A stretch of DNA of 64,000 nucleotides from Bacillota bacterium (GTDB lineage: Bacteria > Bacillota > Sulfobacillia > Sulfobacillales > Sulfobacillaceae). Positions 1-64,000 of this stretch are shown here, one piece after another. The position numbers were made by a program, and so were the translations under genes. The notes below the pieces were generated by a model. The model searched no databases, was not told the origin of the DNA, and saw only the letters and a program-made list of their open reading frames with translations. Where the stretch lies: positions 1 through 64,000 of the forward strand of contig JAKACM010000007.1 in the NCBI GenBank assembly GCA_021821465.1, given 5' to 3'. The stretch's first letter is position 1, and the number at the start of each line of letters is the position of its first letter.

Positions 1-2
1 CA

Positions 3-371
3 GGAGTAAACCTCAAACGACACAGTGTAGGAGTCTATGCACTCGCTGGATTAGGCGCCGGCATGGCGGGATTTCTTTCCATGGCCCACTTCCAGACGGC
101 ATCCCCAGTAGCCGGAAGCGACTATCTGTTAATCGCTGTGGCCGCGGTCATCATCGGCGGTACCCCGTTGACGGGTGGGGAAGGCAGCATCTGGGGCACG
201 GTTGTCGGGGCGTTAATTATCAGTGTTCTTGAGAATGGGTTCGTGATGCTAAATGTTTCTGCATTTTGGCAACTGGTAGCGGTCGGTCTCACCACCATTC
301 TCGCGGTCTACTTTGACGAAATCCAAAGGCACTTCCGAATCGCCCAGGCTGCACGGCGCGACGCCGCATAG
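3..371 (+). CDS. Sugar ABC transporter permease (RbsC-like), C-terminal part; gene starts before the window
   Basis: Frame is open from base 3 (GVNLKRHSVGVYALAGLGAGMAGFLSMA...), with RbsC/BPD_transp_2-like motifs GAGMAG and GGTPLTGGEGSIWGTVVGALII. Confidence 0.85.
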   Translation, partial: GVNLKRHSVGVYALAGLGAGMAGFLSMAHFQTASPVAGSDYLLIAVAAVIIGGTPLTGGEGSIWGTVVGALIISVLENGFVMLNVSAFWQLVAVGLTTILAVYFDEIQRHFRIAQAARRDAA

Positions 372-483
372 GCCATGACTTGTACGGCTTTCAACGCGCC
401 CATGAATATATGGACGAATGGATGCCCGTAAGCCATATTGATGTGCGATAGGTCCAAGTTTAGCAAATAGAGGAGGTATACCA

Positions 484-1338
484 ATGCCTAACCATTTGCG
501 CAATTTGTCAGAAGTCACTCCATTGGTTGATGGCCTAGATCATCCTGAATGCGTCACGATCAGTCCTCAAGGATGGCTGTGGGCCGGCGGTGAAGCAGGA
601 CAAATTTATAAAATCAACCCGCAGGACGGGTCCTACACAATTGTGGGCAATACCGGCGGATTTGTCTTAGGAGTCTCTTGCGACGGGCAGGGTCGCCTAT
701 GGTGTTGTGACGCAGCAAGGCATGCCGTGATTGTGATGGATGAAGACACCGGTCACATCTTGCACGTCATTGAATCAGTGGGCAATATCCGTTTGGAGAA
801 CCCTAACTTCGCGGTATTCGACGCTAAAGGTTGGCTTTACATAACAGATTCAGGACATTTCGGCCAGAACGATGGTTTTTTATTTGCTGTGCCGCCCGAT
901 GGAAACCCTGTCCTCGTCGATGATCGCTGTCGTTTTTTCCCGAACGGGATGGCGCTGTCGCCGGATGGTTTGTCGCTATATATCGTTGAAAGCACTCGCC
1001 CTGCCATATCCAGGTTGAATTTAGCCACAAAGCAATACCGCATTGAGGCCGAGTTGCCGGGTACCGTCCCAGATGGTCTAGCGGTGGACCAATCCGGAAC
1101 GATCTATGTCGGTTGTTACCGGCCCGATGCAATTTTGCGCATTCGTGATAATAACATTCAAACATGGCTTAATGATCCCCAAGGAGTAACATTGGCAGCC
1201 CCGACGAATCTATGTTTCGGTGGTCCTAATCGATCTACGCTGTATATTGCATCTCTAGGGCGATGGCACATCGGATCGATCCAAATGGATACCCCAGGGG
1301 TTGCACTAATATATCCCAGCAATGGTACTATCATATAA
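484..1338 (+). CDS. SMP-30/gluconolactonase/LRE-like beta-propeller protein
   Basis: 284-aa ORF with AGGgGGTAT RBS; FPNGMALSPDGLSLYIVES and PDGLAVDQSGTIYVGCYRP motifs. Confidence 0.8.
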   Translation: MPNHLRNLSEVTPLVDGLDHPECVTISPQGWLWAGGEAGQIYKINPQDGSYTIVGNTGGFVLGVSCDGQGRLWCCDAARHAVIVMDEDTGHILHVIESVGNIRLENPNFAVFDAKGWLYITDSGHFGQNDGFLFAVPPDGNPVLVDDRCRFFPNGMALSPDGLSLYIVESTRPAISRLNLATKQYRIEAELPGTVPDGLAVDQSGTIYVGCYRPDAILRIRDNNIQTWLNDPQGVTLAAPTNLCFGGPNRSTLYIASLGRWHIGSIQMDTPGVALIYPSNGTII

Positions 1339-1357
1339 GAAGGAGGAATCCAGAAGA

Positions 1358-2065
1358 TTGAAAAAGGTCGAGCAACAAGGACTATCCGACGTAGTTTACG
1401 ATGAGTTAAGGCATGCAATTTTTACCGGAGAACTCTCGTTAGGATGTCGACTCAATATCCATGATCTCGCGGAAGAATTAAGCGTTAGCTCGTCCCCTAT
1501 CATGGTAGCGGTGCGACGTTTATCGCAAGAAGGACTTGTGACGATCAAATCACGTGTCGGGAGTTTCGTCGCAGAAATGTCCCAATCACAGATCCAAATG
1601 CGAATGGAGGTACGCGAAATGATGGAGTCCTTCGCTATTGAAAAATTCCATCCCTCCGGTGACATCATCGCCCGTCTTGAAAATTCTGTGGCCCGAATGA
1701 ACGAGATACACTCCGTCGATTCCCCTAGCTCTTATTGGGAATTTAATGAGCTCGACGCCGAGTTCCACGAGACACTCATATCCACGTTGGATAACTCTCT
1801 CATGAAAGATATTTATCGGCAATTGCATTTTCACTTTTGGATGGGGCGATTAATTCTCACCGAAGAAGGCCAAATGCCGAAATGGAAAGCCAGCCGGGGT
1901 GATCATGACATGATTTTGGATGCATTTAAAAATGACAATATTGCACTGGCAACAGAAGTTCTCAGTCAACATTTACGAGCTACAAGACTACTCATTGAAT
2001 CTTATAACGATCCAAGCGACGGCCGGCAGGATGCTCCGTCAAATACTAGTGTTAAGTTAACATAG
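1358..2065 (+). CDS. GntR-family transcriptional regulator (FadR/FCD type)
   Basis: ORF 1322-2065; AAGGAGG precedes TTG at 1358; N-terminal wHTH LSDVVYDELRHAIFTGELSLGCRLNIHDLAEELSVSSSPI plus FCD-like C-terminus. Confidence 0.8.
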   Translation: MKKVEQQGLSDVVYDELRHAIFTGELSLGCRLNIHDLAEELSVSSSPIMVAVRRLSQEGLVTIKSRVGSFVAEMSQSQIQMRMEVREMMESFAIEKFHPSGDIIARLENSVARMNEIHSVDSPSSYWEFNELDAEFHETLISTLDNSLMKDIYRQLHFHFWMGRLILTEEGQMPKWKASRGDHDMILDAFKNDNIALATEVLSQHLRATRLLIESYNDPSDGRQDAPSNTSVKLT

Positions 2066-2583
2066 GTGCAGTAAAGTTCGTTAGCGATGGCGCTTTGCAT
2101 GACCACCGCGACGACCAAAATATGCCGTTGGGTTTACCACAGCCGCTTTAAACCAGTTGGTACATAAACCGGCACACCCCTAGTTTGTATTGCGCATTGC
2201 GATCGGCCACGGCCTGTTGAATCCATGTAATATGGTTCGCAACGGCCAAGTCCCACGCTTGTCAATCACCACGTGGTAGAGGCCAAAAACCACATCAGCA
2301 ACGGCACCTTGGACCAACGGAACACTGCCCCGGCGGTCCTGTCGATGGCTAAGTCACGCCTTGGATGCCAACAAAGGGGGCAACCACACCCGTGCCCCCA
2401 GCAAATGACAGTCCGTGACACTACTGAATTCCTTCCGCCATTCGATTAAAGTCATGGCGGCGCGGCATCTCCTCTCCACTTTGGTTCCGTTTTTTTGTTC
2501 ATTTTTATAAGAACTTCCTCCGCCGGTGGAGTTTTTCGGAGTTACCTGCCCAAGGCATTTTCTTTTCAAGCAAAGGCATAAAG

Positions 2584-3453
2584 TTAGGACTTTCTTTGGG
2601 TCGTTGCGGGTTCATCCCCGACCCAAGAGGGCAAATCATTGCCTTCCCCGGGGACTGTAACGGCGAATCCCCCCAAAGAACCGTCACCATAGGTCCTGGG
2701 CCAGCTTCGCTCACTTCTTCGGAAAGCTGTGGGCCGCAATACAGCCATAGGGGTTCTTTGTGCCCCCTGACCCATCGGATTGTCGCGCAAGAGGTCCACC
2801 ACCAAATTCTTGTCTACAAAGTTAGATCCGGCCAGAACTTCGGCCCCAATATCATTGACATCGACAATAGCTACCCCCGCACCAAATACCTTTGATAACT
2901 GGTTCGCCAACTTTTTGCCTGAGCGAGGCGCCAACACGATGTACTGATCATAGGGGGGGATCGTCGTGGGTCCGGGACCGTCAATCGAAGCCACCCGTCT
3001 CCCGGCTATTCGATAAAAATCCCCTGAGCGTCCAAAAATTCGGTCGCAAGCCCCAATTCCTGCGGCTAAAACTATTCTAGGCAGGCCCACCTCACGTATG
3101 GCCATTTCCATGGTTTCAGGGCGCCTAAGACCTAAACCATAACCAAGCTGTCGAACGTAACGTGACAAGAATCGCGCACTCCACCCGGCCTTGACATGAC
3201 TCAAGGGTATCGCCCGCCCTTCCGATATAGCCACAACCTTTTCTCCAAGAACGATGATATCCTCAGCCCTAACCTTGTTTTGAAAATAAGGAAGAAGAGT
3301 GCGGGTCAAATTCTCGCCGGGCTGTATCAAGTGGGTACGGATTACATACCTCAAATATCGTTTGTTTCCAATCTCCTTAACAGGTTTTTCTATCCATGTC
3401 CCATTACCATGGTCATCGGGAGGTACATCCGGATAAATTGGACTATCAGCCAT
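2584..3453 (-). CDS. Coenzyme F420-0:L-glutamate ligase (CofE-like) domain protein
   Basis: 289 aa; LGEKVVAISEGRAIPLSHVKAGWSARFLSRYV and VVDLLRDNPMGQGAQRTPMAVLRP resemble the CofE fold family. Confidence 0.65.
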   Translation of the reverse strand: MADSPIYPDVPPDDHGNGTWIEKPVKEIGNKRYLRYVIRTHLIQPGENLTRTLLPYFQNKVRAEDIIVLGEKVVAISEGRAIPLSHVKAGWSARFLSRYVRQLGYGLGLRRPETMEMAIREVGLPRIVLAAGIGACDRIFGRSGDFYRIAGRRVASIDGPGPTTIPPYDQYIVLAPRSGKKLANQLSKVFGAGVAIVDVNDIGAEVLAGSNFVDKNLVVDLLRDNPMGQGAQRTPMAVLRPTAFRRSERSWPRTYGDGSLGGFAVTVPGEGNDLPSWVGDEPATTQRKS

Positions 3454-3622
3454 CGTGTCTCTCCTCCATCACTCTAGTCATCCATTGCTTAAGGTATGAC
3501 GGTGACAAGATGAGAGACACTCCGGTTGTGATCTAACTTTTTACCATACAGGCAAGAATTTAGCATGCCTGGCAATAATAGCCATAACCAATGTGTGATA
3601 ATGCCTACCGGATTCTTTGCCG

Positions 3623-4528
3623 TTAACCAGGATAATTGGCCAACAATTCATGGATTTTTTCACTAAGAATCATGGCTTCATGATAGGACTGTTGCCACAC
3701 ATTGCGGCCGAAAATCAAACCTGTCGCCCCGCAATCCATGCACATGCGTGCTTTTTCCAAGGCGCTTCCAGACGACCCTTTTTCGCCACCGGCAAAAATG
3801 ACCAAAGAACGTCCCGCAGAACGAATAATTTGTTGCAGCGCCGATTCCACGGTCCATTCCCGGTGATATGCCTTAGGAGTATGCGAAAGTTTGGCAGAGT
3901 CAATCTTCGGAACATTAATCTTTATCACATCGGCTCCCAGTTCCTGAGCAACACGCGCCGCATAATCAATGGCATACAGAGAATCTCGTCCGCCTTTTGC
4001 CTCGATGGCGGCTCCCCTGGGGTAGCTCCAAACCACGACGGGCAGTCCGTAACGATCCGCTTCTTCCCGGACCAAACGGAATTGCTTAAAGTCTTCATCC
4101 TGTCGAGAAGAGCCCACGTACAACGTATAACCGACGGCATCGGCTCCTAAGCGTACGGCATCTTCTACCGTGGCATTAAGCGGAGACAAAGGTTCGTCAT
4201 CGGAGGGAATCTCCGTTTTCCCATTGAGTTTTAAGATAAGGGGGACTTGTCCAGCATAATCCCCATAATATTTCTCTGCCAGTCCAAATTGACAAGCAAT
4301 GGCCGAAAAATGACCATCCAAGGCAACACGAAATTGGAATGAAGGATCCTGGCTTTCGGGAGCCTCCAAAAAGTCTCGCGGCCCATGCTCCAACCCTTGA
4401 TCAATGGGCAAGATCATAAGCGTGCCATTGCCGGGACCACTCCCGTATAGCAAACGGTACAAACGGGCTTTTTTACCCGTGCTCAGATTTAGTTGATCAA
4501 GATGCGCACGAATTTCCTGATTAGCCAT
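3623..4528 (-). CDS. Class I (DhnA-type) fructose-bisphosphate aldolase
   Basis: 301 aa; LPIDQGLEHGPRDF, GADAVGYTLYVGSSRQDED, DVIKINVPK and AGGEKGSSG motifs. Confidence 0.85.
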   Translation of the reverse strand: MANQEIRAHLDQLNLSTGKKARLYRLLYGSGPGNGTLMILPIDQGLEHGPRDFLEAPESQDPSFQFRVALDGHFSAIACQFGLAEKYYGDYAGQVPLILKLNGKTEIPSDDEPLSPLNATVEDAVRLGADAVGYTLYVGSSRQDEDFKQFRLVREEADRYGLPVVVWSYPRGAAIEAKGGRDSLYAIDYAARVAQELGADVIKINVPKIDSAKLSHTPKAYHREWTVESALQQIIRSAGRSLVIFAGGEKGSSGSALEKARMCMDCGATGLIFGRNVWQQSYHEAMILSEKIHELLANYPG

Positions 4529-4808
4529 AGTATCCTTTCATCCCTTTCCTGTTTTTGCTAATTGTCTCTATCTTTTCTCTTATGATACCAAAGCCACACG
4601 TGAAAACGAAATTACCTGGCTTGTCTAAAATGCCTAAAAGAGAAAAAAGACTGGATGCTCATTTCAAGCTATTCTCGTATCGTGGGGCAGTCACGGCAAA
4701 ATTAATCGAGGAGGTAGCGGTGGATATTTCGATATTCGGAGTATGCCATCCCTCTTTTCCGTTGGTTAGAATGAGAATCAAAGTGGGAAAGGAGGAGAAA
4801 AAACCACC

Positions 4809-5099
4809 GACACCATAGGCATTTCAAATCAAGCGATTAGCACGGCAATCCGGCAGGCCTTTCCGGATGCCAAGAATCCCTTGCCTTTAATGGCTCTACC
4901 CAGTGAGATCTATGGGCAACAATTTCAATGTGTCCAAATTGGTACCCAGCAGATGGCCATCCCTCATGTTGGCGCACGATATCCTCAGGATGGCGAACGG
5001 GTTTCTCAGGGTATTGATCCCCAACTGTTTATTACATGGAAGGGACATCCAAATCCGGATTCTTGTGGCCGTTTACTGGATTTCGCAAGCCGTCTTTAG
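4809..5099 (+). pseudogene. N-terminal fragment of an unrecognised protein family, diverged paralog of 7027-7686
   Basis: Frame reads ISNQAISTAIRQAFPDAKN...VSQGIDPQLFITWKGH; compare 7027-7686 ILQKQAIATAFRTVFPDAPS...VTKGVDPYLFILREGH; no ATG at the expected start. Confidence 0.5.
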
Positions 5100-5245
5100 T
5101 CACGGACGGTATTTGTGGGGTCCCGACAAGAATTTTTCCACCATTCTCGCCGGGGGAGTGTTAACAGGTTCATACCTCACGGTTCTGATCGGGATCCAGA
5201 TCGAATTCGTGCGGGAACAGTTGACGTTTACGGGGGAGGATTCCC

Positions 5246-6653
5246 CATACGCGCTAACTTAAGGGGAGGTATCGTACTGAAGACGTCGTTTCCGGGGTCG
5301 TTCATGGAGATGTCGTTTCCCATGTTGAGTGGGTCGCCTCCAGTCCTGGATATCGAGAAAGCCTGGCACGAGTTGGCAGAGGTCATTCCCGATGAGTGGG
5401 GTATAGCGCCAAACGGCGCGGGATATCGGCGCGGACGGGATATCCATAGGGAAAAAAAGAGCCGTCCGGGTTCTGGAAAGCATCGACGAGGAGAGCCCCG
5501 AGGACTTTGGCTAATAGGTAGGTTTGTGCCAGTTTCGGATCGAATGCCTGCAAATGATCGAGATGGAGGAGACTTTTGAGGCGCTTGAAGGCACACGCGA
5601 TTTGCCAGCGCAAGCGGTACCGATCCAGAATGTCGGTCGCGGACCCAGGCCGTTTCGGGTCAGGGGGTCACAATCAATACATAATCGGCCGCGTCCAACG
5701 TCTTGGCTGACACGGTGTGGCCATGACGACGCGCCGTTTGACGAGCTTGACGGCGACTTGCTGCCGCGGCCTCCGGGGATTTGCGGATCGCCACAACGCG
5801 GAGCCGCAAGGGTGGGCTTTGGCGAGTCGGGCGAATTTGCACCCACCATTGTCCGGGGGTCGTGTCCGTCAGCGTCCGCACGGCTTCCAGAACATCCCAT
5901 GGGTCTCCCTCCAATGTTTCCCAGCGTAAAGCATTCCATCCAAACCGGGCAATCACATGCGCCTGCCGATCGACGATCCAGGCCAACGCCGAGGCTTTCG
6001 CGTCATTCCGATCACTCAAGACGACATCATTGCGCTGCCAAGGCAATCGGGTTAAGGATTCCCCTCCGTGCTGATCCGTGAGGTCGAGTCCTTCCCACCG
6101 TTTTTCTGCCCAATTCCATGGGGCATGGAGGCGCCAGGTCGTCCCGGGACTCCCGGGTTCTTGAATCGTCGTACTGTCGGTCAAGACGAGGCGAAAGGGA
6201 AAGGTCCGCGGTGTCTCCAGACCCCGTTCCACAAACCCACGGTCCACTCAATGTCCCCACCACGCCTCGGCGTGGCGTAACCGTTTCAAGACGGCCACAT
6301 TGGACAGACTTCCGAGACCCGTCCGTTCGGCCCCACTCGCCACGGTGCGCAAAGACCAATCATTCCCGGCATACGCGAAGATAAGGCGTAACAGAGCTTC
6401 GGCGCTCTGAATGGCCCGCCGGCGCATGATCGCATGCTGCTCCCAGGCCGCATCTTGCCAACCTTTCGGCAAAAAATGCAACAAAAATGCCCAGCTTTCC
6501 TCCCACACGGTCTTTGAAGACTTCACCACCATATCCTCCTCGTGCCTAAACTGTTCCTCTTTCGATCACTGCGGGATATCTGGGAAAAGTCCTTTACGTT
6601 TCGAAAAATTTTTTTAAGTTTATTTTATAGGGTCAGCTAAGTTAGCGCGTATG
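5246..6653 (-). mobile_element. IS4-like insertion sequence, 1408 bp, 16-bp terminal inverted repeats, 11-bp target duplication
   Basis: CATACGCGCTAACTTA at 5246-5261 and its reverse complement TAAGTTAGCGCGTATG at 6638-6653; GGAGGATTCCC at 5235-5245 and 6654-6664. Confidence 0.85.
5259..6532 (-). pseudogene. DDE transposase (IS4-like), broken by an in-frame TGA and at least two frameshifts
   Basis: Fragments in order: 6532-6248 (...HAEAWWGH*), 6247-5660 (LVLTDSTTIQEPG...DAADYVLIVTP*), 5613-5383 frame (DILDRYRLRWQIACAFKRLKSLL), 5483-5259 frame (HLHERPRKRRLQ). Confidence 0.8.
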
Positions 6654-6972
6654 GGAGGATTCCCCCATGGCCCCTCTGCTCTTGTCCGTCATGGGAGCTT
6701 TTGCGGAATTTGAACGGGCTCTGATGCGGGAACGGAAACGGGAAGGCATTGCCTTAGCCAAAAAGCAGGGGGTATACAAAGGCCGCCAACCCGCCTTGCA
6801 GCCGGCTCAAGTCGCGGAACTGCGGCAAAAAGCCCAAGCGGGGGCCAAGAAAGCCGTATTAGCCCGCGAGTATGGCATCAGCCGGGAGACGGTGTATCAA
6901 TATCTCAGACGTTGACTATGGCGAATGTCTGCATGTCTGAGCTCACGACGTTTTAAGCCATAAAATGGATCG

Positions 6973-7010
6973 GTTATCGAGGTTTTTCGTTCCATTACTA
7001 CTGATACCCC
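6973..7010 (-). repeat. Tn3-type 38-bp terminal inverted repeat (outer end at 7010)
   Basis: Reverse complement is GGGGTATCAGTAGTAATGGAACGAAAAACCTCGATAAC; matches 10142-10179 at 36/38 positions; lies 57 bp after the resolvase stop. Confidence 0.85.
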
Positions 7011-7026
7011 TAAAAGGAGAAGAATC

Positions 7027-7686
7027 ATGGATTATGTCATCTTACAAAAGCAGGCCATTGCGACTGCATTTCGTACGGTCTTTCCGGATGCACCCTCAGA
7101 TTGGCCTCTTGTCGAGCTTCCCGATGATGGGGGCGACCGCAATGTTCAGATGATCCAATGTGGAAGTGACTGGCGGTGTGCGATTCCGCACGCGCAAGCC
7201 TATGCGGAACGTCGATCGTCTTCATTCCGGGGGCGAAAATTTCATGTGGATCAATGGGAGGAAAATGGGTGGGGGGTTACGAAAGGAGTGGACCCTTATT
7301 TGTTCATTTTACGGGAAGGGCATATGCATCGCTTGTATTATGCGTTTTATCGGGTCATTCCGTTGCATGCGTCCAGTGGAATGAATGAGGAGTGGAAGAT
7401 TTGGGTGGAAGACGGGGAGTTGCTTGTGCATCTGTGGCCTTTGCGTGATCCCTTACATCCCTCCGTCATTCCGCCGTTACCAACGAGACCCTTAGTGGTA
7501 GTCGGTACCGATGCAGGCTTATGGCTGGGGCGGGCCTGGAGTCGGGGAACGACCCATCCGCACACGGTGTGGGATCTCTTGGAGAATGCGCTGAACACGA
7601 TGATGGATTACGAGATGGAGCAGCCCCCACTACCTATCGTGGTGCCAGGATTGACTATTCAGGGCCGCCAAGCGGTGATCCTTTAG
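7027..7686 (+). CDS. Hypothetical protein, 219 aa, intact member of the island-specific family
   Basis: AAAAGGAGAAGAATCATG start context; open over 219 codons; similar segments at 4809-5099 and about 10288-10401. Confidence 0.75.
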   Translation: MDYVILQKQAIATAFRTVFPDAPSDWPLVELPDDGGDRNVQMIQCGSDWRCAIPHAQAYAERRSSSFRGRKFHVDQWEENGWGVTKGVDPYLFILREGHMHRLYYAFYRVIPLHASSGMNEEWKIWVEDGELLVHLWPLRDPLHPSVIPPLPTRPLVVVGTDAGLWLGRAWSRGTTHPHTVWDLLENALNTMMDYEMEQPPLPIVVPGLTIQGRQAVIL

Positions 7687-7777
7687 TGTAAGACCGACGA
7701 CAGGCGTCCTGCAGTCGTCGGTCAATGGTCGAAAATCTCGTATGGGAATAGGCTTTTATCCATCGGCCTTGTTCGTA

Positions 7778-8565
7778 TTACTCTAATTTTTGAGCATAAA
7801 GTCCTACGTTTACCCACCAGGGATTGATGGATTCCTCGCGTCCGTGCCAAAGTTTTCTCGTGTAATTGCCGGCAACCGGATAACCCGTTTTGACGTAGCC
7901 ATTCCAAATACCCGAGTTGGTGTTGCCTACGAAAATTCCTTCTGTCACCTTCCAACTCATAAATGGGACTGTCGTCGTAAATGTTTTGAAGTACTCCGTA
8001 CTCCGATAGGCGTATTCAATACCACTAAATTGGTGAACTGTAATCTCTACGGCGGTTTGCTCCACTGTAAGGTTCTTCCAGTTATGCCAATAGAGCATAT
8101 GCTGCCAGCCAAGTGTTTGGCTACCGTCGCTTAGCGTGACATAGCGGCCATCGCCCCATACGCGCCAAATTACATCACCGAGAGATGGAGTTGTCGATGC
8201 TTGGATGGTCGAAAGAGAGGGGAGAAGAGGAAGGACCGGTGCGGTCGATGTTCTGGTCAATCCGTATTGATTATCATATTGCTGAATCGCGGTTATAACA
8301 TAAGCTACCTGGCTAGGGGACAGTCCGTGTTGAGCTAACGCTGCGGTGCTGACGACACGTAGCCAGAGTCGGTATTAATATGTTCAGTGGCACGGGCGAC
8401 TTGTGCCGCTTGAGTGCGTTGGGCGGCAGTCAAAGATGGTAGAACCATCGTGGATGTTTGGGCGAGTGCAGGACTAGAAGCTATTAGAGGACCTCCAATA
8501 AATGCTACAGAGGCAAGCACTCCAATCCCTAATTTCCCCTTATGTTGCAATAAATCGACTGACAA
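7778..8565 (-). pseudogene. Exported hypothetical protein, frameshifted
   Basis: Signal peptide ORF 8565-8335 (MSVDLLQHKGKLGIGVLASVAFIGGPLIASSPALAQ) continues in another frame as STAALAQHGLSPSQVAYVITAIQQYDNQYGLTRTSTAP... into ORF 8260-7778. Confidence 0.65.
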
Positions 8566-8652
8566 TAAAATCTCTCCCTTACCCTTACATGTTTTTACTC
8601 ACTAAGAGTTCGGGGGAAAATCACGCACTCCTGTTTTAGTTAGCGAAAAGAT

Positions 8653-8690
8653 GGGGTATCAGTAGTAATGGAACAGCAAACCGGAATAAG
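8653..8690 (+). repeat. Tn3-type 38-bp terminal inverted repeat (outer end at 8653)
   Basis: GGGGTATCAGTAGTAATGGAACAGCAAACCGGAATAAG; first 22 bp identical to the other two copies and ends in TAAG. Confidence 0.75.
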
Positions 8691-8910
8691 AATTCACAGG
8701 TATTCCAGATGGGGTAGTTTGACGAAAACCCCGCAATGTCCATGAGGGGTCCCGCCCACAAAACGCGGATTTCCCCCGGTATAATTGGTCAAATATGGCA
8801 GGTCATCAGTGGCAGTGGACATAAACCTTGTTTTTTGGATGTCACCACAGAACAGAGAATAAACACGGTGCGTTGCAGGGATAAACCGAATGGGATACAC
8901 TCAAACTAGA

Positions 8911-8939
8911 AAGGCCCCCCGCGGCAAACAGGGGGCCGG
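8911..8939 (-). terminator. Rho-independent terminator-like hairpin downstream of the 26-aa ORF
   Basis: GGCCCCC...GGGGGCC inverted repeat; minus strand continues into TTTCTAG. Confidence 0.6.
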
Positions 8940-8949
8940 TGAGGGACTG

Positions 8950-9030
8950 TTATCGACGGTTGCGTCGTTTCCAGAGCCAGAGCAGATAGAGGCCTAGACC
9001 ACTAACCGAGACCGTAATCTGAATGTGCAT
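8950..9030 (-). CDS. Small hydrophobic peptide, 26 aa (MHIQITVSVSGLGLYLLWLWKRRNRR)
   Basis: AAAGGAGGTGAGGGCGG immediately before ATG; single hydrophobic segment with basic tail; hairpin downstream. Confidence 0.55.
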   Translation of the reverse strand: MHIQITVSVSGLGLYLLWLWKRRNRR

Positions 9031-9243
9031 CCGCCCTCACCTCCTTTCTAGGAGGTCGCGCTGGGCGAACCCTCACCGCTATTCTACCAGCTTGTCCTTG
9101 CGGGCAGGCTGGTCTTTTGTGGGCAGGCATTCTTTTCCCCTGTAGCGGCTTCAAATACCCCTTTAGCGTGTGGTTCATTGCAATATGCAACTCTGCGAGG
9201 CACAATGGACATGACTACCATGAGCACAAGCGAAACTTGAGCG

Positions 9244-9324
9244 GATGAGCGCGCCACGCCTAAAACGCTCTCTACATAAGGATGATATAAGCGTGGCGCT
9301 TATGTAAACAATTCGGCGCTCATC
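9244..9324. promoter_or_regulatory. Cluster of nested inverted repeats upstream of the MerR-like gene
   Basis: GATGAGCGC (9244-9252)/GCGCTCATC (9316-9324); GCGCCACGC (9251-9259)/GCGTGGCGC (9291-9299); TACATAAG (9273-9280)/CTTATGTA (9299-9306). Confidence 0.55.
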
Positions 9325-9344
9325 TGAGCGAAAGAGGTTCTACT

Positions 9345-9940
9345 ATGGATGACTGGCCAACCCTCCCCCAATTAGCCCGTGAATTAGATATCGCGGACAG
9401 TACGGCCCGGCGCTGGGCTGCATCGTTTTTTGACTTTCTTCCCACCAAAGGGCATGGACCGACGCGCCGCTTTCATCCTCAGACACGAGAAGTCTTAAAA
9501 CGCATACAAACTCTTTACGCTTCGGGGTTCAACACTGGGCAAGTGGCCGAGGTGCTACGCCACGAATTTCCTGCAATCATCAACACCGTAGCCATCCCCG
9601 CGAGTGATGAGCGAGTGCATGAGCGCAAGGATGTTGCCCCCCTCCAATCCGCTTTGGTATCACTTATGGAACAGCAAACAGCACACATGGCCCACATGCA
9701 AGAACGCTTCGTGCAAGAGCTCAGGGAGACAGCAACGCGCTTAGAAGAGGAATTGACCGCCACACGAACAGAAAACGCTGGGATTATATCGACAAACGCT
9801 TGGAAGAGCGCGACCGTCAGTTGACCCAAACTATGCGGCTCGTGATCGAAGAGAAACAAGTCACCCAGAGAAAATCCTGGTGGCAACGGATTTTTGGCCG
9901 GCCGGAAATGATGATGGTTGCGCGCTCGTGTAAGGCTTGA
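9345..9940 (+). pseudogene. MerR-type HTH plus coiled-coil plasmid protein (DUF3967-like), frameshifted near 9780
   Basis: ORF 9345-9824 (DDWPTLPQLARELDIADSTARRWAASF...) continues in the next frame as DYIDKRLEERDRQLTQTMRLVIEEKQVTQRKSWWQRIFGRPE... Confidence 0.65.
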
Positions 9941-10141
9941 GCCACAGCAGCACGGCACGGCCCGGTAATCTGTACCTGATCCCTCGCGAGATCCCGATAG
10001 GCAAACCACTGGGGATAATGCGGTCCGGCCACGACAAATCCGGTGGATGTACAGGCCTCTAAAACACCATCCACAAGGTTCATAACGTGGCGTTTGTGAT
10101 CCGGTTGCCGCAAATGCACGGAAATCGTACTACCAATATAC

Positions 10142-10179
10142 GGGGTATCAGTAGTAATGGAACGAAAAACCTCGCTAAG
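10142..10179 (+). repeat. Tn3-type 38-bp terminal inverted repeat (outer end at 10142)
   Basis: GGGGTATCAGTAGTAATGGAACGAAAAACCTCGCTAAG; 26/38 identical to the remembered Tn3 IR GGGGTCTGACGCTCAGTGGAACGAAAACTCACGTTAAG. Confidence 0.85.
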
Positions 10180-10287
10180 CGATCCAGTTTATGGATAGGG
10201 ATAGTCGCCGTGAGCCATGTCTTCGGGCAACGATCTCGGTGCATTGCGCCCCCTGTGCGTGCAAAACTCAGGAACCTTAGAGTAAAG

Positions 10288-10401
10288 AAAACCGGTAGAG
10301 AGATTCCGATCCACGCCTACAGCTTCGAGGTGGATCAGCCCCCTCCTCCCGTAGCGGTTCCAGGACTGATCGTGAGAAGACGTCAGGCAGTAATTCTGTG
10401 A
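10288..10401 (+). pseudogene. C-terminal fragment of the 7027-7686 protein family
   Basis: FEVDQPPPPVAVPGLIVRRRQAVIL* versus YEMEQPPLPIVVPGLTIQGRQAVIL* at the end of 7027-7686. Confidence 0.7.
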
Positions 10402-10909
10402 GCGGGTGGCCCAGGGCAAAGCATAACTTTTAATTTAACTCTGTTCCGGCTAAAAAACGCCGACCAGAGTACCAATCCGCTTAATCCATCCCCCGCGACC
10501 GATCATGATCCAACCCATTGAGCCGAGAAGACACGCCATCTTTTGACCATCCTTCAAGTAAAAACATCCCTCAACTTGATAGAATAGTCCGGAGTCTTGA
10601 AGCTCCTCTCTTGAGTTGACAAACCTCTTGTGAGGAGCTTCGACATGCGCACGCAAAAATCATTTGCATCCCACACAGAAATTTCATACCATCAATTCCC
10701 TGACGTTACCATGCATTACCTGGCATTAATTCCCTCACAAAAGTGAGGTACACCCGTCTTGATCATCACCTTGACAGTGTCTCGTTCCGTTTATTCCCCA
10801 GGCCCCGTTATTTAAACCCCATCGTCTCTTGGGTTAAAGCCAAGTGTCGGAAAATCGGAAAAAACGAACGGGAGAGAAATGGGCAGCCACACGGGAGGTC
10901 TTGCCTGGT

Positions 10910-10930
10910 AAAACCGATCTTGAAGATCGG
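10910..10930 (-). terminator. Rho-independent terminator of the LysR gene
   Basis: Minus strand CCGATCTTCAAGATCGG followed by TTTT, just downstream of the stop at 10949. Confidence 0.65.
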
Positions 10931-10948
10931 GCGTGCACACTGTCAGTA

Positions 10949-11851
10949 TTAAATGTCATCCATGACTTGTGTTTGGGTTTGAATATACTGCCATAAAAGA
11001 GCTGTCGTATCCAAATCTTTGAGAGGTCTTTTACAGATAGCGTATAAGTTTCGCATAATGGGCCCCCCTTGAAGACGTACAGTTTTGACCTGGGGTAAGC
11101 ACATTTTGTCCACCACCTGCCGCGACGCAAAACCAGCACCCATTCCCATAGCCACAGCTTCGATCAACTCTTGGTGAGAATCAACCTGACAAACCACATG
11201 AAAGTGCGGCACCATACCCCGCTCTTCTAATGCGCGAAAGGCCGTTTGTTGCGTTCCCGACCCTTGGCGACGCTCGACAAACGTCAGACTTTGCAATTGA
11301 TCCAGAGCAATGACCGAGGTCCAGTTCCGATAAGGCGATCGATTAGGTAGGACGAGACACACTTCGTCCTGTCCAACGATCCCAAGAAGCCATGACGGGT
11401 CGTCGGGCTTTAAGCCCGCAAAGCCAATATCCACAATTTCCTCTTGAACGGCCTGAATAACTTTTTGAGAATTCACCACCGTAACATGAACCGAAATAGC
11501 GGGATAATGGTGAAGAAAATGTGCCACGGCAGACAAGACCAAAATCTTTGCCGGCACCGTACTGCTTGCCACTTCAACATTTGCAGTGATTGCAGAACGA
11601 GCGAAAAAAGCCTGTTTTAAGGCGTTCCAGTCTCTCAACGTGTGCCTGGCGAATTCTGCCACCATCGCGCCCGCAGGCGTAACTTTGGGAGGTCGGGATG
11701 ACCGATCCAACAAAGAAGTGCCCACTTCCTGTTCTAACTGTTGAATATGGCGGGATACGGTCGGCTGACTCAATCTCAGGATGTGAGCCGCTTTGGAGAG
11801 GCTACCAGCCGTCGCGACCACGCGAAAACTTCTCAGGATCTCCTCATTCAT
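10949..11851 (-). CDS. LysR-family transcriptional regulator
   Basis: 300 aa; N-terminal HTH LRSFRVVATAGSLSKAAHILRLSQPTVSRHIQQLEQEVGTSLLDRSSRPPKVTPAG. Confidence 0.9.
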   Translation of the reverse strand: MNEEILRSFRVVATAGSLSKAAHILRLSQPTVSRHIQQLEQEVGTSLLDRSSRPPKVTPAGAMVAEFARHTLRDWNALKQAFFARSAITANVEVASSTVPAKILVLSAVAHFLHHYPAISVHVTVVNSQKVIQAVQEEIVDIGFAGLKPDDPSWLLGIVGQDEVCLVLPNRSPYRNWTSVIALDQLQSLTFVERRQGSGTQQTAFRALEERGMVPHFHVVCQVDSHQELIEAVAMGMGAGFASRQVVDKMCLPQVKTVRLQGGPIMRNLYAICKRPLKDLDTTALLWQYIQTQTQVMDDI

Positions 11852-11869
11852 GATCTCTCTGGACTATTC

Positions 11870-11916
11870 ATACGCATTTCGTATATTGATGTACTCCCTT
11901 CATACGATGTTCGTAT
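11870..11916. promoter_or_regulatory. Two ATACG-N5-CGTAT palindromes (LysR-type T-N11-A boxes) in a divergent intergenic region
   Basis: ATACGcatttCGTAT at 11870-11884 and ATACGatgttCGTAT at 11902-11916. Confidence 0.75.
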
Positions 11917-11959
11917 AATAGCATAGATCGTTCATTCATCAAATTGCCTGGAGGCTATC

Positions 11960-13027
11960 ATGATCTTCCAACCGCCCAAAACTCTGAAATACTCCCCTAC
12001 AACACGAGAGAAGTGGGCTCTTGCGCTTTTTCTCATTCTCTCTCTCATTCTGCTGTATCTGGCCAAATGGGGTCCTTATGCACGCAAACTTCCCATTGTT
12101 TCCCACACCCATACTCTGGGTCCATCCATTATCAGCGGTTACACCAATCGCCCCCCCACACCCTCATGGAATGCGGCTTGGCATTTCGCCTGGCTTTATT
12201 TTCAAGACATCTGGGTGGCTTTGGTGGCAGGGATGGTCATTGGGGCTGGAATCGAAACCTTGGTGCCTCGAGGATGGCTGGCACAAAAACTCGGAACCAT
12301 GGGATGGAAAAGCCGACTGTGGGCCGGGTTAAGCGCCCTACCCTCCATGATGTGCACCTGTTGTTCCTCTCCGATCGTTGTGAATTTGAAACGTAGCAAT
12401 GTCTCCACAGGTGCCGCCTTTTCCTATTGGGTGGCCAATCCGCTCTTAAACCCGGCTACGATTGTGTTTATGGGATTCGTATTAGGATGGAATTGGGCGG
12501 CATGGCGTGTCTTGCTCGGCATTCTTTTAGTCGGCATAACAGGAATCTTGGGAGATTATTGGCTCCCGCTGGGAGTACATCCGGGGTCGTTGCCGACAAT
12601 GTCGCCCCAAATTACGGATGAGAGAATACTCCGGGCTTTCATCAAATCCATAGGCCGCCTCATAGTCAGATTGATCCCGGAATATGTCCTTTTGGTGATG
12701 CTTCTCGGCATAGCACGGGCGTGGCTTCTTCCGGCTATGAACCCACAGCTGGGGCACGCATGGTGGATTCTTCCTGCATTGGCCTTTGTCGGCACATTAT
12801 TCGTAGTACCAACGGCCGGAGAAATTCCCATTGTCTTTGTTCTTCTTCATTATGGGCTGGGGACCGGAGCAGCTATGGTCTTACTGATAACCCTTCCGGC
12901 AATCAGTCTGCCCTCGGCGGCAATGGTGAGCCGGGCAATCAGTTTGCGGGTCTTGGCACAACTGGGTTTGGTTATTGCCGTATTCGGTGTTATCAGCGGG
13001 ATCACAGGGGCTTTATTCCTCGGATAA
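11960..13027 (+). CDS. Permease of the ArsP_1/DUF318 (UPF0718) family
   Basis: 355 aa with multiple TM segments; ALPSMMCTCCSSPIVVNLKRSNVSTGAAFSYWVANPLLNPATIVF. Confidence 0.8.
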   Translation: MIFQPPKTLKYSPTTREKWALALFLILSLILLYLAKWGPYARKLPIVSHTHTLGPSIISGYTNRPPTPSWNAAWHFAWLYFQDIWVALVAGMVIGAGIETLVPRGWLAQKLGTMGWKSRLWAGLSALPSMMCTCCSSPIVVNLKRSNVSTGAAFSYWVANPLLNPATIVFMGFVLGWNWAAWRVLLGILLVGITGILGDYWLPLGVHPGSLPTMSPQITDERILRAFIKSIGRLIVRLIPEYVLLVMLLGIARAWLLPAMNPQLGHAWWILPALAFVGTLFVVPTAGEIPIVFVLLHYGLGTGAAMVLLITLPAISLPSAAMVSRAISLRVLAQLGLVIAVFGVISGITGALFLG

Positions 13028-13262
13028 GGCACATTAAAAAATAGACCCGTCTCAAGACTGCGCCGGTTGGTTATCTTTGGGGTCATGACAGCAGGGAAAA
13101 TACGCGTCTCGTTCCGTCTCCCGGGGGAGATTCCTGTCCGAATGAAACCATTGTGAGCGGATCTCCCACCGTTTGACCTTGCCGAAGATGAATAGTCTAG
13201 TCCCTCATGCTTGCCAAAAGTTTGATTTCGCGTTATGGTCTTGAGAAAAGTTTCTTGTCAAG

Positions 13263-13850
13263 GTGGTTGGTAGTATGTCTCCGACAACATGGCCTAGTCG
13301 GAATCAGGCTTGGGAATTGTTAAACCGTTATACTAAAAATCCTTCCCTCATCAAACATGCCGTGGCGGTTGAAGCCGTAATGGGAGCTCTGGGTGAACGA
13401 TATCATGAGGATATTGAACTATATAAACGTGTTGGGCTGCTCCATGATTTCGATTATGAAGCCTTTCCTGAAATCGGCGCACATACCGTGGAAGGCGCAA
13501 AGATCCTGGAGACAGAGGGGTTCCCTCCTATCATTATCGAAGCTATTCAATCCCATGTAACAGAAAATAATATTGCACGTGATACCTGGCTGAAAAAATC
13601 TATTTACGCGGCTGATGAGTTGACCGGATTCATCGTCGCGGTCACTTTAGTTCGTCCCTCCAAAAGTTTAAGCGAAGTCACTCCAAAGTCGGTAAAGAAA
13701 AAACTCAAAGATAAAAGTTTCGCAAGAGGTGTTAACCGGGACGACGTTTACGGCGGCGCCACAGGCTTAGATATCGAGTTGGACGAGCTAATCGAGTTTA
13801 TCGTCAGAGCATTAATGCCGATTTCTCAAGAGATTGACCTGCATCAATAG
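13263..13850 (+). CDS. HD-domain (HDIG) phosphohydrolase-like protein
   Basis: 195 aa; LIKHAVAVEAVMGALGERY, VGLLHDFDYEAFPE, HTVEGAKILETEGFP, AADELTGFIVAV. Confidence 0.85.
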   Translation: MVGSMSPTTWPSRNQAWELLNRYTKNPSLIKHAVAVEAVMGALGERYHEDIELYKRVGLLHDFDYEAFPEIGAHTVEGAKILETEGFPPIIIEAIQSHVTENNIARDTWLKKSIYAADELTGFIVAVTLVRPSKSLSEVTPKSVKKKLKDKSFARGVNRDDVYGGATGLDIELDELIEFIVRALMPISQEIDLHQ

Positions 13851-13876
13851 CGCGACGAATCAAGCTAGCCGTCGCG

Positions 13877-14290
13877 CTATTGATTTTGGTCGCCGATAGG
13901 TTTACGACCTGCATACCCTTCTTCCAGTCCATGATAGTATTGCACGGACTCTTCATCAATGCGCCAACATAAGTAAACAGGATGGCCGTCAATTTCGGCT
14001 GGAAAGTCAATCAATCCCAGTTCAACGTCCGTGACTCGACAGCCCAGCTGGTTGATAACGGCGAGTAGTTGATTGGCTTCATTCACTACCTGATCAAATT
14101 CCTTTTTCGCTATCTGGTAGTCCGTTAGCATAATCAAATTGCCATCGCGGCGATATCCGACTTCCCGAATATCGCGCATTTCTTCGTACTTTCTCCGGGC
14201 CTGGTCCTGCAGAGAACGCAGCCCTAATAACTGTTCACGAAGTGTGGGCAGCAACTTGTTTGCTTCTCGCAGCGTAAATTGTCGTGTCAT
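13877..14290 (-). CDS. DUF2203-family protein
   Basis: 137 aa; RQFTLREANKLLPTLREQL...GLIDFPAEIDGHPVYLCWRIDEESVQYYHGLEEGYAGRKPI. Confidence 0.85.
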   Translation of the reverse strand: MTRQFTLREANKLLPTLREQLLGLRSLQDQARRKYEEMRDIREVGYRRDGNLIMLTDYQIAKKEFDQVVNEANQLLAVINQLGCRVTDVELGLIDFPAEIDGHPVYLCWRIDEESVQYYHGLEEGYAGRKPIGDQNQ

Positions 14291-14306
14291 ACATCCTCCC
14301 TCACTC

Positions 14307-14855
14307 TCAGAACTCGGCTTTGATATCCGATAACCCCTTCAATCGATTGATCTCTCTGGCCGCAACAAACAGAAAGTCGGAAAGGCGATTTAAATATTTC
14401 AGGTGGGACGCGAACGACTCCTCTTCGCTCACTAGTGCCACCATTCGTCTCTCCGCTCGCCTTACGACGGTTCTAGCTTGATGAAGTGAGGCTGCGGCCG
14501 GGTCGCCTCCCGGTAAGATAAATTGTTTTAAAGCCGGTAAATGTTCTTCCAATTGATCGATCCACCCCTCAAGCGTCAAGACGGCATCATCGGCAAGATG
14601 ATTCTGTCTGTTCGGACTGACGTTGGACAGATCGGCTCCCAAAGCAAACAAAATATTTTGTATGCGATTTAACATTGCCGGGATAACTTCCCCACCCGAT
14701 TGGAGAAGAGACACAGCAACCCCAATAACCGCGTTGGCTTCGTCAATGGTTCCATAAATATCGACACGTAAATCATCTTTGGGTACCCGTTTCGGGTTAC
14801 CGTGCCCCCATAAACTGGTCATCCCGGTATCACCGGTTTTAGTATAAATTTTCAT
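14307..14855 (-). CDS. Cob(I)yrinic acid a,c-diamide adenosyltransferase (PduO type)
   Basis: 182 aa; MKIYTKTGDTGMTSLWG...FILPGGDPAAASLHQARTVVRRAERR...YLNRLSDFLFVAAR. Confidence 0.95.
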   Translation of the reverse strand: MKIYTKTGDTGMTSLWGHGNPKRVPKDDLRVDIYGTIDEANAVIGVAVSLLQSGGEVIPAMLNRIQNILFALGADLSNVSPNRQNHLADDAVLTLEGWIDQLEEHLPALKQFILPGGDPAAASLHQARTVVRRAERRMVALVSEEESFASHLKYLNRLSDFLFVAAREINRLKGLSDIKAEF

Positions 14856-15041
14856 CTCGCTACCTCCCCCAATGCCGGTCCACTGACATACAGATTAGCA
14901 CCAAACGCTCATGGGGTGCTCTTTCTTATTTTACGAAAAACTCATGATCCACGAAACCGCCCGATCTGTCTCCTATAACCAAAGAAGAGCCCCTTCATGG
15001 CAGCTCTTTTTTTATCATAGTCCAAACTCCATGAGAAGGAC

Positions 15042-15911
15042 TCACGGCTGATGATAAGTTTTCGCCGCTTCTCCTTTTTCGATAATGCGTGGACTGGGAC
15101 GATATGTATCGATTCCGAGTTGTTTAACCATAATCCCATTCTTTTCTTGTATATCCAGCCAATTCTGAACCCGAACACCGACTTGCCCCGGTGCCAGAAT
15201 TTTTTCTTCTCCCGGTTTTAAATTGTCACGATAATGAACAATGGTCCTAAAAGGATAGGTCTGCAAAATTTTGTGATGGATCGAAATGGCGGGGCCGGGA
15301 CTGGCTCCCATAATTTCTACCGTCATGTGTCGGTTTTTCGCACTGGCTATAATGGCGACAGGTGTCTTGCGATTGTTCTGAAACTGGAAGTTCAGATAGT
15401 CTCCTGCCACCGTCGCATCCTCTCCGGGTGGCAAATACGGGACGGTCAACCCGTGTTGATGCCGTTCAAGGACGTTGAGTCCAGTTCTCAAAATTGCGGA
15501 ATACAAGGTGGATGAGCCCTGGCAAACCCCTCCTCCCACAGATGGCACAATACGGTCTCCGACAAAGGCCCGACCCCACCCAAATCCATTTTCTTCGGTG
15601 TAAGGACCCACAACCGCATAATAAGAAAATGTTTTCCCGGGATCAATTACCGTCCCGTTAAGCCTTTGAGCAGCCAATTCGATATTTTCCGCTTGGCTTT
15701 TACTGGCATGAAAGTAATTTGTGGTTTGCTTACCGAGAACAGACGGAAGCTTAACAACGCCAATTTGATCGTTTCCATCGTGTGTGCGGAGAGTCATGAC
15801 GATGGGTGCTGACTGGGAGTATTCATGGCGTGCTAAAGAAGGAGAAGGGGCATGAAACAAAATATGATGAAACACAAATCCTAAAGCCAGCACTACAAAC
15901 CCTTCAAGCAT
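15042..15911 (-). CDS. VanW-family protein with N-terminal membrane segment
   Basis: 289 aa; NIELAAQRLNGTVIDPGKTFSYYAVVGPYTEENGFGWGRAFVGDRIVPSVGGGVCQGSSTLYSAIL. Confidence 0.9.
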   Translation of the reverse strand: MLEGFVVLALGFVFHHILFHAPSPSLARHEYSQSAPIVMTLRTHDGNDQIGVVKLPSVLGKQTTNYFHASKSQAENIELAAQRLNGTVIDPGKTFSYYAVVGPYTEENGFGWGRAFVGDRIVPSVGGGVCQGSSTLYSAILRTGLNVLERHQHGLTVPYLPPGEDATVAGDYLNFQFQNNRKTPVAIIASAKNRHMTVEIMGASPGPAISIHHKILQTYPFRTIVHYRDNLKPGEEKILAPGQVGVRVQNWLDIQEKNGIMVKQLGIDTYRPSPRIIEKGEAAKTYHQP

Positions 15912-16093
15912 CTTGATTCGTCACATCCTTTCTCGTCACCCAAATAGGGTGAAAAATAACAACTTGGCATAATCGATGGCTGTATCATTCCCCACATCAC
16001 GATTTTTGACTCGCATAAGGGTTCTGTTTCAGCTTATTTAGAAGTCATGGGAAAGTCTTAGGGTGTAATTGCTAGCCTCATGGCACAAAGGAC

Positions 16094-16146
16094 GTGAATT
16101 ACCAAGCGGATCCTCACACTGGGTGAGGATCCGCTTGGTAATTCAC
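16094..16146. repeat. Perfect 24-bp inverted repeat with 5-nt loop
   Basis: GTGAATTACCAAGCGGATCCTCAC-actgg-GTGAGGATCCGCTTGGTAATTCAC. Confidence 0.95.
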
Positions 16147-16620
16147 CCCATAATCCGCCACACCCCTGTAAGGTCGATAATAGGAATAGTCCATAGACTG
16201 GTATTTTTGAGTGATAATAGGAGGCCGTTAGGAATCTCGCCGGCGTATAATCCTGGGTTAATAGCCGCAGCTAGCCCGCCACCCGTGATAACATCCCTCC
16301 GGCACAACGCATAACCTTACCACTTCTTTGGCATATGGAACCAAAACGATGATAGGAACTAGGATAGTTGTAGCACGGTCTCCCTTTAGAAATCCGGCAG
16401 TCCTTAATCTAATTGATCCCCAGTTTATGGTGATGACGATGACTCGGCAGTTGCCAAACAGGTGTTGTCGGCTGTGCAGTATTCCTTCCAATATCGCTTG
16501 CGTATTTTCATAATGCATCCGTCCGGAGCTTTCGAGGTGCCAACAACGGATCCATCCCTTCAGTATCATCTGAGAATAAACCGTTTTTAGCCACACATGG
16601 TGCTTAGGCTCTTAGATGCA

Positions 16621-17844
16621 CTAACCTTCATCGCCATGTGTAATGGGGATACGCCGAAAAATACCGTAAAGAGCTAAATCATACACCACTTTTAACCCCC
16701 CAGCAATGAAAAATGGGAGTCCGGATAAGGGCAAGGCCATCAGGGCACCCGATACCAGAGGAGCTACAGCGGTTCCATAATGGCGGACTCCGTTCGTCCA
16801 AGACGCCATATAGGCGTGGTCGTCGGGGCTGACCATTGCCATGGTATAGGCCTGACGCGTCGGCACATCCATCTGAGATAACAGATGGCGGAACAACAGG
16901 ACGGTTATCGCCAACCACGCTGTGGGCATCAACGGCACTATGGCGAGCAAGAGATTAGAGGGAAGGTGGGTAAACACCATGGTGTTTAGCAGCCCGAAGC
17001 GTTTCGCCAAACGGGCAGCACCCAGGGACGACAGTCCCGATAGAAGGTTAGTCCCGAAAAAGATTCCCCCTAATTGCACCAGATTCATCCCGAACCGGAT
17101 ATGAAACCATGTCACCAAGAGGCCCTGGACAATGAATCCGGCGCCCAGTGCGTCGAGCGTAAAGAGCCCCGAGAGCGTATGAACTTGCCGGCGAACGTGT
17201 AGTGACGGAATATGCGCGGTAATCGGTCGATCACGCGCTTCAGACTCTTGGACCGAAGTTTCGATGGTAGAGGGTAGGCGAGCATAGAGGACCACTTGCA
17301 CCAGCCCTATCATGCCGTAACCAACAATCGCTAGATGAAACGGCCAGACTGCCCCGGACCCATCGGCCACCAACCCCAAACTTCCAGCCAGCACGGCGCC
17401 GACTGCCGTGGCGGTATATCCGATCAAGTTAAACCACGCATAGACTCGGACCCGTGTCTGACCCCCATAGAGTCGAGCGAGGGCCGCTTGCTCCACGGCT
17501 AAAAAAGGACCGACTTCTTTACCGTTAGGACTCAGTGATCCTAATAACGCCACGATGGCCAGCACCCCGAGATGGCCAAAGAATAACAACGGTGTGGTAA
17601 CCACCCATAAAACGCTGGCTACAAGCAGTACAAGACGTCGCCCTATCCGATCCAAATAACGGCCCAACAACACGGCAAGGGTTGCCGATCCCAAGAGGGC
17701 CAAGGTGAAGAGCATCCCGATGGCGGAAAGTGAAAGTCCTTTTTGCTGCCAATAGAATGGCAACACGACGGCCATCGTACCAAATGCAATCTCCCGCAGA
17801 GTGCGAGCCGCCAATAACCTGCCGACGACTCCTATTGGTAACAT
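16621..17844 (-). CDS. MFS transporter
   Basis: 407 aa with about 12 hydrophobic segments; GRYLDRIGRRLVLL MFS signature. Confidence 0.85.
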   Translation of the reverse strand: MLPIGVVGRLLAARTLREIAFGTMAVVLPFYWQQKGLSLSAIGMLFTLALLGSATLAVLLGRYLDRIGRRLVLLVASVLWVVTTPLLFFGHLGVLAIVALLGSLSPNGKEVGPFLAVEQAALARLYGGQTRVRVYAWFNLIGYTATAVGAVLAGSLGLVADGSGAVWPFHLAIVGYGMIGLVQVVLYARLPSTIETSVQESEARDRPITAHIPSLHVRRQVHTLSGLFTLDALGAGFIVQGLLVTWFHIRFGMNLVQLGGIFFGTNLLSGLSSLGAARLAKRFGLLNTMVFTHLPSNLLLAIVPLMPTAWLAITVLLFRHLLSQMDVPTRQAYTMAMVSPDDHAYMASWTNGVRHYGTAVAPLVSGALMALPLSGLPFFIAGGLKVVYDLALYGIFRRIPITHGDEG

Positions 17845-18067
17845 CGGTGGTTTCCCCTCCTAGAAAGTATCCTGGTACTTAGTCTACCGATAAAGCGCAA
17901 TCCGGCTGGGCATCGAATGTGAGGGTATGAGCCGAATTGCTGTGGAAAAAGCCATGTTTCCCGCAGCCGCCTCGGCCGTCGCAGTCATCTGGCTCGTTGC
18001 CAGGCGGACAGTAAGCCGAAATATCCTATTAGTTGCAACAGGCCGTCTTCTCGTCTCTCTTCCCGTG

Positions 18068-18511
18068 TTATTGGGCGGTATTCAATTCATGTTGGAAATA
18101 GATGTAAAGCGCATCATATATAGGGCTCTCCAATTCAATTTTCCGAAAATCATCTTTTCCCAAGAGATCCTTAAAACCATGAGCAATTGCCTTAAGGCCG
18201 GGGCCAAAGGGAGATTCTGAAAGAGCTCCCTCTACGTCCGCCGCATGTACGACTTGAGCCAACGCAGCTAACGCCGGATCCCCACTTAAGTCATACTTCA
18301 GAATAATAGACTCAAATGAGCAGCGGCCGTCCACATGCCCAAGTTCCACATTCGGAACATCATAGGGGATCGCTCCTTGCTGTTGAGCGACGGTCAGCAC
18401 CTCTGCCGCAGGAACATAGAAAAACTCCGAACTCGGGTCAACAAATCGCCTTATCAGCCACGGGCAGGCCACTCGGTCCACGTTGGCATTTTCACGCGTT
18501 ACCCACTTCAT
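18068..18511 (-). CDS. ChrB C-terminal-domain protein (chromate resistance family)
   Basis: KWVTRENANVDRVACPWLIRRFVDPSSEFFYVP...ELGHVDGRCSFESIILKYDL; start reassigned to ATG 18511 behind GAGGAAGGTG. Confidence 0.8.
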   Translation of the reverse strand: MKWVTRENANVDRVACPWLIRRFVDPSSEFFYVPAAEVLTVAQQQGAIPYDVPNVELGHVDGRCSFESIILKYDLSGDPALAALAQVVHAADVEGALSESPFGPGLKAIAHGFKDLLGKDDFRKIELESPIYDALYIYFQHELNTAQ

Positions 18512-18530
18512 ACATTTCACCTTCCTCAAA

Positions 18531-18554
18531 ATAATGTAACCACGGTTACATTAT
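18531..18554. promoter_or_regulatory. 24-bp palindromic operator candidate between divergent chr genes
   Basis: ATAATGTAACC-AC-GGTTACATTAT. Confidence 0.75.
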
Positions 18555-18622
18555 CGTTAACCGCGTAATGACCTGTCAAGTCTCTGAAGACGAAACATGA
18601 TAAAATAGCGTAGTCGGAACCC

Positions 18623-19102
18623 ATGCCAGAATCCGATTTATCTCGGTACCACCGGAATGATCCCAAGGAGGTTTTCGTGCGTCAATGGATTTTACTGCAC
18701 TATCGAGTGCCCCCGAAACCTAGCGCCAAACGTGTCTACGTTTGGCGTAAATTGAAAAATCTCGGCGCTCTCTTGTTGCATGATTCGGTGTGGGTATTGC
18801 CCAATACGGCGTGGACCTATGAACAGTGCCGTTGGCTGGCAGCCGAAATCGAGGAACTGCACGGAGACGCTATGGTCTGGCAGGGCCACTTGACTCTCCC
18901 GGACCAGGAACAGACTCTCATCAATCGATTCATTGCAGCCAGCGAACAAGAATACCAGCCACTCTGGCAGGCCCTCCAGCACGACGCTCCTGACCTGTCA
19001 AGCCTATCGCGACAGTTTCAACAACTGCACCGCCGGGATTATTTTTCGAGCCCTCTGGGACAGCGAATCTACGAAGCGCTAAAAGGCGAACGAGAGGAAT
19101 GA
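18623..19102 (+). CDS. ChrB N-terminal-domain protein (PaaX-like)
   Basis: 159 aa; WILLHYRVPPKPSAKRVYVWRKLKNLGALLLHDSVWVLPNTAWTYEQCRWLAAEI. Confidence 0.8.
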   Translation: MPESDLSRYHRNDPKEVFVRQWILLHYRVPPKPSAKRVYVWRKLKNLGALLLHDSVWVLPNTAWTYEQCRWLAAEIEELHGDAMVWQGHLTLPDQEQTLINRFIAASEQEYQPLWQALQHDAPDLSSLSRQFQQLHRRDYFSSPLGQRIYEALKGEREE

Positions 19103-19108
19103 AGCATT

Positions 19109-19546
19109 ATGCAGTGGGTCACTTGGGAAAATGTTGGGATCGACCGAATTGCCAGCGCGTGGCTGATCACCCGATTCGTTGATCATCATGCCGAGTTTGT
19201 TTTTTTTCCCGAAGACACCCTCCCACCGGCACGGGATGCGGGGGAGACCTTTGATATCCCCGGGGCTCGCCTTTCTCATCGACGAGGTCACTGCACCTTT
19301 CATACTATCGTGCAGGAGTACGGAATCAAAGATTCGGTCCTGGACCGTATGGCGCGCCTTATCGACGAAGCTGACACGATTCAAGAAGCCACCCTGGAGC
19401 CGGCGGCACTTGGTGTAGATTGGGTCTGCCGTGGCCTTCGCAAGATCTGTCGGGACGATAATGAAGCGATCCAAAAAGGCTCCCTTATTTTTGATGGCCT
19501 TTATGCCTATCTTATCGAGGAAGTAGGCCCCGCTTCGACTGGTTAG
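19109..19546 (+). CDS. ChrB C-terminal-domain protein, second copy
   Basis: QWVTWENVGIDRIASAWLITRFVDHHAEFVFFP...LSHRRGHCTFHTIVQEYGI; paralogous to 18068-18511. Confidence 0.8.
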   Translation: MQWVTWENVGIDRIASAWLITRFVDHHAEFVFFPEDTLPPARDAGETFDIPGARLSHRRGHCTFHTIVQEYGIKDSVLDRMARLIDEADTIQEATLEPAALGVDWVCRGLRKICRDDNEAIQKGSLIFDGLYAYLIEEVGPASTG

Positions 19547-20383
19547 TACTACTGAGTTAATTAAGCCGACCATGCCGCAAACTTCGACCGATGAATTTGG
19601 ACGTGACCGCGAGTTGGGTGCAGTTAGGAATAGCGGCCCATTGGCCTACCTATGTTAGGGCCGTTTTCTTACCTCACCCCAAAAATGAATGCCTCGGCAG
19701 TAACCCAACGGTTTTTAGTCATCCGGTCCGCTTGAATAGCTCTATCGCGACTTCGGTCCCATACCATGCGCGGTCGTAAAATGGGTATGAGAAATCTTGG
19801 GCGACCCACTGCCATCTCAGACACCGCTCCTGCAGCCATGTTCAAAAGTTCCTGATGACATTTCACGTTCTTAGCCGTGGCCCAGGCCACGGGTCCGTTT
19901 CGGAAACTGCTCATCCCCTGATGTTTTTCGCGATCGGCTCCCACACCATCATTGACTTGTAGGTTGCTTTTGCAAGGCATGACACGGAATGAACGGACGG
20001 TTTCGTTAACATATCCTACGTGTCGATCGCCGGTGTATCCCGTTTTGAGGGCAGCCGATCCCATGGCTCGTAAATAGGACACGGCCCGATCAACCTGAGT
20101 CCCAGAGCCATGGGAATAATGCCGGCAAAATAGCCTAACGCCGTTGTCGTCCCGACAGATCGTACTCGATTCTTATGCACACTTTTCCTGTAGATATAGA
20201 TGACACCCATTAACAATGAGTTTGCCGCGAAGACACCCCAGGTAGTGGTCGACCGACATCCCTAATTTTCTGCACGGCGAAACAGGTTCGATTTAGCTAA
20301 AAACGTGCAAGCGGGGTCAATCTGTGGCAAACTAGAAAGGATTGGTATAACTTTACGAAAATGCAGGAGATTTGGGTGAACAG

Positions 20384-21499
20384 ATGAAGACTACACGCAT
20401 TGCAATGCTAGGGCTCGGTACCGTGGGCAAGAGTGTCGTCGAAATCTTAGCCCATCAAAACACGGTAGTAATAGACAAAATTTTGGTCCGTAATCCGCAC
20501 CGCCACACGATTGATCTGCCTTTGACCACGAATGTCTGGGAAATAATCGAGGATCCGGACATTGATATCGTCGTCGAAGTCATGGGAGGTGTAGATCCTG
20601 CCTATGAATATGTAACCTCCGCCCTTCATTCCGGCAAATCTGTGGTAACAGCCAACAAAGAAGTTGTGGCGCGCTATGGACAAGAACTCATGGAATTGGC
20701 CCGCCAAAACCGGCAAGGATTCTTATTCGAGGCGAGTGTAGGTGGCGGCATCCCGATTCTTGATGCCTTGAACTGGCATCTTCGCACCACCGTTATTCAC
20801 GCCATAGAAGGAGTCATTAACGGCACCACCAACTTCATATTGCATGAGATGGAACAAGGTATGGAATTCTCCCATGCCTTAAAGCGAGCGCAAGCACTCG
20901 GTTTTGCTGAACAAGACCCTTCCGCTGATGTCGGCGGCTGGGACAGTGCTCGCAAACTCTCCATTTTGTCAGGACTCGCATTCAATTCCTGGATTCATGC
21001 CGAAGAGGAACAGGTGTCAGGCATAACTCACGTGAAATCCTCTCATTTGCACCGGTTAAGGGATATGGGCTTTGGATTACGACTCGTGGCTCGTGCCGAG
21101 GCCCAGGCATCTTCTCTGGGATTTGTCGTGGCCCCAACGGTTTATCCCTTGGGTCATAGGTATCTTCAACTCTCCGGATCTCAAAATGCCGTTGGAATTT
21201 TTTCACAAGCAGGTACAATATGGTTCGAGGGTCCCGGAGCCGGAGGAATTGCTACGGCCACGAGTATCGTATCTGACATCCAGCGCATCCGTTTCTCTCT
21301 TCCCGATCGCGAACCCCTTCGGTTTGATAATGTCCCGGTTGCCGACATAGATGACGCCTATTTGATTTTTCGTGAAGAGGCCCGTCAGCCTATGCCCGAA
21401 GTCCCTGATTCCTTGCAAAAAGGGCCGGGATATCTTCTCTCATCCTACCCTTTGCCGCCCGACAAAGGATTAGTGCAATACCGATTCAGGGCCAAATAA
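20384..21499 (+). CDS. hom: Homoserine dehydrogenase
   Basis: Contained in ORF 20372-21499; MLGLGTVGKSVVEIL, VTANKEVVARYG, EASVGGGIPILDALN, EGVINGTTNFIL, DPSADVGGWDSARKL. Confidence 0.9.
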   Translation: MKTTRIAMLGLGTVGKSVVEILAHQNTVVIDKILVRNPHRHTIDLPLTTNVWEIIEDPDIDIVVEVMGGVDPAYEYVTSALHSGKSVVTANKEVVARYGQELMELARQNRQGFLFEASVGGGIPILDALNWHLRTTVIHAIEGVINGTTNFILHEMEQGMEFSHALKRAQALGFAEQDPSADVGGWDSARKLSILSGLAFNSWIHAEEEQVSGITHVKSSHLHRLRDMGFGLRLVARAEAQASSLGFVVAPTVYPLGHRYLQLSGSQNAVGIFSQAGTIWFEGPGAGGIATATSIVSDIQRIRFSLPDREPLRFDNVPVADIDDAYLIFREEARQPMPEVPDSLQKGPGYLLSSYPLPPDKGLVQYRFRAK

Positions 21500-21523
21500 G
21501 GGCGGCCTGAGGCCGCCCTTATT
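21495..21523. terminator. Bidirectional rho-independent terminator
   Basis: AATAAGGGCGGCCT-g-AGGCCGCCCTTATT between the convergent hom and SASP genes. Confidence 0.85.
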
Positions 21524-21531
21524 GCGGGGTT

Positions 21532-21699
21532 TTACTTGTGGTGCTGGAGTTCTTCTTCCGCTAGACGAATGGCTTCTCGTACAAGGTTTCCGCAATCTCT
21601 GGCGGGAACACCTCCCCAGCCTTCCCGGCGGACGATATCGTCTACTCCTAATCGTTCACCCAGCTTTATTTTTGTGGCCTCTGACAGGATTTTTGCCAA
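21532..21699 (-). CDS. Alpha/beta-type small acid-soluble spore protein (SASP)-like, 55 aa; not in the ORF track
   Basis: TTG start, L/M-AKILSEATKIKLGERLGVDDIVRREGWGGVPARDCGNLVREAIRLAEEELQHHK*. Confidence 0.75.
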   Translation of the reverse strand: MAKILSEATKIKLGERLGVDDIVRREGWGGVPARDCGNLVREAIRLAEEELQHHK

Positions 21700-21753
21700 A
21701 ATACCACCCCCCCGTTTTTATTATGTCCCTGTAACGTGATCGCATGCTTCCGA

Positions 21754-22359
21754 TTAAGGGATCAGGTTATGGGAAGACGTTCGAGGCCAGGGAAAAAATT
21801 CATATAAGGCCCGATAAAGAGTCTTTAAAAACAAGACGCGGTGCACAAAATTTTTTGTTTCCGGGAAAGGCACTTTCGCAGCAGACTTTGAGGAAGATGT
21901 TAAGACTCCCTGAGCCAGCCAAGATTCAACATTGCGTGATCCCGCGTTGTAAGCGGCGAGCCCTAAAACTTCATTACCCTGGTAATTTTTTAAGAGCTGA
22001 CTTAAATACCAGCTGCCCAGATGAATATTCGCGGCAGGGTTTAATAGCTCGCCCTTCCTCAAAACCTTTTTGTCCGCTTTTAAACTAGCCCACGCGGCGG
22101 TAGAAGGGATTAGTTGCATGAGGCCCACGGCCCCTTTATCACTAACTGCATCGGGACGATAGCTGCTTTCCACACGAATTACTGCTGCAACTAAATAAGG
22201 GCTTAGGTGATTGGCGTGCGCTTCTTGCCAAATGACGGGCCGATAAGGCATAGGAGCGACATACCGGTACAAAACCAATGTCGCTAATACACATAAACCC
22301 AACCAAAAGAGCACAGCCCTACCAATTTTTATTCGCTTTCGGTGTTTTGCTTGTGCCAT
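21754..22359 (-). CDS. Lytic transglycosylase (SLT domain)
   Basis: 201 aa; VAAVIRVESSYRPDAVSDKGAVGLMQLIPSTAAWA...NIHLGSWYLSQLLKNYQGNEVLGLAAYNAG. Confidence 0.9.
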   Translation of the reverse strand: MAQAKHRKRIKIGRAVLFWLGLCVLATLVLYRYVAPMPYRPVIWQEAHANHLSPYLVAAVIRVESSYRPDAVSDKGAVGLMQLIPSTAAWASLKADKKVLRKGELLNPAANIHLGSWYLSQLLKNYQGNEVLGLAAYNAGSRNVESWLAQGVLTSSSKSAAKVPFPETKNFVHRVLFLKTLYRALYEFFPWPRTSSHNLIP

Positions 22360-22931
22360 AAATTCTTCACCTGTTCTCGTAATCCCTCTAACGACCCTTG
22401 ATTGTCAATAATAAAGTCCGCATAAGGAATTTTCTCATCTACCGGTATTTGAGCATGAATACGGCGCAGCGCTTCTTCTCTTCCTAGGTGATCGCGACGC
22501 ATGACCCGTTCCAGTTGAGCCTCTAAAGGTGCATACACCAACCAGATTTGATCGACATTCTGACGCCAGTCGCTTTCGATCAATAACGGAATGTCAAGAA
22601 CAACCGCTGGACAGCCCTCTCGCGACATTTTTGCGACTTGTTCCATGATCGCGCTCCTAACCAAAGGATGAACGAGTAGGTTCAGCTTCCGCCGTTCCTC
22701 AGAATCTTGGAAGATCCGATGCCCCAATTTTCTCCGCAGCAACGCACCATCCGCTCCCAAGACACTCCATCCGTAACGGGACCAAATCGCGTGCCACAAT
22801 GGCTGGCCCCGGCCTTGGAGAAAATGCGTCAATCTGTCCGCATCAATCACCGGAGCTCCCAGCGTCCGCAAAATGTCGCTTACCTCGGATTTCCCGGTTC
22901 CAATACTTCCAGTCAATCCTATTAACCGCAA
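22329..22931 (-). CDS. coaE: Dephospho-CoA kinase
   Basis: 200 aa; MRLIGLTGSIGTGKSEVSDILRTLGAPVIDADRLTH...VLDIPLLIES. Confidence 0.95.
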   Translation of the reverse strand: MRLIGLTGSIGTGKSEVSDILRTLGAPVIDADRLTHFLQGRGQPLWHAIWSRYGWSVLGADGALLRRKLGHRIFQDSEERRKLNLLVHPLVRSAIMEQVAKMSREGCPAVVLDIPLLIESDWRQNVDQIWLVYAPLEAQLERVMRRDHLGREEALRRIHAQIPVDEKIPYADFIIDNQGSLEGLREQVKNLWHKQNTESE

Positions 22932-22990
22932 GTCGGAAATCCTCCCTTAACACCCTCGATTCCGATCATATCCAAGCTTATGAATTCCCG

Positions 22991-24265
22991 TCATGGAACA
23001 GAATGCCACGACAAAACGTTATGGTTCATTAGAGTGGCATGAACAGCAGGAGATGAAAACAACCAGAAACCAACATTTGGAACCAGAGGCACACGGACTC
23101 CGTGAGCAAATCGGTTGACCGTTCCCAAATAAGCAGAAATCTTGCCCGACCGGGATAAACTACTAAGATTTGCTGCCGAGGTTGAGGACACAGTGAAAGC
23201 AGGATCCATACTATGTAGACTTAAAGCTAGTCTCTGTGCCTCGGCATCCTTGGAGTTTACCCAAATAGTCACGGTCGGACCATTTCTTGTCACCGGATGG
23301 AACGTCGAAGGATATCGTGTGCTCAGAGGCACTAAGGTCCCTCGAAAGGCGGTACGTACCCATCGGCTCAATGACACCGCCGGAAACTTTCCGGAAAAGG
23401 CGCCATTGACATACAAGGACACGTTACCCGGCAGACTTAAGGGTTGGACCCTCTTAAGTTCCGTTGGGTTTAACTGTGTGAGCTGGTCCGGTTGCACGGG
23501 GATCGCATTGACCAGGTGATTTTGATAGGCCAAAAGCGCGGCTCTCAACGTCTGGTATCTCACCACGTCAATGGAGGCAGGACCTTGGCCCGACACCTTT
23601 TTAAAACTAACCGAAGAGTCAAGAGTCCAAGCTGTCAGCTTATAGCCTCCACTTCCAATTAAATTGGTAAACTGCCAATTACTTCCTCCCTGCGACAAAT
23701 CGGCCGTAGGAACCACGGCTAGCGCCAAGTCCGCTAAATTTCGCAAAAAACTGGGACCTGCCGCCTTTTTCAACGTCAAAGTGAGCGTGTCGGGGCCTGT
23801 GACCTGCACACCCTGCAAATATGAGGTTTTCCCCTGCTCAAAGCGCCGCACTCCCACCACTTGAGAAAGCAAGGTTCGGGCTTTAGCGGAATTGACCGGG
23901 GATGCAAGGGGCCGCACCAATGCCTGAGCGACCATATCCGCTGTCAAGCGATTCCCATTGGTGAGGTTTGCACTCGACAATTGAATTGTTACCACCCTGC
24001 CATGGTAAGTCACGGACCTGGCCAATCCGGGAATAATCGCACCTGAGGGAGAAACATTGAGCAACGTTTGAAAAACGTTGCCCGCCACCTCCTCATCCGC
24101 AGCATTCGAAGCCAGCGCAGGATCCAAATTTCCGGGGTTCTGAAAAATTGCTTCAGTGAAAATATGATTGACAACCGGCTGCATTGACAGTTGGGGTTGA
24201 TGAATTAGAAGGGCCGGCAAAAAGGCCACTATGAGCAATAACCATGGCCATATCTTTCCTCGCAT
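22991..24265 (-). CDS. Family 5 extracellular solute-binding protein, lipid- or membrane-anchored
   Basis: 424 aa; NPGNLDPALASNAADEEVAGNVFQTLLNVSPSGAIIPGLARSVTY and LIGSGGYKLTAWTLDSSVSFKKV. Confidence 0.75.
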   Translation of the reverse strand: MRGKIWPWLLLIVAFLPALLIHQPQLSMQPVVNHIFTEAIFQNPGNLDPALASNAADEEVAGNVFQTLLNVSPSGAIIPGLARSVTYHGRVVTIQLSSANLTNGNRLTADMVAQALVRPLASPVNSAKARTLLSQVVGVRRFEQGKTSYLQGVQVTGPDTLTLTLKKAAGPSFLRNLADLALAVVPTADLSQGGSNWQFTNLIGSGGYKLTAWTLDSSVSFKKVSGQGPASIDVVRYQTLRAALLAYQNHLVNAIPVQPDQLTQLNPTELKRVQPLSLPGNVSLYVNGAFSGKFPAVSLSRWVRTAFRGTLVPLSTRYPSTFHPVTRNGPTVTIWVNSKDAEAQRLALSLHSMDPAFTVSSTSAANLSSLSRSGKISAYLGTVNRFAHGVRVPLVPNVGFWLFSSPAVHATLMNHNVLSWHSVP

Positions 24266-24459
24266 CAGACCAGCTTCCCCGGTAATTTGTCCAATTGGGC
24301 CGTGGTCAATGCTTTCTCCGAAATGACGTTCACGCGATACTTGTCATGTTCTTGCATAATCAGTTCCACTTCGCCTCGGACTCCGATCTGATCCCATATC
24401 ATGTCCTTCAACTCTATAGCCTTTTGGTGTGAATCAACGGAAAATGTGAGATGTTGCAC
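24265..24459 (-). CDS. Hypothetical protein, 64 aa
   Basis: ORF abutting 22991-24265 (shared base 24265). Confidence 0.5.
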   Translation of the reverse strand: MQHLTFSVDSHQKAIELKDMIWDQIGVRGEVELIMQEHDKYRVNVISEKALTTAQLDKLPGKLV

Positions 24460-24539
24460 GAATTCCCTGCCTCTCTGCCGTGGCTGTCAAATAACTTAGG
24501 GCGCCGCCCGATATTTGTGCACTAATCGTCCCCAAACCC

Positions 24540-25355
24540 TTAATGCTGACAGTGCTCGCAAAAATGGGCGGTCCTTCCTTGAATAACCTGAATCACAATG
24601 GGTTTGGCGCACACCGGACACCCGGAAAGGTTCCGACCGTATATCTTTAAATAATCCTGATTTTTTCCTGGCTGTCCCAAGGCATCAACATAGTCTGAAA
24701 ATGACGTGCCTCTGTGTTCAATGGCCTGTTTCAAGACCGCGTGAATGGCCCGTACCAGCCTTTTGGTCTCTTCCTCGGTCAAGGATCCACCGGGGCGATC
24801 GGGGCGAATCTTGGCACGAAACAAGGATTCGTCGACATAAATATTGCCAAGACCAGCCACAATGCTCTGATTTAGCAAAAGACTCTTAATGGGAGCAATC
24901 CGCGTCTTCAAACGCCGCCTTAATTCGTGAGCCGTCAGTTTGCGGCTCAAAGGCTCCACACCCAAATGCGGCACAAGTTTGTCGCCCTTTTCCACCCAGC
25001 CGATTCGTCCGAAACGCCTGGGATCAATCAAGCGCAAATGATATCCGCCGAAATCCACGACGAAATGAGTGTGAATAGCCCACGGAACATCCTCGGGCAA
25101 CCAAAGCAAACGCCCCGACATACCTAAATGTAACAGAAGATATTCTCTTGTGTCCCACTCTAAAAACAGAAACTTACCACGCCTTTTTAAGGATTTTATC
25201 ACGTGACCTGGCAATCGACAGGAGATTTCGTCTGGTGACAGACGGCCATTTTTGACCATTCTGGGGTCAAGATGCAACACTCTTTCGACCCTGCGGCCCA
25301 AAAGCACTTCATTCAAAAACAGGCGAACAGTCTCGACCTCGGGCAATTCCGGCAT
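24540..25355 (-). CDS. mutM: Formamidopyrimidine-DNA glycosylase
   Basis: MPELPEVETVRLFLNE start; ORF ends with CPVCAKPIVIQVIQGRTAHFCEHCQ zinc finger. Confidence 0.95.
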   Translation of the reverse strand: MPELPEVETVRLFLNEVLLGRRVERVLHLDPRMVKNGRLSPDEISCRLPGHVIKSLKRRGKFLFLEWDTREYLLLHLGMSGRLLWLPEDVPWAIHTHFVVDFGGYHLRLIDPRRFGRIGWVEKGDKLVPHLGVEPLSRKLTAHELRRRLKTRIAPIKSLLLNQSIVAGLGNIYVDESLFRAKIRPDRPGGSLTEEETKRLVRAIHAVLKQAIEHRGTSFSDYVDALGQPGKNQDYLKIYGRNLSGCPVCAKPIVIQVIQGRTAHFCEHCQH

Positions 25356-27916
25356 TATACCGTCCTGCTCCAAGGTTCCATATATTCCCAATTCAGACCT
25401 TTTTTAAACTCGACGACGAGGGGCACTTTCAGATCCATAGCCTGGGTCATCGCTTTTTCCGCTTGTTCGGCCAACAAGTCCATTTCTTCGTCCACGGCGT
25501 CCCAAATCAATTCATCATGAACCTGCAGCACTAACCGGCTATGCAAATGTTGGCGGCTGGCAATGTCATGTATGCTCACCATGGCAATCTTTATCAAGTC
25601 TGCGGCACTGCCTTGAATCGCCGTATTCATAGCCATTCTCTCGGCATACATACGGCGGGCTCGATTCTTGGAATGAATGTCTCGCAATGGTCGTATCCGG
25701 CCCATGATGGTCCTCACGAGACCCTCAATGCGTGCCTTTTCAATAATACTATCAAAGTATTCTTTAAGACGAGGATAGCGGTTAAAATACCGGGCAATAT
25801 AGTCTTTGGCTTCTTGTTGACTGACTTTGGTATCACGGGCTAGTCCAAAATCAGAGATGCCGTAAACAATGCCGAAATTTACCGCCTTGGCCCGATTGCG
25901 CCAAGTGCTGTCTACCTGGTCGATGGGAATATTAAAAATTTCTGCGGCGGTGCGCCTATGAATGTCCTCTTCATTCCAAAAGGCTTCAATCATATGCTCA
26001 TCTCCCGACAGATGAGCAAGAATCCGCAGTTCAATCTGAGAATAGTCCGCGGCCAGAAAGCTCCGTCCCGAGTCGGGCACAAAAACGCTGCGAACACGGC
26101 GCCCCAAAGGAACCCGAACCGGAATATTTTGCATATTGGGATCACTGGAAGACAAGCGTCCGGTCGCCGTTCCAGTTTGGTGAAAGGTGGTATGGACCCG
26201 ATCGTCGACGCCAATTAAGGGAAGCACTCCTTCAACATAAGTCCCTTTGATTTTCATGAGTTGCCGGTAAAAAAGAATGTGTTCAACAATAGGATGTAAT
26301 GGAGATATTTTTTCCAGTGTTTCAGCGTCAGTCGAATAACCGCCGGTTTTGGTTCGTTTGGCCGTGGGCAAATTCAGTTTGACAAACAGAATGTCCCCCA
26401 ATTGTTGAGGGGAATTAATATTGAACTCCAAGCCGGCTAATTCATAAATTTGCTGTTGCACACCTTGGATAGACAGATCCAATTCCTCTCCGAGTGCTTG
26501 CAATTCACGGCGGTCGACATAAATTCCGTTCTCTTCCATTTCAGCCAAAACCTGACTTAGAGGCAATTCCACGTCGCGATAGAGCCGATCAAGCCCATGC
26601 TTTTCGATTTCCAAGGCTTGTTGCTTTATCAAGTGTTCCATAGCCATGAGACACTCGGGAGAGCTTAAGGGAATGCCCAGATTGTGACGTGATGTGGCGG
26701 AGGTCAAATCATAATGACCATTCTCGGCATCTAAAAGATACGACTGGAGCTTTCCGTCTTCACTAACCGGCAGGGGCTGTTCTCCTTCTTTGATCCACCA
26801 GTGATATAGACGCTTGCTGTCCCACGTCCATAACGGAGATCGGGGCCACTCCCCTTTAACATATTTCGCAATGCGGGCTTGGTGGTCCATCGCCCATAGT
26901 TCTTGTGATTCATCCAGCCAGACAACCCAGTACGGAGAGTCCGGGTCGAGAGATTGCCAGGAAGCAATTTGGTACTCCGAGGAGAATTTTTTGGGCAAAG
27001 ACGATGATTCGAGTGGAGCTATGGTCTGACTCTCAGTATGCCCCGTAACTTTCAGAAGCCGACGCTTAATCGATTTGAGCTCCCATTCATCGAGCAAAGT
27101 AATCAGCCCGTTATCAAGCTGAAAGGAAAATGGCTCCGTAACTGTAGGCCATTTCAACGGGACATCACGTACCACGGTTGCCAAATCTCGAAATGTTCGC
27201 GCATCCTCTTGGTGGAGAGAGAGGGCGCTAACCCACCGTTTGTTTTCGATTTCCGGAAGACGGCGTATAATCTCTTCGATATTACCGTAACGGCGCAAAA
27301 GTTCTTTGGCAGACTGCTCGCCGATTCCGCGGACCCCCGGAATATTATCGGAACTATCCCCCATGAGTCCTTTGAAATCCGGCACTTGCGACGGTCCGAC
27401 ACCCATCTTCTCCCAAACTTTGTCTTCATCCATGCGGTCCAAATCACTAATTCCGGTCCGTGTCGTTAAGAGTACCAGCACGTCATCATCCACCAATTGC
27501 AACAAGTCTCGATCTCCGGTCACGATAAGCGTATGGTAGTTGTAAGATTTACCCATCCTGCTTAGTGTCGCAATGACATCATCGGCTTCAAACCCCTCGA
27601 CCATCACAGTGGGAATACCCAAGTGCCGTATCATATCGAGCGCTACCGGAACTTGTTGCCGAAATTCATCGGGACTTACGGCACGATTGGCCTTGTACGC
27701 AAGATATTGGTCGTGGCGAAACGTCTTTTGGGGACCATCATAAGCGACAACAACCCGGTCGGGATGTTCCCCTTCTATGACTTTGATAACCATGGACAGA
27801 AATCCATGAATCGTTCCGGTGGGCTTCCCATCTTGGGTTCTTAAGTTCTGTTGCTGCAAGGCATGGTAAGCTCGGAACAACAAGCTATGGCCATCAATTA
27901 AAAGTTGGGTCGGCAT
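25355..27916 (-). CDS. polA: DNA polymerase I
   Basis: About 853 aa; LLIDGHSLLFRAYHAL 5'-nuclease start; RSFLAADYSQIELRILAHLSGD and LVLQVHDELIWD motifs. Confidence 0.97.
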   Translation of the reverse strand: MPTQLLIDGHSLLFRAYHALQQQNLRTQDGKPTGTIHGFLSMVIKVIEGEHPDRVVVAYDGPQKTFRHDQYLAYKANRAVSPDEFRQQVPVALDMIRHLGIPTVMVEGFEADDVIATLSRMGKSYNYHTLIVTGDRDLLQLVDDDVLVLLTTRTGISDLDRMDEDKVWEKMGVGPSQVPDFKGLMGDSSDNIPGVRGIGEQSAKELLRRYGNIEEIIRRLPEIENKRWVSALSLHQEDARTFRDLATVVRDVPLKWPTVTEPFSFQLDNGLITLLDEWELKSIKRRLLKVTGHTESQTIAPLESSSLPKKFSSEYQIASWQSLDPDSPYWVVWLDESQELWAMDHQARIAKYVKGEWPRSPLWTWDSKRLYHWWIKEGEQPLPVSEDGKLQSYLLDAENGHYDLTSATSRHNLGIPLSSPECLMAMEHLIKQQALEIEKHGLDRLYRDVELPLSQVLAEMEENGIYVDRRELQALGEELDLSIQGVQQQIYELAGLEFNINSPQQLGDILFVKLNLPTAKRTKTGGYSTDAETLEKISPLHPIVEHILFYRQLMKIKGTYVEGVLPLIGVDDRVHTTFHQTGTATGRLSSSDPNMQNIPVRVPLGRRVRSVFVPDSGRSFLAADYSQIELRILAHLSGDEHMIEAFWNEEDIHRRTAAEIFNIPIDQVDSTWRNRAKAVNFGIVYGISDFGLARDTKVSQQEAKDYIARYFNRYPRLKEYFDSIIEKARIEGLVRTIMGRIRPLRDIHSKNRARRMYAERMAMNTAIQGSAADLIKIAMVSIHDIASRQHLHSRLVLQVHDELIWDAVDEEMDLLAEQAEKAMTQAMDLKVPLVVEFKKGLNWEYMEPWSRTV

Positions 27917-27996
27917 CCCTACTGATAACTCCTTCACTGATATATACTATAATTACAAACATTTTACCCTAATTGGGACTCAAAGGAGTGGATTTA

Positions 27997-28695
27997 GTGC
28001 CCTGGCTGTTCATTCATGGTGTTGGCTCCAATAACCAAACTTGGTCCAAGCAACACCGAGTGCCTCTGGCGTCTCAATTTTGTGATTTGCCTTCCCGACC
28101 GCAAGTGTTGCCTAACCACCTGATTATTTCCCTGGCCGAATGGTGCCTCGACTTAATTCATGAACCCACCGTCGTAGTAGGGCATTCCATGGGTGGTGCC
28201 ATCGCTCAGATTATGGCCATTTTGCGTCCTGAATCCGTCAAGGCATTAATATTGGTTGGTACCGGACCCCGTCTTCCCGTAAATCCCGAGTTGTTGGAGC
28301 AGTTAATCAACAGTCCCGAACAAGCTGTTGCAAATATTGCACGCTGGTCGTTAGCCAGGCACTATGATCCGGCCATATATGAAGCGAATCTAAAGGTATT
28401 GCAAACGGTGTCGACAGACCGCATTTTGCACGAACTCACCGCTTGCAGTCTTTTTGACAGTCGATCTGTCCTCAGTCGGTATTCCGGTCCAATGTTTCTG
28501 ATCCGGGGCGCCGAAGACCGAATGACTCCACAAGTCTTGACCGACGAATTTCTGTCCATACGGCCGGACATGCCTATCTATACTCTTCCCGATAGCGGAC
28601 ATTTGGTCATGTTGGAACAGCCCGAATTATTTAATCGGGCTCTTTTGACCATTGCCGATGCCGCTTTTCCCTCGTCAAAAGAAACCCAGCCATAA
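27997..28695 (+). CDS. Alpha/beta hydrolase
   Basis: HGVGSNNQTW oxyanion region, VVGHSMGGAIAQIMA nucleophile elbow; GTG start behind AAAGGAGTGG. Confidence 0.85.
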   Translation: MPWLFIHGVGSNNQTWSKQHRVPLASQFCDLPSRPQVLPNHLIISLAEWCLDLIHEPTVVVGHSMGGAIAQIMAILRPESVKALILVGTGPRLPVNPELLEQLINSPEQAVANIARWSLARHYDPAIYEANLKVLQTVSTDRILHELTACSLFDSRSVLSRYSGPMFLIRGAEDRMTPQVLTDEFLSIRPDMPIYTLPDSGHLVMLEQPELFNRALLTIADAAFPSSKETQP

Positions 28696-28723
28696 AAAAA
28701 CGGCCTGATGGCCGCTCAATTTT

Positions 28724-28810
28724 TGGTGCCGAAGGCCGGACTTGAACCGGCACGAGGGTAACCTCATACGATTTTGAGTCGTACGCGTCTGCCTATTCCG
28801 CCACTTCGGC
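28724..28810 (-). tRNA. tRNA-Leu(CAA)
   Basis: Minus strand GCCGAAGTGGCGGAATAGGCAGACGCGTACGACTCAAAATCGTATGAGG...GGTTCAAGTCCGGCCTTCGGCACCA; anticodon loop CTCAAAA; CCA encoded. Confidence 0.93.
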
Positions 28811-28859
28811 GACAACATGCTGATTTTAGCATAATCCCGACGCGAACTCAAGGTATTGT

Positions 28860-29477
28860 TCACTTTGATGTTCTTCGATTTCCCGAGACATGCGGCCCTT
28901 GCAGGCGAAATTTGTCATTCGCGACATAAAAGCTATCCCGCGTTTTTCCTTTCTTCTTGAAGACCGGGTGCTGATTTTGATGCGTCCACAGCCGTTGCCA
29001 CGCGGCCTGGAGATCGGCAAACGGCTGGCTATGAGCGTCGCGATGAATGTCCTTCAACCAGGGAAATGCCGTGTACTTGATCGCATTAAACTGTTTTTTG
29101 AGAGAGCTCGCGTTCGGATGGCCGCCCGCCCTTGCCGGTTCCACTCGGCCAACGCCCAGTTCCAGACAAAGCGGGCCGTGCCACACGCTTGCTTAAAGTA
29201 TGTCACTTGCTCCGGCGTCGGGTTCAACCGGATTTTGTGGGCTAACGTCGGCATCCAGTGCCTCCTGAAGTTTTTTTCGGTAGTTGCGCAAGCCAGCGAG
29301 TCGAGCCGAAAAAACATAGGTGATGGTCCACAAGTCCTGCACGAGTTCTTCTTCGGGTGACAAATGGTCTTGATTGAGCACTAGAATGTCACAAGCATGG
29401 CGCTGACAGAACCGTGCAAACCATTCATAGCCAAAGCGCGTCAGACGGTCTTTGTGGGCGATAATCAAGGTGCCCAC
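28860..29477 (-). mobile_element. IS607-like remnant: C-terminal part of a serine transposase (29193-29477) and N-terminal TnpB fragment (about 28860-29254, frameshifted)
   Basis: LIIAHKDRLTRFGYEWFARFCQRHACDILVLNQDHLSPEEELVQDL and MPTLAHKIRLNPTPEQVTYFKQACGTARFVWNWALAEWNRQG...AFPWLKDIHRD. Confidence 0.85.
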
Positions 29478-29613
29478 CGTGCATCATTATGCATCTTATC
29501 GCAAGCTATATAGTAACTCCAAAATCTGTACGATACTACCATAATTAGCAAAAAACAGTATGTCAAAAGAAGAGATGAATTCCATCTTAGTGGCATACCG
29601 TTTTTCTTGGCAA

Positions 29614-31029
29614 TTAGCTGTTAAAATATAACTCAAATTCCATGGGATGCGGCCTTAAATTGACTGCGTTGACTTCGTTGATCCGTTTGTATTCGATCCA
29701 TGTCTCAATAAGATCTTCCGAAAACACACTGCCCTCCAGCAAAAATGCGTGATCTTGCTCCAGAGCTTCTAAAGATTCCGCCAAAGATCCCGGAACGCTT
29801 TGGATCTCAGCCAATTCAGTCTTGCTCAATGCGTAAATATTTTTATCCAAAGGCCCAAATCCCTCTTTGATTGGATCGAGTCCCTGGCGTATGCCATCAA
29901 GTCCCGCCATCAACATGGCAGAAAAGGCAAGATAAGGATTTGACGTAGAGTCGGGGGTACGAAATTCAATACGGCTGGCTTGAGCACGGTTGGTTACGGG
30001 AATACGGACGGCCGCTGAGCGGTTGCCGTGGGAAAACACAATATTCACTGGTGCCTCAAATCCGGGAACCAGACGCCGGTAACTGTTGGTAGAAGGATTG
30101 CTAAATGCCAATATAGCACGCGCATGCCTGAGAATTCCTGCAATGTAACTCAAAGCCGTTGTTGACATATGCCCATAGCCATCTTCCGAGAAGAAGAGCG
30201 GTTTATTATCTTTCCATAATGATTGGTGAACATGCATTCCGTTGCCGTTGTCACCGAATATGGGTTTAGGCATAAAGGTCACGGTTTTTCCATGCTGATG
30301 CGCGACATTGCGCAAAATGTACTTGTACATCATAACGGTATCCGCTTGTTTCGTCAGAGAGTTAAATCGCAGATCGATTTCCCCCTGACCGGCAGTAGCT
30401 ACCTCGTGATGGTGCATTTCCACCCGAATTCCCGCATTCTGCAGCGCTTTCACCATTTCTGCACGCAATGCCGCCGTGCTGTCGAGCGGAGGCACCGGAA
30501 AGTACCCCTCTTTAGTTCGAATGGTGTGTCCCAGGTTTCCCGGTTCATTGGAATTCCAGAATCCTTCCGACGATTCCACGAGATAGGATGCATGATGACC
30601 TTGATTTATGAAACGGACCGAATCAAAAATAAAAAACTCAAGTTCAGGACCCCAATAGGATATGTCGGCAATTCCCGTGGCTTGAAGAAATTGTTCGGCA
30701 TTGTGGGCGATGCGCCTTGGATCGCGCTGATAAGGAACGTGTTGAGGATCGGAGATATCTGCGACCAGACTTAATGTTGGTACGGCAGCAAAGGGATCCA
30801 TCACCGCCGTTTGCGGATCCGGAATCATTAACATATCACTTTCTTCTATTCCGCGAAATCCGCGAAGACTTGAACCATCGAAAGGAATACCATGGGAAAA
30901 GGTATCCTCGTCCACTTCAGTGACGGGGATGCTTACGTGTTGCCACGTTCCCGGCAAATCAATAATGTGTACATCAATCATTTCAATATTCTGTTCTCTG
31001 ATTGTCCGTAACACGTCCTCAGCTTTCAC
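29614..31029 (-). CDS. glnA: Glutamine synthetase, type I
   Basis: 471 aa; DIPGTW/GIPFDGSSLRGFRGIEESDM, NGNGMHVHQSLWKD, VPGFEAPVNIVFSHGNRSAAVRIP. Confidence 0.96.
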   Translation of the reverse strand: MKAEDVLRTIREQNIEMIDVHIIDLPGTWQHVSIPVTEVDEDTFSHGIPFDGSSLRGFRGIEESDMLMIPDPQTAVMDPFAAVPTLSLVADISDPQHVPYQRDPRRIAHNAEQFLQATGIADISYWGPELEFFIFDSVRFINQGHHASYLVESSEGFWNSNEPGNLGHTIRTKEGYFPVPPLDSTAALRAEMVKALQNAGIRVEMHHHEVATAGQGEIDLRFNSLTKQADTVMMYKYILRNVAHQHGKTVTFMPKPIFGDNGNGMHVHQSLWKDNKPLFFSEDGYGHMSTTALSYIAGILRHARAILAFSNPSTNSYRRLVPGFEAPVNIVFSHGNRSAAVRIPVTNRAQASRIEFRTPDSTSNPYLAFSAMLMAGLDGIRQGLDPIKEGFGPLDKNIYALSKTELAEIQSVPGSLAESLEALEQDHAFLLEGSVFSEDLIETWIEYKRINEVNAVNLRPHPMEFELYFNS

Positions 31030-31179
31030 CTTAAAATCCTCCTCGCAAGTTTACAAACTGCGTACGCTTTGACGAAAACCCTCCAATACGTTGTTAAGTA
31101 TATGAACAAATCTATCACAATGTCAATATCGATTGTTAGCTTTTACACAAAATCTCACAGCGTCGAGAAAATTACAACG

Positions 31180-31213
31180 AAAAACAGCCCAAAGAGCGTC
31201 TTGGGCTGTTTTT
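31180..31213 (-). terminator. Rho-independent terminator downstream of sodA
   Basis: AAAAACAGCCCAAAGAgcgTCTTGGGCTGTTTTT. Confidence 0.85.
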
Positions 31214-31245
31214 CCGTCTTGAGCGTTGTCCTGACTGTTCACGTA

Positions 31246-31845
31246 TTAGATGTGGTATTTCTCCAGGCGTTGGTTGACTTCGACCCAGTCGACATTCTTC
31301 ATAAACGCCTCTATGTAAGGGGCCCGCTTCACGCCGTAATCAATACCATAGGCATGCTCATAAACATCAAGCACAAACAAGGGATAAGCACCCCAGGGCA
31401 CCCCAACATTGTGCGCGTCTTGTCCAAAAATATGCAACTTTTCGTCATCCATATCATAGGCGAGCACGACCCAGCCGCGAACAGCCAAACCCGTCGCCTT
31501 GAATTCCGCCTCAAATTTTTGGTATGAGCCGAAATCACGGTTAATCAACTCCAGAGCGCGCCCCGAGGCTTCGCCTCCCTTTCCGCCCAAATTGTCAAAG
31601 TACCATTCGTGAAGTTTTGCGCCGTTCAGGCAAAAGGTTTCCTCGGTTTTCAGTCCTCTTAGCTCGCTATATGACTGATTGGCCTGAGACAGGTCCACAT
31701 TTTCCATTTTCCCTCGGATTTCGTTAAGCTTATTAACGTAACCCTTGTAGAGAATGCCATAATGCTGATCAATTTCTTCCTTGCTGATGCCATCCATCGT
31801 TAAGCAGCCTTCTTTAAGGTTGCGAACTGCGCGCTGCTCTGCCAT
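31246..31845 (-). CDS. sodA: Fe/Mn superoxide dismutase
   Basis: WVVLAYDMDDEKLHIFGQDAHN...LFVLDVYEHAYGIDYGVKRAPYIEAFMKNVDW; start ATG 31845 (MAEQ) chosen within ORF 31246-31989. Confidence 0.9.
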   Translation of the reverse strand: MAEQRAVRNLKEGCLTMDGISKEEIDQHYGILYKGYVNKLNEIRGKMENVDLSQANQSYSELRGLKTEETFCLNGAKLHEWYFDNLGGKGGEASGRALELINRDFGSYQKFEAEFKATGLAVRGWVVLAYDMDDEKLHIFGQDAHNVGVPWGAYPLFVLDVYEHAYGIDYGVKRAPYIEAFMKNVDWVEVNQRLEKYHI

Positions 31846-32047
31846 TAAACAATCCTCCTGTCCGAATTGAAATTCAGTCGTCTCACCCCACTCGGGTGGG
31901 CCTGTCCTACGAAACCAAAAACCAATTGAGCGTAGGCCATTCTTACCAATTTTAGTATAACAGAAGTTAAGGTTGCTCCAAATAACCAAATCAGCCTATG
32001 CTGACATTAAAAGATGTTACCCAACTCATGACAAGGTGGTATGCGAT

Positions 32048-33145
32048 GTGATAGATCCGAAATCGAGTTTGAAATCCCTAATTCCCTATATTCCTGGCCG
32101 CTCCTTAGAAACAGTTTACCAGGAGAAAGGAATTCATGCCGTAAAACTGGCCTCCAATGAAAGTTTGTGGGGCCCCTCGCCCAGAGCAATCGAAGCGGCG
32201 AAACAATCTTTAGATCAATTAGCCATCTATCCCGAGTCTCACTTTGCCCCTCTTTATGAACTTTTAGCCTCTCTCCACGGTTTTTCCTTGGATAACATCA
32301 TTGCCGGCAACGGCGCGGACGAATTGCTTCAAGTCATCGCCCTCACTTACGCGGGTCGGGGCGATGAAGTCATTTATCCCGCCCCCAGCTTTTCTGCATA
32401 TCGCCACAACACCCTGTTAACGGGGGCTAATCCCGTCGAAGTGGGCATCAACGCCGAAGGCGCACCCGATTTAGAGGCCGTTCAGGCTAAAATCACACCC
32501 AACACACGTCTCATCTTTTTATGCAGTCCCAATAATCCCACCGGGGGGATTCTTCACCAAGAAGAGTGGCAGTCTTTCCTCAATACGCTGCCTGAGTCTA
32601 TTTTGGTCGTTGTCGATCAAGCTTACTACGAATTCGTGGAAGACGCTTCCTACGCTGAAATTACTCAGGATATCCTGAAGGACCGTCCCGTTATTATGGT
32701 GAGAACCCTTTCCAAAATTTACGGTTTGGCATCACTGCGCATCGGTTGGGCCGCTGCTCCCGCTCCGATAATTTCGACGTTACGAACAGTCCGAGCTCCT
32801 TTTTCTGTTAGTCGAACCGCTTGGGCGACAGCCCAAGCCGCACTGTTGGACCAACACTACATTGCCCAAGTCCGTGAAGCCACGCTTGAGGCCAGGGAGT
32901 ATATGACCAGTGAGTTCCGGCGACGCAATTTCCGCTTTTGGTCCTCTCAAGCCAATTTCCTTACCATAGAACTGAAATCTCCGGCTCAACAAATCGCACA
33001 ACAATTGGAAGCCAGAGGCTATGTGACCCGTCCGACAACCAATTTCGGCCTTCCCTCCCACCTGCGAGTCACGGTGGCTCCGATCCCCGTATTGGAAGGT
33101 TTTTTCCAGGCCTTTGATCTGGTCACACAATCAAAGGACAGATGA
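32048..33145 (+). CDS. hisC: Histidinol-phosphate aminotransferase
   Basis: KLASNESLWGPSP, GNGADELLQVIALTYAGRGDEVIYPAPSF, CSPNNPTG, TLSKIYGLASLRIGWA; GTG start behind AAGGTGG. Confidence 0.92.
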   Translation: MIDPKSSLKSLIPYIPGRSLETVYQEKGIHAVKLASNESLWGPSPRAIEAAKQSLDQLAIYPESHFAPLYELLASLHGFSLDNIIAGNGADELLQVIALTYAGRGDEVIYPAPSFSAYRHNTLLTGANPVEVGINAEGAPDLEAVQAKITPNTRLIFLCSPNNPTGGILHQEEWQSFLNTLPESILVVVDQAYYEFVEDASYAEITQDILKDRPVIMVRTLSKIYGLASLRIGWAAAPAPIISTLRTVRAPFSVSRTAWATAQAALLDQHYIAQVREATLEAREYMTSEFRRRNFRFWSSQANFLTIELKSPAQQIAQQLEARGYVTRPTTNFGLPSHLRVTVAPIPVLEGFFQAFDLVTQSKDR

Positions 33146-33217
33146 AAATCGACGACAATATATTACGAACCCTAATATTATGAACACACCGGGGACCTGG
33201 GATGCGAACATGGATCG

Positions 33218-33246
33218 TTGACAATCGAGAACAAGTACGATAATGT
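33218..33246 (+). promoter_or_regulatory. Sigma70-like promoter upstream of hisZ
   Basis: TTGACA-N17-TAATGT (or GATAAT with N15). Confidence 0.4.
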
Positions 33247-33294
33247 GGACATATTCTTTAGTTCGCTGAATCGCTACTGTAGTGAGGTGAGTTT

Positions 33295-34131
33295 GTGGAG
33301 GAATGGCTCAACCAAAATCGTCGGGAATACGAATTGATGATGATGATTATTAACCAGTTCCTGGAACAAGGGTTTTTCCCGGTACCCACCGCCCCCGCTG
33401 AATCCGGCCGCTACCGTGAAGATCACACGCAATCGATCTTAGAATTGCTATCATCATTTCCACCGAGTCACATCCGATTCCCATTGCAAGTTTTTTCACT
33501 GGGCCCCGTTTATGATCCAGGTTACGGACGATGGGCCGAAACCATCGACGTGGAAATATTGGGTTCGGGAGGATCCGAGCACGATATTCTGGCTTTGGAA
33601 TTAATTATGCGACTCATCAGCACCTGGCCCGATCTTGCCTCGCGCACACTCATGGTGATGGGAAATGTGGGGCTATTGAATCAGATTTTGGTCACAGAAT
33701 CTGTGCCCGAACTCACTGCTGTGCAAATTTTGGGTTACTTGCGCGCCGGAAACCTGGTAGCGGCGGAAAATCTGATGGCACATTTACCCCCGGCTGGCCG
33801 CCGGTTACTGTTATCTCAACCCTTTCCCGATTTTCTGAACAATTTGCATAAGATTCTCCCCCAAGCAGATTTCGAACATCTCTCCCATCTCGACCACGTC
33901 GTTCATCAACATGTTGAAACCCGCTGGGATTTATCGTTAACCGGAAACTGGCGCTATTATACGGATTTGGTATTCTCCCTGTACTTTAAGGATGTGGGGC
34001 AACCTGTCTTAAACGGAGGGCGATTTGTTCAGGATATTCATGGACGATCATGGCAAGGAATTGGTTTTACTCTTTACCTGGATCCTTTATACCGGGCAGT
34101 CCGACAAGAAATGGGGTCTTTCGTTCCATGA
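33295..34131 (+). CDS. hisZ: ATP phosphoribosyltransferase regulatory subunit (HisZ)
   Basis: 278-aa class II synthetase-like ORF immediately upstream of a short hisG, ATGA overlap. Confidence 0.75.
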   Translation: MEEWLNQNRREYELMMMIINQFLEQGFFPVPTAPAESGRYREDHTQSILELLSSFPPSHIRFPLQVFSLGPVYDPGYGRWAETIDVEILGSGGSEHDILALELIMRLISTWPDLASRTLMVMGNVGLLNQILVTESVPELTAVQILGYLRAGNLVAAENLMAHLPPAGRRLLLSQPFPDFLNNLHKILPQADFEHLSHLDHVVHQHVETRWDLSLTGNWRYYTDLVFSLYFKDVGQPVLNGGRFVQDIHGRSWQGIGFTLYLDPLYRAVRQEMGSFVP

Positions 34132-34745
34132 GTTTCCACAATATCACCGTAGCCATCGCCAAAGGACGGATAATGAAGGGTTCCCAGTCCTTATGGAAAC
34201 AAACGGGATTGCCATGGCCCGTAGATGAAGACAGCCGGCAATTGTGGTTTAGACCTCAAGACGATCATCCGGGAGTTTTAATAGCTCGGGCACGAGATAT
34301 CCCGACCTTAGTGGGAATGGGTATTGCGGATTTGGGAATTGTCGGCTTAGACGTTTTGGAGGAATATTCCAATACCCATGTATTACAGGTCGCAGATTTG
34401 GACTTTGCTCACTGCCGCGTGGTCTTAGCCGGGCAAAATGAGCATTGGCCAGTAGGACCAACACGGATCGCCACAAAATATCAGCGAATCACGCAAAATT
34501 ATTTTTCCGTGCATCGTCATCCCGTCGAAATCGTTCATTTATCGGGAAGCTTGGAACTTGCTCCGGTTATTGGACTCGCCCCCTACATTGTGGACATTGT
34601 GGATACGGGAAACACATTGCGTCAGCATCATCTGATTGAGATTGTGACCATTCTAAAATCCAGCGCACGTCTGATTGCCAACCAATCTCACTGGCGTACC
34701 AAGCCCGGGCTTGAACAATTACGTCAGGTGTTGCACAGGGTGTGA
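34128..34745 (+). CDS. hisG: ATP phosphoribosyltransferase catalytic subunit, short form
   Basis: MSFHNITVAIAKGRIMKGS, ADLGIVGLDVLEE, IATKYQRITQNYF, IVDIVDTGNTLRQHHL. Confidence 0.95.
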   Translation: MSFHNITVAIAKGRIMKGSQSLWKQTGLPWPVDEDSRQLWFRPQDDHPGVLIARARDIPTLVGMGIADLGIVGLDVLEEYSNTHVLQVADLDFAHCRVVLAGQNEHWPVGPTRIATKYQRITQNYFSVHRHPVEIVHLSGSLELAPVIGLAPYIVDIVDTGNTLRQHHLIEIVTILKSSARLIANQSHWRTKPGLEQLRQVLHRV

Positions 34746-34792
34746 AGTCATCCGAATCTACCATGAAATTCGAGTTCGAAAGGAAGAATCCT

Positions 34793-36037
34793 ATGAATTC
34801 TGTTCACGAAACGGTCAGCCAGATTCTTGACGACGTGAAACTGGAAGGGATGTCCAAGATTCTGGCATATACCAAACAGTTTGACGGGGTCGATCTTGAG
34901 CCGGAACAAATCATCGTCAATGTTGATACACTCCCTATCCCCACTCTGGAGGCAAAAGACTCTCAAAAAAATCGCGAAGCCATTGATTTCGCTTGCGAAC
35001 AAATCCGCCGGTTTCACCAAACGACTTTACCTCAAACGGTGATCTCGGTGGATCCCGCCACCGGCCTGCATTTGGAAGAACGTTTGATTCCTCTTGAGCG
35101 GGTAGGGGTGTATGTGCCCAATGGCCAATATCCCCTCATATCCAGTCTTTTGATGACTGCCATTCCCGCTCAGATCGCCGGAGTCAATGATCTTGTCGTG
35201 GCCATTGCCCCAAAAATCCCCATGCAATTAGACCCCTTATGGATTTATGCTTTAAAAGCAGCGCACGTCAAAACCGTTTTACGGATCGGCGGAGCTCAAG
35301 CAATAGCGGCCATGGCCTATGGATTCGACGGATTTGACCCCGTGGAATTAATTGCGGGGCCCGGCAACCGGTTTGTGGCGGAAGCCAAATCGGAAGTATT
35401 TCGACGGGGAGCGGTCGGACTTGATGTCAGTGCCGGACCTTCCGAGGTTCTTGTGATGGCCGGAGATCTAGATCACAGGGAAGTGGAGGTCGCCGCTTTG
35501 GATTTGCTGGCTCAAGCCGAACACGCGGCGGACACCCACGCATACTTTGTTTCCTGGAGCCCCAGATCAGTGTCCTCGGTCCAATCTCGGGTTCAAGAAT
35601 GGATCAAAGGTTATGATGGACCCTTGGGACGAATTGAGTGGATGACAGTCCCCAACCCCGAGAAAGCGCTCACTCTTGCCAACCAGATTGCACCGGAACA
35701 CATGGGATTGCTGGGTAGTGAGGCACAGGCCCTGGCTTCCGGGGTCAAAAGCGCGGGGGCCTTGTTTGTCGGCCGAATGGCAGGCCAGGCCCTGGGAGAT
35801 TATGTGGCAGGTCCGAGTCATGTGTTACCGACGGGAAAAACCGCACGATTTTTGAGTGGCTTGGCCACGAGGACATTCATGCGCCGCATGTCCGTTATCA
35901 TGGCCGATGAACGTCTGCCCGAAGAATATCTTCAGGCAGGCCAAGTATTGGCGGCGATGGAAGGACTCAACTTTCACGAACAGTCCCTTAAGACCCGTCT
36001 GCAGCAAAAATCTTCCCAGGGGGACTCCATGCCATGA
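34793..36037 (+). CDS. hisD: Histidinol dehydrogenase
   Basis: ERLIPLERVGVYVPNGQYPLISSLLMTAIPAQIAGV, LIAGPGNRFVAEAK, VSAGPSEVLVMA; start codon uncertain (34742-34793). Confidence 0.95.
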   Translation: MNSVHETVSQILDDVKLEGMSKILAYTKQFDGVDLEPEQIIVNVDTLPIPTLEAKDSQKNREAIDFACEQIRRFHQTTLPQTVISVDPATGLHLEERLIPLERVGVYVPNGQYPLISSLLMTAIPAQIAGVNDLVVAIAPKIPMQLDPLWIYALKAAHVKTVLRIGGAQAIAAMAYGFDGFDPVELIAGPGNRFVAEAKSEVFRRGAVGLDVSAGPSEVLVMAGDLDHREVEVAALDLLAQAEHAADTHAYFVSWSPRSVSSVQSRVQEWIKGYDGPLGRIEWMTVPNPEKALTLANQIAPEHMGLLGSEAQALASGVKSAGALFVGRMAGQALGDYVAGPSHVLPTGKTARFLSGLATRTFMRRMSVIMADERLPEEYLQAGQVLAAMEGLNFHEQSLKTRLQQKSSQGDSMP

Positions 36038-36615
36038 GAGAACACGAAATATATCGAAAAACTCGGGAAACGGAGATTCGGGTAGCCATTAATTTGGATA
36101 CTGAAGAGCCCTTGGCAGTGGACAGCTCATTGCCTTTGTTTACCCATTTTCTCACCGCCTTGGGTAAACACAGCCATCTGTCCTGGCAGATTTCTGCCCA
36201 GGGCGATATCGAAGTCGATCCCCACCATTTAGTCGAAGACACGGGAATTGTCATGGGCCAATCTTTGAGACAGGCATTGGGGGACATGAAGGGCATTCAA
36301 CGTTTCGGCCAACGTCTTTTGCCCATGGATGATGCCTTGATTCTCTGCGCCTTAGATATTTCCGGCCGCGGACAATTGTATTGGTCGGGTTCGTTTCCTG
36401 ACCGTCCGATTAATGGGGTTAATGCCGAAATATGGCCCGAATTTTTCCGAGCTTTTGCTTCCCATGCAGAGATTACACTCCACTTGGTATGCCACTCGGG
36501 ACTCAATGCGCATCACACTTACGAAGCGGCTTTTAAGGCGTTAGGGCAGTCTCTTCACGAGGCGGTGCAAATGTCCGGGTCAGACGATGTGCCATCCACC
36601 AAAGGAGTGCTGTAA
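36034..36615 (+). CDS. hisB: Imidazoleglycerol-phosphate dehydratase
   Basis: RETEIRVAINLDTE, DPHHLVEDTGIVMGQSLRQALGDMKGIQRFG, HHTYEAAFKALGQSL. Confidence 0.95.
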   Translation: MREHEIYRKTRETEIRVAINLDTEEPLAVDSSLPLFTHFLTALGKHSHLSWQISAQGDIEVDPHHLVEDTGIVMGQSLRQALGDMKGIQRFGQRLLPMDDALILCALDISGRGQLYWSGSFPDRPINGVNAEIWPEFFRAFASHAEITLHLVCHSGLNAHHTYEAAFKALGQSLHEAVQMSGSDDVPSTKGVL

Positions 36616-36616
36616 C

Positions 36617-37240
36617 GTGGAAATCGCTGTTCTTGATTATGGAAACGGCAATTTAGGCAGTCTTTTGGCCGCTTTGAGACGACTTGGACAAGATCCTCAC
36701 GTGATTCGAACCTCCCGGGATATATGTCATGTTAATGCTTTGATTTTCCCCGGTGTCGGTTCCATGAAAGCCGTAATCGATCGTCTCCAAGCCCATGGCC
36801 TTCTCGGATGGCTCAACGAAATGCATGCAGCCCGCACACCCATTTTGGGCATATGTCTCGGCCTGCAACTGTTCTTCGATGAGAGTGCGGAAGGCGGAGA
36901 AGGATTACATTGGTTGTCCGGAAGCGTGCCCAAAATCGATGCGCCGATTCTGCCCCACATCGGCTGGAATGAAGTCCTAACCACGCCTCATTCCTTTTTG
37001 TGGCGTAATTTGGCCAAACCTTATACATTCTATTTTGTTCACACGTACCGAATTCAGCCTGCCGATCCTGAGATCATCCGGGGATTTACGGATTATTACG
37101 AGCACCTACCCGCGGCGGTATCCGCCCCGGCTCTCTACGGTGTTCAATTCCACCCGGAGTTAAGCGGAAAAAATGGCTCACGGCTGTTAAGCAATTTTCT
37201 GGAGATGGTGGAGGACGATGGAAATTTGGCCCGCGGTTGA
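36617..37240 (+). CDS. hisH: Imidazole glycerol phosphate synthase, glutaminase subunit
   Basis: EIAVLDYGNGNLGSL, FPGVGSMKAVID, PILGICLGLQLFFDESAEGG, FVHTYRI, GVQFHPELS. Confidence 0.95.
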   Translation: MEIAVLDYGNGNLGSLLAALRRLGQDPHVIRTSRDICHVNALIFPGVGSMKAVIDRLQAHGLLGWLNEMHAARTPILGICLGLQLFFDESAEGGEGLHWLSGSVPKIDAPILPHIGWNEVLTTPHSFLWRNLAKPYTFYFVHTYRIQPADPEIIRGFTDYYEHLPAAVSAPALYGVQFHPELSGKNGSRLLSNFLEMVEDDGNLARG

Positions 37241-37925
37241 CTGGTTTGACATGCACATGGTGCGTCTGGAGAAGGGGCGATATGATGCTGTAACTCAATA
37301 TGGCACAGATCCTCTTGGAGTTTTTAACACTCGTTATCGCCGCATGCCTAAAAGAATTCACCTAATCGATCTCCAAGGTGCCCGTAGCGGACAATTTGGA
37401 GCATGGTCTTTGTTATCCCGTCTCCATGGCGAGGGAATTGAGATCGAAGCGGGGGGAGGCATCCGCGACGAATTGACGATTGAGCGTGCACTAAATCAAG
37501 GAGCCAGACGGGTCATTTTGGGAACGCGGCTGCTGACAGATCCCAAATGGGCGCAAGAGCTGTTAACCCACTTTCGTGCCGAGCAACTGGTTGCAGGAAT
37601 TGACATAGCTAAGGGGCGGGCCAGACTTCATGGTTGGATTCAAGAAGGAGAAGACGGACAGAGGCTGTGGCATGATTTATACCAACAGGGTTTTCGTTTG
37701 TGCAATGTTACGGACATTTCCCGCGACGGCACTTTAACGGGTATTCATAAACCGTTCTGGCAAAATGTCGCGTCCGGATACTCCGGGGACATCGGCGCCG
37801 GTGGTGGAATTCGCTCGGCTGATGATATTAAAAGCCTGGAGCAATTGGGAATCCACCGCTGTGTCATTGGCAAGGCGTGGGTCAATGGAGAAATCGATCT
37901 CTCTGAGTGGGAAGGAGTATTTTGA
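37218..37925 (+). CDS. hisA: Phosphoribosylformimino-5-aminoimidazole carboxamide ribotide isomerase
   Basis: HLIDLQGAR, IEIEAGGGIRDELTIERALNQGARRVILGT, NVTDISRDGTLTG, GDIGAGGGIRSADDI. Confidence 0.92.
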   Translation: MEIWPAVDWFDMHMVRLEKGRYDAVTQYGTDPLGVFNTRYRRMPKRIHLIDLQGARSGQFGAWSLLSRLHGEGIEIEAGGGIRDELTIERALNQGARRVILGTRLLTDPKWAQELLTHFRAEQLVAGIDIAKGRARLHGWIQEGEDGQRLWHDLYQQGFRLCNVTDISRDGTLTGIHKPFWQNVASGYSGDIGAGGGIRSADDIKSLEQLGIHRCVIGKAWVNGEIDLSEWEGVF

Positions 37926-37927
37926 AA

Positions 37928-38683
37928 ATGGTCAAACCCCGCATTATTCCCTGCCTTGATGTAAAGCACGGACGGGTGGTTAAAGGCGTCAATTTCGGCA
38001 AGCTTCAAGACAGCGGTGATCCTGTCAAAATGGCCATTCAGTATTATGAAGACGGAGCCGATGAAATTGTCTGGCTCGACATCGTGGCGACGATCGAAGA
38101 CCAAGAATTGAGTCTGGATTTAATTCAAAAGACGCGAAATGCTCTGTCGATACCCTTGACAGTGGGTGGCGGCATCCGCTCCCTCCGTCATGTGGAACAA
38201 CTGCTGGAACACGGAGCCGATAAAGTTTCCATCAACACCTACGCCCTCCAAGAACCCACCATTCTCAGCGAAGTTGCCCAAAGATGGGGAGAACAGTGCT
38301 TGGTTGTCGCGGTCGACGCCAAACGCGAAGACAATCATTATCAAGTCTACAGCCATGGCGGCCGGGTACGAACTTCCCGTGATTTAGGAGAATGGATGAA
38401 ACAGGCGGAGGATTTGGGCGCCGGCGAGTTTCTTTTGACCAGCATTGACACTGACGGCACGCAAAAGGGCTATGATTTGCCCATGCTCAGCTATGTTCGA
38501 CAAATTGTACGGCGTCCCGTCATTGCCTCGGGTGGTGCAGGCAGTATCGATCATCTCGTCCAGGCGCTTTTACAGGGCCAAGAGGCCGTCTTATTAGCGT
38601 CGCTTTTACATCAAAAACACCTGAGCCTTATCGAGATCAAGAAAAGTTTATTTGAGAAAGGACTGGATATTCGTTGGCCGTAA
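37928..38683 (+). CDS. hisF: Imidazole glycerol phosphate synthase, cyclase subunit
   Basis: VKPRIIPCLDVKHGRVVKGVNF, GADKVSINTYA, LTSIDTDGTQKGYDLPML. Confidence 0.96.
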   Translation: MVKPRIIPCLDVKHGRVVKGVNFGKLQDSGDPVKMAIQYYEDGADEIVWLDIVATIEDQELSLDLIQKTRNALSIPLTVGGGIRSLRHVEQLLEHGADKVSINTYALQEPTILSEVAQRWGEQCLVVAVDAKREDNHYQVYSHGGRVRTSRDLGEWMKQAEDLGAGEFLLTSIDTDGTQKGYDLPMLSYVRQIVRRPVIASGGAGSIDHLVQALLQGQEAVLLASLLHQKHLSLIEIKKSLFEKGLDIRWP

Positions 38684-39309
38684 TCAAAGAGGGAGAAAAA
38701 ATTTTGTACCCGGTAGTCGTGCAACATGCCGCCACACTGCAAATTTTAATGTGTGCTTTTGCCGATGACGAAGCGTTAGCTTTAACGAAAGAAACCCATC
38801 GTGCCCATTTTTACAGTCGTTCCCGCCAAGAACTTTGGGAAAAAGGCCAAACCTCCGGGAATTACCTGACAGTTTCCCACGTTCTCCCGGATTGTGACAA
38901 AGACAGCTTTCTGTATCTGATTACCAATGACAAACCGGCATGCCACTTGGGAAGCGTATCGTGTTTCGGCAACCCTCCCCACAGTGACGAAATGCCAAAT
39001 CCCTTGGGCCGCCTCCGGTATTATATTCGGGAACGCGTGCACCAAGATCCTTCGACCTCCTATACGGCCCGTCTATTAACGGGGCCACTCGAACAACTTT
39101 TGAAAAAAATCGGCGAAGAAGGAATTGAGGTAATCGTTGCGGCGGCCACAAATTCCCAAACCCCGGGCGCCGATCTAACCTGGGAATCCAGTGATTTGCT
39201 GTATCATCTGAGTGTGTTGCTGGTGCGATTTGGTGTATCACTGGATGCGCTCGACCACGAGCTTATTCGCCGTCACCAAGAGCCAACCGCCGGGACTCGT
39301 AAATCATAA
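38674..39309 (+). CDS. hisIE: Bifunctional phosphoribosyl-AMP cyclohydrolase/phosphoribosyl-ATP pyrophosphohydrolase
   Basis: MCAFADDEALALTKETHRAHFYSRSRQELWEKGQTSGN, PACHLGSVSCF; C-terminal KKIGEEGIEVIVAA...DLLYHLSVLL. Confidence 0.94.
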   Translation: MAVIKEGEKILYPVVVQHAATLQILMCAFADDEALALTKETHRAHFYSRSRQELWEKGQTSGNYLTVSHVLPDCDKDSFLYLITNDKPACHLGSVSCFGNPPHSDEMPNPLGRLRYYIRERVHQDPSTSYTARLLTGPLEQLLKKIGEEGIEVIVAAATNSQTPGADLTWESSDLLYHLSVLLVRFGVSLDALDHELIRRHQEPTAGTRKS

Positions 39310-40585
39310 TCCTCAAAGCCGCGGGAGCCCAGGGACTGGCAAATGGTTTTTCAGCAAGCCATGGTTTGAAGGCCCAGACAGTGCGCAACGGAGCATGGGA
39401 CGGACTCACTAGTGCCTCGTCCTCCACATCCTGCCATAGTTGTTTCACGTCGCCTATTTTGTTGGCCAAACTTAGAACAGACTGTTCATCAAGTTCGGTG
39501 TAGGCCTGCCACAACTTCTCTTCATCGCCATTTTCAGCCATCCCGCTTGGCTCCCGAATGACAGTTCCCGTTCCCGGAGCCAAAAACGCCAGAACAGTCG
39601 CCAAAAACCATCCCCATGCTCCCCATATGGTCTGGCGCTCATCATGCGTTGACTCTGCCAGTCTTGATATCCATAGCCAGTCACTCACGGCCGCTAAGTG
39701 TTTGGATAACTGATCCATATCATGGATCACGGGACTGACTTGCAAAAGATGGGCCATAACTTCCACCATGAGAGCGCTAAGACGCCTATTGCTGAGTTCA
39801 GAAGTGCACGAAGCGATCTGATTCATGAGCGCGCCCGCTACATCCGGATTGTAGCAAGCCGCTAAATTGCCAGACATGTCCGGGGTTCGAGGAAATTTCT
39901 GTATGGCATCCACGACATATTGCACAGGCTCCCAAGCCCGAAGATTCGCCGATTCTTTAGGAGAGGCCAAGGGAATCACCCGAGTGGAAGATGTCGTCCA
40001 TTGTGCGTAGCTGCGGATGGCCAAACGAAAATCCGGTGTCTCGCTCAAGGGTGGCCACCACTGCGTCAAACGCGCACTCACAGCCCACAGCGACGGCACC
40101 ATAGTGAGAACGGGTTGAGGCATGCCCGGAGGTAATATTGACGCGAGCAGGGACCGGTAGCCATAGATTCGAGTTTGTCTGTCTGTATGCCATAAGATTG
40201 TCCGCAATGATCCACTCTGCCAGGCTGTAAGCAAGTCGCCTTCACCGTCAGCTCGCAACATATCGGGAATACGTTCGCGACCAAAGATTGTCAGCGATCG
40301 TTTAATCAGATGAGCAATAACCGCCCATCCCGTGACGGATGTGCTGTTGTGAATACTCAGTAATGCTCTGCCCATATCCACTCGTTCATAGACTAAATCG
40401 TGGGTGTCCCGAACTCGTGGAGAAACGATAAAATACCACAAGGCGCGCGATAATTCCGTCAATGGGAGATTGTGAATCCGCCAATACGCAATCCACTCGT
40501 CGACTTCGTAGGGGGACAATTCTTCAATTTGTTCCATCAGCGGGATGCCGATAGACCTCCAGCTTTGAAGGGGTTCCATTGCCAT
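39263..40585 (-). CDS. Hypothetical protein, 440 aa
   Basis: Long ORF; 3' end overlaps hisIE by 47 bp in convergent orientation. Confidence 0.7.
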   Translation of the reverse strand: MAMEPLQSWRSIGIPLMEQIEELSPYEVDEWIAYWRIHNLPLTELSRALWYFIVSPRVRDTHDLVYERVDMGRALLSIHNSTSVTGWAVIAHLIKRSLTIFGRERIPDMLRADGEGDLLTAWQSGSLRTILWHTDRQTRIYGYRSLLASILPPGMPQPVLTMVPSLWAVSARLTQWWPPLSETPDFRLAIRSYAQWTTSSTRVIPLASPKESANLRAWEPVQYVVDAIQKFPRTPDMSGNLAACYNPDVAGALMNQIASCTSELSNRRLSALMVEVMAHLLQVSPVIHDMDQLSKHLAAVSDWLWISRLAESTHDERQTIWGAWGWFLATVLAFLAPGTGTVIREPSGMAENGDEEKLWQAYTELDEQSVLSLANKIGDVKQLWQDVEDEALVSPSHAPLRTVWAFKPWLAEKPFASPWAPAALRIMIYESRRLALGDGE

Positions 40586-40752
40586 GTCTCCTCACTGGTT
40601 TTCACATCTCATAATGCTCATGCTATAATCAATTGTAGTCTCATAGCTAACCAGAGGGGAAATTTTACGCATGAAATCAAAACATTTTTCTTTCGATCAG
40701 GCATGTCAACATGCCCATATACCCGCAGTCCAAAAAAAAGGGTGATATAAGG

Positions 40753-41142
40753 ATGTCATTCCTGCGTTCATGGGGATACGCCAAAAACCGGCCCCTAACA
40801 TCATATCAAGAACAGCGTCTTAATGAGCTGTTGGATCAATATCATGAAGTACAACATACGAATTTTGTTGACGAGTTGGATGTTACCGAAGCGGTAATCC
40901 AACGGGCGATACCATTCAGTGAACTAACCGTTGAGGAAGCCAGTAAAATAGCTGCTCATCTCAATGTGCGTATTGCTCTGCATACGTATTTTCACGATCA
41001 GCTTCCTTCCCCGCCGCCAGGTTTCGCTGAGGAAACACAATGGCTTGACGCTGACAGAACGTTGCAAAATAGAGTGATTGCCAGAGCCGGATGGGACACG
41101 GGAGAATATTTTCTGTCCCCTCATCCATTGGATCAAGTTTAG
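40753..41142 (+). CDS. Hypothetical protein
   Basis: ORF 40711-41142; ATG 40753 behind GGGTGATATAAGG; MSFLRSWGYAKNRPLTSYQEQRL... Confidence 0.6.
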   Translation: MSFLRSWGYAKNRPLTSYQEQRLNELLDQYHEVQHTNFVDELDVTEAVIQRAIPFSELTVEEASKIAAHLNVRIALHTYFHDQLPSPPPGFAEETQWLDADRTLQNRVIARAGWDTGEYFLSPHPLDQV

Positions 41143-41442
41143 GATAACTCTCCTGCAACTGGAGAATGACAACACCGGTCGGTCCATTCTTCTGTGACCG
41201 ACCAACCGTTTATTATATTCACAATAACTGGCCTCTCATGAGCCAAAAGGCGTCACCAAAGCAACGGACGATTGATGCAATATCCGGCACCCGATGATGA
41301 CTGATCGGATGCCGGAAGGCAATGTTTATCGTTCTTGACCGTCAATCACTGACATGTATCGTCTGTTCACTTGCAACCCGCAACTGAATCCTCCGCGATT
41401 CATTCATAAACGCCTTACAGTAAGCAATAGAATCAACTACGT

Positions 41443-41468
41443 CAACGACCCCGTCCTAAAGGACGGAG
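41443..41468 (-). repeat. IS605-type right-end hairpin, possible omega-RNA scaffold end
   Basis: Minus strand GCTCCGTCCTTTAGGACGGGGTCGTTGAC; stem CCGTCC/GGACGG at 41451-41466 directly at the TnpB 3' end. Confidence 0.65.
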
Positions 41469-42744
41469 CTTGGATCTGGACTCCACCGCAATTCCAAGAA
41501 CCTTTGCAGGCGCTTGGCTTTGGCTTCCGCTTCCGACCCATCAGGGGCTGTTGACAAAAGCCCCGCCCCCATCCAGTCCTGCCGAATGAAGAGCGTTCGT
41601 AGAGTCACGTTACGGCCCCCTACCAGATCGGCGTGGAGTGTCAAGCCGCATTTTTCACAACGGAAAGTCAGTCCCTTGCCAGGACGGTTCTTATCGGAAA
41701 CATGGCCACAGTGCGGACAACCTTTGGAGGTGTAATCGGTAGCCACTCGGATCGCCAAACCACCGGCCACTTGGGCCTTGTAGGCGATATAGGCTCCCCT
41801 TTCCGCAAGGGCCCATTTCGCTCGGCGCCTACGATTCCTTTTGTCCCTCCCTGTGGTTCTCTCTCGAATACCGATCAGATCTTCCCAGCCGATCAAGAAA
41901 CCAGGCTTCACAACGGACTGGGCAATTCGGTAGTTTACGTCGGCTTTAAACCGTCTCTCTCGCAACGACAATTGGTGTAGTCGCCCCTTGGCTCCTCCAG
42001 TGCCTTGGGACTGAAGACGTGAACGCACTCTCTGAAAAGCCTCGCCCTTGTGGCGAATGGCTCCTCCCCGGAAGAACTGCATCGTGTTCCCGGGTGTGGT
42101 GGTCACCTCCAGATACCGTTCTCCCCAATCCGCGCCCTTGATGCCTTTTCACGATTCCGGAGTAAAGGCCGGTGTCTTCGCCTCCAAGCTGACCAAAAGG
42201 TAGAACGTCTTGGTCCTGAGATCACGTCCGAGTTTGGCGGCCCCCAAGGTGACACCATCCGAAGAACCCTTTGGGATCAGGTCCTGGTGTTTCGCGTAGC
42301 TTTCGTAGGCCAAGACCACAGGACCATCAAAGGTGGTGATGGATACCTGTTGCCCTGATTGGAATCGGTAATCTCGTTGATCGGTAAAGGGGGTGGTATT
42401 CGCTGTCAAGACAGGAGCTTTGTCCAAACCCTGGTACCGCTTCTTGGTCTAGCCGTTCTTTCGGTGTGAGGCATTGTGCTTGACCTGGGTCCACAACCCT
42501 TTGAAGGTTGCGCCCACTTGTCTCGATACCGAACAAGCCCGCGGGGAAGGCCACGCAAAATGCTCCCCCAGTTCTGGATGACCAGTCCGTGGAGTTTCAC
42601 TTGATTGGACAGCTTACCGTTCTCGAAGGCCACCCGACTCGTATCGTTGAGGGCGTTTTGATAGGCCTTGGCGGTATCCAGGAGTCTTTGACCGGTCTCG
42701 GATGTCGTATGCCGTGTGAGCTTGGCGATCAGTATTGTCTTCAC
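41456..42744 (-). pseudogene. IS200/IS605-type TnpB (OrfB), multiply frameshifted
   Basis: MKTILIAKLTRHTTSETGQRLLDTAKAYQNALNDTS (42744), ADVNYRIAQSVV...GWEDLIGIRERTTG RuvC region, CPHCGH...CEKCGL zinc finger, ends 41456. Confidence 0.85.
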
Positions 42745-43583
42745 AGCATATTTTTAGTAAGACATTCCTGAGAATTCAACAGAAAGCGAGGTGAACGGAT
42801 GTAATTGCATTTGTTGCTCTAGCATACAGGCTCTAGTGACAAATCCCGCCTCAGATCATTACAGACTTACTCTCGTAATAGCTGAGTACGTTGTTTCTGT
42901 GAGCTTCCGTCCCAGCCGGCAATATATTGGTGGGGGTGATGAAGGGGTTGTTTGTAATAACCCCCGTTCTGTTCTCTAATGCGCGCCGGCTTTGCTATCC
43001 GTACTCCCAAGCTCTCGGCGTTGTCAAATAATTTCCTAAGGCTTCGAAATATTAATCTCACATATTTTTCGCGTACTGATGGCTACAACAAAGCTGCAAG
43101 TAGTTTTTTCTATACAAACTCCGAGAATGAAGACAGTAGTGAGGCCATGATCTTCCTCATCCAACACGGATAGACTCCATGGCCTATCAAGCCGTGGACT
43201 CTGGTGGGAAGTATAATATAATTGACTGATGACAGTGTTTGAACGAGTATGGGGATAATCACATAAGGTACGGTGCGACTCCCGGTGGATTACAATTCCC
43301 TTGTCGGCTCTCGTCGGGATTATACAAAGATTTCAGCTTTTTAAGGGCATCGGATCAAAAAGTCACGACCAAAAGATTGTTGGACCGGCCAAATTGGCCG
43401 GATCATAGAGAGGCAATCAAATAAAATGCCGCATCTGACCAAAGTTTTTCATATGTATCAAAAGCCTGATCGGTCAAGACGGAGGGTTTTTGAACCAAAC
43501 TCCCGTCAGCAGACTTAAGAGAAAGGGGGAAAGGCGGACTTGTCTCTGGCGTACAATGCAGAGTTCTCACCGCTAATGGCCAA

Positions 43584-44255
43584 ATGGATAAACACCGGAT
43601 TTTGATCGTCGATGATGAGGAGGTCATTCGAGACGTCTTGAAAATCGGTCTGTCCCACCGGGGATTTCGAGTGCTTGCCTGTCAAGACAGCGAAGAAGCC
43701 TTGCAAGCTGTGGGCACCTTTAAGCCCCATGCGGCCGTTATCGATGTTATGATGCCCGGGGAAGACGGATTCCAACTCAGTCGAAAATTGCGACAAGATC
43801 CCCATCTGTTTATTCTCATGCTGACCGCCCGCGATGCGATCGCCGACCGGGTCACAGGTTTGGAGGGGGGAGCCGACGATTATGTTATTAAACCTTTCGA
43901 TTTTGACGAATTGGTCGCACGGCTCCGGGCAGGGCTCAGACGTGTTGGCCAGGATCAAAATCATAACCTTCAATTTGGGCCCTTAACCATGGATGATGCC
44001 AGCCATAAAGTATTTACTGAGGATGTACCCATCACGTTAACCGCCAAGGAGTATGAATTATTACGATACTTATTATTGAATCCGGGTATTGTGTTGTCCA
44101 AAGTGCAAATTTTACAGCACGTATGGGGCTATGATTACCCCGGCGACGATAACCTTGTGGAGGTGCATGTGTCCAGTCTTCGAGAAAAGATACAAGATCG
44201 AGCGAAAACACTCATTCAAACAGTCCGTGGATTTGGTTACCGGTTAGGAAGTTAG
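43584..44255 (+). CDS. OmpR-family response regulator
   Basis: RILIVDDEEVIRDVLKIGLSHRG, DVMMPGEDGFQL, LEGGADDYVIKPFDFDELVARLRA, winged-helix C-terminus VEVHVSSLREKI. Confidence 0.95.
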   Translation: MDKHRILIVDDEEVIRDVLKIGLSHRGFRVLACQDSEEALQAVGTFKPHAAVIDVMMPGEDGFQLSRKLRQDPHLFILMLTARDAIADRVTGLEGGADDYVIKPFDFDELVARLRAGLRRVGQDQNHNLQFGPLTMDDASHKVFTEDVPITLTAKEYELLRYLLLNPGIVLSKVQILQHVWGYDYPGDDNLVEVHVSSLREKIQDRAKTLIQTVRGFGYRLGS

Positions 44256-44261
44256 ATTGCC

Positions 44262-45656
44262 ATGGCGCAAAAAACTCTGACAGATGAACTCATAGGCCGA
44301 CAAATTTTGCTGCTGGCAATCCTGCTGGTGATCATCGGCATCAGTCAGTATTTAACATTGCGTTTTGTTCTGTTTCATTCGGAATCCCGTTCACTTCACC
44401 AGGAGATTGCTGTTCTGGCACCTATTATCCATCACACTATGACTAAACATGAGGCGCTGCCCTTTCACTCGCTTGCCCACATGCTAGTCAGCCGACTACA
44501 GGCTCCAGGAGTGGATGTGGTGATCACTAACCATTTAGGGCTGCTCGTGGCCAGTTCCTCGCCTTTGATCAAAGTTCCCCCCTTAGACTTCTCCCATACC
44601 TATTTTATCTGGCACCACTATCTCGTCGTCGATGCACCTTTAGGCTCTCCCGCGCATCCCGCAGGATATGTCTGGCTTTTGACAAGCACCGCCTCATCCA
44701 GCCGCATTTTAGCTCGGGACATTGAATTATTCACTTTTCTTGGTTTCTTGTCACTCGCTGTCACTGGGTGGTTGGGATCTTTGTCGGTGAAAAACAGTTT
44801 GGTCCCTTTGAAACAAATCCGAGACAGCACCGTGCGAATTGCCGAAGGTGAAATCGGACATACGACTCAATTGAAAAATCCCCCTAAGGAACTCGACGAA
44901 CTCGGCGATGCCATTAACGTCATGTCGCTGTCCATTAAGGAGTTGCTGGACCACGAAAAAATGCTCTCAGAGCAAATGCGCCAGTTTGTAGCTGACGCTT
45001 CGCATGAATTAAGGACTCCTTTGACGGCCCTCAACGGGTTCTTAACCCTCATGTCTGAAGATAACCTGACAGAAGAAGAAATTGCGCGAGGATTTCAGGC
45101 TATGCGCCAAGAAGCCAAGCGCATGGCCCGGCTCGTCAATCAGTTGTTGACACTGTCGCGCCTTGACACGGCACAGGAAGCGGCTCTTCAAATTTCTCCC
45201 GTGTCATTAGAGGAATGGCTCAATGATTGCGTCCCACTCCTTGAACCCATTACTCGACACCACTCTCTGTCTATTTCTCCTGAACCCATCAGGGTCATGG
45301 CAGACAAAGATCGCCTCACCGAAATGTTACTGAATTTGGTAGATAACGCAACACGTTATACTCCTCAAGGTTCATCTATTGAAGTGCAAATCAAACCAGA
45401 CAGGTCTTATGGCCTGATCCAAGTCATGGATAACGGTCCCGGAATCAAAGCTGAGGACCTGCCCCACATTTTTGACCGATTTTTCCGAGGCGATCGTTCC
45501 CGCACCTCAAAATCCGGTGGGAGCGGCCTTGGCCTCAGCATTGTCCAAGCTCTAACGCAGGCCATGAACGGGAGCGTGCAAGTATACAATCGAGAGCCGC
45601 CCCAACGCGGTACCATCTTTGTGATTCGCCTGCCTTTGGCTTTGGATCGTACTTAA
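44262..45656 (+). CDS. Sensor histidine kinase
   Basis: HAMP; FVADASHELRTPLTALNGFL; NLVDNATRYTPQGS; VMDNGPGIKAEDLPHIFDRFFRGD; GGSGLGLSIV. Confidence 0.95.
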   Translation: MAQKTLTDELIGRQILLLAILLVIIGISQYLTLRFVLFHSESRSLHQEIAVLAPIIHHTMTKHEALPFHSLAHMLVSRLQAPGVDVVITNHLGLLVASSSPLIKVPPLDFSHTYFIWHHYLVVDAPLGSPAHPAGYVWLLTSTASSSRILARDIELFTFLGFLSLAVTGWLGSLSVKNSLVPLKQIRDSTVRIAEGEIGHTTQLKNPPKELDELGDAINVMSLSIKELLDHEKMLSEQMRQFVADASHELRTPLTALNGFLTLMSEDNLTEEEIARGFQAMRQEAKRMARLVNQLLTLSRLDTAQEAALQISPVSLEEWLNDCVPLLEPITRHHSLSISPEPIRVMADKDRLTEMLLNLVDNATRYTPQGSSIEVQIKPDRSYGLIQVMDNGPGIKAEDLPHIFDRFFRGDRSRTSKSGGSGLGLSIVQALTQAMNGSVQVYNREPPQRGTIFVIRLPLALDRT

Positions 45657-46036
45657 TTCCTAACTGACACCTCAGCCGTTTCACGCTTTCCCATCAAGGA
45701 AGCGTATAACATTGCCCAAGTTCAGATTCTGAGCATTTATTCTGATACAGTGTCATCCTTCTTCTGGAATAGCTGTGACGGCCGAGTCGACAAGACTCCC
45801 GGACAGTACCAGACTGCCTAATCAGGCACAATAGAATCGAAAAACCATATGACGTATCAATCCATGACAAGCGCGGCTCTGATTTGGACTACCGATGAGA
45901 TTTAGACTTGTCGTCGAGTTATTCCATGCTTTTTCTCTTCCATTTTTTCAGCCATTGTTCAGTTTGTTACCGCATGAATCCCCTTCCCTCTGCTCAAACT
46001 GGCGATAACAAATCCTTTAGGAAGGACGGATTCACC

Positions 46037-47095
46037 ATGACTCTATTCACATCAAAACAGCTTCTGACTACCCTCTTGACCTTGAGTATATCGGGAATTC
46101 AGCCTCTTCAAGAGGCTGTTCGATTCTACCCAGGGCCCCTTCGACCTCACAACTCTTCTTCTCTCTTCACACGCAAACACGCGGATCATAGAGGATTCGG
46201 AGAAATTCTCAACATCTCCAAAACATCCGTAACCGTCTCTATGCCACAAAAACAGCGAATCGTGCATTGGCCTTTGCAAGACCTCACACTGCGAGCGGGG
46301 TGGTACTCCATTCCCGGATCACTTGCACCTCGGATTCTGAGGTCCGGTGAATGGGGCCGCTTCGTCCAAAATTCGAAACACATAGTCATGAAAATTCAAC
46401 CGGCAGCCTTTGGTAAACTGACTAAAAATGGGCACCAGTGGGCTCTTAGTTTAGCATTCCAATCCGATAACAACACAAAAGATATCTCTTGGCCTCTAGC
46501 TGCCGGCCAAATTCCTCGTCTGGGCCAACTACCGTTGGCCGTGGGTAAAAGTGTTGAAGTATTCGGTACCCTGGATGGTTCAGTTATTCACCCCACTGCC
46601 CTCGCTCCGGAACCTATGCACGTTTTGGCTCGTATCCGGTCCACTTCCTCGGGAACTCTAAGCTTAGACTCCGCCAAAAATGGGTCGTTTATCTATCATC
46701 CCAAGCCTGGTGCCGCCCGCTGGCTAAAATATCTCACACCCCAAACACCCGTCATGTTAACCGTGAATCCTATCACACATGATGTTCTTAGCATAAATCT
46801 TCCAAGCTATCGTAAGCATTGCGTGAAATGCCTACGGCACAACACTTTCGGACAAGTTGAAAAAACCAGTTCCAAGAGCTTGCAATTGAAAACTCTTTGG
46901 GGTAGTCAAAACGTAAATCTGAGCGGCATGGATGTTAAAATCCGTAACTTTTCTTCCCAAAAACATCTCTCCATTAATCAACTTCCACGAGGATCCGATG
47001 TGCTCATCCACTGGTTTTCAAAAAGGCATCAGGTTAGCATTCGCATTCTCCCCCATCTCCCTTCTCATTCCTCAAGCTCCGAAGCAAGGAAATAA
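46037..47095 (+). CDS. Exported hypothetical protein
   Basis: ORF 45908-47095; TAGGAAGGACGG upstream of ATG 46037; hydrophobic N-terminus MTLFTSKQLLTTLLTLSISG. Confidence 0.6.
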   Translation: MTLFTSKQLLTTLLTLSISGIQPLQEAVRFYPGPLRPHNSSSLFTRKHADHRGFGEILNISKTSVTVSMPQKQRIVHWPLQDLTLRAGWYSIPGSLAPRILRSGEWGRFVQNSKHIVMKIQPAAFGKLTKNGHQWALSLAFQSDNNTKDISWPLAAGQIPRLGQLPLAVGKSVEVFGTLDGSVIHPTALAPEPMHVLARIRSTSSGTLSLDSAKNGSFIYHPKPGAARWLKYLTPQTPVMLTVNPITHDVLSINLPSYRKHCVKCLRHNTFGQVEKTSSKSLQLKTLWGSQNVNLSGMDVKIRNFSSQKHLSINQLPRGSDVLIHWFSKRHQVSIRILPHLPSHSSSSEARK

Positions 47096-47108
47096 ACTTA
47101 GCGAGATG

Positions 47109-47139
47109 AAAAAGAAGCCCATGGAAATCGGGCTTCTTT
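47109..47139. terminator. Rho-independent terminator between convergent genes
   Basis: AAAAAGAAGCCC-atggaaatc-GGGCTTCTTT. Confidence 0.85.
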
Positions 47140-47142
47140 CAT

Positions 47143-48393
47143 TCAGCCGGCAAAACTCTCGGGCTTGCCGAGACGCCGCCTTTTCAACAACTCTCGATGT
47201 GCTTCTGATGCCATGATCGCCATTCCCACAAATTGCAGTAATCCGATGATCCAAAACCCCCATCCCAAGTTCCCATGGCTCATTACAAAGCTGATGGCAA
47301 GAGGGCCAAAGGTGCCCGATAAATCAAATGATGATTGCGCCACGGTGTTGGCAGCCACCAACAAGTGGCGATCAACACTGCCCGCAATGCGCATGGCAAC
47401 TAATGGAAATAGAACGGCGTGCGGCCAAGCCAGCATCCAAAACCCGACCAGAAAAACGATGAGAGAAGGAGCCCAACCCATCAGCCCTAACCCGATCCCA
47501 CCGATCCCTAAACTCCAAAGCATCCAAATAGCCTTGTTCTGGAGCCTTTTCTTCCTCACAAACCGAGAAACAACCAATCGTCCCAAAAGAGAGGCCACAA
47601 AAAAACTTGTCAAGACCAATTCCACTCCGCTATAAGCCAATCTAAAGTGACTCTTAACGTCCAATCCTCCGAAAGACATTGCTGACGCAAAAGACAGATT
47701 AAAAAGAAACAGAGATGCAAAACTGCGTGTATACGTCCCATTACGGACAAGATCCGAAATGGCTAATCTCAAGTTTAAACTCTTAGGCTTCTCATCCGCT
47801 TGAAGTTTGTTCTGAAATTTTCTGTAGTTGATTAGCATGACTCCCAAACCCATTATGGAAAAAACCAACAATAAACCGTAGAGCCCTTGCAGATTCAGAT
47901 GGGTTAAAATCAAAGTTCCCAGCACGGGGGCCAAAACCAGACTGGTTGACAAGGCCAACGAATAGTAACTGAGATTCTTTTCCCGCTCTTCCGGCGCGGA
48001 CAAAGCTCCCATCAAAGACAGCAAATGCGGCATAACCAATGCCGTCGAAATTCCGGCCAAGGCGATAGCCCCGAGGAATTCCACAAGATTGCGGCTTAAT
48101 AATGTCCCCACAATCGATAGGGTTAATAAGACAAACCCCACTGTCATAACACGAGGAACGTCATGTAAATTCACTCGCGCACTGTAGCCAAAACGAACAA
48201 TCATCGTGGCCACAGCGTAAACTGACGTCGTCAATCCTACTTGCGTAAGTTGTGCACCCAAAGAATGCGCGTATAAGGGGTTATTAGATTGCATCATTGA
48301 CGAATTGGCCCGCGCCAAAAAAGTCAGGATCAAAATCAAATAAATCACAGAACCTCCGAATAATGCACCACCCCTTCGCATTAGCCGCATCAA
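47143..48393 (-). CDS. MFS transporter
   Basis: 416 aa with about 12 hydrophobic segments. Confidence 0.85.
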   Translation of the reverse strand: MMRLMRRGGALFGGSVIYLILILTFLARANSSMMQSNNPLYAHSLGAQLTQVGLTTSVYAVATMIVRFGYSARVNLHDVPRVMTVGFVLLTLSIVGTLLSRNLVEFLGAIALAGISTALVMPHLLSLMGALSAPEEREKNLSYYSLALSTSLVLAPVLGTLILTHLNLQGLYGLLLVFSIMGLGVMLINYRKFQNKLQADEKPKSLNLRLAISDLVRNGTYTRSFASLFLFNLSFASAMSFGGLDVKSHFRLAYSGVELVLTSFFVASLLGRLVVSRFVRKKRLQNKAIWMLWSLGIGGIGLGLMGWAPSLIVFLVGFWMLAWPHAVLFPLVAMRIAGSVDRHLLVAANTVAQSSFDLSGTFGPLAISFVMSHGNLGWGFWIIGLLQFVGMAIMASEAHRELLKRRRLGKPESFAG

Positions 48394-48965
48394 CGTGTTC
48401 CTCCTTTCTGTTCTATTGAAAAAATCTCTTGGTTGTCGTTGAATCCCTTCACGCCAATTTCCTCAACGAATCTAAACCGTCTTATCTTTAACAGCAATTA
48501 ACATCCTACTGTTTTTTTCACTGATTGTCTCTAGCTAGTCCGGATTAGTTCTTCTTCGCGTGAATCAAGTGGATGATACCATCTTGGGATATCGCCCCCG
48601 AAAAGCCCATTTCAAGTAACCGCGTCAGGTCCTATGTCGGGAAGGAGGAAGAAGAACAACCGGTGAAGGATCCGTGTCCCGCACAAATTCTTAGGATCTT
48701 TATGAGAACGACAGCTCGCAGTGCCTCAAAGTGTCCCAAAAATGCATCATATCCATTGTTGCATAAAGCTCGAACCAATCCAAGGACCTTCACGGCCTTA
48801 TGCCCATCCGTTCAGCACCATATTGTCCGATGGCATCCCTAATGTTATAGACAACCAAGCAATAGAACTGCCTAAAATTGGCATGCTGAGATGAAGGAAA
48901 TAAGGGGTAAAACCAACCCGGGACGGTAATAATAGCTGCATGTTATGAGAGACGGAGGTGAAAAA

Positions 48966-49184
48966 ATGGCACGTGGAAGTAACACCGGCAACCGTGCACT
49001 TGTGCAAGGAGCCGCCAGGGCGTTAGACCAATTTAAGTATGAAGTAGCTCGGGAACTCGGCCTGCAAGGCGTCGAAGACGGTTATTGGGGCGATGTCTCT
49101 TCTCGACAATGTGGGGCTGTGGGCGGTCACATGGTACGTAAAATGATTGAAATGGCCGAACAGCAAATGGCTGGACGCCGCTAA
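48966..49184 (+). CDS. Alpha/beta-type small acid-soluble spore protein
   Basis: ALDQFKYEVARELGLQGVEDGYWGDVSSRQCGAVGGHMVRKMIEMAEQQM; ATG 48966 behind GGAGGTG. Confidence 0.92.
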   Translation: MARGSNTGNRALVQGAARALDQFKYEVARELGLQGVEDGYWGDVSSRQCGAVGGHMVRKMIEMAEQQMAGRR

Positions 49185-49211
49185 AGGCCGATCGCCCTCG
49201 TAGGTTCTTTT

Positions 49212-49235
49212 GGACCTCCTCATATGAGGAGGTCC
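49212..49235 (+). terminator. Palindromic hairpin downstream of the SASP gene
   Basis: GGACCTCCTCATATGAGGAGGTCC. Confidence 0.7.
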
Positions 49236-49353
49236 CACTATTTTCGGCACAGCTATCCGAAGAATAGATCTCGAACTTTAACCGGACATGGCTTTCCACC
49301 ACACACTTTACGCAGCATTTTCAAGAGATAATGGACGCACAACCTTACATTTC

Positions 49354-50367
49354 TTAGATATCCAGGATGATTTTACCGAAAAGTCCCCGAGACTCCATGT
49401 GGGAATGGGCGGCTTGGGCATCAGACAGAGAAAATGTTTTGTCAATAACCGGAAGTAGAGTGCCTCGTGAGAATAACGGCAAAATTCTCGGTAAGATGGC
49501 CGACGAGCCCATATAGGCTCCTAACATCGTGAGTCGCCGACGAAAAAACGGGCCCAATTCCATTTGAATCTTTCCTCCGGTGGTCGCACCAACAGTAATA
49601 ATCGTACCTCCGTGACGTACCATTTCGAGGGATTGCATAAAACTTTTCTCTCCTAACGAATCAACAACAATATCGGCACCTTTCGAGGCGGTCATATTCA
49701 TAATGTTGGAAGACAGAGAAGTCTTCCCGTCCCAAACAATCACATCGGAAGCTCCAATTTGTTTTAATCGGTCAACATAGCTGTTTGAACGAACAACGGC
49801 GAAGATGCGCATTCCTCTAATTCGTGCCAGTTGGATTGTAGCCAATCCCAACCCTCCATTGGCTCCCCACACCACAATGGTTTGGCCCGTTACCGCCTGA
49901 GCACGCGCCAGGAAATCTTCGGCGGTTACAAAGGGTATGCCAATGGATGCCGCCTCAATAAAAGTCAGACCACTGGGCATGGGTACAACATTTTGAACGG
50001 GAAGGACAATCTGTTCCGCATAGGTTCCGTCCACAATATGGTAATAAGCACAGCTGTTTTGTTGACCGGACAGACAAAACACACAACGACCGCAACTGAG
50101 CCCCGGATTAATGACGATCTTCTGGCCCACAGCATAGTCGCGAGCTCCCGGCCCCAAAGCATCAATTTCACCCGCTCCATCCGACCCAGGAATCAAAGGG
50201 TCCGGAAAATCCCCGAATACGCCTTGACGCACCCAGATGTCACGGTGATTTACTCCGGCCGCCCTAAGACGCACGCGAACCTCTCCGGGTCCTGGCTCGG
50301 GATTGGCAACCTCTTCATAGATTAGTGCCGAGGGATCCCCCGGCCGGTGAATTCTTATGGCATGCAT
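49354..50367 (-). CDS. Zinc-binding alcohol dehydrogenase / quinone oxidoreductase-type MDR protein
   Basis: 337 aa; EVRVRLRAAGVNHRDIWVRQG, IPGSDGAGEIDALG, CGRCVFCLSGQQNSC, VVWGANGGLGLATIQLAR. Confidence 0.88.
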   Translation of the reverse strand: MHAIRIHRPGDPSALIYEEVANPEPGPGEVRVRLRAAGVNHRDIWVRQGVFGDFPDPLIPGSDGAGEIDALGPGARDYAVGQKIVINPGLSCGRCVFCLSGQQNSCAYYHIVDGTYAEQIVLPVQNVVPMPSGLTFIEAASIGIPFVTAEDFLARAQAVTGQTIVVWGANGGLGLATIQLARIRGMRIFAVVRSNSYVDRLKQIGASDVIVWDGKTSLSSNIMNMTASKGADIVVDSLGEKSFMQSLEMVRHGGTIITVGATTGGKIQMELGPFFRRRLTMLGAYMGSSAILPRILPLFSRGTLLPVIDKTFSLSDAQAAHSHMESRGLFGKIILDI

Positions 50368-50442
50368 GATGCTATCCTCCTAATTGGACTGTCATTCCCG
50401 AATTGCTTATTTGGTTCCAAAACAGCACATAGACCCAAATTC

Positions 50443-51819
50443 TTATCGGTACTGTGCAACTTTCAGTGACCACGCAAGCCTTTGTGTATCCCGCCACAAA
50501 CGAAATGGTTGGAACTCCGGCGGGAAAATGGGCCAATCCCAATGAAGTTGGGTGGGTTCTTTAACATATTTCAAAAAAGTCAGGGGAAGCGAAAAGGATT
50601 GTGGTGCACGGTTCTTCTGTCCATGATGCATCAGATGAAAAAACGCCGAATGGGCCCAATTTTCGATGCTCACCGGTTCTGTGCCCACGGCACGGGACAG
50701 GGATCTTGATTGACGAGCCTGGCTAATAATTTCCTTGGCACCCGATTTGACAGTGTCTATAGTCAGAATCGGAAAGGAATGAACAAGCGGCAATCGATCA
50801 GATCCCCATTGCAGCGGTGCTTTCACAGGCGGCAATTCTTGTCCCGGTGTAGCCTGAGTCCAGTATAGGGCTAGGGCCAAAACGACTTCCGCCGCACTAA
50901 AACTTTCCCCATGCATCACAATGGGTCCCAGCCCATGGTCCGATAATGCACGCAATAATTCATCCGGCTCCCCGAGATGCGGAGGCTGTAAAGGCTTTAA
51001 TCGAGCACTCAATTGGATAATATCTGTCCACTCAATGTCAGATGCTCGAGAAATGTGACGAATATAGGCCCGAAAACTCTCAAATGCTTCCATGCGGTCT
51101 TGCTGGCTACGTAGCGGAGCTTTTCGCAAAGTGGCGGTGGTTGCGCCAAATTTGAAGTTGACCGCATCCCAAAACTTCGTGGTGACGAGTTCCGTAGGGT
51201 GCACCATGACCATAAATGCGTCCCTGGGCGACATTTGCGAAGGAGCTTTTTCCACCATTTCCACGGCCTCATCCAGATTATCCGGCAACTTCATGGCAAA
51301 AGGTTTAGGGTTTAGCACGGGAGGAGACCAGTGAACGACATCTTCTATCCATAAAGGTTGTGATGAAGTGATGAGATAACTATTCCAACTGTCACTGAAG
51401 AACACCGGCATGTGTAGTTGAACTAAGGCATTGGCCGTGTGAGGAACCCAATTTCCTCCCGGTTGGGTAAAATAAAGGGGAGCCTTAATCAGTTTAGTCA
51501 CCGTATCTACTCCCACGGTTTCGCGTTCGATGAATCGCTGTACTCCCGCCTGATACTCCATCTCCGCCAGTTCTTCCGAGAGTGTGGGATGTTCACTATG
51601 GGTCGTCGAATGAAACCCTAAGGCATTTTTTGTCGCCAGACGTGCCAAGACTCTTTGGCGGTGTCCCTGATCCAAATAGTGGGCTTTCTTTCCCACAATC
51701 CCGTAACTGGCAGGTACCTGAAATTCGTCCATAATATCCAAAATGAACTCCAAAGCATCATTGGATTCCTGAGTCACAAAATCTTCAATATCGAAGCGAA
51801 TTAACCCATATACGGTCAT
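50443..51819 (-). CDS. Hypothetical protein with a polysaccharide-deacetylase-like N-terminus
   Basis: MTVYGLIRFDIEDFVTQESNDALEFILDIMDEFQVPASYGIVGKKA...LGFHSTTHSEHPTLSEEL; ATGA overlap with the upstream glycosyltransferase. Confidence 0.6.
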   Translation of the reverse strand: MTVYGLIRFDIEDFVTQESNDALEFILDIMDEFQVPASYGIVGKKAHYLDQGHRQRVLARLATKNALGFHSTTHSEHPTLSEELAEMEYQAGVQRFIERETVGVDTVTKLIKAPLYFTQPGGNWVPHTANALVQLHMPVFFSDSWNSYLITSSQPLWIEDVVHWSPPVLNPKPFAMKLPDNLDEAVEMVEKAPSQMSPRDAFMVMVHPTELVTTKFWDAVNFKFGATTATLRKAPLRSQQDRMEAFESFRAYIRHISRASDIEWTDIIQLSARLKPLQPPHLGEPDELLRALSDHGLGPIVMHGESFSAAEVVLALALYWTQATPGQELPPVKAPLQWGSDRLPLVHSFPILTIDTVKSGAKEIISQARQSRSLSRAVGTEPVSIENWAHSAFFHLMHHGQKNRAPQSFSLPLTFLKYVKEPTQLHWDWPIFPPEFQPFRLWRDTQRLAWSLKVAQYR

Positions 51820-52823
51820 AACTCGCATCCCCTTGAACAAAGAGACCATGTCATCTGACGATATATGGCGGCATATGCTTGGGCTTCATGACTGGGCAAG
51901 TGCCTCGAAAGGATCCGCTTACGGGCGTTGTAACGCATCATATCGGCTTGGTCGGGATTTTCCATCACAAAGCGAAAGGCTTTGATCAATCCTTCGGTAT
52001 CATCAAACAAAAAACCTGTCCGGCCCTGTTCGATAAGATACCGGTTGCCGTGAATATTGGTCGCCACCACCAATGCTTGGCTACTCATAGCCTCCATCAG
52101 TGCATTGGACACACCTTCGATCCGGCTCGAGTTCAGCACAATCGTTGCGCGCTGATACCACTCTCGCATTGATTCTTTGGGCTTTTCACCGATAATGTGA
52201 ACCCAGCCTTTACCCTTGGCTGCCAAAAGTACCCGATCCCATTCCTGAAAATCTCTGACAGGTCCCAAAACAGCCAGTTGAAAATCGTAACCTAGGAGTT
52301 GTCTGGCCTCTTCGACCAGGTCGATTGCCCAGGCACTGCGTTTTACAGGACGAATTCCTCCCGCGATCACCACCAGCGGAGTTTTGTCCCGCATACCAGG
52401 CGAATCGGCGGGATAGAACAAACTCTCGTCGACCGAAGGCCCAATTACGTCCACTATAGAGTCCCATTCAGGTGCATCACTCACCAACCTTTTTTTGGCA
52501 TTGGGAGTGAATACCACCTGATGTCTCACAAGATCCAGTGCATGGCGTATAGCCGCAGAGTTTCTGATCCAATCACCCCACAAATCTGTACCGGTCCAAG
52601 TCACAACGATTTTCTGCGGGTCAGTGCCGTGTTCAATCAGCCGCATCCCGACTTGAACCGCGTTCCAGGCATGATAAACGTCAAAGCCCCGCATTCGGGG
52701 ATAAAATTTCTCAACCCGTGTTTCGATTCCCAGGCTGACAAGACCCGTTTTGAGGCGTTCAGCCGAAACAAAATTTCCACCCGTGACGGGAGTGTCGGGC
52801 GGTACAATTAGCGCAACCCTCAT
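51816..52823 (-). CDS. Glycosyltransferase, GT4-like
   Basis: 335 aa; VVIAGGIRPVKRSAWAIDLVEEAR, ATIVLNSSRIEGVSNALMEAMSSQALVVATNIHGNRYLIEQGRTGFLFDD. Confidence 0.9.
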   Translation of the reverse strand: MRVALIVPPDTPVTGGNFVSAERLKTGLVSLGIETRVEKFYPRMRGFDVYHAWNAVQVGMRLIEHGTDPQKIVVTWTGTDLWGDWIRNSAAIRHALDLVRHQVVFTPNAKKRLVSDAPEWDSIVDVIGPSVDESLFYPADSPGMRDKTPLVVIAGGIRPVKRSAWAIDLVEEARQLLGYDFQLAVLGPVRDFQEWDRVLLAAKGKGWVHIIGEKPKESMREWYQRATIVLNSSRIEGVSNALMEAMSSQALVVATNIHGNRYLIEQGRTGFLFDDTEGLIKAFRFVMENPDQADMMRYNARKRILSRHLPSHEAQAYAAIYRQMTWSLCSRGCEL

Positions 52824-52847
52824 CGCGTCTCAGTCCTTTCCTGTCCT

Positions 52848-53192
52848 CTAACCAATTGCGGTCCCGTTGGGTACAGGGCTGTCCACGTTTAAGAGAACAA
52901 CATCTTTATCACTGGCCATGGCTCCCAAAATCAAAACCTCCGAGCGCACGCCAGCCACTCTTTTGGGCGGAAGGTTTAACACCGCCACAATTTGTCTTCC
53001 TATCAATTCATGGGGCTCATAGCGCACCGTCAACTGCGCAGAAGACTCTTTCATCCCTAAAGGACCAAAATCCACGGTAATATGATATGCAGGTTTTTTG
53101 GCTTTGGGATTAGACGCGGCACGACAAATGGTCCCCACATACAAACCCACTTGGAAGAATTGATCGGCGGAAATTGGCTTTAAGTCTTCGAT
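52848..53192 (-). CDS. CsaA-like tRNA-binding-domain protein
   Basis: Conserved-looking sequence EDLKPISADQFFQVGLYVGTICRAASNPKAKKPAYHITVDFG extends upstream of the GTG at 53150; start codon unresolved. Confidence 0.8.
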   Translation of the reverse strand: MEDLKPISADQFFQVGLYVGTICRAASNPKAKKPAYHITVDFGPLGMKESSAQLTVRYEPHELIGRQIVAVLNLPPKRVAGVRSEVLILGAMASDKDVVLLNVDSPVPNGTAIG

Positions 53193-53238
53193 GTCCTCTC
53201 ACTCCTACACTATCTAATTTTTTCATACCATCACGACT

Positions 53239-54480
53239 TTATGTATTCCATTGAATTTCCCGGGGGAAGTAAATCCGCCGAGCAACCTGCCTTTCTCTGG
53301 CAATCGCACTGACGGGTTTGGAAAGCCGCGACATCTCCACGAGCCGTTTGCTGTTATCATCCCATAAATATAGGGCACTGTCTTTATTCCTGCCGGTTTC
53401 GGTTCCTAAATAGTAATCATAATAAACTGTACCGGTTTCGTCGACGGCCAGATAATAGGCAGGATCGTAACCGTGGCGTCTGAGTTGCACCGCAATCTTC
53501 TCGTATAAATCCGAATCATGATCAGGGTCTTCAAGATAAGTAAACAGGCGTCGGTCCAAAAAACGGCAAGACAAATCTTTCAGAACCGGATCGGAACTAT
53601 TTTGCCACACGTTAAACGCATTAAATAACACGGTATCATCTAATGCCAAATAACTGGACAAATCAAGGTTTCCCAAAAATAGTCCCTCTAAAGCCATATG
53701 GGGCATGTCCGGACTGCGTCCTTCTGTCACCAAATCTTTCGCACGTTTGAGAATGGCCTTCAAAATCACTTCCGCCGAACGTGAAACAGGATGAAAATAA
53801 ACCTGCCAGTACATGAAATACCGGGCCAGCAAATAGGCTTCAACTGTGTGAAGACCTGAGCGTTTGACAACTATCCTGTCACCCCAAGGACGTATGACGC
53901 GAATAATTCGCGCCAAATCAAACTTTCCGTAGTCCACACCTGTGGACACCGAGTCTCGCATCAGATAGTCCAAGCGATCGGCATCCAATTGTCCGCTCAC
54001 CAAAGATACCACAAGTTGTTGAGAATGGGTCTTGTTAATGACGGCTGCAATATCATAAGGCAGATTGGATTGAGCTTGTTTTAACACTTGATGAATTTCT
54101 GTGGAGGGATTAAGAATCAAGCGTTCGGTCCACACTTCATGCCTGAGACCAATCACTTTTTCCAGCGCATGAGAAAAAGGAGCATGTCCGACATCATGTA
54201 ATAGTCCGGCGGCCATGACCAACTGATTATATTCCGACGGCCATTCATAAGAATTACGGGAAAATGCTTGAACAATTTGGCGAATCACTTCATACACGCC
54301 CAGAGAATGGGCAAATCGACTATGCTCCCCTCCCGGGTAGGTCAGATATGCCGTACCGAGTTGCCGGATCCGCCTTAACCGCTGCATTTCCCTGGTATTG
54401 ATCAAATCCCATATCAAGGAGTCATTCACGTAGATGTAGCCATGTACGGGATCTTTAAAGACCTTTTCTTCATCAAGCAT
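53239..54480 (-). CDS. HD-domain phosphohydrolase (YwfO/dGTPase-like)
   Basis: 413 aa; FKDPVHGYIYVNDSLIWDLINTREMQRLRRIRQLGTAYLTYPGGEHSRFAHSLGVYEV, LLHDVGHAPFSHALE, DADRLDYLMRDS. Confidence 0.93.
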   Translation of the reverse strand: MLDEEKVFKDPVHGYIYVNDSLIWDLINTREMQRLRRIRQLGTAYLTYPGGEHSRFAHSLGVYEVIRQIVQAFSRNSYEWPSEYNQLVMAAGLLHDVGHAPFSHALEKVIGLRHEVWTERLILNPSTEIHQVLKQAQSNLPYDIAAVINKTHSQQLVVSLVSGQLDADRLDYLMRDSVSTGVDYGKFDLARIIRVIRPWGDRIVVKRSGLHTVEAYLLARYFMYWQVYFHPVSRSAEVILKAILKRAKDLVTEGRSPDMPHMALEGLFLGNLDLSSYLALDDTVLFNAFNVWQNSSDPVLKDLSCRFLDRRLFTYLEDPDHDSDLYEKIAVQLRRHGYDPAYYLAVDETGTVYYDYYLGTETGRNKDSALYLWDDNSKRLVEMSRLSKPVSAIARERQVARRIYFPREIQWNT

Positions 54481-54546
54481 GAACAGGCTCCCTTTCCGCG
54501 CGCATCATCAAAGGCAGAGCTTTATCTCCCACTTTGCAGACTTCTT

Positions 54547-54780
54547 TTATTTCCTTCGCCATTGGTGTATCGCCACGGCGACAGACATTCCCAACCCGAG
54601 CAGAATCAATAAGGCACCGGCATCCCCCAAAAATCTCGACCACTGCTCGCTCACAACATGCGCCACGCCCATAAATATGAGACCCAAAGCAATCACCATG
54701 GAAGATCGCGCCAATTTCCCCGCTACTCCCAGGCCAATTCCCGCGATCCCGAGAATAATCTCTATCCAGCCGGTATTCAT
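54547..54780 (-). CDS. Small membrane protein, 77 aa
   Basis: MNTGWIEIILGIAGIGLGVAGKLARSSMVIALGLIFMGVAHVV...; hydrophobic. Confidence 0.65.
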   Translation of the reverse strand: MNTGWIEIILGIAGIGLGVAGKLARSSMVIALGLIFMGVAHVVSEQWSRFLGDAGALLILLGLGMSVAVAIHQWRRK

Positions 54781-55040
54781 CGTGCTTCCCCTTTTCTGAC
54801 AGTTTTGCCACTCAATAACCTCTGTTTCCTACAATCTTGCTTGTTGTCCGCCTTTTCCCGAATCCTTATATCCGGCCTGTGTCCTTTTCATTTTGACAGA
54901 TTACGCTTGTCAATGGCTCATCAGGTTCATCTTGCTGAAATTTTTATGCTTGAGAGGAAAAGATTAACGGCGGCATCTCTCTACACCCTTCCAATCCCTG
55001 TCACATATCATGACCATGATTCCTGGAGGAGCGTGGTAGA

Positions 55041-56267
55041 ATGCATAGGCCCTATCTGACGACCGTCCATTCCTCAAGGCGTGTGTGGATTCTTCGCCAC
55101 CTCCTGGTGTGGGTTTTAGCCATCGGTCCCGGTGTTTTAGGTATGGTTGCCGACAATGATGCCGGTGGCGTGCTCTCTTATCTTGTGACGGGTTCGCAAA
55201 ATCATTTGCAATGGTTTTTGCCGGCTTTGGTATTTATGGCTCCATTAACCTATCTGATTCAAGAATCGGCATTGCGTGTGGCCGTGGCCACCCATCTTCC
55301 GTACAGTCAGATTGTCTCTATGAAATTTGGCAAAACTGTCGCCCGTTTCAATGCCATCATTTTGCACCTACTTAACACGATTATACTCGTGACCGAGTTT
55401 ATCGGAATGACATCCGCCTTAACACTCTTGGGATTCCATTGGGTAATAGGTCTCGGTTTTTCGCTGGTCCTGGTGCTTGGTATTACCTCAGTGCGTCGCT
55501 ATCAACCCATGGAGCGATTCTTGTTAGTCCTGGCCATCCTGAATCTGGCCTTTATCCCTTCTCTTCTTACCATACTGCCCCATGTTCATACCTGGCGTAG
55601 CGCATTTTCCGGTGCCTTTAGCGTGCATATTGCGTTCTTCTTATTATCCTTAGCCGGAAACGCCGTAGCCCCATGGATGATTTTTTGGCAACAAAATGCC
55701 GTGTGGGCAGGAAATGTACAAACTTTGGAATCGGGTCGCAGAGATATTCGCATGGGAGTGGTGGCCCAAATTATCATGGCGACCACGGTGATGCTCATAG
55801 GTGCGTTGATGACTCATAGCATTATTCATGGACGCAATCCGCTGTTGTGGTTAAGGGACAATGGAGGGGGAACGATGGCCGGACTCTTTGCCATTGGTCT
55901 TTTTGACGCCGGATTTCTTGCCGCTTCCACAATATCCGTGTCATCGGCGTGGATGGTGCAAGAAGCATTCGGGAAAATTCACGACCGGGGCCAGAGCCCC
56001 ACGCAAGGACCATTTGCCTGGCTTCACACGGCCAGTGTTTCTCTGGCTGCGATCGTGGTTCTCATTCCTCATTTATCCTTTGCTCCAATCGCATTATGGG
56101 CGCAAGCCTTGGGGGCATTATGGATGCCCGTCAGCTTAATTATGCTGGGATTGATTGCATCCGATCCGAACATTATGGGATCCATGCTCATCCGCCGCCG
56201 AAAATACCTGCTCGCGGCCACAGTTTTGATTTTTATCGGCCTCTCCTGCTTTACCTTTCTTGCCTGA
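55041..56267 (+). CDS. NRAMP-superfamily divalent metal transporter-like protein
   Basis: 408 aa; GPGVLGMVADNDAGGVLSYLVTGSQ with multiple TM segments. Confidence 0.8.
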   Translation: MHRPYLTTVHSSRRVWILRHLLVWVLAIGPGVLGMVADNDAGGVLSYLVTGSQNHLQWFLPALVFMAPLTYLIQESALRVAVATHLPYSQIVSMKFGKTVARFNAIILHLLNTIILVTEFIGMTSALTLLGFHWVIGLGFSLVLVLGITSVRRYQPMERFLLVLAILNLAFIPSLLTILPHVHTWRSAFSGAFSVHIAFFLLSLAGNAVAPWMIFWQQNAVWAGNVQTLESGRRDIRMGVVAQIIMATTVMLIGALMTHSIIHGRNPLLWLRDNGGGTMAGLFAIGLFDAGFLAASTISVSSAWMVQEAFGKIHDRGQSPTQGPFAWLHTASVSLAAIVVLIPHLSFAPIALWAQALGALWMPVSLIMLGLIASDPNIMGSMLIRRRKYLLAATVLIFIGLSCFTFLA

Positions 56268-56367
56268 TCACTATACCCCAGCCTAAAGTTGATTTTCCGC
56301 ATCGTCAGTTTTTGGCTATGATAATAGAGATCATCGCAGACGATTAACGACGACAGGAGCGGATGAC

Positions 56368-57753
56368 ATGGCATCAATCGAAGCAAGTCCGGCATTATCA
56401 TACTTAAAGAGCCATAGAGAAGAGCATATTCGAGAGCTGACAGATTTTTTAAAGATTCCCAGCATTTCTGCCATATCAAGCCACCGCTCTGAGGTTCGGC
56501 TGGCAGCCGAATGGCTGGCCCACAGACTTACGGAAGCCGGAGTGGCAAAGGTACAGATCGATGACACCCAAGGTCATCCTATCGTGTTCGGAGAAACCAT
56601 CACCGATGTTAAGAAGCCCACGATTCTGGTTTATGGGCACTATGACGTTCAACCGGTCGATCCTCTGGACCAGTGGATCAATCCTCCATTTTCACCGACG
56701 ATCCGAAACAATATCCTGTATGCAAGAGGCTCAAGCGATGACAAGGGGCAAGTTTACATGCAACTTATCGCAGCCGAAGCTTGGCTAAAGACCACGGGGT
56801 TGCCGGTGAACTTAAAATTTCTTTTTGAAGGGGAAGAAGAAATCGGCAGTATTCATCTGTCACAATACATCAGCGAACACCAACAAGCCCTCAAGGCCGA
56901 TGTGGCTGTGATTTCTGACACTCCTATGTTTGCTGCCGGCATCCCCGCGATTTGTTCGGGACTGAGAGGCCTCGCCACCTTTGAACTCGAGATTTCCGGT
57001 CCCAGACAAGATCTTCATTCCGGTGTCTTTGGGGGAAGCGTAGCGAATCCCGCCCATGTGCTGGCCACCATCATTGCCGCTCTCCATGATGATCAGGGGC
57101 GGGTTAAAGTCCCGGGATTTTATGACGGTGTGGATCCTTTGAGTGAACAAGAGCGAAAGAGTTTTGCGTCATTGCCTTTTGATGAACAAGAGTTCCTGGG
57201 ACAAACCGGAGCACCCCGGCTGTTTGGCGAAGAACCCTATACTACCTTGGAACGCGTCTGGACCCGCCCCACTTTAGAAGTCAACGGAATGTGGTCGGGA
57301 TTTACAGGCGAAGGCCGAAAAACCATTATCCCGCAAAAAGCAACCGCCAAAATATCGTGCCGACTGGTTCCGCATCAAGATCCGGACGCGATTTTGGACC
57401 ATGTCAGTCAATTCATCCACGATAAGTGCCCAGATAGTGTGCGGCTTCGGATCGAGCGCGGAGAAGGGGATTCGGGAATCGTTATGCCCGTGGATCACTT
57501 TGCCACTCAAGCGGCCGTCAAAGCCATCGAAGAAGTTTACCATCGGCCCGCTGCATTTATCCGCATGGGTGGGTCGATCCCGGTCGTGGTCACATTTGAA
57601 CAGGTCCTGGGAATTTCCACGGTGCTGTTGGGATTCGCTTTGCCTGATGAAAATTTCCATGCTCCCAACGAACACTTTCATTTAGAAAATTTCCACAAAG
57701 GTTCCGAAACCGTTGCCACTCTGTGGAACCTGTTGGAAAATATGCATGCTTAA
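56368..57753 (+). CDS. M20-family dipeptidase
   Basis: 461 aa; [53 protein letters not shown]. Confidence 0.95.
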
Positions 57754-57763
57754 GGAGGAGCCA

Positions 57764-58675
57764 ATGTCAATTCCTGAATTCAACATTGAGAAGCTGTCCC
57801 AAATTATTGTTGAACTGTCTCATTATGATCTTCCGGCTTCAGCGAATCCGGCACAGGCCACCCCTACTACCCGACGAGCTACAGAGCGGCTTATTCGACG
57901 TATGGAAAGCTTGCTGTTCCCCTTTGAACATCCTTGGGAAGAAGCCGTGGAAGCTCAGGGAACTGCAGCCCGCATCGAACTCTTGGGACAGGTCATTTGG
58001 GATCTCGCTCATCAGATTCATAGAGGCCAGACTCATCATGATTGCGCACAGGCTCCTTGCGAGATATTATGTCAGGCTTTCAGCACGGCCCTGGAATTCA
58101 ATGCTCGCCTCCCTATCCTACAATCGCTCTTGTACAAGGACGTAGATGCGGCCTATCAGGGAGATCCCGCAGCAAGAAACCACTCGGAAGTGATATCCAC
58201 TTATCCGGGTTTTTATGCGATTATGGTATACAGATTAGCGCACGAGCTCTTTTTATTGAACGTCCCCTTATTGCCTCGGTTGATGACTGAGATTGCCCAC
58301 AGTCAAACCGGAATCGACATTCATCCGGGAGCTCAGATTGGGTCAAATTTCTTTATCGACCATGGAACAGGGGTCGTCATAGGCGAGACTGCCCAGGTAG
58401 GAGACCAAGTCACGCTATACCAAGGCGTCACTTTGGGCGCCTTGAATTTTCCCCGGGACGTGCAAGGGCAGATCATACGGGGTCAGAAGAGACATCCGAC
58501 CATCGGGGATCGTGTGGTGATATACTCCGGCGCTACGATTTTAGGCGGCAATACCGAAATCGGCGACGGTAGTGTGATCGGAGGAAATGTCTGGCTCACC
58601 GAAAGCGTGCCGGCCAATTCTCGGGTCATCAATCAGCCCCAAGTCGATGTAAAAGCAGTCACACGCAACACTTGA
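57764..58675 (+). CDS. cysE: Serine O-acetyltransferase
   Basis: [51 protein letters not shown]; start ATG 57764 behind AAGGAGG. Confidence 0.9.
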
Positions 58676-58707
58676 CTGAAGAGAAGAGAGGAAAGGAACT
58701 TTGTTCG

Positions 58708-59136
58708 ATGAATACGATTCATGACAATAAACCGGCACTGTCGACCGGCACAGGAAGCATTTTTGTTGATCTGGTCTTTTGGAATCCCAAAGACACAAAA
58801 ACGGAGCCTTTGGTGGCTTTTTTGGAACAGACCAACCTAGGCGAGCGATCGCAAACCGTTCAGTGGTTAACCAAGATCACAGTACGTTTAAGTATGTGGA
58901 AGGGGCATTATTGGATGGATCTTCCTGAAAGTGAATGGTCTTTGGCGCAACAGGATCTAAAATCCTTTATTGCCGACACAATGCGCTATTATCAGGTTTC
59001 CAAAACCGAATACGATACACGAGCCTTTTCCGTGGGCCTGGCCAAGAAGGTTAGACGCAAAAAAATTAAGATTAGTGAAGCGGAAATTCCCCAACCGCAT
59101 CCGGACAATCCCATTTGGTGGGTGATTGTGTCTTGA
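58708..59136 (+). CDS. Hypothetical protein
   Basis: ORF 58672-59136 between cysE and a threonine dehydratase-like gene; start uncertain. Confidence 0.65.
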   Translation: MNTIHDNKPALSTGTGSIFVDLVFWNPKDTKTEPLVAFLEQTNLGERSQTVQWLTKITVRLSMWKGHYWMDLPESEWSLAQQDLKSFIADTMRYYQVSKTEYDTRAFSVGLAKKVRRKKIKISEAEIPQPHPDNPIWWVIVS

Positions 59137-60104
59137 ATACGCTGACACTAAGCGCCATTGACGAAGCTTACGAGCGTATCCATGATGTCGTCCACCGCAC
59201 CCCCATCATTCGGAACCACAGCTTGGCCGAGATTGCGAACTGCGATTTGGTCTTGAAAGCGGAAAATTTGCAACGCACCGGATCATTTAAGATTCGGGGG
59301 GCATTTAACAAAACTGCACAGGTGTATGAAGCCGGAGGAAGCGGAGTAGTCACCGGTTCCTCTGGCAATCATGGCGCCGCCACTGCGTGGGCGGCTCGTT
59401 ATTTTAAGCTGCGCTCCCACCTAGTTGTGCCCGAAAACGCCATGCCCGAGAAAGTAGAGGCCGCCAGACATTATGGCGCAGATATCGAATTCTTGGGCAC
59501 AACCAGCCAAGAGCGATTAGAACGCGCCCAGGCCATTTCCCACAATCTGGGTCTGTCCTTTGTTGCTCCCTTCGACGATCCGGACGTGATGGCGGGGCAA
59601 GGAACCATAGGTTTGGAAATCCTGCACCAATTGCCGGAGGTTGAGTTCATTCTGGTCCCTGTCGGAGGAGGGGGACTGATTGCCGGAATTGCCACGGCAA
59701 TCAAGGGAAAACGTCCTGACGTCCGGGTTATCGGCGTAGAGCCGGTGGGAGCGCCCAAAGCTTATCAATCGCGGCAACAAGGACGTCGAATCGTTTTGAA
59801 ATTCACGGATACCATCGCAGACGGTCTCAAAACGTCGTCTTTAGGAGAAAAAACCTACCCCATTATCGAAAGACTCGTAGACGACATCGTCCAGGTTGAC
59901 GATAACGAAATCCGGCGGGCGATGTTTCTTTTGTTGTCCCGTCAGAAAATGCTTGCGGAACCTTCCGGGGCGGCAACACTCGCCTATGCACTCCGAAAAC
60001 CCAACCGCCTCCATCACCGCAAAACAGTGGCTGTAATTAGCGGAGGAAACATTGATGCTGCGACCTTATTTCATTTATTTGACTCTTATGCTTCCACCTC
60101 TTGA
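59133..60104 (+). CDS. Threonine ammonia-lyase / threonine dehydratase-like PLP enzyme
   Basis: LKAENLQRTGSFKIRGAFNK, TGSSGNHGAATAWAARYF, ILVPVGGGGLIAGIATAIKG; TTG start at 59133. Confidence 0.92.
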   Translation: MNTLTLSAIDEAYERIHDVVHRTPIIRNHSLAEIANCDLVLKAENLQRTGSFKIRGAFNKTAQVYEAGGSGVVTGSSGNHGAATAWAARYFKLRSHLVVPENAMPEKVEAARHYGADIEFLGTTSQERLERAQAISHNLGLSFVAPFDDPDVMAGQGTIGLEILHQLPEVEFILVPVGGGGLIAGIATAIKGKRPDVRVIGVEPVGAPKAYQSRQQGRRIVLKFTDTIADGLKTSSLGEKTYPIIERLVDDIVQVDDNEIRRAMFLLLSRQKMLAEPSGAATLAYALRKPNRLHHRKTVAVISGGNIDAATLFHLFDSYASTS

Positions 60105-60535
60105 TGCAAGATCCCAGTGACGTATAACTGTCCTTTTGGGAAGCACGAGGACAGGGATTCTTAAGAAACATCAACCCGGAACCAGGAGTTCGCTTTTCCT
60201 CTATTGTGAGTCACGAGGCCACGACTCATCATCCCCACCCCAAGGCAATCCGAAAACCTGGTCCGGGTGTACACAAGCCCCATCCCACGGTTCCTTCTGA
60301 TAGGCCATGATTCTCTTATCTCCTCCAATTTTAGTCAGCATTGGCAAGCCCCGTCAAAATAGACAGTGATATTCCGTGTCCGATTCGCGTGAACTTTCGG
60401 GTTTTGACGCCTCTTTACATGTGAGAGGTCATTGGCTAAAATTACCGATCCGCAAGCATGCATACTTCCGCTCGAGACTTCTCATACTACTCTTTATCAT
60501 AGCTCGGCACCAACAAAGACCCAAGGAGAGGCGCC

Positions 60536-60700
60536 ATGGACAAAGAATCCTGCCAATGTACATGTGGTGAACCCGCGAGTGGGCAATGTTTAGATTGTCA
60601 GGAACCCTTGTGTAACGAACACACATGCGGCAATTGCGGCCGCTGTGAAACGGATTGCATTTGTTCGCTACTATGGTGGACGCCTGATTTGTTTATTTGA
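60536..60700 (+). CDS. Cys-rich small protein (B-box/zinc-ribbon-like), 54 aa; not in the ORF track
   Basis: AAGGAGAGGCGCC-ATG; MDKESCQCTCGEPASGQCLDCQEPLCNEHTCGNCGRCETDCICSLLWWTPDLFI*. Confidence 0.7.
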   Translation: MDKESCQCTCGEPASGQCLDCQEPLCNEHTCGNCGRCETDCICSLLWWTPDLFI

Positions 60701-60831
60701 CACCTCTTTGATTTGATTTTGATTCTCAACTTTCTGAAACCGCCCGCCGGAAATGCATAATCAGACACCACCCCTGCATGTTACAATTTTCACATACAAG
60801 ATACATGACAGTTTCTGGAGGAGGGGATCGT

Positions 60832-61935
60832 ATGTTAGCCTTTGTGAAGCATTTCACACCGAATTGGTTCACCATCGGTATGGGCACAGGAATTACCGCA
60901 TTGGGAGCCTACTTATATCCGGGCGGTCCCCTATGGCTTAAACAATTGGGTACCGGACTATGGATGTTCAACACCGTTCTGGTTGGAGTTTTGTTGATAT
61001 TAATGGTCTTGAAAGGGGTTTTCAACTGGAAAGGGTCTATTGCCATCCTACATGATCCGGTACAGTCCATGTTTTTGGGAGCGGTGCCGATGGCTCTGAC
61101 CACTGTGATCAACGGATTTATTGACATGGGGCAGCCTATTGTCGGTCATGCTGCTCTTATGATCGCCACGATTTTGCTGATTGCCAACATCCTTATGGCG
61201 CTGGCTTCGGGTATTATCGTGCCTTTTATGATGTTTATTTCGCACGATCATCACCTGGACAACTTAACCGGCATCTGGCTTATGCCGGTAGTTCCAGCCG
61301 AGGTTGCGGCAGCCAGCGGTGCATTGCTCTTGCCACATCTGGCAGGGCTGGCCGTCCAAAAAACGTTTATGGTCATAAGTCTTGGACTCTGGGCTTTAAG
61401 TGTTCCCTTGGCCTTTCTGATGTTGGGATTTCTCTTTCTGCGGCTCGCTGTGCACAAGCTGCCCCCTAAAGAAATGGCCATCTCCACATGGATTTCTTTG
61501 GGAACATTGGGAACCGGAATCATGGGGCTGATTGGTTTAGGCAAATATCTGCCGATTTTGTTCGGTTCTTTAGGACACGCAATGGACGGTGCCGCGGTGT
61601 TGGGTTCTTTCGCCTTATGGGGATTCGGATTGTGGTGGTTGGTCCTAAGTATTCTCATCACCATCCATTATGCCTACCGGGGTCTTCCCTTCAACTTAGG
61701 CTGGTGGGGCCTGACATTCCCCTTGGGGGTATTCACAGGTGGCACTGACTTACTGTACGGCCAAGTGCATGTGGGACTCATTGGCTTTCTGGCTCACCTG
61801 TTTTATTTTCTGCTCGTTCTGTTTTGGGCCACCGTTACAATCAAAACGGTCTATGGGGTGCTCACGGGCCACCTCAGCATAACAGGGTCGCCCCGAGGGC
61901 ATGTTCATGTGTCCAAAGAAAGCGCAACCGGTTAA
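60832..61935 (+). CDS. TDT/SLAC1-family (TehA-like) membrane transporter
   Basis: About 367 aa with 10 hydrophobic segments; FTIGMGTGITALGAYLYPGGPLWL, LMPVVPAEVAAASGALLLPHL; ATG behind GGAGGAGGGG. Confidence 0.8.
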   Translation: MLAFVKHFTPNWFTIGMGTGITALGAYLYPGGPLWLKQLGTGLWMFNTVLVGVLLILMVLKGVFNWKGSIAILHDPVQSMFLGAVPMALTTVINGFIDMGQPIVGHAALMIATILLIANILMALASGIIVPFMMFISHDHHLDNLTGIWLMPVVPAEVAAASGALLLPHLAGLAVQKTFMVISLGLWALSVPLAFLMLGFLFLRLAVHKLPPKEMAISTWISLGTLGTGIMGLIGLGKYLPILFGSLGHAMDGAAVLGSFALWGFGLWWLVLSILITIHYAYRGLPFNLGWWGLTFPLGVFTGGTDLLYGQVHVGLIGFLAHLFYFLLVLFWATVTIKTVYGVLTGHLSITGSPRGHVHVSKESATG

Positions 61936-62038
61936 AAGACATGGGCGTCACCGTGCCTTGAACCTTTGTCGTCGATCTTTTACGATCACATATGAAGTAA
62001 AATGAGTCACAGTCGACAAAATTCAGGCAGGTGAATAC

Positions 62039-62929
62039 ATGACGGGAGTAACGGTAGTGGTCCCGGTCTGGTATGGCAGAAATTATCTTAATCGGTGTTT
62101 GGAAAGTGTCCGTCAACAAGAGAAGGTTCCCTTGCCGGTGCAGCTGATAGTGTTGGAAGATGGCACGCCGGAACCTTATGGCTCCGAAGACATTGCCAAT
62201 CATTACCATGCAGAATATCACTATATTACGTCCAATCACGGGGTGGCCCAGGCCAGACGGCTGGGGGCCAGCCTTTCTGTCTTCGATGATGGTTTTCTTG
62301 CCTTTCTTGACCAGGATGATTTCTGGTATCCGGTATTCCTTACCACCATGATTGAGACATTAACAGCTCATCCGCACCATGGATTTGCCGTGAGCAATGC
62401 GCATATCGTATACCCCTCTGGCAAAAAATATCAGTTGTACCAAACCAAAGTACCTTCTTTGAGACTTCAAGATCTCAAAATGTTCAACCATATTGTCACA
62501 CCGTCCCAGGTCCTGATGCGATTTGAGGCCTATCATCGGAGTAAGTGGACAGGACATTTGAGCGCGCCTGGTGCCGACGACTGGTTGTTATGGCTGTCCT
62601 TAAGTGCGCGGGGTTTTCCCGGTATATTTGTCCCTGAAACCTTGATGTCCTACCTGGAACACGAAGCAGGGGCGCATCAAAATATCCCAAAGATGCGGCA
62701 AAGTGAGGCCCATGTCGTTGAAAAATGGTTTCCCAAACTGGGTTTTTCCCGTTGGGACCAACGGCGATATTGGGCTGGCGTGAACATTGAACAGTCCTTG
62801 CATTACGCATATGGGAAAAAGTGGTGGAAGTTTCTCCGAATATTGACGGACACGACCGTCAAGGATCCTCCGGCGTCCCTCTTTGCTGCGTGGTACCGTG
62901 TTGAACGTAAATTAAGACACTGGGTTTAA
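62039..62929 (+). CDS. Family 2 glycosyltransferase
   Basis: VTVVVPVWYGRNYLNRCLESVRQQEKVPLPVQLIVLEDGTPEP, FLAFLDQDDFWYP. Confidence 0.92.
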   Translation: MTGVTVVVPVWYGRNYLNRCLESVRQQEKVPLPVQLIVLEDGTPEPYGSEDIANHYHAEYHYITSNHGVAQARRLGASLSVFDDGFLAFLDQDDFWYPVFLTTMIETLTAHPHHGFAVSNAHIVYPSGKKYQLYQTKVPSLRLQDLKMFNHIVTPSQVLMRFEAYHRSKWTGHLSAPGADDWLLWLSLSARGFPGIFVPETLMSYLEHEAGAHQNIPKMRQSEAHVVEKWFPKLGFSRWDQRRYWAGVNIEQSLHYAYGKKWWKFLRILTDTTVKDPPASLFAAWYRVERKLRHWV

Positions 62930-62953
62930 CCCGATAAAAGGAGTCGAAAAAAC

Positions 62954-63877
62954 GTGGACAATCGCCTATTGGTTTTTTTAGCCACAGCACAAGAAGGACA
63001 TATAACCGGAGCAGCCCGTACCTTAAACCTTTCCGTTTCGGCTGCCTCACATCAAATTGCGCAATTGGAACTGGAATTTGGGACACCCCTCTTTGTACGC
63101 GGGAACCGAGGAATGCATCTGACCCCGGCCGGGCAAGCACTTCATTCCTATGCCAATCAAATTGAAGCCTTGTGGCAAACGGCACAGAGGGAGGTACGGC
63201 AAACAGCTGAAGGCGAACAATGGGTTCATCTGGCCGCTTCTCACACCGTCACCGAATTTTTCCTTCCCGATCCTTTAGGAGAATTTCGCCGCACACATCC
63301 CGCTGTCCATCTTCACTTAACCATGGCGAACAGTCACGATGTCATCAGTAACGTGGAGATGGGCCAAGTGGACTTTGGAATTGCAGAAGGCAGACTAAGT
63401 CACCGAAAATTGCAAGTCACCAATTTATGGCAAGATCATCTGGGGTTGATTATGCCTCGCTCACATCCTTGGGCTCTTCGCCCGGAAATTACTCTCAAGG
63501 ACCTCCAAAGCGTTGATCTGATTCTCAGGGAAGAGGGTTCGGGAACGCGCGGGATTCTGGACCAGGCTCTTAATCGACACGACCTCCACATATCGGATCT
63601 TCGGGTTATGGCCGAGCTATCCTCGATTCGGGCCATTATGGATCTCGTTCACCATAATATTGGTTTGTCAGTCATGTCCTGGATAACGGCACGAAAAACT
63701 GCGGACGTAGCGTTTGTCCCAATTGCCGAACTCGAATTAACCCGCCAAATTCATCTCATCCAAAGCTCTCAGCCCCAAGAGCGTCCTCAGGTCAATAATC
63801 TTATCCAGGTTCTGGTGCGACGAGCCTACGAGTTTAACTCCCATAGTCCGAACACCCTCAACCCCTTAAATGACTGA
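62954..63877 (+). CDS. LysR-family transcriptional regulator
   Basis: LLVFLATAQEGHITGAARTLNLSVSAASHQIAQLELEFGTPLFVRGNRGMHLTPAG. Confidence 0.93.
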   Translation: MDNRLLVFLATAQEGHITGAARTLNLSVSAASHQIAQLELEFGTPLFVRGNRGMHLTPAGQALHSYANQIEALWQTAQREVRQTAEGEQWVHLAASHTVTEFFLPDPLGEFRRTHPAVHLHLTMANSHDVISNVEMGQVDFGIAEGRLSHRKLQVTNLWQDHLGLIMPRSHPWALRPEITLKDLQSVDLILREEGSGTRGILDQALNRHDLHISDLRVMAELSSIRAIMDLVHHNIGLSVMSWITARKTADVAFVPIAELELTRQIHLIQSSQPQERPQVNNLIQVLVRRAYEFNSHSPNTLNPLND

Positions 63878-63895
63878 GAAATGCCCACCAAGGTA

Positions 63896-64000
63896 TTATC
63901 TGACTGAATAAAACAAACTCAGCATCAACACCCCCAGAGTCCCAAACACGACCCAACCCAGGTAGGCCGGCGTCGACCCGGACTGGATTTTCCGAATTTG
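63896..64000 (-). CDS. C-terminus of a membrane protein running off the window
   Basis: Minus strand QIRKIQSGSTPAYLGWVVFGTLGVLMLSLFYSVR*. Confidence 0.6.
   Translation of the reverse strand, partial: QIRKIQSGSTPAYLGWVVFGTLGVLMLSLFYSVR

Follow-up and report, generated by a model that had tools for sequence, protein, structure and literature searches.

Transposons of the Tn3 family move by means of a transposase, TnpA, that joins their terminal repeats to a staggered 5-bp target to form a cointegrate, which the resolvase TnpR then resolves. Tn4430-like members of the family carry a tyrosine recombinase. Described as well are TIMEs, in which two inward-facing ends enclose a short core and which are accompanied by 5- or 6-bp duplications, the resolvase-bearing form being known as TIME-RES (PMC4133298). 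The window, by which we mean the whole 64,000-nt stretch of DNA analysed here, resembles TIME and TIME-RES in having Tn3-type ends that lack a transposase gene, with a resolvase fragment beside one of them; unlike the ends of a TIME, its ends are unpaired. It also differs from intact tnpR/tnpA transposons, as it offers isolated ends and gene fragments without 5-bp duplications. We argue that its three related repeats, termed a, b and c, are very probably terminal inverted repeats left by decayed, replicatively transposed Tn3-family transposons. The features concerned are as follows.

5191..5246, plus strand: upstream piece of tnpR, the 5' part of the gene missing (98-100% identical to uninterrupted tnpR in contigs C123 and C177)
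5247..6652, minus strand: IS4-like insertion within tnpR, with a decayed transposase (terminal repeats, target duplication, uninterrupted sites)
6655..6915, plus strand: 3' part of tnpR, serine resolvase (Pfam Resolvase and HTH_7 on 6667-6915; 98% identical to the C123 copy)
6958..7010, minus strand: copy a, 53-bp terminal inverted repeat of type IR1, tnpR-side end, outer tip at 7010 and element body leftward (nhmmer E 1.2e-18, model without the window)
8653..8690, plus strand: copy b, 38-bp end of a second subtype, IR1b, element body rightward (IR1b model, E 4.6e-10)
8746..8789, plus strand: fourth Tn3-type end, assigned to a third lineage together with the C45 transposon (nhmmer E 2.6e-15, model without the window)
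10142..10194, plus strand: copy c, 53-bp terminal inverted repeat of type IR1, tnpA-side end, outer tip at 10142 and element body rightward (nhmmer E 6.6e-20)
10157..10233, minus strand: remnant of the 3' end of tnpA, overlapping copy c (tblastn with the C-terminus of the contig C84 tnpA, E 1.1e-5)

The preliminary description had placed 38-bp units at 7010-6973 (minus), 8653-8690 (plus) and 10142-10179 (plus). All three are confirmed by an exact 22-mer, which occurs three times in the 64,000-nt window, at 6989-7010 (minus), 8653-8674 (plus) and 10142-10163 (plus), where dinucleotide shuffles predict zero matches. Throughout the 4.96-Mb genome, 18 occurrences were found at up to three mismatches, and none of the reversed control. 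Copies a and c agree at 36 of 38 positions, exactly as reported before, and b agrees with either of them at 31/38. The length of 38 bp holds for copy b but not for a (6958-7010) and c (10142-10194), which share a 53-bp terminal repeat with 94% identity. When compared with the Tn3 terminal repeat, copy c matched at 26 of 38 positions, copy a at 25 and copy b at 21; the value for c reproduces the earlier one. Terminal repeats of about 38 bp or longer that start with GGGG are present at a and c (53 bp each), at b (38 bp) and at the end at 8746.

Comparison with other copies in the genome located the element boundaries. Copy a is identical to C123:2931 at 350/356 positions inside the tip and at 12/60 outside it; for copy c and C123:10043 the corresponding values are 57/59 and 15/60. 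Indeed, closely similar copies with unrelated flanks stop exactly at the GGGG terminus, and such divergence precisely at the terminal G marks the end of a transposon. The interiors of the genomic copies fall into two main classes, a tnpR side leading into the C-terminus of a serine resolvase and a tnpA side leading into that of a Tn3 transposase, with a few copies outside both. Copy a is the end on the resolvase side and copy c that on the transposase side, and they very probably stem from two broken elements that belong to a single lineage.

Dispersal in 18 copies could also be seen with a regulatory or REP-like genome-wide repeat unconnected to transposons, which the preliminary description had named as the finding to look for against its own view. 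When we ran this search, the repeat proved to be dispersed throughout the genome, yet remnants of tnpR or tnpA adjoin most copies, and on the inner side only; moreover, the repeat lacks self-complementarity by inspection and is not a palindromic REP, and the same sequence delimits an intact Tn3 transposon. The linkage to tnpR and tnpA thus refutes a REP or regulatory repeat, to which we assign next to no likelihood.

The genes belonging to the ends survive as fragments. As had been noted, the resolvase gene ends 57 bp inside the 38-mer of copy a, its stop codon ending at 6915, 57 bp before 6973. This serine resolvase, the window's counterpart of a Tn3-family site-specific recombinase, is truncated at its 5' end, starting at 5191, and is interrupted by a 1.4-kb insertion. 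The insertion has perfect 15-bp terminal repeats and is flanked by a 13-bp target duplication, GGGAGGATTCCCC, at 5234-5246 and 6653-6665; the tnpR site without it is seen in C123 and C177. Its broken transposase matches the IS4 family weakly (E 2.4e-5, under the curated cut-off). The reported lack of tnpA is correct for a complete gene: a large (~1,000 aa) Tn3-family transposase gene is absent from the window, whose sole trace of one is the antisense scrap at 10157-10233 beside copy c, 77 bp of the 3' end, that the earlier account had missed. We have therefore filed the window copies as remnants and not as a transposon. Nor was an intact element bearing the exact repeat found in the genome, whose nine tnpA matches are fragments or belong to other lineages.

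Intact relatives do exist elsewhere. A repeat-pattern scan of the genome_contigs collection, comprising 84,980 species genomes, returned 17 stretches. One of them, L100 (JAFGUC010000062.1), is the full Tn3 element with the same terminal repeat for which the preliminary description had suggested a search. This metagenome-assembled contig of 4,151 bp carries the repeat at its start and at its end, the outer 28 bp on either side being the same as in copies a and c. Its genes for a serine resolvase of 295 aa and a transposase of 994 aa each stop 57 bp short of an end, the two at opposite ends. Against the NCBI Tn3 transposase model, which has a cut-off of 500 bits, the transposase reaches 811 bits; its match to the Tn4430 transposase, a protein with a solved structure, has an E value of 1e-106. 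The window resembles L100 not only in the outer 28 bp but also in that its scraps of tnpR and tnpA lie in the same order and at the same distance from the ends. L100 is catalogued as part of a Woesearchaeota MAG, which leaves its true host in doubt.

Three elements are bounded by a sister repeat, GGGGTTTCTGTAGCAATGGAACGAAAATGGC: one of 8.8 kb in genome G038, one of 16.7 kb with the 5-bp duplication AAATT in the congeneric genome G003, and one of 9.7 kb on the Sulfobacillus thermotolerans plasmid pL15. It is through this sister repeat and the tnpR/tnpA layout that these elements resemble the window. The intact relative of the lineage of a and c is arranged as IR-tnpR(-)-tnpA(+)-IR, and tnpA is intact in L100, G038 and G003. 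With one intact tnpR-tnpA transposon bounded by the same repeat and several elements by its sister, the earlier proposal that the window holds ends of at least two decayed Tn3-family elements is well founded. The terminal repeat pattern had no match among the viral contigs searched, and no near plasmid relative of 6655-10400 as a whole was seen among the best-ranked matches, which cover the tnpR part alone at no more than about 70% identity. A pattern match in Clostridium ljungdahlii (L106) was discarded; it has no tnpA or tnpR similarity in the 8 kb of sequence examined and may be due to chance.

The preliminary description had allowed for miniature derivatives, that is, for complete TIMEs or MITEs, which are short, non-autonomous and mobilised in trans by a Tn3 transposase acting on their two inward ends. 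Such units occur in the same genome, where internally deleted forms with two inward ends measure 784 bp (C48) and 1,892 bp (C169); genome G007 also carries one of 588 bp, and a 427-bp unit in G017 with the end type of the third lineage has duplicated its 5-bp target, TTATA. In the window, however, copy a points leftward whereas b, c and the end at 8746 point rightward, so no two ends face inward and no unit is bounded; the outer ends of the copies at 7010 and 8653 do face each other, as had been claimed. The earlier failure to find matching 5-bp duplications extends to the genome, where none links any pair of the 22 ends examined. Thus, without an inward pair and without 5-bp duplications, the copies are solo remnants and not complete miniature elements. 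The miniature reading is refuted for 6973-10179, where no inward-facing ends surround a short core, and we regard it as highly improbable.

Two further Tn3-type lineages or subtypes very probably account for copy b and for the end at 8746. Copy b fits the IR1b model (E 4.6e-10) better than the IR1 model (E 1.8e-5), the window having been excluded from both, and by this comparison is the end of a subtype different from that of a and c. In genome G008 the IR1b subtype lies directly downstream of a tnpA whose product is 57% identical to the sister transposase. The C45 element, which matches the end at 8746 by end type, encodes a Tn3-family transposase together with a tyrosine recombinase, as in Tn4430-like elements; compared with it, the window keeps the single end at 8746, and the flanks of the C45 element match over no more than 3 bp. 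Several Tn3 lineages thus coexist in one genome.

Another arrangement has to be weighed for copies a and c. Being opposite ends, on the tnpR side and the tnpA side, of elements in the same orientation, they are placed as a cointegrate would leave them. They could accordingly both stem, as its two transposon copies, from a single old cointegrate that was never resolved, with 7011-10141 as a captured segment of a donor replicon, a segment that contains a gene for a MerR-type regulator. But the inner flanking 5-mers are unlike (TAAAA vs TATAC), no replication gene was recognised within 7011-10141, and two independent insertions account equally well for the arrangement. We consider a cointegrate origin improbable.

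Other genes lie amid this debris. The MerR-type helix-turn-helix regulator gene is at 9345-9824, between copies b and c. An intact ORF of 219 aa and of unknown family occupies 7027-7686; a full-length relative was found in just one of 41 related genomes searched and a partial one in another. The transposon debris is flanked by partial paralogues of this ORF, the one at 4809-5048 corresponding to its N-terminal part and the one at 10321-10398 to its C-terminal part, and their position on both sides suggests that the stretch was broken up by insertions and deletions. Copy a does not seem to supply an outward promoter for this ORF, as no sigma-70-like match was found in 6600-10600.

A small repeat at 8913-9113 has a ribosome-binding site and start motif that recurs in the genome (n=5) and a few times in related genomes. 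It encodes, at 8950-9030 on the minus strand, the peptide MHIQITVSVSGLGLYLLWLWKRRNRR; the four copies compared encode hydrophobic peptides of 26-29 aa and are situated close to Tn3-type ends. A terminator lies downstream of the peptide, and a convergent terminator lies on the opposite strand at 9086-9113. From its sequence the repeat looks like a type I toxin with an antisense RNA.

Elsewhere, at four loci in the genome and in three related genomes, we observed short units that combine one IR1 or IR1b end with a different end, GGGTGTTTTTGCCC...CGAAAA (L030:2053-2346, L029:10043-10300, L032:8390-8680, L034:7741-8034, L079:5978-6340 and L080:3955-4233). In the better copies this second end measures 38 bp, and its closing TTAAG recalls a Tn3 repeat from a different lineage. 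The four units of the genome itself measure 258-294 bp, differ in their flanks on both sides and have no 5-bp duplications. A MITE was rejected for the unit on contig C84, the left end of which is this second, different Tn3-like end, found at four loci with differing flanks. In L030 a hybrid unit interrupts a gene that by eye resembles the enolase superfamily (2300-3186); the remainder of that gene was not recognised across the unit. These units may have moved as such, or they may have been assembled by nested insertions; that they are hybrid miniature elements moving with two non-matching ends, the GGGTGTTTTTGCCC end and an IR1-type end, strikes us as rather unlikely.

In conclusion, the identity of the repeats, the boundaries of the elements, their linkage to tnpR and tnpA and the existence of intact relatives all lead to decayed Tn3-family transposons. 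The repeats exceed chance, are dispersed and adjoin remnants of tnpR and tnpA; similarity halts at their tips, and L100 is bounded by the same outer 28 bp; the sister element has duplicated AAATT, and the 5-mers flanking the ends are 77% A+T. Against this count the absence from the window of a target duplication and a complete tnpA, and the failure to find in the genome an intact element with the exact repeat. By analogy with the family, in a living element TnpA would act on two inward-facing repeats, cutting at the GGGG tips, and the element would be copied into an AT-rich 5-bp target, giving a cointegrate that TnpR would then resolve. The bodies were presumably lost later through deletions adjoining the ends, and the IS4-like insertion has broken the tnpR fragment; the order of these events is conjectural. 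With no complete gene and no paired ends, the parts in the window could not transpose by themselves.

The annotation of these repeats as transposon scars is now settled; both the precise boundary of the element and its intact type have been identified. The locus is an unremarkable collection of transposon remnants whose value is chiefly for annotation, and intact members of the lineage occur in other genomes. It adds a family of terminal repeats that is found in Sulfobacillus-type Firmicutes and, beyond them, in at least one distant metagenome contig. The only point of wider interest is the mobility of units with two mismatched Tn3-type ends.
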